Shown piece after piece: positions 1 through 64,000 of a stretch of 64,000 nucleotides of DNA. A model generated the notes under the pieces. That model was not told the DNA's origin. It did not search any database and saw only the letters and a list, made by a program, of their open reading frames with translations. The translations under genes and the position numbers were made by a program. The first letter of the stretch is position 1. The number at the start of each line of letters is the position of its first letter. Origin of the DNA: Jiella sonneratiae (GTDB lineage: Bacteria; Pseudomonadota; Alphaproteobacteria; Rhizobiales; Rhizobiaceae); assembly GCF_017353515.1 (NCBI RefSeq), contig NZ_JAFMPY010000006.1, forward strand, positions 1 to 64,000, in the 5' to 3' direction.

Positions 1-1
1 C

Positions 2-115
2 TTCAATCGCATCAAGAACATGCGCGGACTGGCAACGCGCTACGACCGACGCGCAGACAACTACCTCGCAGCCCTCAAACTCGTCGCAGTTCGAATCTGG
101 ATCGCATCGTTATGA
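2..115 (+). CDS. IS5-family transposase, C-terminal tail (cut by window edge)
   Basis: Only the last 37 codons are in the window; the frame is open to the left edge and stops at 113-115. The visible peptide has the FNRIKxxRxxATRYD pattern followed by a short hydrophobic tail, which is the conserved end of DDE transposases of the IS5 family (IS427-like group). The catalytic residues lie outside the window, so activity cannot be judged. A CTAG at 125-128 follows closely; several IS427-group elements insert at CTAG/TA, so the element probably ends near here, but the matching left end is not visible. Codon use is less GC-biased than in the neighbouring chromosomal genes. Confidence 0.75.
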   Translation, partial: FNRIKNMRGLATRYDRRADNYLAALKLVAVRIWIASL

Positions 116-137
116 GTCTACGCCCTAGGAATGGCTT

Positions 138-159
138 TCTCTCCCACGACGGGGAGAGA
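138..159. repeat. Short perfect inverted repeat beside the IS end
   Basis: TCTCTCCC (138-145) pairs with GGGAGAGA (152-159) around a 6-nt loop. It resembles in composition the CTCCCC/GGGGAG palindromes at 12717-12839. The rest of 116-315, between the transposase stop and the sth stop, shows no coding sequence I can support; the short open frame at 131-370 has no start signal and overlaps the end of sth. Confidence 0.4.
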
Positions 160-315
160 GGGCGCGTCCGGGAAAACCGCTGCCTTCGAAATAAAGATAT
201 CCCCACCCCTCCACTCCGCCCGTATCATTCCATCACCGCCGGCCCACGGAACGGGCACGAATGATCGACCCAAGATCGTTCGGGGGCCGGCAGGCGGCGT
301 CCCGCTTCCGCCGCC

Positions 316-1740
316 TCACTCCTCGCCGGAAATATGCGGCGCGGCGTCCGGGCCAGCCATGCGGTTGTAGGCGTCGAGGGCGGCCACCTTATAGGCCTCC
401 GCCAAGGTGGGGTAATTGAAGGTGTTCTCGACGAAATAGTCGAGCGTGCCTTTGAGGTTGAGCACCGCCTGGCCGATGTGGATCAGCTCGGTGGCGCCTT
501 CGCCGACGATGTGGCAGCCGAGCAGGCGCCGGGTCTTCATGCTGAAGATCATCTTCAGCATGCCCTTGTCGAGGCCCATGATGTGGCCGCGCGAGGTCTC
601 GCGGAATCTGGCGACGCCGACCTCGTAGGGAATGCCGCGCTCGGCGACTTCCTTCTCGGTCATCCCGACCATCGACATTTCCGGCACCGAATAGATGCCG
701 TAGGGAAAATAGTCCGGCGGCTCGACGGCGGAAAAGCCGAAGGCGTGGCAGGCGGCGACGCGGCCCTGCTCCATCGAGGTGGAGGCAAGGCTCGGAAAGC
801 CGATGACGTCGCCGGCGGCGTAGATGTGCGGCACGGCGGTCTGCAGCGACTTCGGGTCGACGCCGAGGCGGCCGCGGTGGTCGGTGGTCAGCCCGCAGGC
901 CTCGAGGTTGAGCGACCGCGTCTGGCCCATGCGCCCGGCGGCGAAGAGGATCATCTGCGCGCGCACGTGCCGTCCGCCCTCGAGCCCGATCTCGCAGAAG
1001 CCGTCGGCGGACCTGCCGACCTTCTCGACCTTGTGGCCGAAGCGCAGCACCATGCCGCTGTCGCGCAGCTGGTAGGTGAAATCCTCGAGCATTTCCTCGT
1101 CGAGGAAGTCCAGCATCGAGCTGCGCGGCTCGATCAGCGTCACCTTGACGTCGAGGGCCTGGAAGATCGTCGCATATTCGACGCCGATGACACCCGCCCC
1201 GATGACGGCGATCGAGCGGGGCAGGGTGGCGAGTTCGATGATCTCGTCGCTGTCGAGGATCGTCCTGCCGTCGAAGGGCACGTAGTCGGGGCGGAACGGC
1301 TGGGTGCCGACGGCGATGAGGAAGTTGTCGGCGGTGAACTCGCGGGTCTCGCCGTCCTGGCCGTGGACCTCGATGGTGTGCGGCCCGAGGAAGCGCGCCT
1401 CGCCGCGCAGCGTGGTCACGCGGTTGCGGGCGAACTGGTGTTCCAGCACCTCGACCTCGTGGCCGAGGGTGAGATGCAGCCTGGTGCGCAGGTCGTCGGC
1501 GGTGATGTCCTTCTTGACCCGGTAGGAGCGGCCGTAGAAGCCGCGCTCGCGCCAGCCGGAGAGGTTGAGCACCGTCTCGCGCAGCGTCTTCGACGGGATG
1601 GTGCCGGTATGCACCGAGACGCCGCCGACCTTGCGACCCTTTTCGACGACGAGGACGCTGCGGCCGAGCTTGGCGGCCTGGATGGCGGCACGGCGGCCGG
1701 CCGGGCCAGAGCCGATGACGACGAATTCGTAATGCTCCAC
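316..1740 (-). CDS. sthA: Si-specific soluble NAD(P)+ transhydrogenase
   Basis: Flavoprotein disulfide-reductase family member that exchanges hydride between NADPH and NAD+ in the cytoplasm, thereby balancing reducing power. It has an N-terminal FAD Rossmann motif VVIGSGPAG, the STH signature GTIPSKTLRE, a second nucleotide-binding motif VIGAGVIG, and the C-terminal dimerisation domain. The two redox cysteines of lipoamide dehydrogenase or glutathione reductase are absent (the position reads GGVSVHTGTIPSK), which is what separates SthA from its relatives. I chose the GTG start giving VEHYEFVV because GAGG lies just upstream and family members start at this point; an upstream ATG at 1818 would add 26 Arg-rich, non-homologous residues. 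Length 474 aa is normal. Transcribed away from gshB. Confidence 0.9.
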   Translation of the reverse strand: MEHYEFVVIGSGPAGRRAAIQAAKLGRSVLVVEKGRKVGGVSVHTGTIPSKTLRETVLNLSGWRERGFYGRSYRVKKDITADDLRTRLHLTLGHEVEVLEHQFARNRVTTLRGEARFLGPHTIEVHGQDGETREFTADNFLIAVGTQPFRPDYVPFDGRTILDSDEIIELATLPRSIAVIGAGVIGVEYATIFQALDVKVTLIEPRSSMLDFLDEEMLEDFTYQLRDSGMVLRFGHKVEKVGRSADGFCEIGLEGGRHVRAQMILFAAGRMGQTRSLNLEACGLTTDHRGRLGVDPKSLQTAVPHIYAAGDVIGFPSLASTSMEQGRVAACHAFGFSAVEPPDYFPYGIYSVPEMSMVGMTEKEVAERGIPYEVGVARFRETSRGHIMGLDKGMLKMIFSMKTRRLLGCHIVGEGATELIHIGQAVLNLKGTLDYFVENTFNYPTLAEAYKVAALDAYNRMAGPDAAPHISGEE

Positions 1741-2151
1741 GAGCGGACCTCGATGATGGCGGTTGTCGCGTCGGCTGCGTCGGCGAATCGGGAACGGCCC
1801 CGCGCTGCGGTCCTGCAAGAAACGTGCCTAGGCTTGACCGAGCCTTGAAGGGAAGGGCGGAGCGGCGCCCTCGACCGGCGCTGTGTCGCCGGTCGAGGGC
1901 GTCAAGGGTGTCGCGGCGCGGATCGTTCCGTCCGGCGGCATGCGCCGCGGCCGGCCGCATGGCGAAGGCGACGGCTGCCCAAATCGTCGGCGCCCCGCCC
2001 TGTCCGGCGGCGCGCGGGGGGCTGGCGGGCGGCACGCCGAGGGACATGCGCGCCGGCATCGACGCCGCGGCAACGATCCATCGCCATTGCCTCGGCCATG
2101 GCCCGGCGCTACGACCTCCCGCAACGATCAATCGCTAGCGGAGAAGCCGCC
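1741..2151. other. Divergent sth-gshB intergenic region with a 15-bp perfect hairpin
   Basis: This GC-rich 411-bp stretch separates the divergent sth and gshB genes. The outstanding feature is a perfect 15-bp inverted repeat, CGCCCTCGACCGGCG at 1866-1880 and its complement at 1887-1901, with the 6-nt loop CTGTGT. There is no T-run on either side, so it does not look like an ordinary intrinsic terminator. No convincing sigma-70 boxes are visible. Open frames here are antisense or shadow frames. Confidence 0.5.
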
Positions 2152-3090
2152 ATGGCGCTCGATGTCGCCGTCCAGATGGATCACGTCTCGTCCATCACGA
2201 TCAAGGGCGATTCCACCTTCGCCATCTGCCTCGAGGCGCAGCGGCGCGGCCACCGGCTGTTCCACTATACGCCCGACCGGCTGTCGCTGCGCGACGGCAA
2301 GGTGACGGTGCGCGGCGAGACGATGGAACTGCGCGAGGAACAGGGCAACCACTTCACGCTCGGGCCGTCGGAAAAGCGCGATCTCGGCGAAAGCGACGTC
2401 GTCCTGCTGCGTCAGGACCCGCCCTTCGACATGGCCTACATCACCTCGACCCACATCCTCGAGCGGGTTCAGCCGAAGACGCTGGTGGTCAACGATCCGG
2501 CCGCCGTGCGCGACGCGCCGGAGAAGATCTTCGTCACCGAGTTTCCCGACCTGATGCCGGAAACGCTGATCACCAAGGACGCGGCCGAGGTGGCCGAATT
2601 CCGCAGGGAATTCGGCGAGATCGTCATGAAGCCGCTCTACGGCAACGGCGGGGCGGGGGTGTTCCACATCACCCGCGAGGACCGCAACATCACCTCCTTC
2701 ATGGAAACCTTCGCCCTGCTGTTCCGCGAGCCCTTCATCGTCCAGCGCTATCTCAAGGACGTGCGGCAGGGCGACAAGCGGATCATCCTCGTCGACGGCG
2801 AGATCGCCGGCGCGATCAACCGCGTCCCCGCCGAGACCGACGCGCGCTCGAACATGCATGTCGGCGGCGTCGCGACGGCGACCGAGCTGACCGAGCGCGA
2901 GCGCGAGATCTGCGCGCGCATCGGCCCCGCGCTGAAAAAGCGCAAGCTGCTCTTCGTCGGCATCGACGTGATCGGCGGCTTCCTGACCGAGATCAACGTC
3001 ACCTCGCCGACGGGCATCCGCGAGGTCGCCCGCTTCGGCGGCAACGACATCGCCGCGATGATCTGGGATGCGATCGAGGCGCGTCTCTGA
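2152..3090 (+). CDS. gshB: Glutathione synthetase
   Basis: ATP-dependent ligation of gamma-glutamylcysteine to glycine, the second step of glutathione synthesis in the cytoplasm. The protein begins [15 protein letters not shown], matching the conserved VAVQMDHV(S/G)xI start of rhizobial GshB, with a pre-ATP-grasp N-terminal domain followed by an ATP-grasp fold (glycine-rich loop [12 protein letters not shown]; metal/ATP segment [16 protein letters not shown] near the C-terminus). I prefer the ATG at 2152, preceded by GCGGAGAAG, over 2098, which would add 18 non-conserved residues. At 312 aa it is of standard length. Adjacent sth supplies or drains NADPH used by glutathione reductase, a reasonable functional neighbourhood though the genes are divergent. 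Confidence 0.92.
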
Positions 3091-3285
3091 CCGCGCCTCG
3101 CCGGTGCAGGGCGGCTGGACGCGCCTCGGCGCGTGTTCCGCGAGGGCAAGCCGGGGCAAGATGAATGCCCGATGAAGGCCCCGTTCCGGAACCGTTCGTC
3201 TCCGTCGTGTTTTCTTGGGCAATGAGAAGAACGCCGGCCGGACCGGGAGAATGGTCCGGCCGCGCTCCACCAAGGAGGGAACGAC

Positions 3286-4059
3286 ATGCGAAAGACATTG
3301 CTTGCGGCGACCGCCCTGATCGGCGCCCTGACCCTGCCGGCCGGTGCGGCCCTCGCCTCTGAGATCGCCGTGGCCACCACCGACGTCAATCTGAGGGCCG
3401 GCCCGTCGACCGACTATCCCGTCGTCGACACGCTGATCGCCGGCGAGCGGCTGCGGGTCTTCGGCTGCCTGCAGACGCGGTCCTGGTGCGACGTCAGGTT
3501 CCAGGGCCAGCGCGGCTGGATTTCCGCCAACTATATCGCGCTGCGCGGCGACGGCTATGCCGGCTACCACGACTTCAACCCGTATTCGGCGCCGGTGATC
3601 ACCTTCTCGGTGGACAGCTACTGGCGCGACCACTATGCCTCCCGCAACTTCTACCGCGACCGCGACCGGTATCGCCGCGACCGGGACGGCGGCCGCCACG
3701 ACCGCGGCGACCGCTACGATCGCCGCGACCGCGACGGGCGCGACTTCGACCATCGTGACCGTCCGCGGCCGGACTACGGCGACGACCGCCGCCACGGCGG
3801 CTATGACGACGGCGGCCGTCGCGGCGGCTATGACGGCGATCGCGACCGGCACGACCGGGGGGATGGCGACTACCGGCGCCGCCCGCCCCGCGACGGCCGT
3901 GTCGGCGACGACCAGGGCCGCGGCGACGACGGCCGGCATGGCGGCTATGACGGGCGGGGACGTGATTCCGGCGGCCACGACGGCGGCCACGGCAATCCGC
4001 GGCGCTATCCGGTCGATCCGAATGCCGGCCCGCCGATCCCGCTCTACAAGGTGCGCTGA
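3286..4059 (+). CDS. Exported SH3b-domain protein with Arg/Asp/Tyr/Gly-rich tail
   Basis: A Sec signal peptide (MRKTLLAATALIGALTL..., probable cleavage after ALA near residue 23) is followed by a bacterial SH3 domain at about residues 27-85, recognised from VNLRAGPSTDYPVV, a Cys pair and WCDV...GWISANYI. SH3b domains commonly bind peptidoglycan or proteins in the periplasm. From about residue 110 to 245 the chain is low-complexity, dominated by D, R, G, H and Y in RDR/DRRD/HGGYD units; it is probably disordered and strongly charged. The C-terminus NAGPPIPLYKVR is ordinary. A strong AAGGAGG lies upstream of the ATG. It stands alone and is followed by two terminator hairpins. Similar SH3b proteins with charged tails are common in rhizobia; the function of the tail is unknown. 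Confidence 0.8.
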   Translation: MRKTLLAATALIGALTLPAGAALASEIAVATTDVNLRAGPSTDYPVVDTLIAGERLRVFGCLQTRSWCDVRFQGQRGWISANYIALRGDGYAGYHDFNPYSAPVITFSVDSYWRDHYASRNFYRDRDRYRRDRDGGRHDRGDRYDRRDRDGRDFDHRDRPRPDYGDDRRHGGYDDGGRRGGYDGDRDRHDRGDGDYRRRPPRDGRVGDDQGRGDDGRHGGYDGRGRDSGGHDGGHGNPRRYPVDPNAGPPIPLYKVR

Positions 4060-4077
4060 GGCCTGTTCGTAATCCGC

Positions 4078-4104
4078 GCCGGCCGGCCCCGAAGGCCGGC
4101 CGGC
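4078..4104 (+). terminator. 11-bp stem hairpin after the SH3b gene
   Basis: GCCGGCCGGCC pairs perfectly with GGCCGGCCGGC around a 5-nt loop and is followed by TTGCTTTC. It lies 18 bp after the SH3b stop codon, consistent with intrinsic termination with a weak T-tract. Confidence 0.6.
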
Positions 4105-4113
4105 TTGCTTTCA

Positions 4114-4150
4114 GGGCAGGCTCCGGCATTCCCGCCGGAGCCTGCCCTTT
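4114..4150 (+). terminator. 14-bp stem terminator before glyA
   Basis: GGGCAGGCTCCGGC (4114-4127) pairs perfectly with 4134-4147 around a 6-nt loop and is followed by TTTCGCT. It is the second strong hairpin in tandem between the SH3b gene and glyA, so read-through into the glyA leader should be low. Confidence 0.65.
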
Positions 4151-4311
4151 CGCTCTGGCCCTGCTGCTTGGAGATGCCGCCCGCCTATGGTAAGCGGCGG
4201 GCGATCAGGCCGCCGCCGCGCCGTCGCGGCACCGTGGCGGCAGCCCCGCCAAGCGGCCGGCAACCGTCTGCTGCGCCGGCGCGTGCGCATCGACCACAGG
4301 GAGAGCGAAAC

Positions 4312-5628
4312 ATGAGCGTTGCCCGCAGCACCGAACCGTCCGGCGAAATTTCCGGCTTCTTCACCGAAGCGCTCGCGTCGCGCGACGGCGAGGTGTTCTC
4401 CGCCATCGAGAAGGAACTCGGCCGCCAGCGCCACGAGATCGAGCTGATCGCCTCGGAAAACATCGTTTCGCGCGCCGTCCTCGAGGCGCAGGGCTCGGTC
4501 CTCACCAACAAATATGCCGAGGGCTATCCGGGCCGGCGCTACTATGGCGGCTGCCAGTATGTCGACATTGTCGAGGAACTGGCGATCGAGCGGGTGAAGC
4601 AGCTCTTCGGCTGCGAGTTCGCCAACGTCCAGGCGAATTCCGGCAGCCAGGCGAACCAGGCGGTGCTGCTCGCCTTGTCGAAGCCCGGCGCGACGCTGCT
4701 CGGCATGAGCCTCGACGCCGGCGGCCATCTGACCCACGGCGCCAAGCCGAACCTTTCGGGCCGCTGGTTCGATGCCGTTCAGTACGGCCTCGACACGGCG
4801 ACCGGCCTCATCGACTACGACCAGGTCGAGAGCCTCGCCCTCGACCACAAGCCGGAGGTGATCGTCGCCGGCGGCTCGGCCTATTCCCGCCGGATCGACT
4901 TCAAGCGCTTCCGCGAGATCGCCGACAAGGTCGGCGCCTATCTCTGGGTCGACATGGCGCATTTCGCCGGCCTCGTCGCCGCCGGCGAGCATCCGAGCCC
5001 GTTCCCGCATGCCCACGTCGCGACCTCGACGACCCACAAGACGCTGCGCGGCCCGCGCGGCGGCATCGTTCTCACCAACGACGCGGAAATCGCCAAGAAG
5101 ATCAATTCCGCGATCTTTCCGGGCCTGCAGGGCGGGCCGCTGATGCATGTCATCGCCGGCAAGGCGGTGGCCTTCGGCGAGGCGCTGCGGCCGTCCTACA
5201 AGAGCTACATCGCAGCAGTCTGCGAAAACGCCCGCGTGCTCGCCGAGACGCTGCGCGAAGGCGGTCTCGACATCGTCTCCGGCGGCACCGACACGCATCT
5301 GATGCTCGTCGACCTCCGGCCGATGAACCTGACCGGCAAGGCCTCGGAAAAGGCGCTCGGCCGGGCGAACATCACCTGCAACAAGAACGGCGTCCCGAAC
5401 GACCCGGAAAAGCCGACCATCACCTCCGGCATCCGGCTCGGCAGCCCGGCGGCGACGAGCCGCGGCTTCGGTGCCGCCGAATTCCGCGAGGTCGGCAAGC
5501 TGATCCTCGAAGTGCTGGACGGCCTGCGCAAGGCGAATTCCGAGGACGGCAACGCCGAGGTCGAGGCCTCGGTGAAGCAACGCGTCGTCGCGCTGACGGA
5601 CCGGTTCCCGATCTATCAGGCGATGTGA
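4312..5628 (+). CDS. glyA: Serine hydroxymethyltransferase
   Basis: PLP enzyme converting serine and tetrahydrofolate to glycine and 5,10-methylene-THF, the main one-carbon source. Fold-type I signatures are clear: [12 protein letters not shown] near the N-terminus, the substrate loop [18 protein letters not shown], and the PLP-lysine motif [14 protein letters not shown], placing the Schiff-base lysine at residue 243. At 438 aa it is of usual alphaproteobacterial length. I chose the ATG at 4312 (AGGGAGAG just upstream); the frame stays open to 4105 but the extra 69 residues cover the hairpin region and are not SHMT-like. It heads the glyA-nrdR-rib block typical of Rhizobiales and is followed by its own hairpin. 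Confidence 0.95.
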
Positions 5629-5670
5629 GCGGGGCGAACTTTTCGCTCGGCCGAACCGTCATTATCTGAG

Positions 5671-5694
5671 AAGGCCGCCGCCGTGCGGCCTTTT
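5671..5694 (+). terminator. Intrinsic terminator between glyA and nrdR
   Basis: AAGGCCGC (5671-5678) pairs with GCGGCCTT (5685-5692) around the loop CGCCGT, and the 3' arm runs into TTTTCCTCGT. It lies 43 bp after the glyA stop and suggests at least partial termination before nrdR. Confidence 0.6.
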
Positions 5695-5723
5695 CCTCGT
5701 CTGAATCCAGGAGTGCGGAAACG

Positions 5724-6245
5724 ATGCGCTGTCCCTATTGCGGCTCCCAGGACAGCCAGGTGAAGGACTCGCGCCCGGCCGAGGACGGCGCCGCGATCAG
5801 GCGGCGACGCATCTGCCCCGACTGTTCCGGGCGCTTCACCACCTTCGAGCGGGTGCAGCTGCGCGAGCTGCACGTCCTGAAGAAATCCGGCAAGCGCGTC
5901 GCCTTCGAGCGCGACAAGCTGGCGCGGTCGGTGGAGATCGCGCTTCGCAAGCGGCCGGTCGATCCGCAGCGCGTCGAGCGGATGATCTCCGGCATCGTCC
6001 GGCGCCTCGAACAGATGGGCGAGGCGGAAGTCCGCTCGGAGGTCATCGGCACCATGGTGATGGAGGCGCTGCGCGGCCTCGACGACGTCGCCTATGTGCG
6101 GTTCGCCTCGGTCTATCGCGATTTCGCCGAAGCGAGCGACTTCGAATCGGTGATCGGCGAACTGGCACGGTCCCACAAGGAGGGGCCGATCGCCGCCGTC
6201 GCCAATCCGCCCCAGGCCGGGGAGGTCGTTTCCGATGGCGAATGA
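5724..6245 (+). CDS. nrdR: Transcriptional repressor NrdR
   Basis: Zinc-ribbon/ATP-cone repressor of ribonucleotide reductase genes that senses ATP/dATP. The N-terminus [18 protein letters not shown] and the second pair CPDC at residues 34-37 form the zinc ribbon; [11 protein letters not shown] and [18 protein letters not shown] lead into the ATP-cone domain (about residues 49-139). The 173-aa length is slightly longer than the 150-160 typical, because of a short C-terminal extension. NrdR boxes would be expected at nrd operons, which are not in this window. The gene overlaps ribD by 11 bp, so the two are probably translationally coupled, as in many alphaproteobacteria. Confidence 0.95.
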
Positions 6246-7380
6246 GGCGCGGGCTTTCTCCCCCGAACGACCGGAGGACAGGCGTTTCATGGCGGCGGCG
6301 ATCCGCTTTGCGGCGCGCCATGCCGGCCGGACCGGCACCAACCCGGCGGTCGGGACGCTGATCGTGCGCGACGACCGGGACGGCCGCGGCCCGCGGATCG
6401 TCGGGCGCGGCGTGACGGCACTCGGCGGCCGCCCGCATGCCGAGGCCGGCGCTTTGGCGGAAGCGGGCGACCTCGCCCGCGGCGCGACGGCCTATGTGAC
6501 GCTGGAGCCCTGCGCCCATCACGGCCGCACGCCGCCCTGTGCCGAAGCGCTGGTGGCGGCGGGCATTGCCCGCGTCGTCTCGGCGGCGGCCGATCCCGAC
6601 ATGCGGGTCGACGGCAAGGGCCACGCCATGCTGATCGCCGGCGGCGTCGAGGTGACACCGCGGGTGATGGCGGCCGAGGCGGCGCGCGGGATCGAGGGCT
6701 ATCTGACGAGGCACCGGCGCGGGCGGCCCGGCATCACGCTGAAGCTCGCTCTGTCGCGCGACGGCCGGATCGGCATCCGCGGCGGCGGCCAGGTGAAGAT
6801 CACCGGGCCGGTTTCAGATTCCCAGACCCATCTGGTGAGGGCGCGGCACGACGCCATCCTCGTCGGGGCCGGAACGGCGCTTGAGGACGACCCGCGGCTC
6901 GACTGCCGGCTGCCGGGCATGGCCGACCGCTCGCCGGCCCGGATCATCCTCGACCCGAATTTGCGCGTCTCGCCGGAGATGACCGTCGCGAAGACGGCGC
7001 GAAACGTTTCGACGATGATCGCCACCTTCGAGACCGCCGACCCGGAGCGCCGCGCCGCGCTCGCCGCTGCGGGGGTCTCCTTCATCGCCTGCGTCGCGGA
7101 TCCGGAAACTGGCCGGGTTGCGCTGCCGGAGCTTCTCGAGGATCTCGCGGCGACGGGGATATCCTCGATCCTCGTCGAGGGCGGCGCGATGATCGCCGAG
7201 AGCTTCCTTCAGGCCGATCTCGTCGACCGGCTGATCCTCGTCACCGGTCCTGAGGCCATCGGTGCGGCGGGCATTGCGGCGCCGATCGACGTCGACGCGG
7301 CGCGTCGGCGCTACGCGCTGTTGCGCCAGGACGTTTTCGGCGCCGATGCCTGGTACGAATTTTCCTGCGGAGCTGCCTGA
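6235..7380 (+). CDS. ribD: Bifunctional riboflavin deaminase/reductase RibD
   Basis: Catalyses the second and third steps of riboflavin synthesis from the product of GTP cyclohydrolase II: deamination of the pyrimidine and NADPH reduction of the ribosyl side chain. The N-terminal cytidine-deaminase-like domain shows the zinc motifs HAEAGAL and [11 protein letters not shown]; the C-terminal reductase domain (about residue 160 onward) contains [29 protein letters not shown] and [11 protein letters not shown]. At 381 aa it is of typical length. It overlaps nrdR by 11 bp and ribE by 1 bp (TGATG), indicating a coupled operon nrdR-ribD-ribE with ribH just downstream. Confidence 0.95.
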
Positions 7381-7991
7381 TGTTCACCGGAATCGTCACC
7401 GATGTCGGCCGCGTCGAGGCCGCGGCACCGCGCGAGAAGGGCAGGGCCTTCCGCATCGCCACCGCCTACGACCCGGCCGGGATCGACATCGGCGCGTCGA
7501 TCGCCTGTGCCGGCGTCTGCCTGACGGTGACGGCGCTGCCCGAAGCGACATCCAACGCGCGGTGGTTCGAGGTGGAAGCCTGGGAGGAGGCGCTGCGCCT
7601 GACCACGGCCGGCAAATGGCGGGACGGCACGCGGATCAATCTCGAGCGGTCGCTGAGGGTCGGCGACGAACTCGGCGGCCATCTCGTCTCCGGCCATGTC
7701 GACGGCCTGGCGGAGATCGTCGAGCGCGAGGAGGAGGGAGAGGCGGTCCGGTTTCGCCTCAGGGCGCCTCAGGACCTGAAACGCTACGTCGCCCGCAAGG
7801 GCTCGATCTGTCTCGACGGCACGTCGCTGACGGTGAATTCGGTCGAGGACGACGTCTTCGACGTCCTTCTGATCCGCCATTCGCTGGAGGTCACGACCTG
7901 GGGTGAACGCAGCGTCGGCGACCGCGTCAACCTTGAGATCGACCAGATTGCGCGCTATGCCGAGCGCCTGTTCGGCGCAGCGGCCGGCTGA
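7380..7991 (+). CDS. ribE: Riboflavin synthase alpha chain
   Basis: Dismutates two 6,7-dimethyl-8-ribityllumazine molecules into riboflavin and the pyrimidine intermediate. The canonical start [10 protein letters not shown] and two lumazine-binding barrels are visible; the second begins around residue 98 with GGHLVSGHVDG, and LDGTSLTVNSV is the repeat-specific segment matching IACAGVCLTV in the first. At 203 aa it is normal. It starts inside the ribD stop codon. Partner enzyme RibH lies 132 bp downstream. Confidence 0.95.
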   Translation: MFTGIVTDVGRVEAAAPREKGRAFRIATAYDPAGIDIGASIACAGVCLTVTALPEATSNARWFEVEAWEEALRLTTAGKWRDGTRINLERSLRVGDELGGHLVSGHVDGLAEIVEREEEGEAVRFRLRAPQDLKRYVARKGSICLDGTSLTVNSVEDDVFDVLLIRHSLEVTTWGERSVGDRVNLEIDQIARYAERLFGAAAG

Positions 7992-8123
7992 AGCCATCGA
8001 AGCGGCTCGGCCGGCCGGGCGCCGTTTGAAATTCTCCCCGCTTCGGCCTGCCGCCACGCTTTGATACGCCGCCAGACGCAAGGCGCGTCGACGCCGGGGC
8101 AGCGGGCCTTGAAAGGACAACCC

Positions 8124-8573
8124 ATGGCTTCCAGGCCGCATATCCTGATCGTCGAGGCGCGCTTCTACGGCCATATCGCCGATCATCTTCTCGCCGGCGC
8201 CAAGGCGGCGCTGGACGCCGCCGGGGCGACACACGACGTCGTCACGGTGCCGGGCGCGCTGGAGGCGCCTGCGGCGGTCGGTTTCGCGCTGTCGGGCGCC
8301 GATGGCGGCGGCACCGAATATGACGGTTTCGTCGTGCTCGGCTGCGTCATCCGCGGCGAGACCTTTCACTTCGACATCGTCGCCGGTGAATCCGCCCGGG
8401 CGCTGATGTCGCTCAGCGTCGACGAGGGGATCGCCGTCGGCAACGGCATCCTCACCGTCGAAAACGAGGAGCAGGCGCTGGTGCGCGCCGATCCCGCCCG
8501 CAAGGACAAGGGCGGCGAGGCGGCGAAGACGGCGCTTCGGATGATTGCCCTCAGGGACCACTTCGGAGCCTGA
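8124..8573 (+). CDS. ribH: 6,7-dimethyl-8-ribityllumazine synthase
   Basis: Condenses the RibD product (after dephosphorylation) with 3,4-dihydroxy-2-butanone 4-phosphate to give the riboflavin synthase substrate. Recognised from [17 protein letters not shown], the [11 protein letters not shown] motif, the phosphate-binding segment [12 protein letters not shown] and the C-terminal [13 protein letters not shown]. Length 149 aa is normal. The ATG at 8124 follows GAAAGGACA at good spacing; an upstream ATG at 8061 gives a 21-residue extension lacking homology. The stop is 2 bp before nusB, a pairing seen widely in alphaproteobacteria. Confidence 0.94.
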
Positions 8574-8575
8574 CC

Positions 8576-9085
8576 ATGGCCGACCAGCAGCAGCCGCCGC
8601 GCCCGGTGAAGGCCGCCAACAAGCGCGGCGCAGCCCGTCTCGCCGCCGTGCAGGCGCTCTACCAGATGGATGTCGGCGGCTCGACGCTGATGGAGACCGT
8701 CGCCGAATACGAATCCTTCCGGCTCGGCCGGGAGATCGACGGCGAGCAGTATCGCGACGCCGACGCCGCCTGGTTCCGTGACGTCGTCTCCGGCGTGGTG
8801 CGCCAGCAGACGACGATCGATCCGCTGATCCATACCGCGCTGCCGACCGACTGGCCGCTGGCCCGCCTCGACACGACGCTGCGGGCGATCCTGCGCGCCG
8901 GGGCCTTCGAGATCCGCTCGCGGCTCGACGTTCCCGTGGCGGTGATCATCAACGAATATGTCGACGTCGCGCGGGCCTTCTACGCCGAGGAGGAGCCGCG
9001 GCTGGTCAATGCCGTGCTCGACCGGATCGCCCGGCAGAACCGCCCCGACACGCCCGAGCGGGCGGCAAAAGCCGACCGGACATGA
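8576..9085 (+). CDS. nusB: Transcription antitermination factor NusB
   Basis: All-helical RNA-binding protein that, with NusE (ribosomal protein S10), assembles on boxA RNA to prevent termination in rRNA operons. Visible family features are [17 protein letters not shown] at residues 14-30, the middle [15 protein letters not shown] and the C-terminal [13 protein letters not shown]...[12 protein letters not shown]. At 169 aa it is standard for this class, with a short polar N-terminal tail. It is tightly packed after ribH (2 bp) and overlaps the MFS gene by 4 bp (ATGA). Confidence 0.93.
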
Positions 9086-10317
9086 ACAGGGTCGCCGCCC
9101 CGCCGGCAACGGCGCCGATCGCCGCGGCGCGGCGCAACGCCGTCGTTCTGGCCGCCGCCCAGGCGATCGTCGGGTCGGCGGCACCGGTGGCGATCTCGAC
9201 CGGCGGCCTCGCGGGAGCCTGGCTGCTGCTCGAGGACAAGTCGCTCGCCACCCTGCCGGTCACCGGCTTCAACCTCGGCGTCGCCCTCGGTGCGCTTCCC
9301 GCCGCCGCGCTGATGCGGGCGATCGGCCGGCGCCTCGGCTTCACCTCCGGCGCGCTGGTCGTCTCGCTGGGCGGCCTCTGCGCTGCGCTTTCCCTGCTCG
9401 CCCAGTCCTTCTGGCCCTTCGTCGCCTCGCTGATTCTCGTCGGCTGCGGCAACGCCTTCACCCAGCAATACCGCTTCGCCGCCACCGACGGCGCGCCGAG
9501 CGACTACCAGTCGCGGGCGATCGGCCTGGTGCTGGCCGGCGGCATGTTCGCCGCCGTCATCGGTCCGCAGATGGTGAACTTCACCACCGAACTGTTCCGG
9601 CCGGCGGAATTCGCCGGGGCCTATTTCGGCCTGTCGATCCTCGGCCTTCTCGGCGTCGCCGTCCTGTCGGCGCTGCGCATCAACGCGCCGGCCGCCGCGC
9701 CGGCGGCGGGAGAAGCCGAACGGCCGGCCCGGCCGCTCGCCGAGATCGTCTCGCAGCCGCGCTTCCTCACCGCGCTGCTCTGCGGCGTCGGCAGCTTCGC
9801 GATGATGAGCTTCGTGATGACCGGCGCGCCGCTCGCCATCGTCGCCTGCGGCCACCCGCAACAGGTCGGCTTCTTCGGCATCCAGTGGCACGTCATGGCG
9901 ATGTTCGCGCCGAGCTTCTTCACCGGCAGGCTGATCGCCCGCTACGGCAAGGAGCGGATCATCGCCGCCGGCCTTCTCTCGCTGCTCGCGAGCTTCGCCA
10001 CCTTCCTGTCCGGCACGGCGGTCTGGCAGTTCTGGCTCGGCCTCGTGCTGCTCGGCCTCGGCTGGAACTTCGGCTTCATCGGCGCGACGGCGATGGTCGC
10101 CGAGACGCACCGCCCGTCGGAGAAGAACAAGACGCAAGGCTTCCACGACCTCGTCCTGTTCAGCACCGTGGCGTTCTCGTCCTTCATGTCCGGCCGGGTC
10201 TTCGTTTCGAGCGGCTGGGAGACGATGAATCTCGTCGCCCTGCCGGTCGGCCTCACCTGCCTCGCCGCGATCGCCGTCGAGGCCCGGCGGGCCGGCCACC
10301 GGCTCGTCGCGGGCTGA
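9082..10317 (+). CDS. Major facilitator superfamily transporter
   Basis: A 411-residue protein with about twelve hydrophobic segments, arranged as two six-helix halves separated by a charged loop near residues 205-220. The loop between helices 2 and 3 reads RAIGRRLGF, a weak form of the MFS motif A, and its counterpart in the second half is [12 protein letters not shown]. The substrate cannot be read from the sequence. It overlaps nusB by 4 bp so is probably expressed with ribH-nusB, and this neighbour is conserved in related rhizobia by my recollection. Riboflavin transport is possible from context but there is no direct support. Confidence 0.8.
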
Positions 10318-10491
10318 GTTCCGGTACGCCTCTTTCCCCACGCTCGCGCCGCGCTTGACGCGGCCACAGCCTCATATAACCTCCGCTTGCCTTCGGCCGT
10401 GGGGGGAGCAAACCGGCCTGGGCTCACGAAGCCACGGAAGCCATAAAAGGGATCGTCGCAGGCCAGGTCTGCGACCAAGTGAGGAAACGGC

Positions 10492-12645
10492 ATGCTGACA
10501 ATTCTACTGGTCGTGGCCCTGTGCGGGCTGCTTGCGGTGGTCTACGCCATCTGGGCGACCCGCTCGATCCTCGCGGCCGATCAGGGCTCGGCGCGGATGC
10601 AGGAGATCGCGGAAGCCATCCGGGAGGGCGCGCAGGCCTATCTGGCGCGGCAATATACGACCATCGCCATGGTCGGCGTCGTAGTGTTCGGGCTGAGCTG
10701 GCTGCTGCTCTCGCTCTATGCGGCGGTCGGCTTCGCCATCGGCGCGATCCTCTCCGGCCTCGCCGGCTTCATCGGCATGAACGTCTCGGTGCGGGCGAAC
10801 GTGCGCACCGCCCAGGCGGCCGCCCGCTCGCTCGGCCTCGGCCTGTCCGTCGCCTTCAAGTCGGGCGCGATCACCGGCCTCCTCGTCGCCGGCCTGGCGC
10901 TGCTCGGCGTCACCCTCTACTTCGCGGCGCTGACCGGCTGGCTCGGCTTCGCGCCGGCCGACCGCACGGTGATCGATGCGCTGGTCTCGCTCGGTTTCGG
11001 CGCCTCGCTGATCTCGATCTTCGCCCGCCTCGGCGGCGGCATCTTCACCAAGGGCGCCGACGTCGGCGGCGATCTCGTCGGCAAGGTCGAGGCCGGCATT
11101 CCCGAGGACGATCCCCGCAACCCGGCGACCATCGCCGACAATGTCGGCGACAATGTCGGCGACTGCGCCGGCATGGCGGCCGATCTCTTCGAGACCTATG
11201 CGGTGACCGTCGTCGCGACCATGGTTCTCGGCGCGATCTTCTTTGCCGGCTCGTCGGTCATCGAGAGCGTCATGGTCTACCCGCTGGCGATCTGCGGCGC
11301 CTGCATCATCACATCGATCATCGGCACCTTCTTCGTCCGGCTCGGCGCCAACGGCTCGATCATGGGCGCGCTCTACAAGGGCCTGTGGGTGACGACGCTT
11401 CTGTCGATCGTCGGGCTCGCCGCGGCGAATTACTTCACCATCGGCTTCGGCGACATCGGCCAGTCCTCGGACGGCGTCACCATCAACGGCCTCAACCTGT
11501 TCATCTGCGGCATCGTCGGCCTCGCGGTGACCGGCCTCATCGTCTGGATCACCGAATACTACACCGGCATCGGCTTCCGCCCGGTGCGCTCGATCAGCCA
11601 GGCCTCCGTCACCGGCCACGGCACCAACGTCATCCAGGGCCTCGCCGTCTCGCTGGAAGCCACCGCGCTGCCGACCATCGTCATCGTCGCCGGCATCATC
11701 TCGACCTATCAGCTCGCCGGGCTCTACGGCACCGGCATCGCCGTCACCGCAATGCTCGGCGTCGCCGGCATGATCGTCGCGCTGGACGCCTTCGGCCCGG
11801 TCACCGACAATGCCGGCGGCATCGCCGAGATGGCGGGCCTGCCGGCCGACGTGCGGCGTTCGACCGACGCGCTCGACGCCGTCGGCAACACCACCAAGGC
11901 GGTGACCAAGGGCTACGCGATCGGCTCGGCCGGCCTCGGCGCCCTGGTGCTGTTCGCGGCCTACAACTACGACCTGCGCTACTTCGTCGAGCAGAGCGCC
12001 AAGGGCAACGGCGAGTTCGCCTATTTCAAGGGCGTCTCGCCGGACTTCGCGCTGACCAACCCCTTCGTCGTGGTCGGCCTCCTGCTCGGCGGCCTCATCC
12101 CGTTCCTGTTCGGCGGCATGGCGATGACGGCGGTCGGCAGGGCTGGCGGCGCCGTCGTCGAGGAGGTGCGCCGGCAGTTCCGCGAAAAGCCCGGCATCAT
12201 GGAGGGCACCGAGCGGCCGGACTATGCGCGGGCCGTCGACCTTCTGACCCGGGCGGCGATCAAGGAGATGGTGATCCCGTCGCTCCTGCCGGTGCTGGCG
12301 CCGGTCGTCGTCTACTTCGTCGTCTATCTGATCGCCGGCAAGAGCGAGGCCTTCTCGGCGGTCGGCGCGATGCTGCTCGGCGTCATCGTCACCGGCATCT
12401 TCGTGGCGATCTCGATGACCTCGGGCGGCGGCGCCTGGGACAACGCCAAGAAGAGCTTCGAGGACGGCTTCGTCGACGTTCACGGCACCCGGCACATGAA
12501 GGGATCTGAGGCGCACAAGGCCTCGGTGACCGGCGACACGGTGGGCGATCCCTACAAGGACACCGCCGGCCCGGCGGTGAACCCGGCGATCAAGATCACC
12601 AACATCGTCGCGCTGCTGCTGCTCGCGATCCTCGCGCATCAGTGA
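10492..12645 (+). CDS. hppA: Membrane-bound proton-pumping pyrophosphatase (K+-insensitive type)
   Basis: Couples hydrolysis of pyrophosphate to H+ translocation across the inner membrane. It is 717 aa with about 16 membrane segments; the substrate-binding motifs are intact ([38 protein letters not shown], and the C-terminal GGAWDNAKK and [15 protein letters not shown]). The diagnostic position reads [10 protein letters not shown], with Lys at residue 469. In this family Lys here marks the K+-independent subclass, whereas Ala marks K+-dependent enzymes. The 174-bp leader contains TTGACG and TATAAC-like boxes at 10353-10378, but their spacing (14 bp) is short, so I do not call a promoter. A small hairpin (10455-10475) sits just before the ribosome-binding site GTGAGGAAAC. 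Confidence 0.95.
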
Positions 12646-12716
12646 ACGAAGACGGGCAGAGGGCTGGTTTGCCGAGCTGCCGCTCGACTTCGTGCCGAGA
12701 CGCGGCGACTGGCCTG

Positions 12717-12839
12717 ATCTCCCCCCTCGTGGGGGAGATGCCGGTAGGCAGAGGGGGGGCAGACCTCGCGCCAAACCTCGAAGTGTGGCGCAGTACCCCC
12801 TCTGGGTTGCCACCCATCTCCCCCGCAATGGGGGAGATG
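12717..12839. repeat. Nested palindromic intergenic repeat (rhizobial mosaic type)
   Basis: Three inverted repeats are nested. ATCTCCCCC/GGGGGAGAT forms a hairpin at 12717-12739; CATCTCCCCC/GGGGGAGATG forms another at 12815-12839; and CAGAGGGGG (12749-12757) pairs with CCCCCTCTG (12796-12804). Thus the whole arm GGGGGAGATG-n8-CAGAGGGGG is repeated in inverted orientation across the centre and could make one long cruciform. Composition and mosaic structure are like the RIME-type elements known from rhizobial intergenic regions. It separates hppA from the convergent murU; the remaining sequence of 12646-13001 shows no gene. Confidence 0.75.
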
Positions 12840-13001
12840 GGAGCGTCGTGGATGGCGCCTTCCTTCAATCGATTTCCCTGAGTCGGCGCGGTGACGCCAC
12901 CCTCGCGCCACGTGGATCCGTCGTGGCGCTGAAGCCTTTTCGAAGGCGCGTGCCGGTCCGGATGCGTGGTCTCGGCCCGCCTGACTCGAGAGAGTTTGCC
13001 C

Positions 13002-13748
13002 TCACGCCGCGGCGCTGGCGAGAAATGCCTCCTCGGCGAGCTTGATCGCCGAGGGCGTGCCGACGGTGATCCAGACGCCGTCGAGGCGCACGCCGTAGAG
13101 CCGCTCGGCCTCGATCGTCCGGTCGAAGATCCGGTTGAGCGAGAATTTTTCCGGCTTCATCCCGGCAAAGAGCTCGGGCTTGAGGATCGCGCCGCCGGCA
13201 TAGATGAAGGGCGAGATCACCCGCTCGGGAACCCGGGCCAGCCGGCCGGAGGGATCCATCACGAAATCGCCGTCGCCGTCGTAGCCCGTGGCCTGCCGCA
13301 TCTCGGCGATCAGCAGCGAGACGTCCATCTTCGCCGGGTCCCAGAGCTCGGCGAGGAGGTCGAGATTGTCGCGGTAGCCGTCGATCCAGAAGGTGTCGGC
13401 ATTCAGCACGTAGAAGGGGTCTTCCCCGAGCTCCGGCAGCGCCCTGACGATGCCGCCGCCGGAATCGAGCAGCGCGTCGGTCTCGTCGGAGACGACGATC
13501 TCGACGTCCTTGCGCTTCCTGAGATGGGCGCGCATCAGGTCGGGAAGGTAGTGGACGTTGACGACGATCCTCGTCACGCCATTGCGGACCAAGGCGTCGA
13601 GCCCGTAGTCGATGAGTGCCCGGCCGCGGATCTCGATCAGCGGTTTCGGCATGGTCGAGGTGATCGGACGCATGCGCTTGCCGAGGCCGGCGGCGAGGAT
13701 CATCGCGGTCTTCGGCTTGAAGCGGGGCTGGATACTGTGGAGCGTCAT
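13002..13748 (-). CDS. murU: N-acetylmuramate alpha-1-phosphate uridylyltransferase (MurU-like)
   Basis: Sugar-1-phosphate nucleotidyltransferase predicted to convert MurNAc-1-phosphate and UTP to UDP-MurNAc, the second step of the anomeric recycling route that bypasses de novo, fosfomycin-sensitive synthesis. The N-terminal signature AMILAAGLGKRMRPIT and the following KPLIEIRGRALIDY are classic GT-A nucleotidyltransferase motifs; VLNADTFWID is the metal-binding region. At 248 aa it fits MurU. I chose the ATG at 13748, which overlaps the preceding tsaE-amgK stop by 4 bp; an upstream ATG at 13808 lies within that gene. The AmgK neighbour strongly supports MurU over a generic mannose or glucose nucleotidyltransferase. 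Confidence 0.85.
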   Translation of the reverse strand: MTLHSIQPRFKPKTAMILAAGLGKRMRPITSTMPKPLIEIRGRALIDYGLDALVRNGVTRIVVNVHYLPDLMRAHLRKRKDVEIVVSDETDALLDSGGGIVRALPELGEDPFYVLNADTFWIDGYRDNLDLLAELWDPAKMDVSLLIAEMRQATGYDGDGDFVMDPSGRLARVPERVISPFIYAGGAILKPELFAGMKPEKFSLNRIFDRTIEAERLYGVRLDGVWITVGTPSAIKLAEEAFLASAAA

Positions 13749-15346
13749 GGTCTTGTCGATCGTTCGGGTGATGCGGCGCCGGCGGCCCCGGCTGCGGTGA
13801 TGCCCCATTCGCCATAGAGATGGCGAAGGGCCGACAGCGAGGGGTGACCGAGCGTTCGGGCGAGATAGCCCTTAATCCGCGGTATGTGACGCAGATATTG
13901 CGGCTTGCCGTCTCTTTTGAGTAGGCGGACGAAAATGCCGAGAATTTTCGAGGCGCGCTGCGCCGCCATGATTGCATAGTCGCGCTCGAATGCGAAGGCG
14001 TCGAAGCTTGCGTCGGCGGCCCGCCGCTCTGCCACATAGGCGGCCGTCAGCGCCGCCTCGAGCTCGGCCGAGACGTCGACGCGGGCATCCTGGGCGAGCG
14101 AGGCGACGTCGTAGGCCGACGGGCCGATCACCGCATCCTGGAAGTCGATCAGCCCGATCTTCAGAACGACGGCGGCCTCAGGCCGGTAGATGATGTTCGG
14201 CGAGTGGAAGTCGCGGAGAACGAGGGAGGTTTCGGCGGTTGCGAGTTCGTCGAAGATCGCCTGCCAGATCTCGGAAAACAGCCCGCGCTCGTCGGCGCTC
14301 GCCGCGCGGCCGATCGCATCCGGCAGATACCAGTCGATCAGGAGTTCGACCTCGGCCGTCATCGCCCGCCGGTCGTAGGGCGGGACGCGGTGGACCGGCC
14401 CGCCCGGAACCGGAAGCTCGCCCGGCCAGGCGACGCCGTGCAGCGCGGCGAGGCAGGCGACCGCCTCGTGATAGCGCTCGGGGATCGGCCGCCGCGCCGC
14501 GTCGATGACGCCGTCCGTCCCGAGATGTTCGATCAGAAGAAGGCCCGCGTCGAGGTCGGCGCGGTGGATCGCCGGTGCGGCGAAGCCGGGCCTCCGCAGC
14601 GCCGTGGCGACGGCGACGAAGGGCGCGACGTCCTCGGCGAGATGGGCGATGCGGCTGTAGGGGAGCCCGTCGCGGATCGGTGGGCCGTCCGGCTGGCGTG
14701 GCGCGTCCATCAGCACGAGGGTCTCCTCGCCGGTGCCGACGGTCTCGTAGCGCCGCGTCGAGGCATCGCCGAAGAAGCGCCGGCGCGGCGCCTCGGAAAG
14801 CCCCGCCGCGGCGAGGAAATCCCGGATGGCGAGGGTGCGGGCGAGCCGCCCGCCGGCGGTGCCGCGGGTGGTCACTGTCGCTTCGCGGCCGCCCGCCGGC
14901 GAAAGCGCGAGGGCGATCGAAACGGTTGCCGCGGCGAGCACTTCCGCCGCCCGCTCCGGCCATTCGACGAGAACGACGCCGGTTTCCACGGCGTCGCGGA
15001 AATCGAGTTCGTCGAGTTCCTCGCCCGAGGCGAGCCGGTAGAGATCGAAATGCGCGACGGGCGGCTCGGTCGGATAGGGCTGGACCAGCGTGTAGGTCGG
15101 CGAGGGGACTTCGAGCCCGGCATCGCCGGCGAGCGCCCGGATCAGGGCGCGGGCGAGGGTCGACTTGCCGGCACCGAGATCGCCGGAGAGGGCGATGACG
15201 TCGCCGGGCCGGACGATCATCGCGAGGTCGGCGCCGAGCCGTTCGGTGGCGGCGGCATCGGGCAGCGCGAGCCGCACGGCCGGAGCGGCCTCGGCCGCGA
15301 AAGCTTCCCTGCCGTTCGATCCCGCCGGGTCAGTCGCCCGTGTCAT
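13745..15346 (-). CDS. TsaE-AmgK fusion: tRNA t6A ATPase plus aminoglycan anomeric kinase
   Basis: The protein of 533 aa joins two enzymes. Residues about 20-165 are TsaE, the P-loop ATPase that supports threonylcarbamoylation of tRNA A37, with Walker A GDLGAGKSTLARAL, PSPTYTLV and the HFDLYRL segment. Residues about 190-515 are an aminoglycoside-phosphotransferase-like kinase with LVLRDFHSPNIIY (catalytic Asp/Asn loop) and IGLIDFQDAVIGP (DFG-equivalent), matching AmgK, which phosphorylates MurNAc/GlcNAc at C1. The fusion is familiar from other Rhizobiales. It starts at the ATG at 15346, overlapping the divL stop by 4 bp, and overlaps murU by 4 bp, so divL, tsaE-amgK and murU form one coupled operon on the minus strand. 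Confidence 0.88.
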   Translation of the reverse strand: MTRATDPAGSNGREAFAAEAAPAVRLALPDAAATERLGADLAMIVRPGDVIALSGDLGAGKSTLARALIRALAGDAGLEVPSPTYTLVQPYPTEPPVAHFDLYRLASGEELDELDFRDAVETGVVLVEWPERAAEVLAAATVSIALALSPAGGREATVTTRGTAGGRLARTLAIRDFLAAAGLSEAPRRRFFGDASTRRYETVGTGEETLVLMDAPRQPDGPPIRDGLPYSRIAHLAEDVAPFVAVATALRRPGFAAPAIHRADLDAGLLLIEHLGTDGVIDAARRPIPERYHEAVACLAALHGVAWPGELPVPGGPVHRVPPYDRRAMTAEVELLIDWYLPDAIGRAASADERGLFSEIWQAIFDELATAETSLVLRDFHSPNIIYRPEAAVVLKIGLIDFQDAVIGPSAYDVASLAQDARVDVSAELEAALTAAYVAERRAADASFDAFAFERDYAIMAAQRASKILGIFVRLLKRDGKPQYLRHIPRIKGYLARTLGHPSLSALRHLYGEWGITAAGAAGAASPERSTRP

Positions 15347-17964
15347 TCGGCCGCGTCCCAGAAATGTTCGTCGCGATCGGTGTCTTCGCCGGGTGGCAGC
15401 GTACCGAGCGGGAAGTGGCAGGTGAAGGCCGTTCCCTTGCCGGCGGCCGAGCGCACCTCGACATGGCCGTGATGCAGCTCGACGAAGCTCTTGACGATCG
15501 ACAGGCCGAGCCCGGCGCCGGACTGGCGACCGCCGATCGGATTGGCTTCGAACCGGTCGAACACCTTTTCGATGTTGGGCGTCGCGATGCCCGGGCCGCG
15601 GTCGGAGATCTCGAAGGAGAGCATCCCCTGGTGCCGCCAGGCGCGCACGCCGACGGTCGAGCCCGCCGGTGCGAAGTTCGCGGCGTTGGAGAGGAGGTTG
15701 AACAGGATCTGGGTCAACCGGTGGCCGTCGGCGAGGAAACTGCTTCCGGCCTCCGACAGGTCGACGTCGAGGCGGATGTCGGCCGCCTCGAAGCGGTCCC
15801 TGACGCCGTCGACCGCCTGTTCCACGGTGCGCGCGATGTCGACCTTGGAGAGCTCGAGCTCCATGATCCCGGCGTCGACCGTCGCGAGGTCGAGGATGTC
15901 GTTGACAATTGTCAAAAGTGTCGAGGTCGAGGAGGAGATGTAGTCGAGATACTCGCTCTGGCGCTCGTTGAGGGGGCCGGTCTCGGGCGAGCGGAGCAGG
16001 GCCGAGAAGCCGATGATGTTGGTGAGCGGCGAGCGCAGCTCGTAGTTCACGTGTTGGACGAAGTCGGTCTTGATCTGGTTGGCCTGTTCGAGGGCGTCGT
16101 TGCGCTCGCGCAGCACCAGCTCGGCGGCCCGCGCCTCGGAGATGTTCGAGAAGGTCAGCATCGTCAGCCCGTTGGGCAGCGGCACGATGGTGTAGTTGTA
16201 GATGCGTCCGTCGGAGAGGCTGATCTCGCCGATGAGCGTGTCGCGGCCGTGATCGTCGAAGGCGGTGACCTGTTCGAGGAACAGCTGCCAGCCTTCCGAA
16301 AGGCCCGGCTGCGGCGCGCCACCCGGCCCGAGCGTCGTCACCACCTTGATCGTCGCGACGTCGGCGAGGCCCTGGATCCGCGTGCCGTTCGTCAGCTGCG
16401 CGGCGTCGATGCCCCACATGTCGGCGAAGGCCGGGTTGGAAAGCCGCATCCGCCCGTCGCTGCCGAACACCGCGACCGCCTCCGACAGATAGTCGATGGT
16501 CTCGCGCTGCAGCTGCGAGGTCGACTTGACCTGGCTTTCGAGTTCGAGCTTCTCGGTGATGTCCTCGAACACCCAGGTGGCGCCGCCGCGCGGCTGGGGC
16601 GTCGCGATGACCCGCAGGGTGCGGCCGTCGGTCAGGTGCCACATCGCGTCGACCGGCTCGGTCGCCCGATAGGCGGCGAGGTCGTGCTCCTGCAGTTCCG
16701 AGCGCATCAGCTTCTCGATCGGCAGGACGCCGCGGGTGCGCAGGTGATCGAGCAGCGCGACGTGGTCGGGCTCGGTCTCGAGATAGGCGTTGGTCAGGTC
16801 GAAGAGACGCTGGAAAGCGGAGTTGTAGTAGGCGAGGCGCGTCTTCTCGTCGAACCGCGCCACGGCGGTCGCCAGCTGGTCGAGGGTCTCGGACTGGCTC
16901 TCGATGGTCTGGCGCAGCTCGATGCGCACCTGCTCGGTCTCCGAGACGTCGATGGCGAGGCCGGCCGAGCCGGCCGGCCCGGTGGTCTCGACGACGTTGA
17001 ACTTGCGGCGGTCGGCCGCGACGACGGTCGAGAGCTTGTCGGCGAAGGGCCGCGCCTCGGCGAGATGCCGGGCGACGCGCAGCCGGTCCTGGGCGCTGAG
17101 GAATTCCAGCTGCCCGTCGAGGGCGGCGGTGGCGGAGGGCGCGTCGACGGCGGTGGCATAGGCCTGGTTGACCCAGATCAGCCGGCCGTTGCCGTCGCGC
17201 AGCCAGATCGCCGCCGGCGCGACGTCGAAGAGCTGCTTGAAGGTCGCGACGCCTGCCTCGGCGCGGGAAAGGGCGGTGGTCAGCTCCTCGAGCCTGCGGC
17301 GAATTCCCTCGAGGGCGCTGAACCGGACGACGGCGAGGCCGCCGGAGGTCCGGCCGGCCGCCTCGATCACGCAGTTTTCGTCGAGGTCGATGGCGATGCG
17401 GAACGGCGTGGCGTTTTCCAGCAGCGCTGCGAGCGCGGCTTCGAGGCCGTGCGCGGCTTCGGCCGGCATCCAGTCGGCGAAGACAAGGAAACGCTCGGGA
17501 TCGACCGGCACGCGGGCATGGCCGGCGATCTGGCCGATCACTTCCGGGGCGTTGTGGCCGGCGAAGACCAGGACCCGCTCGTCGCCGGAGATCATCAGCG
17601 CCGTGCGGGCATCCGCCGTCGCCCGGGCTTCGTGGAGCTCGCCGCGGATCACGTCGTTCTCGACCTGCAGCATGGCGCGCTGCCGGATCAGGAAGGTGGC
17701 GGCGACCATCGCCGCACCGATCAGGAAGGCGAGGACGGAAAGATAGAGGATGTCGCTGTCGCCGAGCGAGGTGCCGAAGGCGGTGGCTCCCGCCTCCGCG
17801 GCGAAGACGCATTTCGGCAGCAGGACCAGCCCGAGGGGCTGGACGACCAGGGCCGCCGTCTTCGAAGTCGTGGCGCCGTGACCCGACGCCGTCCTGCGAT
17901 TCAGTCCGGAATCCATGCGCAACCCGGCGGCGCCCCCGCGCCCGGGTCCGATGTCTTTCGACAT
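15343..17964 (-). CDS. divL: DivL-like PAS-domain pseudo-histidine kinase (Tyr at phosphoacceptor)
   Basis: An 873-aa membrane-anchored sensor protein. One or two N-terminal hydrophobic segments (about residues 38-60 and 68-90) are followed by several PAS domains and a kinase core. The dimerisation/phosphotransfer segment reads DFVQHVNYELRSPLTNIIGF: the usual phosphoaccepting His is replaced by Tyr (residue 641, codon 16042-16044), exactly the feature that defines Caulobacter DivL (Tyr550). The ATPase domain keeps its N box (ILFNLLSNAANFAP), G1 (DRGPGI) and G2 (GAGLGLSIV). DivL works as an allosteric regulator of the CckA kinase, and so of CtrA and the cell cycle, reading DivK phosphorylation. 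The gene starts an operon with tsaE-amgK and murU and lies downstream of ahcY beyond a terminator. Confidence 0.88.
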   Translation of the reverse strand: MSKDIGPGRGGAAGLRMDSGLNRRTASGHGATTSKTAALVVQPLGLVLLPKCVFAAEAGATAFGTSLGDSDILYLSVLAFLIGAAMVAATFLIRQRAMLQVENDVIRGELHEARATADARTALMISGDERVLVFAGHNAPEVIGQIAGHARVPVDPERFLVFADWMPAEAAHGLEAALAALLENATPFRIAIDLDENCVIEAAGRTSGGLAVVRFSALEGIRRRLEELTTALSRAEAGVATFKQLFDVAPAAIWLRDGNGRLIWVNQAYATAVDAPSATAALDGQLEFLSAQDRLRVARHLAEARPFADKLSTVVAADRRKFNVVETTGPAGSAGLAIDVSETEQVRIELRQTIESQSETLDQLATAVARFDEKTRLAYYNSAFQRLFDLTNAYLETEPDHVALLDHLRTRGVLPIEKLMRSELQEHDLAAYRATEPVDAMWHLTDGRTLRVIATPQPRGGATWVFEDITEKLELESQVKSTSQLQRETIDYLSEAVAVFGSDGRMRLSNPAFADMWGIDAAQLTNGTRIQGLADVATIKVVTTLGPGGAPQPGLSEGWQLFLEQVTAFDDHGRDTLIGEISLSDGRIYNYTIVPLPNGLTMLTFSNISEARAAELVLRERNDALEQANQIKTDFVQHVNYELRSPLTNIIGFSALLRSPETGPLNERQSEYLDYISSSTSTLLTIVNDILDLATVDAGIMELELSKVDIARTVEQAVDGVRDRFEAADIRLDVDLSEAGSSFLADGHRLTQILFNLLSNAANFAPAGSTVGVRAWRHQGMLSFEISDRGPGIATPNIEKVFDRFEANPIGGRQSGAGLGLSIVKSFVELHHGHVEVRSAAGKGTAFTCHFPLGTLPPGEDTDRDEHFWDAAE

Positions 17965-18051
17965 GTGAGCCTGTCCTCGTCGTTGCCGCCGCTCTTCGAG
18001 ACGTACTCAACGCATCTCGACAAGGCTTTCAGGTCCGCATCTCAAAGCCTT

Positions 18052-18088
18052 GATTCGGACATATTAGCGGCTGCCGACTCGGGCGCAA
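18052..18088 (-). promoter_or_regulatory. Putative divL promoter with two GANTC (CcrM) sites
   Basis: On the minus strand, TTGCGC (18083-18088) and TAATAT (18061-18066) are separated by 16 bp, a fair sigma-70 promoter. One CcrM target, GACTC (18076-18080), lies between the two boxes and a second, GATTC (18052-18056), lies at the expected start site. GANTC between the -35 and -10 elements is the arrangement described for GcrA/CcrM-controlled cell-cycle promoters. The leader to the divL ATG would be about 90 nt. Confidence 0.45.
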
Positions 18089-18120
18089 TCCGTAATATTT
18101 GACGAAAGTTGAAAACAATT

Positions 18121-18150
18121 GACCCGGCGAGGCTTGCGCCTCGCCGGGTC
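18121..18150 (-). terminator. Terminator of ahcY
   Basis: A perfect 12-bp stem (GACCCGGCGAGG at 18121-18132 with 18139-18150, loop CTTGCG) lies 30 bp after the ahcY stop. Read on the minus strand it is followed by AATTGTTTTC, a usable T-tract. It separates ahcY from the divL operon. Confidence 0.7.
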
Positions 18151-18180
18151 GTGTGAATCGCTCGCTGAGCCGGTCGCAAA

Positions 18181-19581
18181 TCAGTAGCGGTAATGCTCAG
18201 GCTTGTAAGGACCTTGCTGGGTGACGCCGATATAGGAAGCCTGTTCTTCCGAAAGCTCCGTCAGCCTTGCGCCGAGCTTGCCGAGATGCAGCCGTGCGAC
18301 CTTTTCGTCGAGATGCTTGGGCAGCACGTAGACCTGGTTCTGATACTGGTCGCCCTTGGTGAACAGCTCGATCTGCGCCAGCGTCTGGTTGGTGAAGGAA
18401 GCCGACATCACGAAGCTCGGGTGGCCGGTGGCGTTGCCGAGGTTGAGCAGGCGGCCTTCCGACAGGAGCAGCATGCGGTTCCCCTTCGGGAATTCCACCA
18501 TGTCGACCTGTGGCTTGATGTTCGTCCACTTCAGGTTCTTCAGGGCGCCGACCTGGATCTCGTTGTCGAAGTGGCCGATGTTGCCGACGATCGCCATGTC
18601 CTTCATCTCGCGCATGTGCTCGATGCGGATGACGTCCTTGTTGCCGGTGGTGGTGACGAAGATGTCGGCCGAGGCGACGACGTCCTCGAGCTGCACGACC
18701 TCGAAGCCGTCCATCGCCGCCTGCAGGGCGCAGATCGGATCGACCTCGGTGACCTTGACGCGGGCGCCGGCGCCGGAGAGCGACTGGGCCGAGCCCTTGC
18801 CGACGTCGCCGTAGCCGCAGACCACTGCGACCTTGCCGGCCATCATCACGTCGGTGGCGCGGCGGATGCCGTCGACCAGCGACTCCTTGCAGCCGTACTT
18901 GTTGTCGAACTTCGACTTGGTGACGCTGTCGTTGACGTTGATCGCCGGGAACGGCAGCAGGCCCTTCTTCTGCAGCTGGTAGAGACGGTTGACGCCGGTC
19001 GTCGTCTCTTCGGTCACGCCCTTGATGGCGTCGCGCTGCCTGGCGAAGAAGCCCGGCGTCTCGGCCATGCGCTTCTTGATCTGGGCGAAGAGGATCTCCT
19101 CTTCCTCGTTGCCCGGCTTCGACAGGACGTCCTCGCCGGCCTCGGCGCGGGCGCCGAGCAGGATGTACATCGTCGCGTCGCCGCCGTCGTCGAGGATCAT
19201 GTTGGACGGCTGGCCGTCCGGCCACTGGAAGATCTTGTCGGTGTAGGTCCAGTATTCCTCGAGGCTCTCGCCCTTGACGGCGAAAACGGGAACGCCGGCG
19301 GCGGCGATCGCAGCGGCGGCGTGGTCCTGGGTCGAGAAGATGTTGCAGGACGCCCAGCGGACCTCGGCGCCGAGGGCGACGAGCGTCTCGATGAGGACGC
19401 CGGTCTGGATCGTCATGTGCAGCGAGCCGGTGATCCGGGCGCCCTTCAGCGGCTTGTCGGCGCCGAACTCCTCGCGGCAGGCCATCAGGCCGGGCATCTC
19501 GGTTTCGGCGATGTCGAGTTCCTTGCGGCCGTAGTCGGCCAGCGCGATGTCCTTCACGAGGTAGTCGTTCTGCTCGCTCAT
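18181..19581 (-). CDS. ahcY: Adenosylhomocysteinase
   Basis: NAD-dependent hydrolysis of S-adenosylhomocysteine to homocysteine and adenosine, removing the product inhibitor of methyltransferases. Clear signatures: the N-terminal [34 protein letters not shown], the substrate region [13 protein letters not shown], the NAD Rossmann motif [13 protein letters not shown], and the C-terminal [20 protein letters not shown] ending PYKPEHYRY. At 466 aa it is normal for proteobacteria with the internal insertion around residues 150-190. The start ATG at 19581 has GGAGTTGCGAACAC upstream. It has its own hairpin terminator. In rhizobia it neighbours the divL-tsaE block, as here. Confidence 0.96.
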
Positions 19582-19694
19582 GTGTTCGCAACTCCGTCTG
19601 TGGATCGAATGGGTCGGTCAGGGGTGCGCCGATGCGCGGCCCCGATATGGCGCTGGCTTTAGCAGGCGACGGGTCGCCTCACAAGGCCATATAA

Positions 19695-19708
19695 ACATTT
19701 GTACATGT
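19695..19708. promoter_or_regulatory. Possible operator in the ahcY upstream region
   Basis: The imperfect palindrome ACATTTGTACATGT lies beside a minus-strand TTATAT box (19689-19694) that would serve ahcY but lacks a recognisable -35 partner. An AT-rich palindrome next to an isolated -10 box suggests binding of an activator or repressor of methionine-cycle genes. No known motif was matched. No SAH or SAM riboswitch could be drawn in the 120-nt ahcY leader. Confidence 0.25.
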
Positions 19709-19828
19709 CTTGATCGGAATTTTCGGGCTGGGGATTCGCCGGCTCCCGAGTTACGTTCGCCGCCGGGGTGTGGCGTAATGCGGGGCGGCCTCGGCTTCAC
19801 GGGAGCCGGCCGCGCCGGGAGGAAGAAC

Positions 19829-21814
19829 ATGACGCGCAGCTTCGCCGCGCTGTTGCCGGCCCTCGTCGTCTCGGCGACGACGGCGACAGTGCCGGCCCTA
19901 TCGCAGACGGCGCCGACGCCGGTCCCGCTCGCGGCCGACCCGCAGGGGCTCGCCGGCCTGGTCCTTCCCTATACGCCCTATCTGTTCGATTTCGCGGTGA
20001 CGTCGCTGCGCACCCTGGCGCAGATCACCTATTCCGGGCGGCGCTACGATCCGATCACCCGTTCGCTGGTGGTGACGGGGCTCGAGGTCGACCGCGACGC
20101 GGTGCATTTCAGGGTCGGCCAGCTGCGCCTGTCGACCGACCAGATGATCCTCGACGACGTCTCCGTCGACACGCGCCGGCTGTCCCTCGATCCGACGACG
20201 GCGGCGGTGCTTACCCGTCTCGGCAAAGAGGTCGTGACCGGAACCGTGACCGTCGACTTCGATCTCGACGCGCCGCGGGCGGACTATCTCGTGCAGGCGA
20301 CGGCGCGGCTCGACGGCATCGGCGCGCTGGAGCTCAATGCCGATCTGCGCGGCTTTCATTTCCTCGCTCCCCTCAGCGATATCGAGGGGGCGGGTGCGGC
20401 GCCGGGGAGAAACGCCCCCGAGCTGCGCGGGCAACTCGCCACGGCCGATGCAGCCTTCACCGACATGGGCCTGGTGCCGGCGCTCTACGACGTTCTCGGC
20501 AAGAGCCAGGGTCTCAGCCCCGAGGGTGCCCGCAGTGCCGCGACGGTGATCGCCGGGGCCGGCGTCGCCGGGATGTTCGACAAGCTGCCGGGCGGAGCGA
20601 CCCCGGCGCTTCAGGAAAGGGCGCAGGCGTTCTCGGCCGCCGTGCAGGCCTTCCTCAAGAATCCGGACCGGCTGCTGGTCTCGTTCCGGCCGCAACAGCC
20701 TTTCGATCTCGCCCGGCTCACCGACGGCACGGTGGATGCGGCGGACGTCGAGGCGCTGAACCCGCAAGTCGCGACCGGCGAGACGCTGCGCCAGCCGCTG
20801 CTCGCCCCCGCCGCGCTGACGCTCGCGCCGGACGCGCCGCTGGCGAGCGTGCTGGCGCTCGCCGAGACGCTGCTCGAAGGCCGCGGCACGCCGCAGAACG
20901 CCGGCCGGGCGCTGGAGCTCATCATGCCCGCGGCGATGGACGGCAATCGCGCCGCCGTGGCGCTGCTCGCACGGGCGATCGCCGTCGATCCCTATGTGAC
21001 GATCGCCCAGGAGAAGCTGGCCCCGAGCTACGTCGCCCTCGACCTTGCCCTCGCCGAGGGACTGCCGTTCGCCGCCGAGAGCCTGACGGCGATCGGCGCC
21101 CGCCTCAGCCCGGCGGAGATCGTCGGGGCGGAGGACGACGCGGTGGCGGCCTGGCGCCAGACGCCGGTCGGCCAGCGCCAGCGCGCCGCCGAGATCGAGG
21201 CGTTCCGCACCCGCGACTGGGCGTCGATCCGCCAGTTCGCCTACGCCTATTACGAAGGCGCCGAGATGCCGCGCAACATCATGCGCGCCTATGGCTGGGC
21301 GTCGATCGCGGCGGCGGGCGGCGACCGCGTCGCCGCCAAGCTGCGCGACGAGCTGACACGGGCGGCCGGCAGCGGCAAGCTCGTCCTGCCGCTCGACCGG
21401 GCGCGCAAGGCGACGGACGATCTCTGGGCGCTGATCCTCGGCGGCGACAAGCCCGCCGAACCCGCGGCCACCGGCGGCGACGGGGACGGTGGCGGAACGA
21501 CGAAGGACGGCGGTGCCGCGGCCGGTCCGGGCGGCTCCGGCACGTTGCCGCGACCCGTGCCCGGAGGCGGGGCGGGATCCTCCGCCGCACCGACGGCGAC
21601 GCAGGACGGCGGCTCCGCCGCACCCGGCGAGGGGACGCTGCCGGAAGGCGGCACGCTGCCGGGCGAGGGCGGCGCGACGACGCCGTCGCCGCAGCCGCCG
21701 CAGCTGAAGGGCAAGAACTCCGGCGAGACGGTGACCCCGGCGGCCGCGCCGGCCGCCTTCACCGGCGGAGGGCGGCCGGCCCTCGCGGCGGTGGCGCGGC
21801 AGGCGGCGAACTGA
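19829..21814 (+). CDS. Exported protein of unknown function, Sel1-like segment, Gly/Pro-rich tail
   Basis: A 661-aa protein with a signal peptide (MTRSFAALLPALVVSATTAT..., cleavage near residue 25). The first half (about residues 60-220) alternates beta-strand patterns such as LRLSTDQMILDDVSVDTRRL, as in AsmA-like or translocation/assembly periplasmic domains. A helical section around residues 340-520 includes LLEGRGTPQNAGRALELI and YYEGAEMPRNIMRAYGWASIAA, which read like Sel1/TPR-type repeats. The last 110 residues are a low-complexity G/P/A/T linker. I chose the ATG at 19829, preceded by GGGAGGAAG; upstream residues are non-coding-like. Divergent from ahcY. I do not recognise a named family, and the AsmA-like reading is weak. 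Confidence 0.75.
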   Translation: MTRSFAALLPALVVSATTATVPALSQTAPTPVPLAADPQGLAGLVLPYTPYLFDFAVTSLRTLAQITYSGRRYDPITRSLVVTGLEVDRDAVHFRVGQLRLSTDQMILDDVSVDTRRLSLDPTTAAVLTRLGKEVVTGTVTVDFDLDAPRADYLVQATARLDGIGALELNADLRGFHFLAPLSDIEGAGAAPGRNAPELRGQLATADAAFTDMGLVPALYDVLGKSQGLSPEGARSAATVIAGAGVAGMFDKLPGGATPALQERAQAFSAAVQAFLKNPDRLLVSFRPQQPFDLARLTDGTVDAADVEALNPQVATGETLRQPLLAPAALTLAPDAPLASVLALAETLLEGRGTPQNAGRALELIMPAAMDGNRAAVALLARAIAVDPYVTIAQEKLAPSYVALDLALAEGLPFAAESLTAIGARLSPAEIVGAEDDAVAAWRQTPVGQRQRAAEIEAFRTRDWASIRQFAYAYYEGAEMPRNIMRAYGWASIAAAGGDRVAAKLRDELTRAAGSGKLVLPLDRARKATDDLWALILGGDKPAEPAATGGDGDGGGTTKDGGAAAGPGGSGTLPRPVPGGGAGSSAAPTATQDGGSAAPGEGTLPEGGTLPGEGGATTPSPQPPQLKGKNSGETVTPAAAPAAFTGGGRPALAAVARQAAN

Positions 21815-21872
21815 CAGGCCGCTCCGGGCTACACGCTCCGGGCTTCCAGCTCGGGGCTTCCAGGTCGAGGCT

Positions 21873-21883
21873 CCCCCCCCCCC
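21873..21883. repeat. Run of 11 C residues
   Basis: A homopolymer of eleven C lies in the 263-bp spacer between the exported protein gene and rplU, about 45 bp upstream of the rplU -35 box. It is outside coding sequence. Such tracts are slippage-prone and are also a common sequencing error site. Confidence 0.7.
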
Positions 21884-21928
21884 TCGACGCTTCATTGTCG
21901 CCGGGACACGTTCGAAAGCCGCGGCGCC

Positions 21929-21957
21929 TTGACCGGCCGCGCATCCGTCACTATAGC
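21929..21957 (+). promoter_or_regulatory. Sigma-70 type promoter of rplU-rpmA
   Basis: TTGACC (21929-21934) and TATAGC (21952-21957) are spaced by exactly 17 bp, the best housekeeping promoter in the window. Transcription should begin near 21964, leaving a leader of about 114 nt before rplU. Such a long leader leaves room for ribosomal-protein autoregulation, though I see no specific fold. Confidence 0.7.
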
Positions 21958-22077
21958 GTGACCATTCTCGGGGCCGGTCCGTCCGCGCCCCGACCGCCCT
22001 GCCCATCAACCGACTGAACAAGAAGACGGCCCGCGCCACACCGCGGCACGAGAGCCGGTCTGACGAACGGAGACAAA

Positions 22078-22686
22078 ATGTTCGCAGTCATCAAGACCGG
22101 AGGCAAGCAGTATCGCGTTGCCGCCGAAGACAGGTTCACCATCGAGCGCATCGCCGGCGAGGCGGGCGATCTCGTGACGTTCAACGAGGTGCTGATGGTC
22201 GGCTCCTCGATCGGCGCGCCCTTCGTGGCGGGCGCCAGCGTCGCTGCCGAGATCGTCGAGCAGACCCGCGGCAAGAAGGTCATCTCCTTCAAGAAGCGCC
22301 GGCGGCAGAATTCGAAGCGCAGCCGCGGCCACCGTCAGGACCTGACGATGATCCGCGTCACCGAGATCCTGACCGACGGCAAGAAGGCGTCCGGCAAGGC
22401 GAAGGCCGCGAAGCCGGAAGCTGCTGCCGCGAGCGAGCCGGCCGCCGTCGACGCGCCGCAGGCGCCGATGTTCGATGCGCCGGCCGGCGAGAAGGACAAG
22501 CTGACCGAGATCAAGGGCGTCGGCCCGGCCGCCGAAAAGCAGCTCAACGCGCAGGGGATCACCACCTTCGCGCAGATCGCTGCGCTCGGCGACGAGGACA
22601 TTGCGCGGATCGACGCGGCGATGCCGTTCAGCGCGGCGCAGATCCGCGACTGGCGCGAACAGGCGAAGGCGCTCGCCGGCGAATGA
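22078..22686 (+). CDS. rplU: 50S ribosomal protein L21 with C-terminal helix-hairpin-helix extension
   Basis: Residues 1-103 are a normal L21: [15 protein letters not shown] at the start, and [23 protein letters not shown] near residues 64-83 for rRNA contact. A typical L21 ends here. This one continues for another 100 residues: an Ala/Lys/Pro-rich linker (about 103-140) and a compact segment [20 protein letters not shown] (142-161) that reads as a helix-hairpin-helix motif. Extended L21 proteins of this kind occur in Rhizobiales; the role of the extra domain is not known to me. The start is preceded by ACGGAGACAAA. It is followed 78 bp later by rpmA, the universal partner. Confidence 0.95.
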
Positions 22687-22764
22687 GTGGCGCAGCGCGC
22701 CGTTGAACCGAATTGACCGGGAACCCGCGAGGGCCCGGGCCTGAAAAGGCAAGGAGATCGAACC

Positions 22765-23034
22765 ATGGCACATAAGAAAGCAGGCGGTTCCTCGCGCAAC
22801 GGTCGCGACTCGGAATCCAAGCGCCTCGGCGTGAAGAAGTTCGGCGGCGAAGCCGTCATCGCCGGCAACATCCTGGTACGCCAGCGCGGCACGCAATGGC
22901 ATCCCGGCCTCAACGTGGGCATGGGCAGGGACCATACCCTCTTCGCCAAGTCGGAAGGCGTCGTCGCCTTCCAGAAGAAGGCCAACGGACGAACCTACGT
23001 CGCGATTATGCCGAAAGCAGAAGCCGCCGAATGA
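22765..23034 (+). CDS. rpmA: 50S ribosomal protein L27
   Basis: Small basic large-subunit protein whose N-terminal tail reaches towards the peptidyl-transferase centre. Starts [20 protein letters not shown], the invariant L27 sequence, and continues [21 protein letters not shown]. There is no Firmicute-like cleavable N-terminal extension. Length 89 aa is normal. AAGGAGATCGAACC precedes the ATG. A hairpin at 23111-23140 follows. Confidence 0.97.
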
Positions 23035-23110
23035 CCGGAGCTTCTGAGCGCCGGCGTTCCACCGACCCGGCGCTCACCCAGCCAGAAGGCACCGCCTGAC
23101 GGATCGAGCG

Positions 23111-23140
23111 AAAGGGGAGATGGATCGCCGTCTCCCCTTT
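23111..23140 (+). terminator. Terminator after rpmA
   Basis: AAAGGGGAGA (23111-23120) pairs perfectly with TCTCCCCTTT (23131-23140) around a 10-nt loop, followed by TCGCTT. The hairpin overlaps a possible ATG at 23120, which is one reason to place the next gene's start downstream. Confidence 0.65.
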
Positions 23141-23164
23141 TCGCTTGAGAGGAAGGACGATGCG

Positions 23165-23752
23165 ATGACCGAGGAGATGAGCGAAGGGTCGAGGCCGCGT
23201 GCGGGGCCGCCTCGCGCCATCGTCACACCCCGGCTGCGGCTGCGGCCGCTGCGGCTCGACGACGCGGAGACGCTGGCGGCGCTGCTCGACGACTTCGAGG
23301 TCGTCCGCATGCTCGCCCGGGTGCCCTGGCCCTACGGGGTCGCGGATGCCGAGAGCTTCATCTGCGACTACGGCGACGAGACGGTCTTTGCCGTCTGCCT
23401 GAAGGCGAGCGGCGAGCTCGTCGGCGTCTGCGGCCTGCATCCCGGCCGCCGCGGCGGCAATGCCGGCGATCTCGGCTACTGGATCGGCCGTCGCCATTGG
23501 AACCAGGGTTATGCCACCGAAGCCGCCCACGCGGCGATCGACTACGGCTTCACGGCGCTCGGCCTCGACGAGATCACGGTCAGCTGCCGGGTCATCAACG
23601 AAGCCTCGCGGCGGGTCGTCTGGAAATGCGGTTTCCGCTTTTCCGGCAGCGGCATGATCGACACGCTGGCTTCCGGCCGCGTCGCCGCCGAACATTTCAG
23701 CCTCGACCGCAGCTGCTGGCGCTCGCTCAAGGCTTGGGGAGGAACGCCGTGA
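23165..23752 (+). CDS. GNAT-family N-acetyltransferase
   Basis: Acetyl-CoA dependent acetyltransferase of the RimJ/RimL-like branch (195 aa). Diagnostic segments are TPRLRLRPLRLDDAETLAALL near the N-terminus, VCGLHPGRRGGNAGDLGYWIG, the acetyl-CoA-binding region RHWNQGYATEAAHAAIDYGF and the C-terminal NEASRRVVWKCGFRF. Substrate cannot be inferred; ribosomal protein or small-molecule amines are both possible. The ATG at 23165 has GAGAGGAAGGACG upstream; the alternative at 23120 lies within the rpmA terminator. This gene sits between rpmA and obgE in many rhizobia. It overlaps the next gene by 4 bp (GTGA). Confidence 0.88.
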   Translation: MTEEMSEGSRPRAGPPRAIVTPRLRLRPLRLDDAETLAALLDDFEVVRMLARVPWPYGVADAESFICDYGDETVFAVCLKASGELVGVCGLHPGRRGGNAGDLGYWIGRRHWNQGYATEAAHAAIDYGFTALGLDEITVSCRVINEASRRVVWKCGFRFSGSGMIDTLASGRVAAEHFSLDRSCWRSLKAWGGTP

Positions 23753-24372
23753 ACCGCAGCAAGAAAGACCGCGCGATCGGGCGGCCCGCCGCGGCCGCCC
23801 GGCGCTTCCGGCCGACCGCGGCGCTGTTGCTCGCGATGGCGGCGGCCGGATTGCTCCCGATGGCAGCCACGGCGAGCGCCGCCGGGCCCGCCGCTGCTCG
23901 CCACGCTGAGGCGGCGGAGCTGTCGCTGCTGAGGTTCTTCGACGGGCGGGCGCGTTCGCACGGTACGACGACGCCGCTGATCGGACGCGCCGAGACCTTC
24001 ACCGCGACCTTCACCGGCACGGTGGCCGGCCGGCACCTCAGCCTCGACGAGCGCTTTCGCTTCGAGGACGGGCGGCGGCTGCAGCACTGGGACCTGACGC
24101 GCACCGCCCGGGGCCGCTACGAGGGCACCGTGCGCACCGAACTCGGCGACGGCACCATGGCGCCGCCGGTGCGGGTCGAGGGCCACGGCTTTGCAGGCGG
24201 CGCCGTCCTTGCCTATGACGGTTACGCGCCGGGCGGCGGCCGCATCCTGCTCGGCTTTCGTCACGTCATGCGGCGGCTCGGGCCGGACAGGGTGGAGAAC
24301 CGGGTGACGATCGCCAAGTTCGGCCTGCCGATCGCCCATGCCGACGTGATCTTCCGGCGCGCCGGCCGGTGA
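23749..24372 (+). CDS. Exported DUF3833-like protein
   Basis: A 207-aa protein beginning at a GTG codon that overlaps the GNAT stop (GTGA), with GGGGAGGAA upstream. An Arg-rich N-terminus leads into a hydrophobic segment (about residues 23-45) ending in ATASAAG, a probable signal peptide. The mature part matches the DUF3833 pattern: LLRFFDGRARSHGTT, LSLDERFRFEDGRRLQHWDLT, and the late KFGLPIAHADVIF. DUF3833 proteins are beta-rich and often lipoproteins; no lipobox cysteine is present here. Function unknown. The frame extends upstream inside the GNAT gene but that part is a shadow. Confidence 0.75.
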   Translation: MNRSKKDRAIGRPAAAARRFRPTAALLLAMAAAGLLPMAATASAAGPAAARHAEAAELSLLRFFDGRARSHGTTTPLIGRAETFTATFTGTVAGRHLSLDERFRFEDGRRLQHWDLTRTARGRYEGTVRTELGDGTMAPPVRVEGHGFAGGAVLAYDGYAPGGGRILLGFRHVMRRLGPDRVENRVTIAKFGLPIAHADVIFRRAGR

Positions 24373-26735
<2,363 letters not shown>

Positions 26736-26752
26736 GACAGGGAGAACTCCGG

Positions 26753-28039
26753 ATGCTCGACAAGACCGAGATCGACAGCCAGTCGGTGGCAGCGACGATG
26801 GATGCGATCGGCCGGCGCGCCCGCGCCAGCGCCCGCAAACTGGCGCTCGCCCCACGCGAAAGGAAGGACGCCGCGCTCCACGCCATGGCCGACGCGCTCG
26901 ACGCCGCGATCCCGGCGATCCTCGACGCCAATGCCCAGGACGTGTCGAAGGCCCAGGAGGCCGGGATGCCGGCGGCCTTCGTCGACCGGCTGACGCTCAA
27001 CCCGGCGCGGGTGATCGCCATGGCGGAGGGGCTGAGGACCGTCGCCGGCCTGCCCGATCCGGTGGGCGGGACGATCGCCGAATGGCAGCGGCCGAACGGC
27101 CTCAGGATATCGAGGGTCCGCACGCCGCTCGGCGTCGTCGGCGTCATCTACGAGAGCCGGCCGAACGTCACGGCCGATGCGGGCGCCCTGTGCCTCAAGG
27201 CCGGCAACGCGGTGATCCTGCGCGGCGGCTCGGATTCGGCCCATTCCGCGCGGGCGATCCACGCCGCGCTCGCCACGGGCCTGCGGGCGGCGGGGCTTCC
27301 CGAGGATGCGATCCAGATCGTGCCGACCACCGACCGCGCCGCCGTCGGCGAGATGCTGAAGGGCCTTTCCGGCAATCTCGACGTCATCGTCCCGCGCGGC
27401 GGCAAGTCGCTGGTCGCAAGGGTGCAGGACGAGGCGCGCGTGCCGGTCTTCGCCCATCTCGAGGGCCTCTGCCACGTCTATGTCGACCGCTCGGCGGAGC
27501 TTCGGATGGCGGTCGAGGTGGTGGTGAATTCCAAGATGCGGCGCACCGGCATCTGCGGTGCGGCCGAGACGCTGCTCATCGACCGGGCTGTCGCGGCAAG
27601 CCATCTGGCGCCGATCCTCGACGCGCTGGCGGCGAAGGGCTGCGAGATCCGCGCGACGCAGGAGGTGCGGGCGCTCTATCCGGCCGCTGCCGCCGCCGAC
27701 GAGACGGACTTTGCGACCGAATATCTCGACGCGATCATCTCCGTCGCGCTGGTCGACGGCGTCGCCGGCGCGATCGATCACATCGAGCGCCATTCCTCGC
27801 ACCATACCGAGGCGATCGTCGCCGAGGACGCGGCGGCGGTGGAAGCCTTCATGAACGGCATCGATTCGGCGATCCTGCTCCACAACGCCTCGACCCAGTT
27901 CGCCGACGGCGGCGAATTCGGCATGGGCGCGGAGATCGGCATCGCCACCGGCAAGATGCATGCGCGCGGTCCGGTGGGCGTCGAGCAGCTGACGAGCTTC
28001 AACTACCGCGTCCGCGGCAGCGGCCAGACCCGGCCTTGA
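26753..28039 (+). CDS. proA: Gamma-glutamyl phosphate reductase
   Basis: NADPH-dependent reduction of glutamyl-5-phosphate to glutamate-5-semialdehyde, the ProB product step. Aldehyde-dehydrogenase-like fold: [32 protein letters not shown], the catalytic-Cys region [17 protein letters not shown], and the C-terminal [19 protein letters not shown]. At 428 aa it is normal. ATG at 26753 with CAGGGAGAAC upstream. Its stop codon overlaps the nadD start by 1 bp (TGATG). Confidence 0.95.
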
Positions 28040-28686
28040 TGCAGCCGCCGGAACGCCTCTTCGCGGCCGGGGCGGCGCACGCGGCGATGGCGATGCCCCC
28101 CGGCAACCGCCAGATGACCGTCGGCCTGTTCGGCGGATCGTTCAATCCGCCGCATCCGGGGCACCGGCTGGTCGCCGAGACGGCGCTGAAGCGGCTCGGC
28201 CTGTCGCGCATCTGGTGGATCGTCACGCCCGGCAATCCGCTGAAGGATCACGGCATTTTGCGGCCGCTCGGCGAAAGGGTCGCAATGGCCCGCGCGATGG
28301 CCTCGCCGGCGCGGATGGACGTCACCGCCTTCGAGGCCCGCTACAAGGTCCGCTTCACCGCCGACATGGTGGCGCTGGTCAGGGCGCGGCGGCCGGAGCT
28401 GCGCATCGTCTGGGTGATGGGCGCCGACAGCATGGCGACGTTCCACCGCTGGCAGGAATGGCAGCGCATCGCCGAGATGGTGCCGATCGCCGTCGTCGAC
28501 CGGCCGGGCGCGACCTTCGCCGCGCTCGCCTCGCCCTTCGCGCGTCGCTACGATTTTGCGAGAATTCCACAGGAACGCGCAAGCATTCTGCCGTACCGTC
28601 AGGCGCCGGCCTGGACGTTCCTGTTCGGGCCGCGCGACGCGACGTCCTCGACACGCCTGCGTGGCGAGGCCGTCATGCCGTCTTGA
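28039..28686 (+). CDS. nadD: Nicotinate-nucleotide adenylyltransferase
   Basis: Adenylates nicotinate mononucleotide to deamido-NAD in NAD synthesis. Nucleotidyltransferase signature TVGLFGGSFNPPHPGH (HxGH-like) is followed by VTPGNPLKDH and the C-terminal DATSSTRLRG (the ISSTxIR-type motif). The ATG at 28039 lies in the proA stop and gives 215 aa; ATGs at 28087, 28093 or 28114 would also fit because the first 25 residues are poorly conserved and no strong ribosome-binding site marks any of them. It precedes rsfS, as in most Rhizobiales. Confidence 0.93.
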   Translation: MQPPERLFAAGAAHAAMAMPPGNRQMTVGLFGGSFNPPHPGHRLVAETALKRLGLSRIWWIVTPGNPLKDHGILRPLGERVAMARAMASPARMDVTAFEARYKVRFTADMVALVRARRPELRIVWVMGADSMATFHRWQEWQRIAEMVPIAVVDRPGATFAALASPFARRYDFARIPQERASILPYRQAPAWTFLFGPRDATSSTRLRGEAVMPS

Positions 28687-28712
28687 AACGGACATGGAAC
28701 ACTGCCTACATT
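28683..28712 (+). promoter_or_regulatory. Possible internal promoter for rsfS
   Basis: TTGAAA (28683-28688) and TACATT (28707-28712) are separated by 18 bp, just before rsfS and overlapping the nadD stop. CTTGAAA together with CCTACAT also resembles an alphaproteobacterial RpoH promoter. Transcription would start only about 15 nt before the rsfS ATG. Confidence 0.3.
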
Positions 28713-28733
28713 ACCATTGTCGGGGTCGTCGTG

Positions 28734-29186
28734 ATGCCGGCAAGTTGGCCCAGGAAAGGGAAAACAACACTGAGACAAGCGGCTCAAGCGAAGGACGTCT
28801 TCGAGACGGCTCCTTCTGAAGCGCCCGCGACCGACGTTTCGGCCGGCGGGACTGCCATCGACCTCGTGATGCAGAGCCTTGAAGACTCCAAGGGCGAGGA
28901 CATCGTCTCCATCGATCTCGGCGGAAAGTCGGCGCTGGCCGACTACATGGTGGTCGTCTCCGGACGCTCCAATCGCCATGTTACCGCGATCGCCGATCAT
29001 CTCCTGCGACATCTGAAAGAACACGGCCTCGGCAACGCCAAGGTCGAAGGGCTGCAGAACGGCGACTGGGTGCTGATCGATTCCGGCGACGTCATCGTCC
29101 ACATCTTCCGCCCCGAAATCCGCAGCTTCTACAACATCGAGAAGATGTGGACCGTGGGCGACGCGGCGGATCAGACGATCCACTGA
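28734..29186 (+). CDS. rsfS: Ribosome silencing factor RsfS
   Basis: Binds ribosomal protein L14 and blocks 30S-50S joining under starvation. The RsfS domain fills the C-terminal two thirds: VMQSLEDSKGEDIVSIDL, YMVVVSGRSNRHVTAIADHL, and GDWVLIDSGDVIVHIFRPE...FYNIEKMW, which is the family hallmark. The N-terminal 45 residues are polar and variable. The ATG at 28734 gives 150 aa; a GTG one codon earlier is equally possible and no strong ribosome-binding site is visible. It lies 47 bp after nadD and 64 bp before rlmH, the standard order. Confidence 0.92.
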   Translation: MPASWPRKGKTTLRQAAQAKDVFETAPSEAPATDVSAGGTAIDLVMQSLEDSKGEDIVSIDLGGKSALADYMVVVSGRSNRHVTAIADHLLRHLKEHGLGNAKVEGLQNGDWVLIDSGDVIVHIFRPEIRSFYNIEKMWTVGDAADQTIH

Positions 29187-29250
29187 TCGGGTCCGCTGAC
29201 CGGGCGATGACGAAGCACCTGGCGATCGGCCCGTCCGGGGGGCGCGGCCG

Positions 29251-29733
29251 ATGCGGTTGACGATTGCCGCCGTCGGCAAGGTCAAGCGGGGCCCGGACCG
29301 CGATCTGGTCGAGCGCTATCTCGACCGGCTGGCGAAGGTCGGCCCGAAGGTCGGCCTCGATTTCCGCGGCGTGCGCGAGACCACCGAATCGCGCCTTGCG
29401 ACCGTTGGCGAGCGGCGGCGCGAGGAGGCTGCGCGGCTCGGCGAGGGCATGGACGAGGACTGCGTGCGGCTGGTCTTCGACGAGCGCGGCGAGAATCTCT
29501 CTTCCGAAGAACTGGCGGCGCTGATCGGCGGCATGCGCGACGCAGGGCGCCGCGAGACGCGGCTGTTCCTCGGCGGTCCTGACGGCCACGACCCGGATTT
29601 CGTCAAGGCGGCCGACCGGTGCCTCTGCTTCGGCCGCATGACCTTTCCCCACCAGATCGCCCGGCTGATGCTCGCCGAGCAATTGTACCGCGTCGCGACG
29701 ATCCTCGCGGGCCATCCCTATCACCGCAGCTGA
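29251..29733 (+). CDS. rlmH: 23S rRNA pseudouridine-1915 N3-methyltransferase
   Basis: SPOUT-class methyltransferase acting on pseudouridine 1915 of 23S rRNA in assembled ribosomes. Start MRLTIAAVGKVKRGPDRDL, central LVFDERGENLSSEELA and FLGGPDGHDPDF (SAM-binding knot), and the C-terminal LMLAEQLYRVATILAGHPYHRS, whose HPYHR is required for activity in the family. Length 160 aa. A long spacer follows before the envelope genes. Confidence 0.95.
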   Translation: MRLTIAAVGKVKRGPDRDLVERYLDRLAKVGPKVGLDFRGVRETTESRLATVGERRREEAARLGEGMDEDCVRLVFDERGENLSSEELAALIGGMRDAGRRETRLFLGGPDGHDPDFVKAADRCLCFGRMTFPHQIARLMLAEQLYRVATILAGHPYHRS

Positions 29734-30085
29734 CGGGCGTCCTGCGCCGCCATCCGCCCTATCGCCACGTCACGCCTTCGTCGCGTCCTCTTGCCGGTGT
29801 GTCGCCCGCTTCGGTCCCCCGGTCGGGACAAAGTGCGGGGAGACGGCGGAAATGCCGGGAGGGGAGCCCACGGCCCCCAGGGATTTTGCCGGTGTCGTGC
29901 CGGGACCACACGCCGGATCGCCGAATCTGTGCTAGGAATCCGGTTCCACCACGCGGGGTACCGCGCCGGCGCGAGGAGCCGGTTCGAGCCGCCCGCGCCG
30001 GGAGGAACCGGGCGCCTTCGGGCGGCGGTTCGGACCGGCCATGGTCGACAGGCCATGGTTGATGGGTTGTTAACGGCCCCGTCCT
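29734..30085. other. Intergenic leader of the EnvC-like/ctpA operon with GANTC pair and TTAAC half-site
   Basis: No gene is supported in these 352 bp. Two CcrM sites (GAATC at 29923-29927 and 29936-29940) flank the TAGG-containing segment TGTGCTAG, and a CtrA-like half-site TTAAC sits at 30070-30074, only 11 bp before the next ATG. These may mark cell-cycle control of the downstream envelope genes, but each is short and could be chance. Confidence 0.3.
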
Positions 30086-31945
30086 ATGCTCGGCGGGTCG
30101 AAGACAGGGCGGAACGGCGTGCGGGCAGCAAACGAGAGTGGCGCAGGCGAGAAAGGCCTTGCGGGTGGCCGGCCGGCCGCGCGCCGGGCTGCGCTGCCGC
30201 TCGGCGCGATGCTGCTTGCGCTTCTCGGGGCGGCCGCCGCGCCGTCTTCCGGCCCGACCGCCGAGACCGATCCGACGACGGTCGCGGCGCTGTCGCCGGC
30301 GCCTGCGGCGCAAGCTGGCGCTGACGCATCCGGCACGGGCTCCGTCTCGGCCATCGAGGCGCGGCGTCTGAAGACGGCGGCCGAACTGGCCGAACTCGCC
30401 TCCAAGATCAAGCTCTCCGAAGCGACGATCCGCTCGCTCGACGAGGAGATCGTCACGATCGCCGCCGATCGCGACAAGCTGACCGCGGCGCTGAAGAAGG
30501 CGACCGACGACCAGCGCCGGATCAGCGCGTCGCTGGACGCGACCGAACAGCGGCTCGCCGATCTCGGCGGCCGGCAGGATGCCATCCGGGCGTCGCTCGC
30601 CTCGCGCCGCGGCGTCCTCGCCGAGGTGCTCGCGGCGCTGGAGCGCATGGGTTCGAAGCCGCCGCCGGCGCTGCTGGTGCGTCCCCGCGACGCGCTCGGC
30701 GCGGTGCGCAGCGCCATCCTGCTCGGCGCCGTCGTACCGACCATGCGCAAGGAGACCGAGGCCCTCGCCGCCGATCTCGAAAATCTCGCTACCGTCAAGG
30801 CGTCGATCGTCAAGGAGAAGGATCGCTTCGCGTCGCAGATCGGACAGCACCGCGAAGAGGAGGCGCGGCTGTCGCGGCTGTTCGCCGAAAAGCAGCGCCT
30901 CGAAGCCGACAGCCGCGAGAAGCGCGAGGCCGAGAGCCGGCGCGCCGCCGAACTCGCCCGCAAGGCCGGCGACCTCAAGGATTTGATCGCCTCGCTGCAG
31001 GCCGAGGCGGATGCCGAGCGCGCCCGCGCCGCTGCCGACCGGCAGGCCGCGGCCCGCAAGGCGGCCGAGGCGAAGCGGCAGGAGGAGATGGCGAACCGCG
31101 ATGCCGCCGCCGCGGGGGAGAAGCTCGCGCTGAAGCGCAGCGACGAGGCGGCGAAGAAATCCGCCCGGCTCGTCGCGCCGGAGGGTGCGTCCGGCACGGC
31201 GGAGGCACCGACGGAGGTCGCCGAGGCGAAGGACCCGGCCGCCCCGGCAGACGGCGGCGCGGCGGGAGAAAAGCCCCCGGCGCCCTCTGCGGATTCCACT
31301 TCGGCCAATGCTTCCGCCGGATCGGACGTGGCTGCGGATGGAGCAGATTCGCCCGCCGGCGGTGGCGGGGCGAAGCCTGCCGAAACGAAGGACGGCGTCG
31401 AGATCGCCGCGCTCGAGGATGCCCCGTCGTCCCAGCAGAGCGGCTACGACGTCGCCGCCCTCAGAAACAACACGGCGTTACTGGAGCCGGCCGCCGCATT
31501 TTCGACACTCAAGGCTCGTTTGTCCAAACCCGTGCTCGGGAGACAGATCATCGGATTCGGCGAAAAGGACGACATCGGCAGGCCGTCGACGGGCGTCTCC
31601 TTCGCCTCGCGTGCAGGCGACGTCGTGATCGCGCCCGCCGACGGCCGCGTGCTCTATGCCGGTCCCTTCCGTTCCTACGGCGAACTCTTGATCCTCGATG
31701 CGGGCGACGGCTATCATGTCGTCTTGGCCGGCATGGACCGCATCGATGTGGCGAGTGGTCAGTTCGTCTCGGCAGGGGAGCCGGTCGCGCTGATGGGTGC
31801 GCGGCGGCTGGCAAGTGTTCAGGTGGCGGAATTCGGCGCGGCCGAGCCCGCTCTCTACGTCGAGTTTCGCAAGGACGGGAAGCCGGTCGATCCGACCCCG
31901 TGGTGGACGGTAGAACCCTCTGGAAGGACGAGGAATGATTCGTAA
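30086..31945 (+). CDS. EnvC-like murein hydrolase activator (degenerate LytM domain)
   Basis: A 619-aa protein with an N-terminal hydrophobic export segment (about residues 36-53), a long coiled coil (about 85-345, rich in Glu/Arg/Ala heptads), an acidic Ala/Pro-rich linker (about 350-460) and a C-terminal LytM/M23 fold (about 490-605: GVSFASRAGDVVIAPADGRV, YGELLILDAGDGYHVV). The zinc ligands of active M23 peptidases (HxnD and HxH) are missing: the final motif reads LYVEFRKDG. This is the architecture of EnvC, which activates amidases at the division septum instead of cutting peptidoglycan itself. No clear ribosome-binding site precedes the ATG; a GTG at 30119 is an alternative. It overlaps ctpA by 11 bp. 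Confidence 0.85.
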   Translation: MLGGSKTGRNGVRAANESGAGEKGLAGGRPAARRAALPLGAMLLALLGAAAAPSSGPTAETDPTTVAALSPAPAAQAGADASGTGSVSAIEARRLKTAAELAELASKIKLSEATIRSLDEEIVTIAADRDKLTAALKKATDDQRRISASLDATEQRLADLGGRQDAIRASLASRRGVLAEVLAALERMGSKPPPALLVRPRDALGAVRSAILLGAVVPTMRKETEALAADLENLATVKASIVKEKDRFASQIGQHREEEARLSRLFAEKQRLEADSREKREAESRRAAELARKAGDLKDLIASLQAEADAERARAAADRQAAARKAAEAKRQEEMANRDAAAAGEKLALKRSDEAAKKSARLVAPEGASGTAEAPTEVAEAKDPAAPADGGAAGEKPPAPSADSTSANASAGSDVAADGADSPAGGGGAKPAETKDGVEIAALEDAPSSQQSGYDVAALRNNTALLEPAAAFSTLKARLSKPVLGRQIIGFGEKDDIGRPSTGVSFASRAGDVVIAPADGRVLYAGPFRSYGELLILDAGDGYHVVLAGMDRIDVASGQFVSAGEPVALMGARRLASVQVAEFGAAEPALYVEFRKDGKPVDPTPWWTVEPSGRTRNDS

Positions 31946-33311
31946 GCTATCGATACTCTTCGCCGGTGTGCTGATGGGTGCCACGGCGATGACCGTGGTC
32001 AGCCAGAGCCCGGGCGTCGCCAACGCCGCCGGGTCCGATACCTATCGCCAGCTTGCGATCTTCGGCGACGTCTTCGAGCGGGTTCGCGCGCAGTATGTCG
32101 AGCAGCCGGACGATCAGAAGCTGATCGAGACGGCGATCAACGGCATGCTCACCTCGCTCGATCCGCATTCGAGCTACATGAACGCCAAGGAAGCCGCCGA
32201 GATGCGGACCGAGACCCGCGGCCAGTTCGGCGGTCTCGGCATCGAGGTGACGATGCAGGACGACCTCGTCAAGGTCGTCTCGCCCTTCGAGGGCACCCCG
32301 GCCGACAAGGCCGGCGTCCTTGCCGGCGACCTGATCGCCGAGATCAACGGCGAGCAGGTGCGCGGCCTCAGCCTCGGCGAGGCGGTCGACAAGATGAAGG
32401 GCGACATCGGCACCAAGGTGACGCTGACCATCGTGCGCGACGGCGCCACCAAGCCGATCCGGCTGACCCTGACACGCGCCGAGATCAAGGTGCCGTCGGT
32501 CCGCCATACGGTCGAGGGCGACGTCGGCTACATCAAGCTCCTGAAGTTCAACGAGCAGACGACCGTCGGGCTCGAAGACGCCATCGCCGACATCAAGGAG
32601 AAGGTCGGCGAGGACAAGCTGAAGGGCTACGTCCTCGACCTGCGCCGCAATCCGGGCGGTCTGCTCGACGAGGCGGTCTCTGTCAGCGACGCCTTCCTCA
32701 ACGGCGGCGAGATCGTCTCGACCCGCGGCCGCAATCCGGAGGAGACGCGCCGCTACAACGCCCGTTCCGGCGACGACATCGACAGCAAGCCGCTGGTCGT
32801 CCTCGTCAACGGCGGGTCGGCCTCGGCCTCGGAGATCGTCGCCGGCGCCCTGCAGGATCAGCGCCGCGCCACCATCGTCGGCACGCGCTCCTTCGGCAAG
32901 GGATCGGTCCAGACGATCATCCCGCTCGGCCAGAACGGCGCGCTGCGGCTCACCACGGCGCTCTACTACACGCCGTCGGGCAGCTCGATCCAGGGACGCG
33001 GCATCAACCCGGACATCACCGTGGAGCAGCCGCTGCCGAAGGAGATCCGCGAGCAGATGGGCCTCGACGCCGAGGACGAGATCACCCGCGGCGAGTCCTC
33101 CCTGCGCGGCCACATCCAGGGCAAGGAAGAGACCTCCGAAGGCTCCGGCTCGCTCGACTACGTTCCGCCGGAAAAGAAGGACGACATCCAGCTCCAGTAC
33201 GCGATCGACCTTCTGAACGGCGTCAAGACCAACGCCATGTTCCCGCCGAAGCGCGAGGCGAACAACCAGACCGGAAGCGAGACGGCCCCGGCGACCAACG
33301 CCAAGAACTGA
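31935..33311 (+). CDS. ctpA: Carboxy-terminal processing protease CtpA (S41)
   Basis: Periplasmic serine protease that trims or degrades envelope proteins from the C-terminus. It has a signal peptide/anchor (MIRKLSILFAGVLMGATAM), a PDZ domain (about residues 90-175: GGLGIEVTMQDDLVKVVSPFEGTPA) and the S41 core with catalytic Ser in NGGSASASEIVAGAL and Lys in RSFGKGSVQT. The C-terminal 80 residues are acidic and polar. 458 aa is normal for rhizobial CtpA. The GAAGGACGAGG ribosome-binding site is inside the preceding EnvC-like gene, and the EnvC-ctpA-yibQ order is a widely conserved envelope cluster. Confidence 0.95.
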   Translation: MIRKLSILFAGVLMGATAMTVVSQSPGVANAAGSDTYRQLAIFGDVFERVRAQYVEQPDDQKLIETAINGMLTSLDPHSSYMNAKEAAEMRTETRGQFGGLGIEVTMQDDLVKVVSPFEGTPADKAGVLAGDLIAEINGEQVRGLSLGEAVDKMKGDIGTKVTLTIVRDGATKPIRLTLTRAEIKVPSVRHTVEGDVGYIKLLKFNEQTTVGLEDAIADIKEKVGEDKLKGYVLDLRRNPGGLLDEAVSVSDAFLNGGEIVSTRGRNPEETRRYNARSGDDIDSKPLVVLVNGGSASASEIVAGALQDQRRATIVGTRSFGKGSVQTIIPLGQNGALRLTTALYYTPSGSSIQGRGINPDITVEQPLPKEIREQMGLDAEDEITRGESSLRGHIQGKEETSEGSGSLDYVPPEKKDDIQLQYAIDLLNGVKTNAMFPPKREANNQTGSETAPATNAKN

Positions 33312-33368
33312 TCCGGAGCGGGGCGAACCGACACCCCGCCCGGTCATCAAGGCGAGACACCGACACGA

Positions 33369-33400
33369 GGGCCCGGCTGCCACGAGCAGCCGGGCCCTTC
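33369..33400 (+). terminator. Terminator after ctpA
   Basis: GGGCCCGGCTGC (33369-33380) pairs perfectly with 33386-33397 around the loop CACGA and is followed by TTCGTCGTCC. It lies about 60 bp after the ctpA stop, so yibQ probably has its own promoter or is reached by read-through. Confidence 0.65.
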
Positions 33401-33479
33401 GTCGTCCCGGGGGGAGCCATCAGGCTGACCATGCGGCACGGCGAGGCCCGGGAAAGCTTCGGGCCGTAAGTCTTCGGCC

Positions 33480-34634
33480 ATGCTCATCGAAGGCGAACTC
33501 TATCGGCCCCTCGGGCTCGACAGGCGGGTGCGGCGCAGCTGGCCGCGCCTTCCCCGGGCCTCGACCCTCTTTCTCGCCGCGAGCGCGGCGGCGATCCTCG
33601 CCGGCTCTGCCGCGACCGCGCTGCATTCGCATCCGCCGCGGCGACTCGTCGACGTTCTCGCGAAACCCGCCGCCGTGCCGGTCGCGGCAGCGCCCGCTTC
33701 CGAGCAGAAGGTCGCCGTCGTCGCCAAGCCGCTGCCGCGGCGTTCCGGCCCGACCATCATCGGCCCCAGCCCAACGACCGGGCAGGTCACCTTCCGGGTC
33801 GAGGAGCCGACCGACCACCGCCAGTCGCTGGCGACGGCCTACCTGCCGGAGCCCGATCTTCTCGAGACGACGTCCTTCGGCCAGCTTCCCGTGCGGGCCG
33901 CAGACGGACGCCGGCCCTTCGACGTCTATCGCGGCGCCTGGAGCGGCAAGCCGGCGACGCGCATCGCCATCGTCGTCGGCGGCATCGGCATCAGCCAGAC
34001 CGGCAGCATGGAGGCGGTGGAGAGGTTGCCGGGCCCCGTCACCCTCGGCTTCTCGCCGGCCGGCAACAGCCTCGACCGCTGGATGCAGGCGGCGCGGCGC
34101 GGCGGCCACGAACTGCTCCTGCAGGCGCCGCTCGAACCCGTCGGCTATCCCTCCGTCGATCCCGGCGCCGACACGTTGACGGTGAAGGCGGCGGCGAACG
34201 GCGACTTTTCGGCGCTCTATGGCTCGCTCGGCCGGATGACCAACTATGTCGGCGTGATGAACTACATGGGCGCGCGCTTCACCAGCGACCGTTCGGCCAT
34301 GGATCCCTTCATGTCCGAGCTCGGCCGCCGCGGCCTGATGTATCTCGACGACGGTTCCTCGTCCCGCTCGCTCGGCAAGGACATCGCACTCGCCGACGGC
34401 GTTCCCGCCGCGGGGGTCAACGTGCTTCTCGACGAGACCCAGGACCCGGCGGCGATCGCGAGCCAGCTCGACATGCTGGAAAAGGTCGCGCGGGCGCAAG
34501 GCTCGGCGATCGGCGTCGCCTCGGCCTTCGACCAGTCGATCGCGACGATCGCGGCCTGGATCCCCGAGGCCGAGCGCCGCGGCATCGAGATCGTCCCGGT
34601 CTCGGCGCTCGCCTACGATCCCGAGGCGAACTGA
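33480..34634 (+). CDS. Divergent polysaccharide deacetylase (YibQ-like)
   Basis: 384-aa protein with one N-terminal membrane helix (about residues 25-44) and a periplasmic deacetylase-like barrel from about residue 155: RIAIVVGGIGISQTGSMEAV, VTLGFSPAGNSLDRWMQAARRGG-type segment, MNYMGARFTSD, GLMYLDDGSSSRSL. This is the DUF610/YibQ family, found next to envC and ctpA in many proteobacteria and thought to act on the cell wall, although its substrate is not established. The first Asp of the usual DDxG motif is replaced (VGGIG instead of DDLG), so catalysis is uncertain. In other rhizobia rppH follows; here the pca cluster takes its place. Confidence 0.85.
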   Translation: MLIEGELYRPLGLDRRVRRSWPRLPRASTLFLAASAAAILAGSAATALHSHPPRRLVDVLAKPAAVPVAAAPASEQKVAVVAKPLPRRSGPTIIGPSPTTGQVTFRVEEPTDHRQSLATAYLPEPDLLETTSFGQLPVRAADGRRPFDVYRGAWSGKPATRIAIVVGGIGISQTGSMEAVERLPGPVTLGFSPAGNSLDRWMQAARRGGHELLLQAPLEPVGYPSVDPGADTLTVKAAANGDFSALYGSLGRMTNYVGVMNYMGARFTSDRSAMDPFMSELGRRGLMYLDDGSSSRSLGKDIALADGVPAAGVNVLLDETQDPAAIASQLDMLEKVARAQGSAIGVASAFDQSIATIAAWIPEAERRGIEIVPVSALAYDPEAN

Positions 34635-34636
34635 GG

Positions 34637-34734
34637 CGAGATCCGCTCGGTCAGAGCGGGGCTCGAATCAAGCCCGCGCGGCGAATGAGCGTCTTTGTTT
34701 CCGGCATCACGAAGTGATCTGCCGGAAACCGTAT
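34637..34734. repeat. 98-bp direct repeat, copy 1
   Basis: Two-mismatch identical to 36085-36182 and in the same orientation. It contains CCGCTC/GAGCGG and a hairpin formed by TTTCCGGCATCAC and its near complement GTGATCTGCCGGAAA (2-nt bulge). It starts 3 bp after the yibQ stop and ends 49 bp before the pobA stop, in a convergent spacer. Read on the minus strand it contains an open frame, but that is shared with copy 2 and is best seen as a property of the repeat. Confidence 0.9.
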
Positions 34735-34783
34735 GAGGCGAGGGGACCGGCCGCGAGGCCGCCAAGCCCGCCCTGCGGCAGCG

Positions 34784-36079
<1,296 letters not shown>

Positions 36080-36084
36080 TCATA

Positions 36085-36182
36085 CGAGATCCGCTCGATC
36101 AGAGCGGGGCTCGAATCAAACCCGCGCGGCGAATGAGCGTCTTTGTTTCCGGCATCACGAAGTGATCTGCCGGAAACCGTAT
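36085..36182. repeat. 98-bp direct repeat, copy 2
   Basis: Same sequence and orientation as 34637-34734 with two substitutions. It fills the space between the pcaG stop (last base shared) and the pobA promoter/leader region. Both copies thus sit directly after a coding region. The hairpin TTTCCGGC...GCCGGAAA might affect transcription from pcaG into pobA, but no T-run follows on the minus strand. Confidence 0.9.
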
Positions 36183-36808
36183 CAGATGTCGAAGAAGATC
36201 GTCTCGCGCTCGCCCTGGAGGAAGATGTCGTGGCGATAGGTCGGAACGCCCTCTTCGGTCGTGCGCGGCGCGACGAGGGTTTCGACGCGCGACCGGTGCT
36301 CGATCCTGGAAAGGATCGGGTCCGCCTCGTTCGCCGCCGCCTCGTCGCCGAAATAGATCCGGGTGTGGAGGCCGATGTTGATGCCGCGGGCGACGATCCA
36401 GAGCGTGACGTGCGGCGCCTGGGGGCGTCCGTCCTTGAACGGCACGGTGCCCGGCTTGACGGTGTCGAAGACGAATTCGCCCGTCGCCATGTCGCCGGCC
36501 GATCGGCCGAAGCCGGTGAAGGACGGGTCGGCCTTGCCGCGGGTCTCCTGCGGCGAGTTGTAGAGGCCTGCCGCGTCGGCCTGCCAGAGCTCGACCATCG
36601 CGTCCTTCAGCGGCGTGCCGACGCCGTCGAAGACGCGCCCGACGATGCGGATGCGCTGGCCCTTCGTCTGCGGCGTCAGCATCGTCCTGCCGAGATCCTG
36701 CGGATAGACGCCTTCGATGCCGCAATAGTTGGGCGTGCAGCCGATGTGGACGTAGGGCCCGGCGGTCTGGGAGGCGCTCTCCTTCAGGCGGTCGAGAGAC
36801 TGCACCAT
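36182..36808 (-). CDS. pcaG: Protocatechuate 3,4-dioxygenase alpha subunit
   Basis: Structural subunit of the intradiol dioxygenase that opens protocatechuate to beta-carboxymuconate. 208 aa; family segments QTAGPYVHIGC, GRVFDGVGTPLKDAMVELWQ, GEFVFDTVKPG, PHVTLWIVARGINIGLHTRIYF. Unlike PcaH, the alpha chain lacks the full set of iron ligands, as expected. The ATG at 36808 overlaps the pcaH stop (TGATG). A longer frame runs through pcaH in another reading frame and is a shadow. Confidence 0.93.
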   Translation of the reverse strand: MVQSLDRLKESASQTAGPYVHIGCTPNYCGIEGVYPQDLGRTMLTPQTKGQRIRIVGRVFDGVGTPLKDAMVELWQADAAGLYNSPQETRGKADPSFTGFGRSAGDMATGEFVFDTVKPGTVPFKDGRPQAPHVTLWIVARGINIGLHTRIYFGDEAAANEADPILSRIEHRSRVETLVAPRTTEEGVPTYRHDIFLQGERETIFFDI

Positions 36809-37530
36809 CAGTTGCCCTCCATCCGGTTCTCGAACAGCGTCGAGCGGCGGCCGCGCAGCACGATGTCGAACTTGTATGCCCTGGCGTCCATCGGAACGGT
36901 GTTGGCCATGTCGAGCGGGGCGATCAGCCGCTCGACAGCAGCCTTGTCGGGGATCGTCGCGACGATGGGGCAGCGCCAGATCAGCGGATCGCCCTCGAAA
37001 TACATCTGGGTGATCAGCCGCTGGGCGAAGCCGTGGCCGAAGATCGAGAAGTGGATGTGGGCGGGGCGCCAGTCGTTGGGCCCGTTCGGCCAGGGATAGG
37101 GGCCGGGCTTGATGGTGCGGAAGCGGTAGCTGCCGTCGGGCCCGGAGATCGTCCGCCCGCAGCCGCCGAAATTCGGATCGAGCGGCGCGAGATAGGTCTC
37201 CTTGCGGTGGCGGTAGCGCCCGCCGGCATTGGCCTGCCAGACCTCGATCAGCGCCCCCGGCACCGGCCGGGCGTCCTCGTCCAGCACCCGGCCGTGGACG
37301 ATGATCCGCTGGCCGATCGGCTCGCCGTCCTTGGCGAAGTTGCGGATCATGTCGTCGTCGAGCGGGCCGAGCACGTCGTGGCCGAAGACCGGCCCGGTCA
37401 TCTCCGACAGCGTGTTGTCGAGGGCGACGAGCGCCTTCTGGGGCGAGCGCGTGACGCTGGTCTTGTAGATCGGCGCATAGGCCGGCGGATGCCACTGCCG
37501 GTCCCGCTGGTAGAAGGAACCTCCGCTCAT
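36808..37530 (-). CDS. pcaH: Protocatechuate 3,4-dioxygenase beta subunit
   Basis: Catalytic subunit carrying the non-haem Fe(III). Iron ligands of the family are visible: Tyr in GGRYRHR, Tyr in PGPYPWPNG and the two His in [11 protein letters not shown]. The N-terminal domain ([19 protein letters not shown]) and [13 protein letters not shown] are typical for PcaH. 240 aa. It overlaps pcaC by 4 bp and pcaG by 1 bp, so the three are translationally coupled. Confidence 0.94.
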
Positions 37531-37940
37531 GTCGTGCCTCCCTCGCCGCTGTCCCCGGCCTCGGCGTAGATCTGCTTGGCGATCCTGATCGCATGGTTGG
37601 CCGCCGGGACGCCAGCATAGACGGCGACGTGCATCAGCGCCTCGACCACGTCCTCGCGGCTTGCCCCGGTGTTCCGCGTCGCGCGGATATGCATTGCGAG
37701 TTCCTCGTGCTGGCCGAGGGCGGCGAGCAGCGCGATGGTGACGATCGAGCGCTCGCGATCGGAAAAATGCGGCCGCGACCACACCGAGCCCCAGGCGCCT
37801 TCGGTGATGAAGGCCTGGAAATCCCGGTCGACCGGCGACATCGCCGCCTGCGCCCGATCGACATGGGCGTCGCCGAGGACCCGTCGGCGCGTTGTCATGC
37901 CAAGCTGGTAGCGGTTCGGTCCTTGCTCCGACATGGTCAT
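37527..37940 (-). CDS. pcaC: 4-carboxymuconolactone decarboxylase
   Basis: Decarboxylates gamma-carboxymuconolactone to beta-ketoadipate enol-lactone. 137 aa, CMD family: [35 protein letters not shown]-type helix with [26 protein letters not shown] chose the ATG at 37940, which has AAGGAG at ideal spacing; ATGs at 37961 and 37934 are alternatives. First gene of the pcaCHG operon, read divergently from pcaQ. The intermediate cycloisomerase (pcaB) and enol-lactonase (pcaD) are not here and must be encoded elsewhere. Confidence 0.92.
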
Positions 37941-37976
37941 CCGATCTCCTTGAGCCGGCAATATGAAAGTGAGAAA

Positions 37977-37995
37977 AATTCATGTAAAATGAATT
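37977..37995. promoter_or_regulatory. Inverted repeat between pcaC and pcaQ, probable PcaQ operator
   Basis: AATTCAT-GTAAA-ATGAATT is a perfect 7-bp inverted repeat centred in the 84-bp divergent spacer. It fits the LysR T-N11-A rule. It does not match the ATAACC-N4-GGTTAA site I recall for PcaQ of Agrobacterium and Sinorhizobium, so this PcaQ may recognise a changed sequence. Confidence 0.5.
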
Positions 37996-38024
37996 CGCTT
38001 GGGGATTATGATGACTGTATAGTT

Positions 38025-38948
38025 ATGGAAATTGATCGACGCATCAAAATTCGCCATCTGAGAACATTTGTTGAAGTTGCACGCACCGGCAGCGTGGGGA
38101 GGGCCGCGGAGCTGATGCACGTCTCCCAGCCAGCCGTTTCCAAGACCCTTGCCGAGCTCGAAGCCGTTCTCGGTGCAAGGCTGATGGACCGCAACCGCAT
38201 CGGCGTGGCGCTGACGCCCGTCGGCCAAATGTTTCATTCCTATGCGAGTTCGAGCCTGGCGGCGCTGCGGCAGGGGATCGACGGGGTTTCCGACACGCTG
38301 GCGGCGGGCGGGCTGCGGCTGGCGGTCGGGGCGCTTCCGTCGGTCGCCGCGCGCATCGTGCCGGACGCTGCGGTCGAAATGGGCCGGGTGGCGCCGGAGG
38401 TCGGGCTCGCAATCGTAACTGGACCGAATGGTTATCTTCTGTCCGAACTCGCCAATGGCAGCCTCGATCTGGTGATCGGCCGTCTCGGCAATCCCGAGGC
38501 GATGGAGGGCCACAGTTTCTCGCAGCTCTATTCCGAGCGCATCTCGCTGGTGGTGCGGCCCGGCCATCCGCTGGTGGGCAACGGCGACGTCACGGCGATC
38601 TCGCAATATCCGATCGTCTTTCCCAACCGCGACGCCGCGATCCGGACGCTGGCCGAGCAGTTCTTCATCGCCCAGGGCATCCGGCGGACCGGACACCGCA
38701 TCGAGACCGTCGCCGAGACCTTCGGCCGGGCCTATGTCCGCCGGACCGACGCGATCTGGGTGATCTCGTCGGGGGTCGTGGCGCTCGACGTCACCGAGGG
38801 CAAGCTCGTCGAATTGCCGATCCAGATGCGCGAGACGCTCGGCCCCGTCGGGCTGACGATGCGCGGCGACGGCAGCCCGTCGCCGGCGCTGCGGATGTTC
38901 ATCGAGGCGATTCGCCGGACGGTCGCCCGCCTCGAACTCGCGAGCTGA
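38025..38948 (+). CDS. pcaQ: LysR-type regulator of the pca operon
   Basis: 307-aa LysR protein whose N-terminus MEIDRRIKIRHLRTFVEVAR is characteristic of PcaQ; the helix-turn-helix reads GSVGRAAELMHVSQPAVSKT. The effector domain (about residues 95-300) would bind beta-carboxymuconate-type intermediates, as established for Agrobacterium PcaQ. The ATG at 38025 is chosen from that conserved start; the frame is open further upstream but overlaps pcaC. Divergent orientation and a palindrome in the spacer fit activation of pcaCHG. Confidence 0.9.
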   Translation: MEIDRRIKIRHLRTFVEVARTGSVGRAAELMHVSQPAVSKTLAELEAVLGARLMDRNRIGVALTPVGQMFHSYASSSLAALRQGIDGVSDTLAAGGLRLAVGALPSVAARIVPDAAVEMGRVAPEVGLAIVTGPNGYLLSELANGSLDLVIGRLGNPEAMEGHSFSQLYSERISLVVRPGHPLVGNGDVTAISQYPIVFPNRDAAIRTLAEQFFIAQGIRRTGHRIETVAETFGRAYVRRTDAIWVISSGVVALDVTEGKLVELPIQMRETLGPVGLTMRGDGSPSPALRMFIEAIRRTVARLELAS

Positions 38949-39067
38949 CCCGGCGCCCGCGTCGCGCTTTGTCGGGCAGGGCCGGCCGGGGCCGAACGGC
39001 GGGCGGGATCCCGCGGCTGGCCCGGAACTGGCCGGCGCGAAGGCGGCATGCGCAACCGGGCGGCGAT

Positions 39068-39086
39068 TTAACCTGCAATTAACCAT
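39068..39086 (+). promoter_or_regulatory. Full CtrA box upstream of the lipoprotein gene
   Basis: TTAACCTGCAATTAACCAT matches the CtrA consensus TTAA-N7-TTAACC with both halves perfect, 33-51 bp upstream of the lipoprotein ATG. In Caulobacter and rhizobia such full sites mark direct CtrA regulation. It is the only full site I found in the window. Confidence 0.65.
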
Positions 39087-39118
39087 GACATTGGAAATTC
39101 GTCTCGAGGAGGGCCTCG

Positions 39119-39814
39119 ATGGCGGCGCGTTCACTCTTGCTTGGGCTCCTTGCGGGCGCGGCGCTGGCCCTTGCCGGCTGCGCCGTCAGACCGAAGACCT
39201 GCTATGTCACGCTGAGCGCCGTCGGCCAGCCGACGGCCGAGGCGTGCGAGAGCGGGCCGGTGCTGATCGTGCGGCCGATCACCGAGAGCAACGCCGCCTA
39301 TTACGTTCCGCCATACGTTCTCGGGGCACTCTCCTACGAAGGCTATGTCGAGCCGGCCGACGAAAGCGATCAGGCCTCCGGCGGGACGAAAGCCGGCGCC
39401 GCGGACGCAAAATCCGAGGCGGATGACGATGCCGGGGCCGCGGCGACCCCCGCCGCTGCCGGCACGGCGACCGGCGCCAGCGAGGCGCTGAAGCGGGCAA
39501 TCATCCGCAACGCCTTCCTGATGCCGATGCCCGGCGAATCCATCCCGCCGCTCGCGCAGGCATTCGCGCCGCCGCTCGGCGAAATTTCCGCGGCGGCGTC
39601 GAACGGCGATACGGCCGAGAAGCCGCTGGCCCTCGCGGGTCGAGCTCCGGCCGGCCGCCTCGCGCCATCGGCGGAGCGAACGGCGGCCGATCGCCCGCCG
39701 GCGCCTCGAAACCGCATCGCGCCGGAGCATCCGCGCATCGACGGCGAGGTGCGCTACACCATACCCTACGAGGGCGTGCCGGCGGCGCCTATTTCCCCCG
39801 ACCTTTCTCTATGA
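39119..39814 (+). CDS. Lipoprotein of unknown function under a CtrA box
   Basis: 231 aa with a lipoprotein signal peptide: a hydrophobic stretch ending in the lipobox LALAGC (acylated Cys at about residue 21). The conserved-looking part (residues 22-85) has three more cysteines or aromatics in CYVTLSAVG, EACESGPVLIVRPI and AAYYVPPYVLGALSY. The rest is Ala/Pro-rich and probably disordered. GAGGAGGG lies just before the ATG. It is alone, with the CtrA box in its promoter, so cell-cycle or motility-linked expression is likely. I do not recognise the family. It overlaps the convergent downstream gene by 26 bp. Confidence 0.78.
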   Translation: MAARSLLLGLLAGAALALAGCAVRPKTCYVTLSAVGQPTAEACESGPVLIVRPITESNAAYYVPPYVLGALSYEGYVEPADESDQASGGTKAGAADAKSEADDDAGAAATPAAAGTATGASEALKRAIIRNAFLMPMPGESIPPLAQAFAPPLGEISAAASNGDTAEKPLALAGRAPAGRLAPSAERTAADRPPAPRNRIAPEHPRIDGEVRYTIPYEGVPAAPISPDLSL

Positions 39815-40205
39815 GAAGCGGCAAGCCGTTGACGAGCGCGTGGCCGGGCTTCAGCTGCCGCACGACCTTCGGCGGGCGTTTGCCCGGCGAGCCGTCGACG
39901 ACGATCTGGCCCCTGCGGACGTCGAAGCTGTAGTTGACGCCGTTGCAGGCCACCGGCGTTCCGAAGGTGCTTTCGGAAAAGGAATTGAGATTGATCGTGC
40001 GGCAATCGCCGATCGGCTTCGACACCCGCTCGCCGGTCTCGAGATCGATGACGATGGCGTTCAGCCGGTAGCCACCGGTGATCTCGGCGAATTCGAAGGC
40101 CGTCTCGTAGCGGGCGAGGGGGGTATTGGCGGCCGAGGGATCCGGAGCGGGCGAATCGGAAAACGGGATCGCGATGGCGCCGGCGAGAAAGACGGTCTCA
40201 AGCAT
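39789..40205 (-). CDS. Small exported protein of unknown function
   Basis: 138-aa frame starting MLETVFLAGAIAIPFSDS, a short and weak signal-like segment, followed by a regular beta-rich sequence with two cysteines (GDCRTINL and PVACNGVNY), consistent with one disulfide in the periplasm. The C-terminus KPGHALVNGLPLLIEKGRGK is basic. GGGAGGAACCTCG upstream is a good ribosome-binding site. It is convergent with, and overlaps by 26 bp, the CtrA-box lipoprotein. Function unknown; the gene is probably real given start signals and normal third-position GC. Confidence 0.6.
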   Translation of the reverse strand: MLETVFLAGAIAIPFSDSPAPDPSAANTPLARYETAFEFAEITGGYRLNAIVIDLETGERVSKPIGDCRTINLNSFSESTFGTPVACNGVNYSFDVRRGQIVVDGSPGKRPPKVVRQLKPGHALVNGLPLLIEKGRGK

Positions 40206-40378
40206 CGAGGTTCCTCCCAGTCGGACCGGTCCGTGCCCGAGGATCCGGGCCTGGCCGATCCGCAGCCGGACCGGCGGGCGTCCGCCCGGACCGGGGTGGA
40301 CCGTTCAGGTCCCGGTCGAGAGCGAGACGGGAGAAGACCGACGGTCCTCCCCCGTCCGCGACTTCGCGTGATCGAGTC

Positions 40379-40678
40379 TCAGCAGGGGACCAGCGTGTAG
40401 TGGTCCTGCTCGACGAGCTTCTTGGTGGTCACGTACACGGCCGGATTCCGGCGGTGGTAGATGTGGTTGCCGTCGACGATGTCGCCTTCCCACGACGTGC
40501 TCTCGTGCTGAACGAGCTTGCCGCGCGTGTTGTACTTGTAGGTGGAAGGAACATACTCGACGAGGTAGCACTTGGCACCCCGTTCATCGACTTCTTTCTT
40601 GTACCACTTCGCGTCGGCGGTCCCCGCGAAGGAGACTGCACCGGCAGCGGCGATCAGCGTGAGCAGCACTTTGCGCAT
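40379..40678 (-). CDS. Small secreted protein of unknown function
   Basis: 99 aa: a clear signal peptide (MRKVLLTLIAAAGAVSFAGTADA, cleavage after ADA) and a 76-residue mature part rich in Lys, Tyr and His with two cysteines (AKCYLVEY and the C-terminal VPC), which may form a disulfide. GGAGG lies about 10 nt before the ATG. Upstream on the same strand TTGATC (40740-40745) and TAATGC (40718-40723) with 16-bp spacing may be its promoter. Small exported proteins of this type are common in rhizobia. Function unknown. Confidence 0.7.
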   Translation of the reverse strand: MRKVLLTLIAAAGAVSFAGTADAKWYKKEVDERGAKCYLVEYVPSTYKYNTRGKLVQHESTSWEGDIVDGNHIYHRRNPAVYVTTKKLVEQDHYTLVPC

Positions 40679-41484
40679 GAGAATAAACGCCTCCGTGTTC
40701 GATGTTGCGCAAGGGAAGCATTAAAGGTCCGTAATCAAAGATCAATAGATTATCGACATTCGAATTGGAAAAAGCGCAATGAGCCACCAGTTGTTCCATT
40801 TTGATACGAAAATCGTGCGGATATGGGGCTCGTCGCAAGGGAAGATCTCATATTGATACTCGGCGGTAACGGCAATGCAAGACCCTTTCTCGGAGGAAAG
40901 GCTGACGAGGGCACTGCCGCCGGACCCGTGGGGGTTGCCGTCGCCTCATGTCATCGGCGGCGCGGCCTGCCGTCGTGGCGGATGCGCGGCGAAGCGCGCT
41001 GCACTGCAAAATCAGGGCGATGCGACGGCGCTCGGGCTGGGGTGCGCGCGGGGTCAGCCGAAGCCTGCCATGGCTCGCCAAGCCGCGGGCCGGCGATTGC
41101 AATCGACGGGCGTCGCCGCCGTCAAGACCGGCGTTGTGGAGATGATCTTCGACTGCCTTTGCGGAAATTCGTGCAACGCCGGTCAGGAAAGACGGGACTT
41201 TGACCTGGCAGCGCTCCCGGCATGCGGCGCAGCCGGAGCCGCGCGGCCTCGGCGTGGCTGCTCGAAACATGAAGGGGCGGTCGGCCGCTCGTGGACCGGA
41301 GGGCGGCCGCCATCGGCGCGCCGGCGCCCGGGCGTGCGAGGGCCTGTGCGGGCGGGGCGGGCTTGCGGCCGGCCCTCGGACCGGCCAGGGGATCGGATGA
41401 GACGCTTGGATCGCGGTCGCACCGAATGTCGTCTCAAATGTCAGATCCGAAAAATCCGCCAGGGTCGGACACCTGGCTGGTGGC
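40679..41484. other. 806-bp stretch without a supported gene
   Basis: The first 180 bp are AT-rich and hold the promoter of the small secreted protein. From about 40870 to 41460 open frames exist on both strands (longest near 40875-41498 plus and 40848-41270 minus), but none has a ribosome-binding site, a recognisable motif or consistent codon bias. A short hairpin GCCAGG/CCTGGC (41457-41476) sits next to the ribB stop and could terminate ribB. The region may contain gene debris or an unrecognised RNA. Confidence 0.4.
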
Positions 41485-42621
41485 CTAATCCTCGTTGATC
41501 AGCACGGTCTCGCAGACCTCGATGCCGAAGCCGCTCAGCCCCACGAAGGCGCGCTGATGCGTCGCGAGGACGGCGATCGACGAGACGCCGAGATCGCGCA
41601 GGATCTGCGCCCCGACGCCGACCTCGCGCCAGCGCTGCCGGCGCAGCCGGGCACTGAGATGACGCTCGCCGTCGGTGACCGGGCCCTCGCCCTCGGGCGG
41701 CTTGACCCCGAGGTCGTCGATCTGCGGCGCGCGCAGCAGCATGACGACGCCGCAGCCGCTGGCGCCGATCTTCTCGACGGCGGCATCGACCCAGCTGCGG
41801 CCGCCTCCGACGCGCGCGAGGAGGTCGAGCACCGGCTGCTCGCGATGGATGCGGGTCGGCACGTGGTTGCGGCCGCGCACGTCGCCATGCACGAAGACGA
41901 CGTGCTGGGTCTCGTCGAAGGGCGTCTCGTAGACGCGGATCCGCCCGTCGAGCCCGGCGAAGGCGAAGGTCTCCTCCCGCACGCAGGTGACGAAGGATTC
42001 GCGGCGCACCCGGTAGGAGATGAGGTCCTCGATCGAGACGATCTTGAGGCCGTGCTCGCGGGCGAAGGGGACGAGTTCGGGCAGGCGCTTGACCGTGCCG
42101 TCGTCGTTGACGACCTCGGCGAGGACGCCGCCCGGCTCGAGCCCGGCGAGGCGGGCGAGGTCGACGCCGGCCTCGGTATGGCCGGAGCGGATCAGGACGC
42201 CGCCCTCGCGGGCGATCAGCGGAAAGATGTGGCCGGGCCGCAGGAAGTCGGTCGGGCCGCAATTGCCGTTCAGAAGGGCGCGGCAGGTGTTCGCCCGCTC
42301 CTCGGCGGCGATCCCCGTGGTCATCCCGACCTTGTAGTCGACCGAGACGGTGAAGGCGGTGCGCATCGGATCGAGATTGTTGGCGACCATCGGCGGCAGG
42401 TTGAGCGTCTCGGCCCGCTCGCCGGTCATCGGCACGCAGATGATGCCGCTGGTGTGGCGGATCATGAAGGCCATCTTCTCCGGCGTCGCCTTGCTGGCGG
42501 CCATGATGAGGTCGCCCTCGTTCTCGCGGTCGGTGTCGTCGACGACCACCACGAGCTCGCCCTCGGCGATCGCCGCGATCGCGTCTTCGATGGGGTCGAG
42601 GGTGAGATCCTGGTCGCTCAT
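41485..42621 (-). CDS. ribB: 3,4-dihydroxy-2-butanone-4-phosphate synthase with decayed GTP cyclohydrolase II domain
   Basis: 378 aa. Residues about 8-205 are a complete DHBP synthase: GELVVVVDDTDRENEGDL, FMIRHTSGIICVPM, GMTTGIAAEERANT, FPLIAREGGVLIRSGHTEAG. This makes the four-carbon unit used by RibH. The C-terminal half has the fold pattern of GTP cyclohydrolase II, but the zinc motif with its three Cys (normally LTGDVFGSxRCDCG-like) is gone; the matching place reads VFVHGDVRGRNHVPT. It therefore should not open GTP, and a separate RibA is expected elsewhere. Such RibB forms with a residual RibA half are seen in other alphaproteobacteria. No FMN riboswitch is visible upstream. It is not linked to the ribDEH operon at 6-8.6 kb. 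Confidence 0.88.
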   Translation of the reverse strand: MSDQDLTLDPIEDAIAAIAEGELVVVVDDTDRENEGDLIMAASKATPEKMAFMIRHTSGIICVPMTGERAETLNLPPMVANNLDPMRTAFTVSVDYKVGMTTGIAAEERANTCRALLNGNCGPTDFLRPGHIFPLIAREGGVLIRSGHTEAGVDLARLAGLEPGGVLAEVVNDDGTVKRLPELVPFAREHGLKIVSIEDLISYRVRRESFVTCVREETFAFAGLDGRIRVYETPFDETQHVVFVHGDVRGRNHVPTRIHREQPVLDLLARVGGGRSWVDAAVEKIGASGCGVVMLLRAPQIDDLGVKPPEGEGPVTDGERHLSARLRRQRWREVGVGAQILRDLGVSSIAVLATHQRAFVGLSGFGIEVCETVLINED

Positions 42622-42738
42622 GGTTCGTCCTGTATGCCGGGGCCGGTGGTGGCCGCTCGATGGGTCCTGCGGGCGTTGCTGCGGGCTTTTACGTCCGAAC
42701 CGCCCTGCGCTTCAATCGCCGCGGCGCGGCAGCTTCGC

Positions 42739-43197
42739 TCAGCCGCGGCCGCGATAGGGCGGCACGCCCTGATCCGGCAGGAAGACGCCCTCCGGCGCCG
42801 GGCCGGTCTGCCAGAAGACGTCGATCGGGATGCCGCCGCGCGGATACCAGTAGCCGCCGATCCTGAGCCACAGGGGCGCGGTCGCCGCGACGATCCGGCG
42901 CGCGATCGCAACCGTGCAGTCCTCGTGAAAGGCGCCGTGGTTGCGGAAGCTGGTCAGGAAGAGCTTCAGCGACTTCGATTCGACGAGCCGCCGGTCCGGC
43001 GCGTAGTCGATGACGATGTGCGCGAAGTCCGGCTGGCCGGTCACCGGACAGAGCGAGGTGAACTCCGGCGCCGTGAAGCGCACGATCGTCGGCGGCCCGT
43101 CCGGGCGGTGGTAGGGCACGGTTTCGAGCACCGCCTGCTCGGGCGAGGCGGCGGGGCGGCTCGACTGGCCGAGCTGGGTGAGATTGTCGGGGGACAT
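42739..43197 (-). CDS. queF: NADPH-dependent preQ0 reductase QueF
   Basis: Reduces 7-cyano-7-deazaguanine (preQ0) to preQ1 on the queuosine tRNA pathway. 152 aa, the short single-domain type: [38 protein letters not shown] with the catalytic Cys, [21 protein letters not shown] (the QueF-specific E(S/L)K-S-K-L-Y/F motif) and the C-terminal [10 protein letters not shown] chose the ATG at 43197, giving [11 protein letters not shown]; an upstream ATG at 43248 is possible but adds non-conserved residues. Upstream of ribB on the same strand, 117 bp apart. Confidence 0.93.
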
Positions 43198-43322
43198 TCG
43201 ATTTCCTACTCTGTCCGACGGCGGCGTCGTGGACGTGACCGGTGACATGCGGGATCGAGCCGTGGCCAGAAGGAATTCGCCTGGAGCTCGATCGAAATTT
43301 TCTCCATTTTCGAGAATATGTT

Positions 43323-43544
43323 ATGAAAATTGAGATCAGGCGTCGAAACGAGCGGGTAAAGCTGGCGTCCTCGGCGATCAACGCGATTTCGCTTGCCTTC
43401 TTTATTTCGGGAATCGTGGCGCCGCTGTTCGAGGTGAGTGAGAAGCTGCAATCTCGGGCATATGTTTGGGTATGGATCCTGCTGGCTATTCTCCTTCACT
43501 TCATGGCGCAGCTTCTGCTCGGTTTCCTTCAGGATGAGGGCTGA
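43323..43544 (+). CDS. Small two-helix membrane protein (first gene of HicA cassette)
   Basis: 73 aa starting MKIEIRRRNERVKL, a basic amphipathic head, followed by two membrane helices (about residues 18-36, ISLAFFISGIVAPLF, and 47-68, VWVWILLAILLHFMAQLLL). A longer frame from 43242 exists, but the ATG at 43323 begins the basic head and avoids running into the queF promoter. G+C is visibly lower than in flanking genes. The next gene starts 3 bp after its stop. I do not recognise a named family; small two-helix proteins with such heads occur beside toxin and phage-defence genes, but that is only an impression. Confidence 0.65.
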   Translation: MKIEIRRRNERVKLASSAINAISLAFFISGIVAPLFEVSEKLQSRAYVWVWILLAILLHFMAQLLLGFLQDEG

Positions 43545-43547
43545 TAC

Positions 43548-43853
43548 ATGCCTGATCCTGCTCTCTATATCATGCCGGCCGTGGCGGTGATCCTGTCGCT
43601 CGGCGCATACGCATATTTTTGGTTGACCACTCCGGAGGCTCGGCAAGATCTCGACAGTGACGTGGCGTTCGACGTCGATCTCGTTCGCGACGAAGAGGCG
43701 GATGTCTGGACTGCGGCAAACGAGGCCATCCCGATAGCGGTGGAGGCCCCGTCCTATCAGCAGCTTCTCGACGACGTGCGACTCATTTCCCGGGACCTGG
43801 CACGGCTGAATCTGCAATCGGACCAGGTGAAAATCCGCTTCCATGTCCGGTGA
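43548..43853 (+). CDS. Single-pass membrane protein (second gene of HicA cassette)
   Basis: 101 aa with one N-terminal membrane helix (about residues 7-25, IMPAVAVILSLGAYAYFWL) and an acidic soluble part (DSDVAFDVDLVRDEEADVW), ending in a helical, more basic tail (SYQQLLDDVRLISRDLARLN). It does not show the HicB antitoxin pattern (no partial RNase H fold, no ribbon-helix-helix) even though it stands in the antitoxin position. It overlaps the HicA-like gene by 11 bp. The acidic domain could neutralise a basic toxin at the membrane; this is inference only. Confidence 0.65.
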   Translation: MPDPALYIMPAVAVILSLGAYAYFWLTTPEARQDLDSDVAFDVDLVRDEEADVWTAANEAIPIAVEAPSYQQLLDDVRLISRDLARLNLQSDQVKIRFHVR

Positions 43854-44109
43854 TCCGGAGAGGCTGCACGACAGGGAGACCGTGTTGTCGGAATTGTACA
43901 GGCAGATATCGGCGATCCTGCGCGAGAACGGTTGCGAATTCGCGCGGCAGGCCGGCTCGCATGAATTATGGTACAGCCCGCACACCCGCAGGCATTTTTC
44001 CGTGCCTGTCGAGACGAAGAGCCGGCATACGGTCGATGCCGTATTGAGGCAGGCCGGCATCAGACAGAAGATCGACCCCGTGGGGTTAAAGCCGTTGTCG
44101 CCCGCTTGA
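43843..44109 (+). CDS. HicA-like mRNA interferase
   Basis: 88 aa with the HicA double-stranded-RNA-binding-like pattern: ISAILRENGCEFARQAGSHELWY, where His40 (codon 43960-43962) matches the catalytic His of HicA toxins, then SPHTRRHFSVPVETKSRHTVDAVLRQAGI. HicA family toxins cleave mRNA and tmRNA and are normally paired with HicB. Here no HicB is encoded on either side; instead two small membrane proteins precede it in a coupled operon. G+C is lower than average, suggesting acquisition. The frame starts inside the preceding gene at an ATG 11 bp before its stop. Confidence 0.8.
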   Translation: MSGDPERLHDRETVLSELYRQISAILRENGCEFARQAGSHELWYSPHTRRHFSVPVETKSRHTVDAVLRQAGIRQKIDPVGLKPLSPA

Positions 44110-44173
44110 TCGAGATGCGAGAAGTGATCGCGGCGGATCTGAGCATCTTCGGCCGCAAGTCTGACGGGCGCAC

Positions 44174-45058
44174 ATGATCGACAAGCTGGAATATCTGATA
44201 GCGCTGGCGGGCGAGCGGCATTTCGGCCGCGCCGCCGACCGGCTCGGCATCACCCAGCCGACGCTCTCGGCCGGCATCCGCCAGCTCGAGGAGCGGCTGG
44301 GCACGACGCTGGTCAACCGCGGCTCGCGCTATCGCGGCCTGACCGAGGAGGGCGAGCGCGCCCTCGCCTGGGCGCGGCGCATCGTCGACGACGTCAGGAC
44401 GATGCGCGAGGAGATCCACACCGTCCGCAAGGGGCTCTCCGGTCACCTGAGGATCGGGGCCGTGCCGACGAGCCTTGCCATCGTCTCGCGGCTGACCGCG
44501 CCGTTCCACCAGAAGCACGAGAACGTCACCTTCGAGGTCACCTCCCAGACCTCGACGGAGATCCTCGCCGCCATCGAGAATTTCGAGATCGACATCGCGC
44601 TGACCTATGTCGACGACGAACGCCTGCGCAAGCTCGACACCCATGTCCTCTACGAGGAGCACTACTGCCTGGTGACGCGCAAGGGCAGCGGCTTCGACGA
44701 CCGCGACTGGGTGACCTGGGAGGAGGTGGCGACGCTGAAGCTCGGCCTGCTCAGCCCGACCATGCAGAACCGGCAGATCCTCAACCGGCATCTCGGGGCA
44801 GGCGGCCGGCGGATCCGGACCGTGACGGAATCGAATTCGATGATCGCGCTCCTGTCGCAGACGCGGCTCGCCGGCATCGCCACCGTCATGCCGCTGCGCT
44901 CGGCGGCGGTCCTCGGCCTCGCCGATCCGCTGATGGCGATCCCGATCACCGGCCCCGACGTCGGCTACCGGATCGGCCTCGTCACGGCGAGGCGCGAATT
45001 GCGGCCGCCGATCGTCGCGGCCTTCTGGGAGGAGTCGCGGCTCATCGTCGACGTCTGA
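44174..45058 (+). CDS. LysR-family regulator (FdsR/CynR-like)
   Basis: 294-aa LysR regulator: MIDKLEYLIALAGERHFGRAADRLGITQPTLSAGIRQLEERLG is the winged helix-turn-helix, followed by a linker helix and an effector domain with GHLRIGAVPTSLAIVSRLT. The start sequence and IDIALTYVDDERL closely resemble the LysR proteins that in many rhizobia precede formate dehydrogenase genes (fdsGBACD). No fds genes are present here, so the target is unknown. It follows the HicA cassette by 64 bp but has normal G+C, so probably belongs to the core genome. Confidence 0.85.
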   Translation: MIDKLEYLIALAGERHFGRAADRLGITQPTLSAGIRQLEERLGTTLVNRGSRYRGLTEEGERALAWARRIVDDVRTMREEIHTVRKGLSGHLRIGAVPTSLAIVSRLTAPFHQKHENVTFEVTSQTSTEILAAIENFEIDIALTYVDDERLRKLDTHVLYEEHYCLVTRKGSGFDDRDWVTWEEVATLKLGLLSPTMQNRQILNRHLGAGGRRIRTVTESNSMIALLSQTRLAGIATVMPLRSAAVLGLADPLMAIPITGPDVGYRIGLVTARRELRPPIVAAFWEESRLIVDV

Positions 45059-45114
45059 ACGCGCATCGAGCGCGGCCCGTCGAGGAGAAGCCCGTTCCCC
45101 CGGAACCTGCGCTC

Positions 45115-45342
45115 TCAATTCGCGCGCCGCTTCTCCCGGCGCTCGTAGAGCGACTTGGCGAGTTCGCCCAGAGACCCGAGGAACATCCCCGCCGAACCCG
45201 CGACGAACAGCCAGACGGCGAGCGTGTGCCAGGCCTTGAAGGTCTCGAAGAACAGCACCGAGCCGACGACGAAGCAGAAATTGCCGAAAAGCCCGATCCC
45301 GAGATGGATCCAGGCATAGTCGCGGACGATGGTCTGGAGCAT
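45115..45342 (-). CDS. YrhK-like small membrane protein
   Basis: 75 aa with two predicted helices (about residues 11-32, LGIGLFGNFCFVVGSVLFF, and 38-58). The pattern of a Tyr/Trp-rich head, GxxGNxxFxxGSxLFF and a basic tail (LYERREKRRAN) matches the YrhK domain. Function is unknown. Convergent with the LysR gene and downstream of the thioesterase gene on the same strand; an operon with it is likely (58 bp apart). Confidence 0.7.
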   Translation of the reverse strand: MLQTIVRDYAWIHLGIGLFGNFCFVVGSVLFFETFKAWHTLAVWLFVAGSAGMFLGSLGELAKSLYERREKRRAN

Positions 45343-45400
45343 GGTCGGCTCCCGTTTCGTGGTTGGTCCTTCGGGGAGGCGGCGCCGGCCGCGCGCCGGC

Positions 45401-45799
45401 TCAGTCGAGCGTTTCGGCCGGGACCGTCGAGGGCCGGCCCTCGTCGTCGATCGCCACCATGACGAAGCTGCCTTCGGTCACCTTGGCCTCGACGCGGCTG
45501 GTGCGCCGCTGGGTCCAGGCCTCGATGGCCAGGGTGATCGAGGTCCGGCCCACCTTCTCGATCGCCGTGTAGACGCAGAGCGTGTCGCCGATCTTCACCG
45601 GCTTCTTGAAGACGAGGGCGTTGATCGCGACCGTGGCGACGCGCCCCCGGGCACGCTCCGAGGCCCGGATGCCGGCGGCAAGGTCCATCTGCGAGACCAC
45701 CCAGCCGCCGAAGATATCGCCATTGGCATTGGCGTCGGCGGGCATCGCCGGAATGCGGACGGTGAGTTCGCCCTTCGGCAATTCGTCGGTTTCGTCCAT
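45401..45799 (-). CDS. Acyl-CoA thioesterase, hotdog fold (YciA-like)
   Basis: 132 aa. The single hotdog domain shows [29 protein letters not shown], the acyl-CoA thioesterase motif with the catalytic Asp region, then [22 protein letters not shown] and [22 protein letters not shown]. YciA-type enzymes hydrolyse a range of acyl-CoAs in the cytoplasm. I chose the ATG at 45799; an upstream ATG at 45841 adds 14 charged residues. Divergent from the CobW-type gene. Confidence 0.9.
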
Positions 45800-46013
45800 T
45801 CCGGTTCCATCCCCTCGATCCGCAAAAATGTCCGCCCGCAAGCCCCCTCATAGGAAGGGGATGACGCGCCGAAGGCAAGCCGCAAGGCGCCTGCGGCAGG
45901 GTCCCCCGGCAAGAAACTCCCCCGTGCAATCCGGGTCGGGCGGGATTATATGCGGGGCATTGCGGCAAGGCCCCAGGCCTCGCCACGCCAGTCGCATCAC
46001 GAAGGAAATTCCG

Positions 46014-47117
46014 ATGTCAGAGACGCAGGCCGCTCCGATTCCCGTGACCGTCCTCACCGGCTATCTCGGCTCCGGCAAGACGACCCTCCTCAACCGGATC
46101 CTCTCGGAAGACCATGGCCGCCGCTATGCCGTCATCGTCAACGAATTCGGCGAGATCGGCATCGACAACGACCTCATCGTCGAGAGCGACGAGGAGATCT
46201 ACGAGATGAACAACGGCTGCGTCTGCTGCACGGTGCGCGGCGACCTGGTGCGCGTCGTCGAGGGCCTGACGAGGCGCAAGGGCCGCTTCGACGCGATCGT
46301 CGTCGAGACGACCGGCCTCGCCGACCCGGTGCCCGTCGCCCAGACCTTCTTCATGGACGAGGACGTCAGGGCAAAGACCGAGCTCGACGCCGTGGTCGCG
46401 CTGGTCGACGCCAAGCACCTGCCGCAGCGGCTGAAGGACAGCCGCGAGGCGGAGGACCAGATCGCCTTTGCCGACGTCGTCCTCCTCAACAAGACCGACC
46501 TCGTTTCCGCCGACGAACTCGCGGCCGTCGAGGCGACGGTGCGCGCCATCAACCCGCATGCCGTCGTCCACCGCACCGAGCGGGCCGGCGTCGATCTGGC
46601 GAAGGTGCTCGGCCAGAAGGCCTTCGACCTGAAGCGGGTGCTCGACGGCGACCCGGCCTTTCTCGAGGAGGCCGCGCAGGCCCACGATCATGACGACCAC
46701 GTCTGCGGGCCGGACTGCGACCACGACCACCATCATCACGGCCACGGCCATGACGGGCACGATCACGGGCACCATCATCACGGCGCCGTCGCGCCGATCC
46801 ACGACGTTACCGTGACCTCGATCTCGCTGAAGGGCGGGGCGCTCGACCCGAAGAAGTTCTTCCCCTGGATCCAGGCGCTGACCCAGGAGCAGGGGCCGAA
46901 CATCCTGCGGCTCAAGGGCATCATCGCCTTTGCCGACGATCCGGACCGCTACGTCGTGCAGGGGGTCCACATGATCATCGAGGGCGACCACCAGCGGCCG
47001 TGGCGCGAGGACGAGCCGCGCGCGAGCCGCCTCGTCTTCATCGGCCGCCGGCTCGATCGCGAGGAACTGGAGGCCGGCTTCGCCGCCTGTGCGGCAAAGG
47101 CGAAGGCGCCGGCCTGA
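46014..47117 (+). CDS. CobW/COG0523-family GTP-dependent metal chaperone with His-rich loop
   Basis: 367 aa. G domain: [20 protein letters not shown] (Walker A), [12 protein letters not shown] carrying the CxCC metal site, ETTGLADP, and NKTDL. Residues about 222-257 form a dense His/Asp loop with [19 protein letters not shown]-type sequence, a strong zinc or cobalt ligand. The C-terminal CobW_C domain (about 262-360) includes KFFPWIQAL and [13 protein letters not shown]0523 proteins deliver metal ions to client enzymes or work under zinc limitation; the loop suggests zinc, but no Zur box was found in the divergent promoter. The ATG at 46014 has GAAGGAAA upstream. Coupled by a 1-bp overlap to the WD40 gene. 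Confidence 0.9.
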
Positions 47118-48094
47118 TGCCTTCGATCGCTGCCTACGACTTTTCCGACTTCGTCGAGACCACCTGTTTCCTGAAGGGCCAGCCGGCCTTCGCGCTGGCC
47201 GACGGGACGCTGCGCCTGCCGGCCGGCGGCGAGCGGACGCTGACGCTGCATGAAGGCGGGCTGCTCGCCGCGGTCTACGATCCGTTCGGCAGGCGGCTTC
47301 TGTCCGGCGGCGAGGACGGCCGCGTCGTCGCGACGGCGGACGGCGCGGCGGTCTCGGAGATCGCCGCCATCGGCCGCAAATGGGTCGGGGCGGTCGCCGG
47401 CGGGCCGGGCGGTGCCGTCGCCTTCGCCTCGGGCCGCAGCGCCTTCTTCAAGCCGGAAAAGGGCGCGCCGAAGGAACTGCGGCACGAGCGCACCGTCGAG
47501 GGCGTCGCCTTCGCCCCGAAGGGCACCCGGCTCGCCACCGCCCGCTACGACGGCGCCTCCCTGTATTTCCCGGCGACCGACGCCGCGCCGGTCTCCCTCG
47601 ACTGGAAGGGCGCGCATCTCGGCGTCGGCTTCTCGCCGGACGGACGTTTCCTGGTGACGATGATGCAGGAAAACGCCTTGCACGGCTGGCGCGTCGAGGA
47701 CGGCCGGCACATGCGCATGACCGGCTATCCGGCCAAGGTGAAGGGCTGGTCGTGGTCGGCCAAGGGCAGGTTCCTCGCCACCACCGGCGCGCCGGCGGCG
47801 ATCCTCTGGCCGTTCTCGGGCAAGGACGGGCCGATGGGCAAGGCGCCGCTCGAACTCGGCACGCGCGGCGATTCCATGGTCACCGCCGTCGCCTGCCATC
47901 CGGCCGAGGAGATGCTGGCGATCGGCTATCAGGACGGGATGATCCTCGCCGTCCGCTTCGCCGATTCCAAGGAAGCGCTCTTGCGCCGGGGCGGCACGTC
48001 GCCGGTCAGGACGATGGCCTGGGACGCGGATGGCGGGCTCATCGCCTTCGGCGCGGAGAACGGCGAGGCAGGCGTTGTGGATATTGCGGGGTGA
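47117..48094 (+). CDS. WD40-repeat protein
   Basis: 325 aa made mostly of WD40-like blades: LLAAVYDPFGRRLLSGGEDGRV, VEGVAFAPKGTRLATARYDGA, LGVGFSPDGRFLVTMMQENALHGWRV-type strings and a final VRTMAWDADGGLIAFGAENG. Six or seven blades can be counted, enough for one beta-propeller. No signal peptide. It begins in the stop codon of the CobW-type gene (TGATG), so the two are coupled; a scaffold role with the metal chaperone is a reasonable guess. This pairing is, as far as I recall, common in Rhizobiales. Confidence 0.85.
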   Translation: MPSIAAYDFSDFVETTCFLKGQPAFALADGTLRLPAGGERTLTLHEGGLLAAVYDPFGRRLLSGGEDGRVVATADGAAVSEIAAIGRKWVGAVAGGPGGAVAFASGRSAFFKPEKGAPKELRHERTVEGVAFAPKGTRLATARYDGASLYFPATDAAPVSLDWKGAHLGVGFSPDGRFLVTMMQENALHGWRVEDGRHMRMTGYPAKVKGWSWSAKGRFLATTGAPAAILWPFSGKDGPMGKAPLELGTRGDSMVTAVACHPAEEMLAIGYQDGMILAVRFADSKEALLRRGGTSPVRTMAWDADGGLIAFGAENGEAGVVDIAG

Positions 48095-48396
48095 GCATAG
48101 GCGTTCACGCTTAGTGAGTTATCTTGCGTGGCTACGGGTCATCCTGACAGATTGATACTGAAATCGCAGTTGCCGTGTTTGAGGTCTATTGTCTGGCGTT
48201 CGGCAGGGAATGACGTGCGGGACGCGTTCCTTTCTGTGGACGGCGGTCTCGAAGTTGCCTTCGAATGATGACCGAAATTCATCTCTGCCTTACAATATTC
48301 GAAATTTGAACCATATGCGGACTTGAATATCCTTCGATGCATTCTGGCCGCTTTGCTTGCTGATATAAAGGCGGCAGCAAATGATGGAGCGTGAGA
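48095..48396. other. AT-rich spacer before the orphan membrane protein
   Basis: G+C falls sharply after about 48100. No gene is supported; a minus-strand frame (48139-48480) overlaps the next gene and lacks start signals. The segment is part of the low-GC island that extends to about 49450. Confidence 0.5.
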
Positions 48397-49287
48397 ATGG
48401 ACCTTGCTGAGTTGAGACGTCGATCCCGAGCGAGCGACATGAGTGTTGTCGATCCTGCCGCTGAGATGATGAAGAACCAATTGGAGCGGGCTGCGCTTTC
48501 GACGTCCCCCTTACAAGCGTTGCAGAAGCAGATGGACTCCTTTCGGCTGCAAGAAATTCTTCCATCCAATGCTTCTGAGGAATTAGCTAAGCCGTGGAAT
48601 GATAGCGCTTTAGATTCGTTGCGCAGAGCTATGGCGCCGGCAAATGAGCTTACGGATCGAATGCGATCTCTAGGTCTATTAGCTGGAGAAGAAACACCTT
48701 TGGGCCGTCTCTCTAAAAGGATCGGTGAGCAGCAGGTCGCGATAGACGCTTTAAAATCTGGTGTATCTATGGATGCTGCCAGTAGGTCGGTCTTTGAACA
48801 CAGTCGGTCGCTGGATGGCGATGTGCCCAAAGTGGTGCGAGTTCCCAGCCTCCCGCCATTGCCTCCAAATCCACTAAACGAAACGAACAAACGGCTTGCG
48901 CGCATCGAATCGCGCTTTGATCAGTTGCAGAACGTTGCCACGGAAGGCGCGCAGATTGCAACGGGCCTCCAAGCATCTGCTGCGGAGTTTCTTCTGAAGT
49001 TTGAGCAAGCGGCCGCCGAAAACGATCGTACTGCAAGTCGCGCCATCCGAATTGGGGTTATCGCAATCGTGATCGCGGTAGCGATGCCCACGCTACAGAT
49101 TGCGTACTCTGAGTACAGGCGTGTATCCGACACGGATCACTCCATTCACGCGACAAAAAGCGCAAGTTTAGAGGATATGATAACGTCTGATAATGGGGAC
49201 ATGACATCAAATTGGTTTGACAGATCGAGGTTGCCATCCGGGTTTGAGGCCGCAGAATTATTAGATTATTTAGACGTAGGAAGATGA
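48397..49287 (+). CDS. Orphan coiled-coil membrane protein in a low-GC island
   Basis: 296 aa. The N-terminal 140 residues are helical and polar (SPLQALQKQMDSFRLQEIL, NELTDRMRSLGLLAGEETPL); a Pro-rich hinge (VPSLPPLPPNPL, about 148-160) leads into a short coiled coil (NKRLARIESRFDQLQNVATEG) and one membrane helix (about 212-231, IGVIAIVIAVAMPTLQIAY). A soluble 65-residue C-terminus follows. ATG at 48397 has GGAG 7 nt upstream; a GTG two codons earlier is less likely. Codon use is clearly unlike the host (many A/T third positions), pointing to recent transfer. No family recognised; the single helix between cytoplasmic coiled coil and tail recalls membrane-anchored conflict-system proteins but nothing specific. 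Confidence 0.75.
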   Translation: MDLAELRRRSRASDMSVVDPAAEMMKNQLERAALSTSPLQALQKQMDSFRLQEILPSNASEELAKPWNDSALDSLRRAMAPANELTDRMRSLGLLAGEETPLGRLSKRIGEQQVAIDALKSGVSMDAASRSVFEHSRSLDGDVPKVVRVPSLPPLPPNPLNETNKRLARIESRFDQLQNVATEGAQIATGLQASAAEFLLKFEQAAAENDRTASRAIRIGVIAIVIAVAMPTLQIAYSEYRRVSDTDHSIHATKSASLEDMITSDNGDMTSNWFDRSRLPSGFEAAELLDYLDVGR

Positions 49288-49567
49288 TATGGTGTAAATT
49301 AGGGCGACCTGATTGTAAAATATCAGAAAGTTCATCAATTATAGAATTATAATTCTTAAATTATATATTATGGATAATAGATAATTGATCATTTTCTGTG
49401 ACCCTTGGGTAAACATCCAGGTGCGAAGTTTGATAAACCACCACGGAGGACCACCCGATCCCATTTGAACCCGGCGCCTCCCTGTGCCATAGGAGCCGCC
49501 AGGTGGGGATGTTTTCAGATGCCGCGCGGAACGCGCCGGCGCGCCTCCACCTCTCCGAGGATATTTC
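49288..49567. other. AT-rich region upstream of the DEAD-box helicase
   Basis: The segment 49320-49390 is the most AT-rich in the window, with near-palindromic runs such as GAATTATAATTC. It could include the terminator of the orphan gene and the helicase promoter. CTCCGAGG just upstream of 49568 may be the helicase ribosome-binding site. A long 5' UTR is common for DEAD-box cold-shock helicases. Confidence 0.4.
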
Positions 49568-51439
49568 ATGCCGTTTCGCACCGCCATCACCCCGCTCGTC
49601 CGGGCGCTTTCCGAGCGCGGCTACGAGGAGCCGACGCCCGTCCAGGACGCGGTGCTGGAGGAGGGGACGGAGAACCGCGACCTGCTCGTCTCGGCGCAGA
49701 CCGGTTCCGGCAAGACCATCGCCTACGGGCTGGCGATTGCCGCAACGCTGCTCGGCGAGGACGAGCGCTTTTCCGCCGCCGCCGAGCCGATGGCGCTGAT
49801 CGTCGCGCCGACGCGGGAACTGGCGATCCAGGTGACGGTCGAGCTTGCCTGGCTCTACGCCCATGCCGGCGCCGAGATCGTCACCTGCGTCGGCGGCATG
49901 GATCCGCGCGCCGAGCGCCGCAGGCTCGAGCGTGGCGCCCATATCGTCGTCGGAACGCCGGGCCGCCTGCGCGACCATCTGGAGCGCGGGGCGCTGAAGA
50001 TCGGCGGGCTGAAGGCGCTGGTGCTCGACGAGGCCGACGAGATGCTCAATCTCGGCTTCCGCGAGGATCTGGAATTCCTGCTCGAGGCGACGCCGGCGGA
50101 ACGGCGGACGCTGCTCTTCTCCGCGACGCTGCCGAAGACAATCATGGCGATGGCCAAGCGCTATCAGCGCGGCGCCATGCGCATCGAGGTGGCGAAGGGC
50201 ACGGCGGGCCATGCCGACATCGAATATCGGGCGATCCGCATCGCCCCGAACGAGGTCGAGCATGCGATCGTCAACGTGCTGCGCGAGGCCGAGTCGCCGA
50301 GCGCCATCGTCTTCTGCAACACCCGCGAATCCGTGCGCCATCTCTCGTCCGGGCTGATCGAGCGCGGCTTTGCCGCCGTCACGCTGTCCGGCGAGCTCGG
50401 CCAGGCCGAGCGGAACCAGGCGATGCAGGCGCTGCGTGACGGCCGGGCGCGGGTCTGCGTCGCGACCGACGTCGCGGCCCGCGGCATCGACCTGCCGAGC
50501 CTCGGCCTCGTCGTCCATGCCGAGCTGCCGAGCGACGCCGAAACCCTGCAGCACCGCTCGGGCCGCACCGGCCGGGCCGGCCGCAAGGGTGTCTCGGCCC
50601 TGCTGGTGCCGATCTCGCGGCGTCGCAAGGCCGAGCGGCTTCTCGCCGAGGCCGGTGTCACGGCGCGATGGGGCGGCGCACCCTCGGCCGAGGCGATCCG
50701 CCGCCTCGACGAGGAGCGGCTGCTCTCCGATCCGCTGCTGGCCGAGCCGGCGGGCGAGGACGACATCGCCGTGGCGCGACGGCTTCTCGCGACGCGCGGG
50801 GCCGAGGAACTGGCGGCCGCGCTGGCGCGGCTCTACCGTGCCCGTCTGCCCGCGCCGGAAGACGTCTTCGACCCGGGCTTCGGACCGGATCCGAAAGTCG
50901 CCAAGGAGCGGGAGTTTGCCGGCAAGGGACGCAAGTTCGGCGGCGAACGCGGCGACGGCGAGCGCGGCGGCCGGGAACAGATGCGCGGCGGTCCGGTGGT
51001 CTGGTTCCACATGGATGTCGGCCGCAAGAACAATGCCGATCCGAAGTGGATCCTGCCGCTGATCTGCCGGCGCGGCAAGATCACCCGGCAGGAGATCGGC
51101 GCGATCAAGATTTACGACCGCGAGACCAAGTTCGAGGTCGCCGAGAGCGTCGCCCGCAAGTTCGCCGGCGCCGCCGAGGTCAGCGACGGCGACGACATCA
51201 CGATCTCCTATGCCGATAGCCCGGGCGGCAAGGCGCCGCCGCGGGGCCGGGGCGCAGGTGCGGAGCGCGGCGGCAGCCGCGGGCCGGGCGGCCCATCCGC
51301 CGGCCGGCCGGGCCATGACGGTCAGCGGCCGAAAAAGCCGTTCCACCGCAAGGGCGGCAGGCCGGAAGGCGCCGGCGCGCCGGGGGGCGGTTCCAGCGCC
51401 GGGGAGAGGCCTCGCAAGGCCAAGCGCCCGAAGGGTTGA
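49568..51439 (+). CDS. DEAD-box RNA helicase with DbpA-type RNA-binding domain
   Basis: 623 aa. RecA-like domain 1: Q motif GYEEPTPVQDAVL, motif I AQTGSGKT, Ia APTRELAIQ, Ib GTPGRL, II DEAD (VLDEADEML), III SAT. Domain 2: VFCNTRESVRHL, motif V ATDVAARGID, motif VI HRSGRTGRAG. Residues about 475-545 form a DbpA-like RNA-binding domain (VVWFHMDVGRKNNADPKWIL), and the last 80 residues are Gly/Arg/Pro-rich. This is the DeaD/CsdA-like class that acts on ribosomal RNA and mRNA structure, often in the cold. I leave the gene name open because CsdA, DbpA and similar helicases cannot be separated by eye. Confidence 0.92.
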   Translation: MPFRTAITPLVRALSERGYEEPTPVQDAVLEEGTENRDLLVSAQTGSGKTIAYGLAIAATLLGEDERFSAAAEPMALIVAPTRELAIQVTVELAWLYAHAGAEIVTCVGGMDPRAERRRLERGAHIVVGTPGRLRDHLERGALKIGGLKALVLDEADEMLNLGFREDLEFLLEATPAERRTLLFSATLPKTIMAMAKRYQRGAMRIEVAKGTAGHADIEYRAIRIAPNEVEHAIVNVLREAESPSAIVFCNTRESVRHLSSGLIERGFAAVTLSGELGQAERNQAMQALRDGRARVCVATDVAARGIDLPSLGLVVHAELPSDAETLQHRSGRTGRAGRKGVSALLVPISRRRKAERLLAEAGVTARWGGAPSAEAIRRLDEERLLSDPLLAEPAGEDDIAVARRLLATRGAEELAAALARLYRARLPAPEDVFDPGFGPDPKVAKEREFAGKGRKFGGERGDGERGGREQMRGGPVVWFHMDVGRKNNADPKWILPLICRRGKITRQEIGAIKIYDRETKFEVAESVARKFAGAAEVSDGDDITISYADSPGGKAPPRGRGAGAERGGSRGPGGPSAGRPGHDGQRPKKPFHRKGGRPEGAGAPGGGSSAGERPRKAKRPKG

Positions 51440-51458
51440 CGCCGCGCGGAGCTGGCGC

Positions 51459-52706
51459 TCACAGCATCAGGGCGGCGAGCGCCAGGGCCAGCGCCGGCAG
51501 CGTCACCGCAAGGCCGATTCTGAGAAAGGCGAGGGCGCCGTAGCGGATGCCCTCGCGCCGCAACGCCAACAGCCAGAGGATCGTCGCCAGCGAACCGGTG
51601 ACCGAGACGTTCGGCCCGAGATCGATGCCGACGAGGACGGCGCCGGTGATTTCCGGCAAGACATGCGCCGCCTTCACCACGCCGCCGGCGACGAGGCCGA
51701 GGGGCAGGTTGTTGGTGAGGTTCGTCAGGACGGCGGTGACGGCGCCGGCGATCGGCGCGGCGAAAGCGCCGGTCCGGTCCGCGAGGCCATGGAGCGCTGC
51801 GACGAGCTGGTCCTGGAGGCCGATGCGGTCGAGAGCGCGGACGATGACGAAAAGACCCGCGACGAGGACGAGCGTCGACCAGGAGACACCGCGGAGCGCG
51901 GCAAGCCGGCTGCGGCCTTCGCCGATCGCGACGAGGACGAGGGTCGCGAGCCCCGCCAGCGCCGTCGGCAGGCCGAGATCGGCGCCGAGGGCCGAGGCGG
52001 CGAGAAGCGCGACGACGGCGAGCGCGAGGCCGCAGGCGGCGATCCTTCCGCCGGAAGGCAGCCGCACCGTCTCGCCGGGGATTGCGACCGTCTCGCCGAG
52101 GCGCCGGCGGGTGAGAAGCAAGAGCATGGCGAAGGTCACGACGATCGCCGCCGCCGAAGGCAGGGCGAAGCGCGCCAGCCAGGCGCCGAGCGGCGGCATG
52201 GCCTCGCCGAAGACCACGATGTTCGCCGGGTTGGAGATCGGCAGGACGAAAGAGGCGGCGTTGGCGACGAAGGCGCAGATCAGGAGATAGGGGATCGGAT
52301 CTGCGACCTTGGCCGCGCGGGTGACGGCGATGACCGCCGGCGTGAGGACGACGGCGGTGGCGTCGTTCGACAGGAAGACGGTGACCAGCGTGCCGACCAG
52401 ATAGACGAGCACGAAGAGACGGACCGGCGATCCCGCGGCGGCGCGGGCGGCGCGGCGGGCGAGGTGGTCGAACAGGCCCTCGCGCCGGGCGATCTCGGCG
52501 AGCAGCATCATCCCGGCGAGGAACAGATAGACGTCGGATCCCGAGGCGACGCCCGCAAGCGCCTCGCCGGGCGGCAGCAGCCCCAGCACAACGAGCAGCA
52601 AAGCGCCGAGCGTGGCGAAGATCCATTCGGCGAGGCCGAACGGCCGGACGATGACGCCGCCGATGGCGAGCGCGGCGATCGTCGCCGTGGCGATTCCGTC
52701 CGCCAC
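51459..52706 (-). CDS. ArsB/SLC13-like anion permease
   Basis: 415 aa with about 11-12 membrane helices. The pair of re-entrant motifs of the ion-transporter superfamily is visible as FLSNDATAVVLTPAV and NLTNNLPLGLVAGG, which match ArsB arsenite permeases; NAASFVLPISNPANIVVF is a third conserved segment. Arsenite/antimonite efflux is the family reading, but no ArsR, ArsC or ArsA is nearby, so another anion or Na+/H+ function is possible. It lies 12 bp after the ICMT-like gene on the same strand, probably in one operon. Confidence 0.8.
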   Translation of the reverse strand: MADGIATATIAALAIGGVIVRPFGLAEWIFATLGALLLVVLGLLPPGEALAGVASGSDVYLFLAGMMLLAEIARREGLFDHLARRAARAAAGSPVRLFVLVYLVGTLVTVFLSNDATAVVLTPAVIAVTRAAKVADPIPYLLICAFVANAASFVLPISNPANIVVFGEAMPPLGAWLARFALPSAAAIVVTFAMLLLLTRRRLGETVAIPGETVRLPSGGRIAACGLALAVVALLAASALGADLGLPTALAGLATLVLVAIGEGRSRLAALRGVSWSTLVLVAGLFVIVRALDRIGLQDQLVAALHGLADRTGAFAAPIAGAVTAVLTNLTNNLPLGLVAGGVVKAAHVLPEITGAVLVGIDLGPNVSVTGSLATILWLLALRREGIRYGALAFLRIGLAVTLPALALALAALML

Positions 52707-52718
52707 TTTCCGCCCGCC

Positions 52719-53306
52719 TCAGTAGATGCCGGGGATCAGCCGGGCGGTGCGTCGGCGATAGTCGCGCCAGGCATCGCCGAAGGTCTCCTCCATCATCGCC
52801 TCTTCCGGCCCGACGCGCAGGAAATACAGGGTGCCGAAGCCGGCGAGCCCCGCAAGGCCGGCAACGAAGTTGGGCAGGAGCAGCGCCTGGGCGAGGGCCA
52901 TGGTCCAGAAGGCCGTGTACATCGGGTGGCGCACGTGCCGGTAGATGCCGCGGGTGACGAGTTCGTGCTTCTCGCGGATGTCGAGGGAGACCGACCACAT
53001 CTTGCCGAGCGCCTTGTGAGTCAGGCGGAAGAGGACGAGGGCGACGACCATCAGGGCGAGGCCGAGCGCCGTCTGAACCGGCGAGGGCGCGTAGGTCGCA
53101 AACCACGGGAAGCCGGTCGCGACGAAGAGCCCCGGCAGGATGCCGAGGCCCGACAGCGAGATCAGCATCCGGATCGTCTCGGCCCGGCCGCGGCGCGTCC
53201 GCTCCACCCGGCGGCGTTTGGCGCGCCGCTCGAACGGATAGCGGATGGCGTACCAGCCGACGACCATCGCCACCCAGAGGATCTTGCCGACGAGTGCCGC
53301 GCTCAT
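52719..53306 (-). CDS. Isoprenylcysteine carboxyl methyltransferase-like membrane protein
   Basis: 195 aa with about five membrane helices and the ICMT/PEMT signature near the C-terminus: LVTRGIYRHVRHPMYTAFW followed by EEAMMEETFGDAWRDYRRRT, the SAM-binding region of this superfamily. The bacterial members methylate unknown lipophilic carboxyl or amine targets; protein prenylation is not expected here. The ATG at 53306 overlaps the preceding gene's stop by 4 bp. A longer frame upstream is antisense shadow of that gene. Confidence 0.85.
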   Translation of the reverse strand: MSAALVGKILWVAMVVGWYAIRYPFERRAKRRRVERTRRGRAETIRMLISLSGLGILPGLFVATGFPWFATYAPSPVQTALGLALMVVALVLFRLTHKALGKMWSVSLDIREKHELVTRGIYRHVRHPMYTAFWTMALAQALLLPNFVAGLAGLAGFGTLYFLRVGPEEAMMEETFGDAWRDYRRRTARLIPGIY

Positions 53307-54568
53307 TTCGCCGGATCCTCGGCCATCGTCGGCGTCTTCGCGGCGATCTCCTTCGGCGGTTCGGGGAGCGCCTTCAGCGGCGGCCGGTCGAGGGTTCCCT
53401 CGAGAGCGAGGTCGGAGACGGGGTGCGGGCCGGTGAGGAGCATGTGGAACGAATAGGGCGCCCGCTTCTCCACGGGAAGCACGAACTGGCGGTGCAGGCG
53501 GAAGAAGTCCCGCTTGATGCGCCGGTAGGTCTCCGGCTTCACCAGCTTGCGGAAATGGACGCGCACGACGCGCGGCGTCCGGCCCTCCTCGATGCCGAGC
53601 GAGGTCGCCGGATTGGACTTGTAGAAGTTGATCGGGTCGGACAGGCCCTGGCAGTCGGTCCAGGCGACGAGGCGGTCGGCGACGAGGTGCCGCACCGCGG
53701 CCCGCTGCTCGCGCGCCGAAGGATGCAAGGCCGTCTTCATCAGGCTCGATCCGACGGTCAGAAGATGCGGCTGCAGGCCGGAAAGCGCTGGCCGGCGGAG
53801 CGCCTCGTCGAGCGCCCGCACCGCCATCACCGCGCCGAGGCTGTGGGCTGCGACGACGAGTTCGGCGTCGCCGGTCGCGGCGCCCGGGGCGAGGCGGGCG
53901 GCGAGTTCCTCGGCCTGGAGAAGGATACGCTGGCGGATCGCCGGATTGCGGTCGCGGCAGATGTCCCGCGCCATCGCCCAGTCGTCGAGCGCGGTGAGGA
54001 GATGCAGCCGCCGCTGCGCGAGGACGAGCACGCCGGCGGCGACCGTGAGGCCGACGACGACGCCGATCAGCGTCGCGGCGACGCCCCCGAGGCTGGCGGA
54101 AAGGCTGGCGACGAGGGCCGTCGCGAGCGTTCCGCCGAGCCATCCGAGAAGCAGGGCGGCGGCGAGGACCACCAGCGGGAAGAGGTAGAAGAGGCCATAA
54201 CGCCAGCTCACCTTGAAATAGCGAAACACCGTGCCCGTCACCAGAAAGTCGGCGAGGGCGAGATAACCGGTGGCGAACCGGGTCGGCACCGGCCGCGCCG
54301 CATAGGCGAGGATCAGGTCGCCCCAGTCGAAGAAGACGATTTCGGTATCGCAGCGCCAGGGCGGATTGCCGGGAGCCGCCCCGCCGAGCCGGACCTTCAG
54401 CTGCGGGAACAGGCCGTCCGGACCGCTCGCCGCCGGCTCTTCGAGGCCGACCGTCAGGTCCCAGAGCGCGGCCGCACTCTCTACTCCGCGGCGGAAGCGC
54501 TTGCGGTGCGCGTCGGCACGCATCGGCTCGAAGCCGGGAAAGAGGCAGACGAGCCGGCGCGAGATCAT
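53303..54568 (-). CDS. Membrane alpha/beta-hydrolase-like protein
   Basis: 421 aa. N-terminal RRLVCLFPGFEPM resembles the first strand and oxyanion region of lipases. Two hydrophobic stretches (about residues 120-175) form a membrane hairpin. The nucleophile elbow VVAAHSLGAVMAV (AHSLG form of GxSxG) lies at about residue 240, and the later segments AWTDCQGLSDPINFY may carry the acid. ATG at 54568 has AGGGGGAAAAGC upstream. First gene of an operon hydrolase - ICMT-like methyltransferase - ArsB-like permease. The substrate is unknown; lipid or ester metabolism at the membrane is likely. Related 'hypothetical' genes are common in rhizobia. Confidence 0.75.
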   Translation of the reverse strand: MISRRLVCLFPGFEPMRADAHRKRFRRGVESAAALWDLTVGLEEPAASGPDGLFPQLKVRLGGAAPGNPPWRCDTEIVFFDWGDLILAYAARPVPTRFATGYLALADFLVTGTVFRYFKVSWRYGLFYLFPLVVLAAALLLGWLGGTLATALVASLSASLGGVAATLIGVVVGLTVAAGVLVLAQRRLHLLTALDDWAMARDICRDRNPAIRQRILLQAEELAARLAPGAATGDAELVVAAHSLGAVMAVRALDEALRRPALSGLQPHLLTVGSSLMKTALHPSAREQRAAVRHLVADRLVAWTDCQGLSDPINFYKSNPATSLGIEEGRTPRVVRVHFRKLVKPETYRRIKRDFFRLHRQFVLPVEKRAPYSFHMLLTGPHPVSDLALEGTLDRPPLKALPEPPKEIAAKTPTMAEDPAK

Positions 54569-54710
54569 GCTTTTCCCCCTGACGGTACGGCGAGCCGTTC
54601 TGGCAGAAGGCCTTAGCCCAGTCGACCGGGAAGCGTAAACCGTCGGTTCTTGCGCCATTGTCCGCCGGGCAGGGCGGAACCGGGAGCGGACCCAGGCCCG
54701 ACCAGCCGCA

Positions 54711-55718
54711 TCAGGCGGCCCGGCGCGCCTCGGCGATCCGGCGCATCGCGTCGGCAGCGATGGTGAAGGATTTCAGCCGCGCCGCGTGATCGTGGATCTG
54801 GCCGGTGAGGATCATCTCGTCCGGCCGGTAGCGCTCGACGAGGGCGGCGAGGTCGCGGTGCACCTTCTCCGGCGATCCGACGGCCGAAACCGCGAGCGCC
54901 TGATCGAGCATCGAGCGCGCCGCGGGCTCGAGGCCTTCGAGATAGCCCTCCCTCGGGCGCGGCAGCTTGCCGGGAGTGCCGGTGCGCAGATTGACGAAGG
55001 CCTGTTCCATCGAGCTCTTCAGATAGGCGCCCTCGGCGTCGGTCGCGGCGGCGAAGACGTTGGCGGCGAGGATGAAGAAGGGCTGCGGATGGCGTTCCGA
55101 GGGGCGGTAGGTCGTGCGATAGATCTCGACGGCCTGGTCGAGGGCCTGCGGCGCGAAATGCGAGGCGAAGGCGTAGGGCAGCCCGAGATGGGCGGCGAGC
55201 TGGGCGCCGTAGAGGCTCGAGCCGAGGATGAAGACCGGCACGTTCGTGCCCTCGCCGGGGATCGCCCGCAGCTTCTGTCCCTCCGATGCCGGCTCGAAAT
55301 ACAGCATCAGTTCGAGGACGTCCTGCGGGAAGCTGTCGCCGGCCTCGAGGTTTCGCCTGAGAGCCCGCGCCGTCATCATGTCGGTGCCGGGGGCGCGGCC
55401 GAGCCCGAGGTCGATCCGGTCCGGATAGAGCGTCGCCAGCGTCCCGAACTGCTCGGCGACGACGAGGGGCGCGTGGTTCGGCAGCATGATCCCGCCGGCG
55501 CCGACGCGGATCGACTTGGTCTGGCCGGCGATGAAGGCGAGGGCGACCGCGGTCGCGGCGCTGGCGATGCCGGGCATGTTGTGATGCTCGGCCATCCAGA
55601 AGCGGCGGTAGCCGAGCTCCTCGGCATGGCGGGCGAGCTCGCCGGAATTCTTCAGGGCATCCGCCGCCGTCAAGCCGTCTGGCACCGGCGAAAGGTCGAG
55701 GACGGAGAATGCGGGCAT
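54711..55718 (-). CDS. LLM-class flavin-dependent oxidoreductase
   Basis: 335 aa, luciferase-like monooxygenase fold. Start [40 protein letters not shown] is the typical AEHH segment, then [26 protein letters not shown] and [11 protein letters not shown]. These FMN/F420-like enzymes (MsnO8-type branch) oxidise a broad set of substrates; the specific one cannot be read. Stands alone. Confidence 0.88.
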
Positions 55719-55885
55719 GGCGGGGCTCCGGTAGCGGATGCGCGGACGGTCGATCGCCCTGAGATGGCGCCTCGCAACGCGGCTGAAAAGACGTCTCGCC
55801 GGCGGTGACCGCAGCGTTCACCCATGCGCCGGCCTGGGCGGGGCAGGGCGAGGCGGGCCGGCCGCCGCCGGCTTCAAGGTCCTCG

Positions 55886-56926
55886 TCAGAGCCAGTTCTT
55901 GTAGCGGAAATACAGCATCGGCAGCACCGCCGAGACCCCCATCAGCGCCAGCGCATAGGGGTAGCCATAGGTCCAGCCGAGTTCCGGCATGTGCTCGAAG
56001 TTCATCCCGTAGACGGAGGCGACGAGGGTCGGCGGCAGGAAGGCGACGGCGGCGACCGAGAAGATCTTGATGATGGCGTTCTGCTCGATCGAGATCATCC
56101 CGACGGTCGTGTCGAGCAGGAAGGTCGTCTTGTTGGACAGGAAGGAGACGAAGTCGTTGAGCGAGTGGATGTCGCGGGCCATCACCTTGACCCGCGCCTT
56201 GCCGTCCTTCACGCCGTTGCCCTTCTTGCGGTCGAGCACGAGCTGCAGGAAGGGCAGCAGGCGGTCGAGCGTGGCGAGGCTTTCGCGCACCCGCGAGGTG
56301 AGGTCTCCCGCCGCGCCGATGCGCTGCAGCAGCTTCTTGAAATCCGCGGTGCCGGTCGGCTTCTTGCGCGCCGAGGAGGAGAAGATGTCCTCGCCGATGC
56401 GGTCGAGATCGGCGGAGATCAGTTCCAGAAGGTCGGCCATGCGGTCGACGACGGTTTCCAGGAGCCCGACGAGAAGCTGCTCGGCGGTCGGCGGCTTGCC
56501 GGCGGCGCGGACGATTTCGCCGGCCTCGGCGTGATCGTGGTGGGACGGCAGGGCGGATGGATCGCGGCACAGCTTGGCGACGAAGATGCGGAAGCTCTTC
56601 GGCTCGCTGTAGCGCACGGTGACCAGCCGGCCGCGGGTGAGGATGAAGGTGATCGGCGAGAAGGCCGGCGCGCCGTTCTGGACGCCGTGGACGACGCTCG
56701 CCGTCATCACGTCGGCGCCGTCCTCGGAGTAGAGCCGGCTGGAGACCTCGATCTCGCTCATCTCCTCGCGGGTCGGAACGGCGATGGTGCAGAGCGCCTC
56801 GACGGCCGCGACCTCCTCGGCCGACGGCGAATCGAGATCGATCCAGATGGCGGTCTCCGAAAGGCCGCCCGGGCCGACGGTGTCGTGGACGACCTTGGAG
56901 CCGTCGAACGCATAGGTCTCGATCAT
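55886..56926 (-). CDS. corA: CorA-family magnesium transporter
   Basis: 346 aa with a long cytoplasmic N-domain and two C-terminal membrane helices. The ion-selectivity motif GMN is present in VASVYGMNFEHMPELGWTYG, preceded by the pore helix LLDTTVGMISIEQNAIIKIFSVAAVAFLPPT region. The CorA-type soluble domain (SETAIWIDLDSPSAEEV, DVMTASVVHGV) is complete. I chose the ATG at 56926; the longer frame starting at 57139 adds a 71-residue Arg-rich, non-homologous head. Mg2+ (or Co2+) influx is the expected function. Confidence 0.92.
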   Translation of the reverse strand: MIETYAFDGSKVVHDTVGPGGLSETAIWIDLDSPSAEEVAAVEALCTIAVPTREEMSEIEVSSRLYSEDGADVMTASVVHGVQNGAPAFSPITFILTRGRLVTVRYSEPKSFRIFVAKLCRDPSALPSHHDHAEAGEIVRAAGKPPTAEQLLVGLLETVVDRMADLLELISADLDRIGEDIFSSSARKKPTGTADFKKLLQRIGAAGDLTSRVRESLATLDRLLPFLQLVLDRKKGNGVKDGKARVKVMARDIHSLNDFVSFLSNKTTFLLDTTVGMISIEQNAIIKIFSVAAVAFLPPTLVASVYGMNFEHMPELGWTYGYPYALALMGVSAVLPMLYFRYKNWL

Positions 56927-57237
56927 CCGCAGCCCTTCGAGAAGCGATTGACGCCCGGCCGGCAGCCATGTGCGGTCCAGCCGAACCGGTCCGGCATTCC
57001 ATGAGATCGCCGTGCGACGCCGCCGGCGCATCCGCTCGCTCCACTTTTCAGAGAGCCCGCGGCGAACGAGACGCCCGTCGAAATCTGCCTCGCCGTCCGA
57101 CCTTGCCCGGGACCGCCCCCCTGCGTCGACCGCCTCCAACCTCTAGCCGCACCGGGTGAAGGGTTGATGAATCGGCGCCATGCGAGGACGTGGCGGCAGC
57201 GGCCGTCCGGCCGGGCGATCCGGCAGGAACAGGCCGT
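56927..57237. other. Spacer between the HWE kinase and corA
   Basis: In this 311-bp GC-rich spacer I see no supported gene. Small open frames on both strands have no start signals. Several short GC palindromes of 6-8 bp near 57190-57230 might act as the kinase gene's terminator, but without a T-run. Confidence 0.4.
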
Positions 57238-58992
57238 TCAGGACGGCGCTGACGCGGCCTCGCCGCCTTCTTCCGGATGAACCTCCGGCGCGGGGACGAC
57301 GGCCTCGATCGGCACGGTCAGGGTCCAGACGACGCCGGTCGCCGCATAGTCCATGTCGACCGAGCCGCCGAGGCCTCTCGCCGTCATCTTCTGGGTGACG
57401 AGGGTGCCGAAACCGGAGTGGCGCGGCGGCGTCACCGGCGGACCGCCGCTTTCGCGCCAGGACAGGCGGAACCTGTCGCCGCAGGTCCATTCGATCAGGA
57501 CCTTTCCTTCCGGCACCGACAGTGCGCCGTATTTCGCGGCATTGGTCGCGAGTTCGTGGAGGGCGAGGCCGATGGTCTGGGCGGCGGTCGGGTTGAGCGC
57601 GATCGTCGGACCGCGGGAAACGATCTGCTCGTTGCCGGTGCCGAAGGCCTTGAGCTGGCTCTTCACGAGGTCGCCCACCGAGACGCTTTCCCAGCCGCCC
57701 GAGGACAGCAGGTCGGCCGAGCGGGCGAGCGAGTTGAGCGCCTCCGAAAGCGTCGCGAGGAACTGCGTCGTGTCGGCGCTCTCGTTGGCCGCCCGCCGCG
57801 CGATGGCGGCGATCAGCGCATACTGGTTCTTCGCCCGATGGCTCATCTCGCGCATCAGGAAGCGGTTCTGCTCCTCGGCCTCGCGCCGCTCGCGCGACGC
57901 CTGGGCGAGAACCCGCGAGACCTCGGCGATCTCGGCGATGTCGGTGGCGATCATCGTCGCCGGTTCGCCGCGGCCGATCAGGCCGGCCTGGCTGGAAAGC
58001 TTGCGGATCGGCTCGGCGAGGCGGCGGCCGAAGGTGATCCCGAGGGCGACGGAGAAAGCGAGCAGCAGTGCCCCGGCACCGATGAGCAGCAGCCAGGAGC
58101 GCATCACCGGCCGGCCGATCACCGCGCTCGGCACCGCCACCGTCGTCGTCCAGCCCGAAAGCGCCGAGACCGTCGACGCCTCGATCAGGTCCGTCCCCAT
58201 GCCGGTGTTGCCGATGGTCTCGACGATCGACGGGTTGTCGTAGGACACGCTCTGGCGGGCCCGCATGCGGCCGTCGCTGGTGACCGCCGCAAAGACCCGC
58301 TTGCCGGCGGCGTCCTTGATGATCGCCGACCAGCGGCTCGGCAGGTTGCGGTCGGCGATCACCGCCTCGAACGACGTCGTCGCCTTCGACAGCACGAGGA
58401 CGTATCCGACGTCGCTGCCCTTCTTCACCGGAAGCGCCACCTGATAGACGAACTCGCCGCGCTTCTTGCGGAAGCTGACGCCCGAGATCGCCGGCTGGTG
58501 GGTGTCGAAGACCCGCTGGATCAGCGGCGTGTCCGAAAAATGCGCCGAGGGCGGCGGGAAGCGGTCCTGGGTGTCGACGAGGACGGCCATGCCGTGATCG
58601 ACCAGTTCGGCGGTGGTCATCGTCCCGGCGAGCGCCTGCGCCGTGCGGTCGTTGAATTCGGCCAGCCGGTCGTCGACGAGGGTCGGGGAGGCGGCGAGGA
58701 CCCGGCCGGAGGTCATCAGGCCGTAGATCTCGCGGTCGATGGCGTTCGAGACGATCTCCGCCGTGTCGTTCACCTGGGCGGCGGCGATCTCCTGCTGCTG
58801 CTGGGAGAACTGGACGATCAGATAGGCGCTGAACAGCAGCGCCGGAACGAGCACCATCAGCGCGAAGGTCAGCAGATGGACGACGAGCGTCGGCCGCCGC
58901 CACCGGCGCTTCAGGCCGAGGCGCCGCAGCCGTGCACCCGGCCCGGCGGAACGCCGGCCCGCGCCGGCGGCAGGTCGCCCCTCTGTTCGCAT
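57238..58992 (-). CDS. HWE-type sensor histidine kinase
   Basis: 584 aa. Two membrane helices (about residues 37-60 and 300-322) enclose a periplasmic sensor domain of the dCache/PDC type. After a HAMP-like region ([16 protein letters not shown]) comes the HWE kinase core: [21 protein letters not shown] with His385 (codon 57838-57840) as phosphoacceptor, N box [16 protein letters not shown] and the WxE-type [11 protein letters not shown] kinases in alphaproteobacteria often feed the PhyR general stress response, but no phyR or nepR is nearby. ATG at 58992 chosen; a GTG four codons earlier is also possible. Divergent from the HerA-like gene. Confidence 0.88.
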
Positions 58993-59191
58993 GTGAATGC
59001 TCACGGCTCTTCGTCCCGAGCAAGCGCGGCTCAACGCCTCGACCCGCGACCCCTCTTTTCCTATGCGATTTCCCCCATTGCGCGAACACCTTACCCGAGC
59101 CGGAGGGATTTTGCCACACGACATCGGCGATCGGCGGGGGTGCCGCGCATCGCGACCTGCGGCCGCCGGGCGCAGGCGAGGAACGATCCCC

Positions 59192-59220
59192 GACTTGTGC
59201 GGCCGCCACCCCGCTATATA
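59192..59220 (+). promoter_or_regulatory. Possible promoter of the HerA-like gene
   Basis: TATATA (59215-59220) stands alone in a GC-rich context 33 bp before the ATG, with GACTTG (59192-59197) 17 bp upstream as a weak -35 box. TTGTGC (59195-59200) would be a better hexamer but only 14 bp away. Confidence 0.35.
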
Positions 59221-59252
59221 CCGTTTCGACGCAACGTCGGAGGCTCGCGCGC

Positions 59253-61004
59253 ATGGCTCAGTCGGATCGGATCTTTCTCGGCGCGAGCCGCGATTCCCGC
59301 AACGCGATCGGCGACGGCGAATATCTCGACCTCGCCTTCGCCAACCGCCACGGCCTCGTCACCGGGGCGACCGGCACCGGCAAGACGGTGACGCTGCAGG
59401 TTCTCGCCGAGGGCTTCTCGGACGCCGGCGTCCCGGTGTTCTGCGCCGACATCAAGGGCGACCTCTCCGGCATCTCGCAGCGCGGCGAGGCGAAGGACTT
59501 CCTCGTCGAGCGGGCCAGGAAGATCGGCCTCGAACCCTATTACAACGACCTCTATCCGACGGTCTTCTGGGACATCTTCGGCGAGAAGGGCCATCCCGTC
59601 CGTGCGACGATTTCCGAAATGGGGCCGCTGCTCCTGTCGCGGCTGATGAGCCTTTCCGAGGCGCAGGAGGGCGTCCTCAACATCGCCTTCAAGATGGCCG
59701 ACGACGAGGGGCTGCTGCTCCTCGACCTGAAAGACATGCAGGCGATGCTCGCCCATCTGTCGGAGAACGCCTCGGAGATTTCGGGGCTCTACGGCAACGT
59801 CTCCAAGGCCTCGGTCGGCGCGATTCAGCGCGCGCTGCTCGTCCTGGAACAGCAGGGGGCGGCGAGCTTCTTCGGCGAGCCGGCGCTGAAGATCGACGAC
59901 CTGATGCGCACCGACCGCGACGGGCGCGGCTTCGTCAACGTGCTCGCCGCCGACAAGCTGATGATGAATCCGCGGCTCTATGCGACCTTTCTTCTGTGGC
60001 TGTTGTCCGAGCTCTTCGAGGAACTGCCGGAGGTCGGCGATCCCGAAAAGCCGAAGCTGGTCTTCTTCTTCGACGAGGCACATCTCCTCTTCGACGGCGC
60101 ACCGCAGATCCTGCTCGACCGGGTCGAGCAGGTGGTGAAGCTGATCCGCTCGAAGGGCGTCGGCGTCTATTTCGTGACGCAGAACCCGCTCGACGTGCCG
60201 GACGGCGTCCTCGCCCAGCTGGGCAACCGCGTCCAGCATGCGCTCAGGGCCTATACGCCGCGCGAACAGAAGGCGGTGAAGAGCGCCGCCGAGACCTTCC
60301 GGCCCAATCCCGACTTCGACGCCTACGAGGCGATCACCACGCTCGGGGTCGGCGAGGCGCTGGTCTCCACCCTCGGCAAGGGCGGCGTGCCGTCCATGGT
60401 CCAGCGCACGCTGATCCGTCCGCCGGCGGGGCGGCTCGGCCCGGTGAGCGACGCGGAGCGGGCGGAGACGCTGCGTTCGAGCCCGGTGGCCGGGCTCTAC
60501 AATCACGCGATCGATTCCGAATCCGCCTACGAGATCCTGGTGGAGCGCGCCGGGGCGGAGCTGAAGCGCGAGGCGGAGGAACGCGAGCGCGAGGCCGAGG
60601 CCACGCGGCAGCGAGAAGCGAGCGACAGGGCCGCGCGCGACGCGCGGGCGGAGGCGGCACGGCGGCGCGAGACGGAGACGGCGCGCGACGGCGAAAGCGA
60701 GGCGCGGGGGCCCTGGGGCGGCGGCCGGGCGTCGGTGCCGGCGACCCGCCGCACCCGCACCGGCTTCCAGATCCCGGATTTCGGCCTCGGCGGCTCCGGA
60801 CGGGACGATGCCGAAGACTATGTCGAGGACGAAGAAGACGCCCCGCGGCGGCGGGCGCCGCGCCGCCGGGCGTCGCGCTCCTCCGGCTACCAGCGCCAGA
60901 CCCTGACCGAGACGGTGATGAAGCAGGTCGGCCGCACCGTCGCCTCGACGGTGACCACCGCCATCGTCAGGGGAATTTTGGGCAGCCTGAAGCGCGGGAA
61001 GTGA
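59253..61004 (+). CDS. HerA-like (DUF853) P-loop ATPase
   Basis: 583 aa. HerA/FtsK-superfamily ATPase: Walker [15 protein letters not shown], Walker [15 protein letters not shown], sensor [27 protein letters not shown] (arginine finger-like), and [11 protein letters not shown]. This is the DUF853 branch (YjgR-like), widespread in proteobacteria and of unclear role. Residues about 425-490 form a charged Glu/Arg coiled coil and the tail is Arg-rich with a hydrophobic end. ATG at 59253 has GGAGG 9 nt upstream. It is convergent with the multi-domain nuclease gene, 147 bp away, so not in an operon with it. Confidence 0.88.
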
Positions 61005-61151
61005 GCGAAGGAGCCCGCACAGGCTTCTCGGCCGGTCCGTCGACGCGGCCGTCGCGGACCATTCCGAGCGGCGGATCGTGATCGGCCCGCCGGGCCTGCG
61101 CGAGCCGGGCGACGGTAGGCTCGCCGATCATCTGGCCCCGCGGGCCTTTCG

Positions 61152-64000
61152 TCAGATCACCCGCCGCAGCACCGCCCTGAACTTCTCCGCCACCTGGCCG
61201 AAGCCGCCGTCGGTGCCGTGGATCTCGTCCGCCCATTCGCCGAGCTCGAGCGTCCCGCGCACGTCGACGACGTGGACGTCGGTCTTTCGCGCGGCGAGGC
61301 CGTTCAGCATGTCGTAGAGCCGGTCGATCAGCAGCCGGACGATGGCGCGCTGCATCTGCGGGTCGACGATCCCCTTCTGGCGCATCGGCCCGCCCAGCCA
61401 CTCGTCCTGCGCCGCCCAGCTCGGGTCGCGGACGTCGCCGGAAAAGCCGCCGGCGATCGCATAGTCGTAGCCGTGGACGAGGATCGGCAGCCGCTCGAAG
61501 CCGCGGCGGGCGTGGATCGTGTCGACGACGGTCTCGTAGGATCGCTCGAGGGTTTCGAGCACCCGCCGCAGGGCCGTTTCGTCGATGTGCCAGGACGCGC
61601 TCTTGCCGGGCTCGAAGTGCTTCAGCAGCGAGCCGAGCACCGGCTTGCCGGTGAGATCCTCGCCGATCACGTCGTTGCCGGCGGCGGAGAACAGGAAGGC
61701 GCGCACGCCATGCTCGCGCACCGCCTCGAGGCCGGCCATGTATTCCGGCTCGGTCCTGACCATGTTCTCGGCCGTGTCGCCGGCCGCCGAAAGGCTCCAG
61801 ATCAGATATTCCTCGCCGAGATGGTCGATGACGTCCTTGATCAGGAACGGGAACTGGAACCAGGAATCGCCTTCCTCGACGAGGACGGGGCTGTGCCTGT
61901 CAAAGATGCGCCGCAGCTCGTAGGCGCGGTTGCGGCGCCAGCGGCTGAGGGCGTTGCCCCAGCCGAGGGCGCTCTCGACCTCGAGGCGTGCGGTCCCCTC
62001 CATCCGCACCATGGCGGGATCGGGCCTGACCTCCGGACTGAAGGCGCCGGAGCGCTTCGGCACGCCCGTCAGATAGCGGGCGATCGTCTCGTCCGGCACC
62101 TTCGGATCGAGCATCATCGCCTTGAGCTGCTCGTAGGAGATCCGTTCGCCCTCGGCGGCGGCTGCGGCCGCGGGTATCCCGTTGCCGGTGCCCCCGCCCG
62201 CGCCGCGAACCGCGCCTTCGTGCTGCGACGCGGCGCCGCGCCCCCCGCGCGCCGAGGCGAAGACGATGTCGGCCTCGTTCGTGACGACGCGGCTTCCCAC
62301 CCTTTCGCGGACGGATTCGGCGCTGGCGCCGGCGGGGCTGCCGGCGGCGGCCGCGAAGGCGTCGCGCTGGCGCAGCGTGCCGAAATCGAGGCCGGTGATC
62401 GCCTCGAGCTCGGCGATCGCGATCTGCTGCGGCCTGAATTCGACGAGCCCCTGGTCCAGCGCGGCCTCGCGCGCCAGCCCGGCGATCTGGTCGGCCTGGC
62501 TCAGCCGGAAGGCGAGGGCGCTCACCTTGGTCTCGCTCTCCGGGAAGATCACCAGCTTCCAGAAGGCCGCGGGGACGAAGAAGTCGTGCCGGTACGGCCG
62601 GTCATGCTCGGTGAAGACCGGCCCGTTCATCACGCTGAGCCGCCGCTGCGACTGGCCGGCGAGCCGGGCGACGGCGTTTTCGAGATTGCCCCAGAGCATC
62701 AGGCCCTTGCGGCTGGCGAGCCGGGACTGGTTGAAGATCTCGTGCTGCGGCGAGCAGTTGGTGAAGTGGAACGTGTCGTCGTTGGCGCGTTCGGCCTCTT
62801 CCGTGCTGTGTCCCCAGGCGGCGTCGGCGCGGCGCACCAGATGGCCGCGATCGAGCGGGTTGTCGCGGTAATAGCTGCCGTCCGCCTGCAGCGCCGCGGC
62901 GAGGCGCGGATCGAGATACCAGCGGTCCGAACCCTCGCGGCTCTGCTGGAAGGGCGCGGCGCCGTCGATGTTGACCGCCGAGACATAGGCGAGCCGGCGC
63001 CGCTCGTTCATCATCACGCTGTAATGATGGTATTTCAGCTCCGGACCCGACGCGGTCGCGGCGAGCGGGCCGTGGCTCGCATCCCTGAGGGTCGGCAGCG
63101 GCACGGCCTCGCCGAGAAAGACCGGATCGTAGCCGACTCTGTTCTTGTAGTCCGGGTCCGACGGGTCGGGCCGGCCGCTTTCGGTCGCGGCGACGGGAAG
63201 CGCGTCTCCGCCGCAGGTTGCACGGGGCCCCACCACGGGCTTGTCGCGCGAGACGGACCCTGCCGAGAGCGCACCGCCCCCGGATATTCCGCCTTCCGGA
63301 CCACCATCGTGCCGACCACGCGAAGGGCCGTCGTCCGTTGCGCGATCGCCGCTCCCGCCGGCCTGCGGCGTCTCGCCAGGCCGGTCATCCGGCTGCGTCT
63401 CGCCCGGCACGTCGGTGATCGGGGTCGGGTCCGACATCGCCTTCTCGGCGCGCTTCTTGGCGGCCTCCGGCCGGCCCTGCAAGGCCCAGGTCGCCAGCGC
63501 TTCGTCGCGAACCGCATCCATCGCCGGGTCGAGCGGAACGTCGCGGATGAAGTTGACGAGCCGCGAGACCCTGATGCCCTCGTTGGCGACCCAGACGATC
63601 CGGTCGGGCGAATCGCCCTGGCGCAGGACGACGCCGCCGGCGTCGACGAGTTCGCCGTTGGCGTCGGTCTTCGGCACCGAGGAATGATGCAGCGCCACCA
63701 CCTCCCACTGGTCGTTGAAGACCGGCGAGCCGGACGAGCCCTGCTCGGTGTCGCTCTCGTAGTGGAAGAAGATGTCGAGACCGTCGCCCTCCGGCAGGTC
63801 GAGAAGCCGGTTGTTGCGGATCACCACTTCCTTCGGCCGTCCCGCCGGGTGCTGGACGATGTTCAGGGCCTCGCCGACGCGGGCCTTGCCCTCGTCGCCG
63901 ATCAGCGGCAGCAGCATGGCCGTGTCGAGCGTCGTGCCGCTCTGCGACGTCTTCTCGATGGCGACGAGGGTGAAGTCCAGCCGCGTGTCGGTGAGGAAGA
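61152..64000 (-). CDS. Trypsin-like protease / DRGH nuclease / SGNH hydrolase fusion (5' end beyond window)
   Basis: The frame is open to the window edge, so at least 948 residues are visible and the start is missing. Three domains are seen. (1) Trypsin/V8-like serine protease: catalytic Asp in LDFTLVAIE (codon 63975-63977) and Ser in QGSSGSPVF (codon 63732-63734); the His lies off the window. A Pro/Gly/Asp-rich linker follows. (2) DNA/RNA non-specific endonuclease: NPLDRGHLVRRADAAWG (DRGH near 62841-62852) and FHFTNCSPQHEIFNQ, the NUC1 active-site pattern. (3) After a second linker, an SGNH/GDSL-type hydrolase: VEEGDSWFQF (Ser codon 61863-61865), SAAGNDVIG and ADEIHGTDGGF. Such an effector-like combination suggests biological conflict or immune function, but I know of no defined role. 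Convergent with the HerA-like gene. Confidence 0.85.
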   Translation of the reverse strand, partial: FLTDTRLDFTLVAIEKTSQSGTTLDTAMLLPLIGDEGKARVGEALNIVQHPAGRPKEVVIRNNRLLDLPEGDGLDIFFHYESDTEQGSSGSPVFNDQWEVVALHHSSVPKTDANGELVDAGGVVLRQGDSPDRIVWVANEGIRVSRLVNFIRDVPLDPAMDAVRDEALATWALQGRPEAAKKRAEKAMSDPTPITDVPGETQPDDRPGETPQAGGSGDRATDDGPSRGRHDGGPEGGISGGGALSAGSVSRDKPVVGPRATCGGDALPVAATESGRPDPSDPDYKNRVGYDPVFLGEAVPLPTLRDASHGPLAATASGPELKYHHYSVMMNERRRLAYVSAVNIDGAAPFQQSREGSDRWYLDPRLAAALQADGSYYRDNPLDRGHLVRRADAAWGHSTEEAERANDDTFHFTNCSPQHEIFNQSRLASRKGLMLWGNLENAVARLAGQSQRRLSVMNGPVFTEHDRPYRHDFFVPAAFWKLVIFPESETKVSALAFRLSQADQIAGLAREAALDQGLVEFRPQQIAIAELEAITGLDFGTLRQRDAFAAAAGSPAGASAESVRERVGSRVVTNEADIVFASARGGRGAASQHEGAVRGAGGGTGNGIPAAAAAAEGERISYEQLKAMMLDPKVPDETIARYLTGVPKRSGAFSPEVRPDPAMVRMEGTARLEVESALGWGNALSRWRRNRAYELRRIFDRHSPVLVEEGDSWFQFPFLIKDVIDHLGEEYLIWSLSAAGDTAENMVRTEPEYMAGLEAVREHGVRAFLFSAAGNDVIGEDLTGKPVLGSLLKHFEPGKSASWHIDETALRRVLETLERSYETVVDTIHARRGFERLPILVHGYDYAIAGGFSGDVRDPSWAAQDEWLGGPMRQKGIVDPQMQRAIVRLLIDRLYDMLNGLAARKTDVHVVDVRGTLELGEWADEIHGTDGGFGQVAEKFRAVLRRVI

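Follow-up and report, generated by a model that had tools for sequence, protein, structure and literature searches.

The 64,000-nucleotide stretch of the Jiella sonneratiae genome analysed here (hereafter, the window) ends inside a minus-strand gene that encodes a trypsin-like peptidase, a NucA-type nuclease and an SGNH hydrolase (61152-64547; window part 61152..64000). The original prediction was that one reading frame carries these three hydrolases with their active sites intact, and this proved correct. The open frame at 61152-63998(-) is genuine and extends beyond the window; the full ORF (G000:C60; 1131 aa) begins with an ATG at the 64547 end, 547 bases past the window edge, and the sequence to the right of the window also supplied the protease histidine, H145 (64113-64115). 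The peptidase and nuclease were identified with Pfam (Trypsin_2, E = 5.4e-22; Endonuclease_NS, E = 9.2e-40) and the SGNH hydrolase by alignment and fold. Our analyses thus confirmed that a single chain holds all three enzymes and that the protease triad, the nuclease residues and the SGNH residues are all present and conserved in relatives.

The S1 peptidase domain (Trypsin_2) spans residues 130-286 (63690-64160, minus strand; window part 63690..64000), with catalytic residues H145, D191 (63975-63977) and S272 (63732-63734). In an alignment of 46 trypsin-NucA rows, window protein included, D191 and S272 are present in every row and H145 in 45, the sole exception being a gap. Two residues of the S1 pocket, T267 and H287, are likewise found in 46 of 46 rows; we take these to be Thr190 and His213 (chymotrypsin numbering), residues typical of S1B glutamyl endopeptidases. 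Among PDB entries, exfoliative toxins, Spl and V8-type proteases match the protease part best by sequence. The label "trypsin-like" may therefore mislead as to specificity, a glutamyl-endopeptidase-like pocket being predicted from these residues. The FAM111A protease, the top PDB match of a model of the relative L036, was set aside as a sign of kinship, as it is one S1 fold among many. The window protein contains no trafficking domain in Pfam and no hydrophobic N-terminal stretch, and a crude hydropathy test (17-residue mean above 1.9) detected a hydrophobic stretch ahead of the protease His motif in none of the 46 trypsin-NucA rows.

The Endonuclease_NS domain, of the NucA/EndoG type, occupies residues 501-724 (62376..63047, minus strand) and includes a DRGH motif (62841-62852), N597 (62757-62759) and N606 (62730-62732). 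H569, N597 and N606 are each present in 46 of 46 trypsin-NucA rows. The protease-nuclease fold was modelled on L036 and not on the window protein, and with this model Foldseek returned matches to Serratia nuclease, EndoG and NucA. A low-complexity linker separates protease and nuclease at about residues 367-455 (63183..63449, minus strand), as placed by the pLDDT of the L036 model and by lower GC3. Judged from L036, in which pLDDT is below 50 over stretches 391-424 and 426-469, this linker is predicted to be disordered. A linker hairpin was considered as a mark of all fusions and dropped: the strict pattern PLxITxSxG was detected in 9 of the 46 trypsin-NucA rows, the window protein not being one of them, and in none of 44 other trypsin fusions or 860 shuffled linkers. 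Downstream of the nuclease, residues 760-763 read D-I-V-F (62259..62270, minus strand) and correspond to a tail motif that most stand-alone trypsin-NucA proteins carry at their C-terminus. Across these columns of the 46 rows, the first position holds D 28 times and Q 9 times, the last L 32 times and F 3 times, and the final strand of the L036 model lies at 759-761. The internal D-I-V-F is likely the former end of a trypsin-NucA protein. It is followed by an Ala/Gly-rich nuclease-SGNH linker (residues 764-796; 62160..62258, minus strand).

The SGNH hydrolase domain covers residues 838-1129 (61161..62036, minus strand), as defined by alignment A1, the PF13472 matches of relatives and the predicted fold. 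SGNH/GDSL hydrolases are defined by blocks with a catalytic Ser, a Gly, an Asn and an Asp-His pair. The catalytic residues S895 (61863-61865), N958 (61674-61676), D1107 (61227-61229) and H1110 (61218-61220), together with G923, are invariant in 15 of 15 aligned SGNH rows. The Pfam SGNH/GDSL models gave no match to the window protein (P0001) at E ≤ 1, though homologous modules do match PF13472, Lipase_GDSL_2 (L016, E = 1.2e-11; L024, 3.4e-11; L017, 6.9e-10). The predicted fold of the module (pLDDT 74.6, pTM 0.74, built from 6 sequences) agrees with the assignment; just two PDB entries match it at E ≤ 0.001, namely 8ik1 (EstL5; E = 6.8e-5) and 7e16 (a GDSL esterase; E = 1.1e-4). The window module shares its catalytic blocks and GDSL esterase fold with the SGNH/GDSL hydrolases of PF13472 and PF00657. 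Unlike these, its family has a conserved preamble (ISYEQLKAMMLDPKVPDETIARYL...; 62001..62159, minus strand; alignment A1) and recurrent peptidase partners, and P0001 lies below Pfam detection. In stand-alone SGNH genes the preamble sits near the start. Because the scanned loci showed it exclusively ahead of SGNH domains, we count the preamble into the SGNH family, and its interpretation as a free-standing adaptor tag was rejected.

When the gene was divided into 28 blocks of 40 codons, GC3 lay at 0.82-1.0 in 26 of them, and it is 0.90 in the nuclease-SGNH linker; the remaining two blocks, at 0.68 and 0.80, are codons 401-480 and take in most of the linker between protease and nuclease as well as the beginning of the nuclease part. 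In the other two frames of the protease-nuclease linker, nothing resembled the linkers of relatives. Given the continuous GC3 signature and the empty alternative linker frames, there is no sign of a frameshift join; a frameshift fusion of two genes is thus unlikely. The SGNH part does form its own gene in L036 and L137, and the three-part fusion was found in no other genome examined, among the best 80 of 267 relatives in genome contigs and the plasmid matches listed (142 plasmid records had a match, and 8, among the 60 matches listed, were examined). At L137 the genes are co-oriented and 12 bp apart, such that one indel could join them; at L036 they are divergent and a single indel therefore could not. 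With the codon signature unbroken across the 33-residue linker and further trypsin-SGNH fusions known (L116, L138, L143, L181, L193 and L194), we regard it as highly improbable that a sequencing error merged two adjacent genes in the assembly.

The SGNH family is sparse and turned up in 24 of the 396 further genomes of the order that were sampled. The SGNH profile located 31 loci, for which crude gene calls were made for the present analysis. Three of them have a fused trypsin (that of L193 lying below the Pfam cut-off) and 6 have a trypsin as the next gene, giving 9 in total. The chance expectation is about 0.2 loci of 31, estimated from ∼1.2 Trypsin_2 matches per Mb (112 matches in 21 genomes) and 5 kb per locus. 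Any peptidase (trypsin, caspase, papain-like C1 or C25) was found at 15 of the 31 loci, where the C1 assignment is slightly under the Pfam cut-off for L178 and made by similarity to that of L180 for L190. L184 and L185 are near-identical copies. The count is 17 of 31 when subtilases two genes off in L196 and L197 are added, and at the other 14 no peptidase is annotated within two genes. At L183, a small overlapping ORF was predicted between the SGNH and C25 genes. Neighbours were scanned in 70 proteins from 40 loci (scan A2), mostly immediate neighbours of SGNH genes, with a few taken one gene farther out and genes >3.6 kb left out.

In the SGNH tree the window protein belongs to a 10-row set (SH-aLRT 82) in which 8 of the 9 others are fused to or beside a trypsin, 6 of these 9 having come from the full-length query and hence being biased toward trypsin-bearing loci. 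The trypsins of this clade fall into separate lineages of the trypsin tree, which contains 78 of 117 rows, labelled by locus, the weak trypsins of L181 and L193 being under the entry threshold; its branches are long and some placements are therefore unsure. The protease half has its nearest relative in a Methylobacterium metagenome-assembled genome, where SGNH is encoded apart from trypsin-NucA, by a gene lying head-to-head with it. The partners fused to SGNH vary between loci and include Amidase_3 and/or M15 (L124, L139 and L192). The SGNH-protease pairing seems to have arisen repeatedly, with the accompanying nuclease varying (NucA, EEP or none). Broken copies of a trypsin-EEP gene and of an SGNH gene were also observed at L118, the SGNH pieces being too short for the tree.

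No STAND, TIR or EAD gene was recognised beside the window gene among the listed ORFs, nor was any other sensor or a regulator. Of the 39 trypsin-NucA loci examined, 3 have a NACHT-type STAND gene no more than two genes away. In L050 and L054 such a gene is located about 60 bp upstream of trypsin-NucA. A search of the genome itself for EAD1 gave no match, 14 control genomes being equally silent, and a NACHT search gave one sub-threshold match. Near the window gene, no other peptidase was recognised among the neighbours listed, no immunity gene among ORFs ≥150 aa and no secretion gene beside it. PADLOC applied to 139 neighbours of the 39 trypsin-NucA loci (scan A6; within two genes, 100-1300 aa only) returned just five families with one member each (E ≤ 1e-10), and because of these counts we see no defence-island signal and rejected a defence-island context. 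Both scans used alignments of unrelated proteins purely as scan lists and covered the 25 commonest families, with some matches traced individually. Four genomes of the same genus have an empty site where the gene would sit; the gene is horizontally variable, with presence and absence within the genus. A phage origin was rejected, the sole match in 50,697 phage records being weak (22% identity, in the nuclease part). The whole-protein query found no relative in viral contigs; with the SGNH profile, four distant SGNH proteins were picked up in these contigs.

The protease-nuclease pair itself is already described, and the novelty is limited to the SGNH arm. As described by Kaur et al. (2020, eLife e52696; PMC7159879), System 3 is a mostly alphaproteobacterial NucA-trypsin conflict system in which a proteolytic cascade is proposed to deploy the nuclease. 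The inference originally drawn from a protease placed before a nuclease therefore coincides with a published conflict architecture for which proteolytic activation is predicted. System 3 can include an in-chain subtilisin (S8), lysozyme-like and papain-like peptidoglycan-targeting domains coupled through EAD1, several peptidases per operon in some members, and EAD1 effectors and a STAND NTPase in subsets. The window protein resembles it in having an intact NucA-type Endonuclease_NS domain fused to a complete-triad trypsin-like peptidase; it differs in that its gene stands alone, trypsin genes are not repeated and no EAD1 was found. For other systems the same text names alpha/beta-hydrolases as caspase partners, and the terms SGNH, GDSL, lipase and esterase have 0 occurrences in it.

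A similar layout is described for LypC of Caulobacter crescentus (Banks et al. 2026; PMC13236601), which consists of an N-terminal trypsin-like peptidase, a flexible linker and a C-terminal endonuclease with catalytic His and Asn. LypC acts with its operon partners LypA and LypB (the CARD-NLR-like LypABC); its peptidase Ser is essential for lysis and its nuclease residues are dispensable. Compared by description, the window protein shares this trypsin-endonuclease layout and adds an SGNH part, none being reported for LypC in the sections available. Tuck et al. (2025; PMC12799240) describe trypsin-activated pro-nucleases of Hachiman and AVAST, and also canu, with protease-pro-nuclease pairs in Lamassu and DRT as well, providing a precedent in which pro-nucleases of a different fold are activated by trypsin-like proteases or caspases. 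Activation of a partner nuclease by cleavage would be common to these pairs and the window protein; their nuclease, as far as that account goes, has a metallo-beta-lactamase fold and is a separate gene, whereas the window nuclease has a NucA fold and lies in the same chain. No description of an SGNH addition to trypsin-NucA was found in the literature searched. The suggested novelty of the domain set is thus confined to the SGNH addition, the protease-nuclease pair being anticipated by System 3. Overall, the original interpretation is partly supported, in its domains and conflict architecture; its scope of novelty was too wide, and no STAND, TIR or EAD neighbour was recognised among the listed ORFs.

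Several other functions can be envisaged for such a chain. Digestive enzymes commonly carry trypsin-like, NucA-type and SGNH domains, and the protein could be a hydrolase that serves scavenging or housekeeping through three digestive activities; the absence of a hydrophobic N-terminal stretch from all trypsin-NucA rows, the patchy presence with empty sites in same-genus genomes and the fusion partners that differ between loci make this very improbable. We consider it unlikely, albeit less so, that the protein is a delivered effector with several warheads, which, having no signal peptide, would be injected into a competitor or eukaryote or released by lysis, its protease processing the chain in the target. 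Consistent with delivery, cell-wall hydrolases accompany SGNH or trypsin genes in L138 (GH19, amidase) and L140 (chitosanase, L,D-transpeptidase), their N-termini appearing by eye to have no signal peptide; the SGNH fusions to Amidase_3 and/or M15 point the same way, as does a Rap1a/Tai immunity annotation near the SGNH-caspase gene of L140. The window gene, however, has no recognised immunity or secretion neighbour and its product no recognised N-terminal trafficking region. The shared layout with LypC, and the requirement for the LypC peptidase Ser in lysis, would also fit a lysis factor that has been domesticated to release phage-like particles, the part played by LypC for the Caulobacter gene transfer agent. 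LypC, however, works together with LypA and LypB, and neither a LypA (CARD-trypsin-ATPase) nor a LypB (NLR-like ATPase) was recognised beside the window gene, its neighbours being judged by eye; we view this role as improbable, if marginally less so than scavenging.

We favour, with some reservation, the interpretation that the window gene encodes a single-gene conflict effector in which a trypsin-NucA protein of the System 3 kind and a complete SGNH esterase have been joined end to end. Such an effector would most likely be cytoplasmic, protease-activated and multi-target. In the mechanism we propose, the protease would stay silent until a trigger, infection or damage sensed via a partner, gathers copies of the protein. 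The active protease would then cleave the linkers, perhaps after Glu, releasing or activating the DNA/RNA-degrading and ester-cleaving enzymes. Nucleic acids and membrane or envelope esters would be hit together, and the cell would die or the invader be stopped. Killing need not depend on the nuclease, since the nuclease residues of LypC are dispensable for lysis. More tentatively, and with slightly less than even confidence, we suggest that the SGNH family with its own preamble is a shared warhead of combinatorial conflict proteins, around which peptidases (trypsin, papain-like, caspase, C25, subtilase and metallopeptidase), nucleases (NucA and EEP) and cell-wall hydrolases are swapped, the window protein being the most compact form.

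If these readings are correct, a single cleavage would set off simultaneous attacks on protein, on nucleic acid and on lipid or cell-wall esters, and an ester-cleaving arm would join the known bacterial cell-death effectors. System 3-type proteins would then represent one part of a broader toolkit that combines a conserved esterase family with many kinds of protease, and the window gene would offer a simple, one-gene experimental model for the release of several destructive enzymes by a protease.

The missing 5′ start of the gene was recovered from its contig, C60 (242 kb), which gives a 1131-residue protein encoded on the minus strand at 61152-64547, with 61152-64000 as the 3′ part inside the window. 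The original prediction of three hydrolases in one frame is borne out, as the protein matches Trypsin_2 (E 5.4e-22) and Endonuclease_NS (E 9.2e-40) in Pfam; the C-terminal third has no direct Pfam match, while its homologues match PF13472 and its predicted fold resembles GDSL esterases in structure comparison. The protease His is residue 145, beyond the window edge. The active sites, previously judged intact, are indeed conserved: 46 trypsin-NucA proteins share the protease triad and the nuclease His and Asn almost without exception, and the SGNH catalytic residues (Ser, Gly, Asn, Asp, His) do not vary among 15 sequences whose identity to the window protein falls as low as 25%. Thr267 and His287 are invariant in all 46 aligned trypsin-NucA sequences and stand at positions that mark glutamyl endopeptidases. 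Because of these residues, and because the protease part is most similar, among solved sequences, to exfoliative toxins, Spl and V8-type proteases, cleavage after Glu would be the likelier specificity.

The window gene is very probably a real fusion. GC3 is coding-like throughout the nuclease-SGNH linker, which speaks against two genes joined by a frameshift. A short D-[IL]-x-L tail is the C-terminal end of most trypsin-NucA proteins that stand alone (the D is aligned in 28 and the final L in 32 of the 46 sequences), and it forms the last strand in the model of the protein from a Methylobacterium MAG (L036). In the window protein this tail is internal: 33 linker residues separate it from the beginning of a complete SGNH protein. 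L036 is also the closest relative of the protease half in the trypsin tree (among the best 80 of 267 relatives), and there trypsin-NucA and SGNH are separate, neighbouring, head-to-head genes. The SGNH part has its nearest relative in L137 (59% identity), with L116 and L036 next. A second three-in-one chain turned up neither in 150 other genomes, nor in the best 80 of 267 genome_contigs loci, nor among 142 plasmid records with a match, of which 60 were listed; divergent fusions aligning piecewise could escape in the other 82. A single place in the plasmid records (H1) covers at least 80% of the window protein, and it does so with two co-oriented genes for SGNH and trypsin-NucA. Relatives are common on rhizobial plasmids.

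The gene varies within the genus. Both flanking proteins, presumably a DUF853/HerA-like ATPase and an FTR1-like permease, are present in four of nine other members (G004, G007, G008 and G009), close together on a single contig with the window gene absent. DNA comparison bears this out, with 224 bp between conserved stretches in G007 versus 3.9 kb here, and 266-552 bp in the other three versus 4.5 kb here.

An SGNH profile (A1) matched 7 of 384 other genomes in a class sample and 24 of 396 in an order sample, giving 31 loci. Trypsin lies within the SGNH protein in three (L181, L194 and, weakly, L193), with a TPR-S domain preceding both in L194, and in an adjoining gene in six (L124, L184, L185, L186, L188, L192); at a density of ∼1.2 Trypsin_2 genes per Mb, about 0.2 of the 31 loci would be expected to have a trypsin by chance. 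Another peptidase is fused or adjoining in six, specifically a caspase (L120), papain-like C1 (L178, L180, L190) or C25 (L183, L201), and a subtilase lies two genes off in two (L196, L197). The remaining 14 have no peptidase within two genes by our annotation. Searches other than A1 yielded trypsin-EEP-SGNH (L116), trypsin-EEP then SGNH (L137), trypsin-SGNH (L138), SGNH-trypsin-EEP (L143, EEP by Pfam), SGNH-caspase (L140), SGNH-metallopeptidase (L121, L122) and SGNH-Amidase_3-M15 (L139). The SGNH tree places the window protein in a 10-member set (SH-aLRT 82) in which eight of the nine others are trypsin-linked, six of the nine having been found with the full-length query, a bias towards such loci. 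With eight changes of the SGNH-linked label, assigned by locus, on the trypsin tree (at least four forced by starred branches), the family appears to have joined with different trypsins more than once.

Several further observations concern these loci. Broken trypsin-EEP and SGNH genes (L118:5739-8525 and 16875-17453) look like a degenerating copy of the system. A papain-like C1 protein adjoins a trypsin-NucA gene (L125:1017-3170) and the same family occurs near SGNH genes in L178, L180, L181, L190 and L120, linking the two gene pools. Animal-type haem peroxidase matches lie near SGNH-family genes, and a Dyp-type match shares one frame with an SGNH domain (L181:11316-13214, L202:10374-11963, L118:3854-5218, L204:392-5152). 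A phage-tail-lysozyme-like gene (L119:6856-7425) adjoins an SGNH gene without neighbouring peptidases, and four IMG/VR contigs (L211-L214, around 6001-6790) encode, in frames of 265-301 residues, SGNH proteins about 24-28% identical to that of the window.

The original prediction named no described system with this exact domain set. Trypsin-NucA is a combination of an already known kind (Kaur et al. 2020); neither as a third arm nor as a recurrent peptidase partner was SGNH found in the literature searched, which reached few subscription papers, and a broader novel reading is possible. Extra modules that Kaur et al. 2020 (PMC7159879) had described around NucA are a subtilisin and lysozyme-like and papain-like domains.

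STAND neighbours, proposed as a check across homologues, occur in 3 of 39 trypsin-NucA loci; none was recognized among the neighbours of the window gene, and there is no general defence-island signal around trypsin-NucA genes. In two actinobacteria a NACHT-type STAND gene (L050:7672-9900, L054:7691-9895) lies ∼60 bp upstream, an apparent two-gene sensor-effector operon; in L053 (12147-14315) it is convergent, downstream on the opposite strand. Two small proteins downstream of trypsin-NucA at L136:12702-13549 resemble, by eye, I9-type peptidase-inhibitor domains and are possible inhibitors in trans.

Sec export of the trypsin-NucA proteins is unlikely, since a crude hydropathy test found no hydrophobic stretch ahead of the protease in any of 46 sequences. 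Delivery of the window protein into another cell is possible, because several related clusters contain cell-wall hydrolases. On a Geminocystis plasmid, pGM3709_07 (L138:1468-7431), genes for a trypsin-SGNH fusion, a GH19 enzyme, a TPR protein, an amidase and a fusion of trypsin with a murein endopeptidase lie in a run, as if one anti-cell-wall cassette. An annotated Rap1a/Tai immunity gene near an SGNH-caspase cluster (L140:16347-16673) hints at interbacterial use. The published picture is of an effector triggered by a protease: Kaur et al. 2020 predict deployment of NucA by a proteolytic cascade, Banks et al. 2026 (PMC13236601) report that lysis by LypC, a Caulobacter trypsin-endonuclease protein, requires the peptidase Ser and not the nuclease residues, and Tuck et al. 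2025 (PMC12799240) show partner proteases opening pro-nucleases. In light of these precedents, the best reading is that the window protein would be a cytoplasmic effector that processes itself and may thereby release two enzymes.
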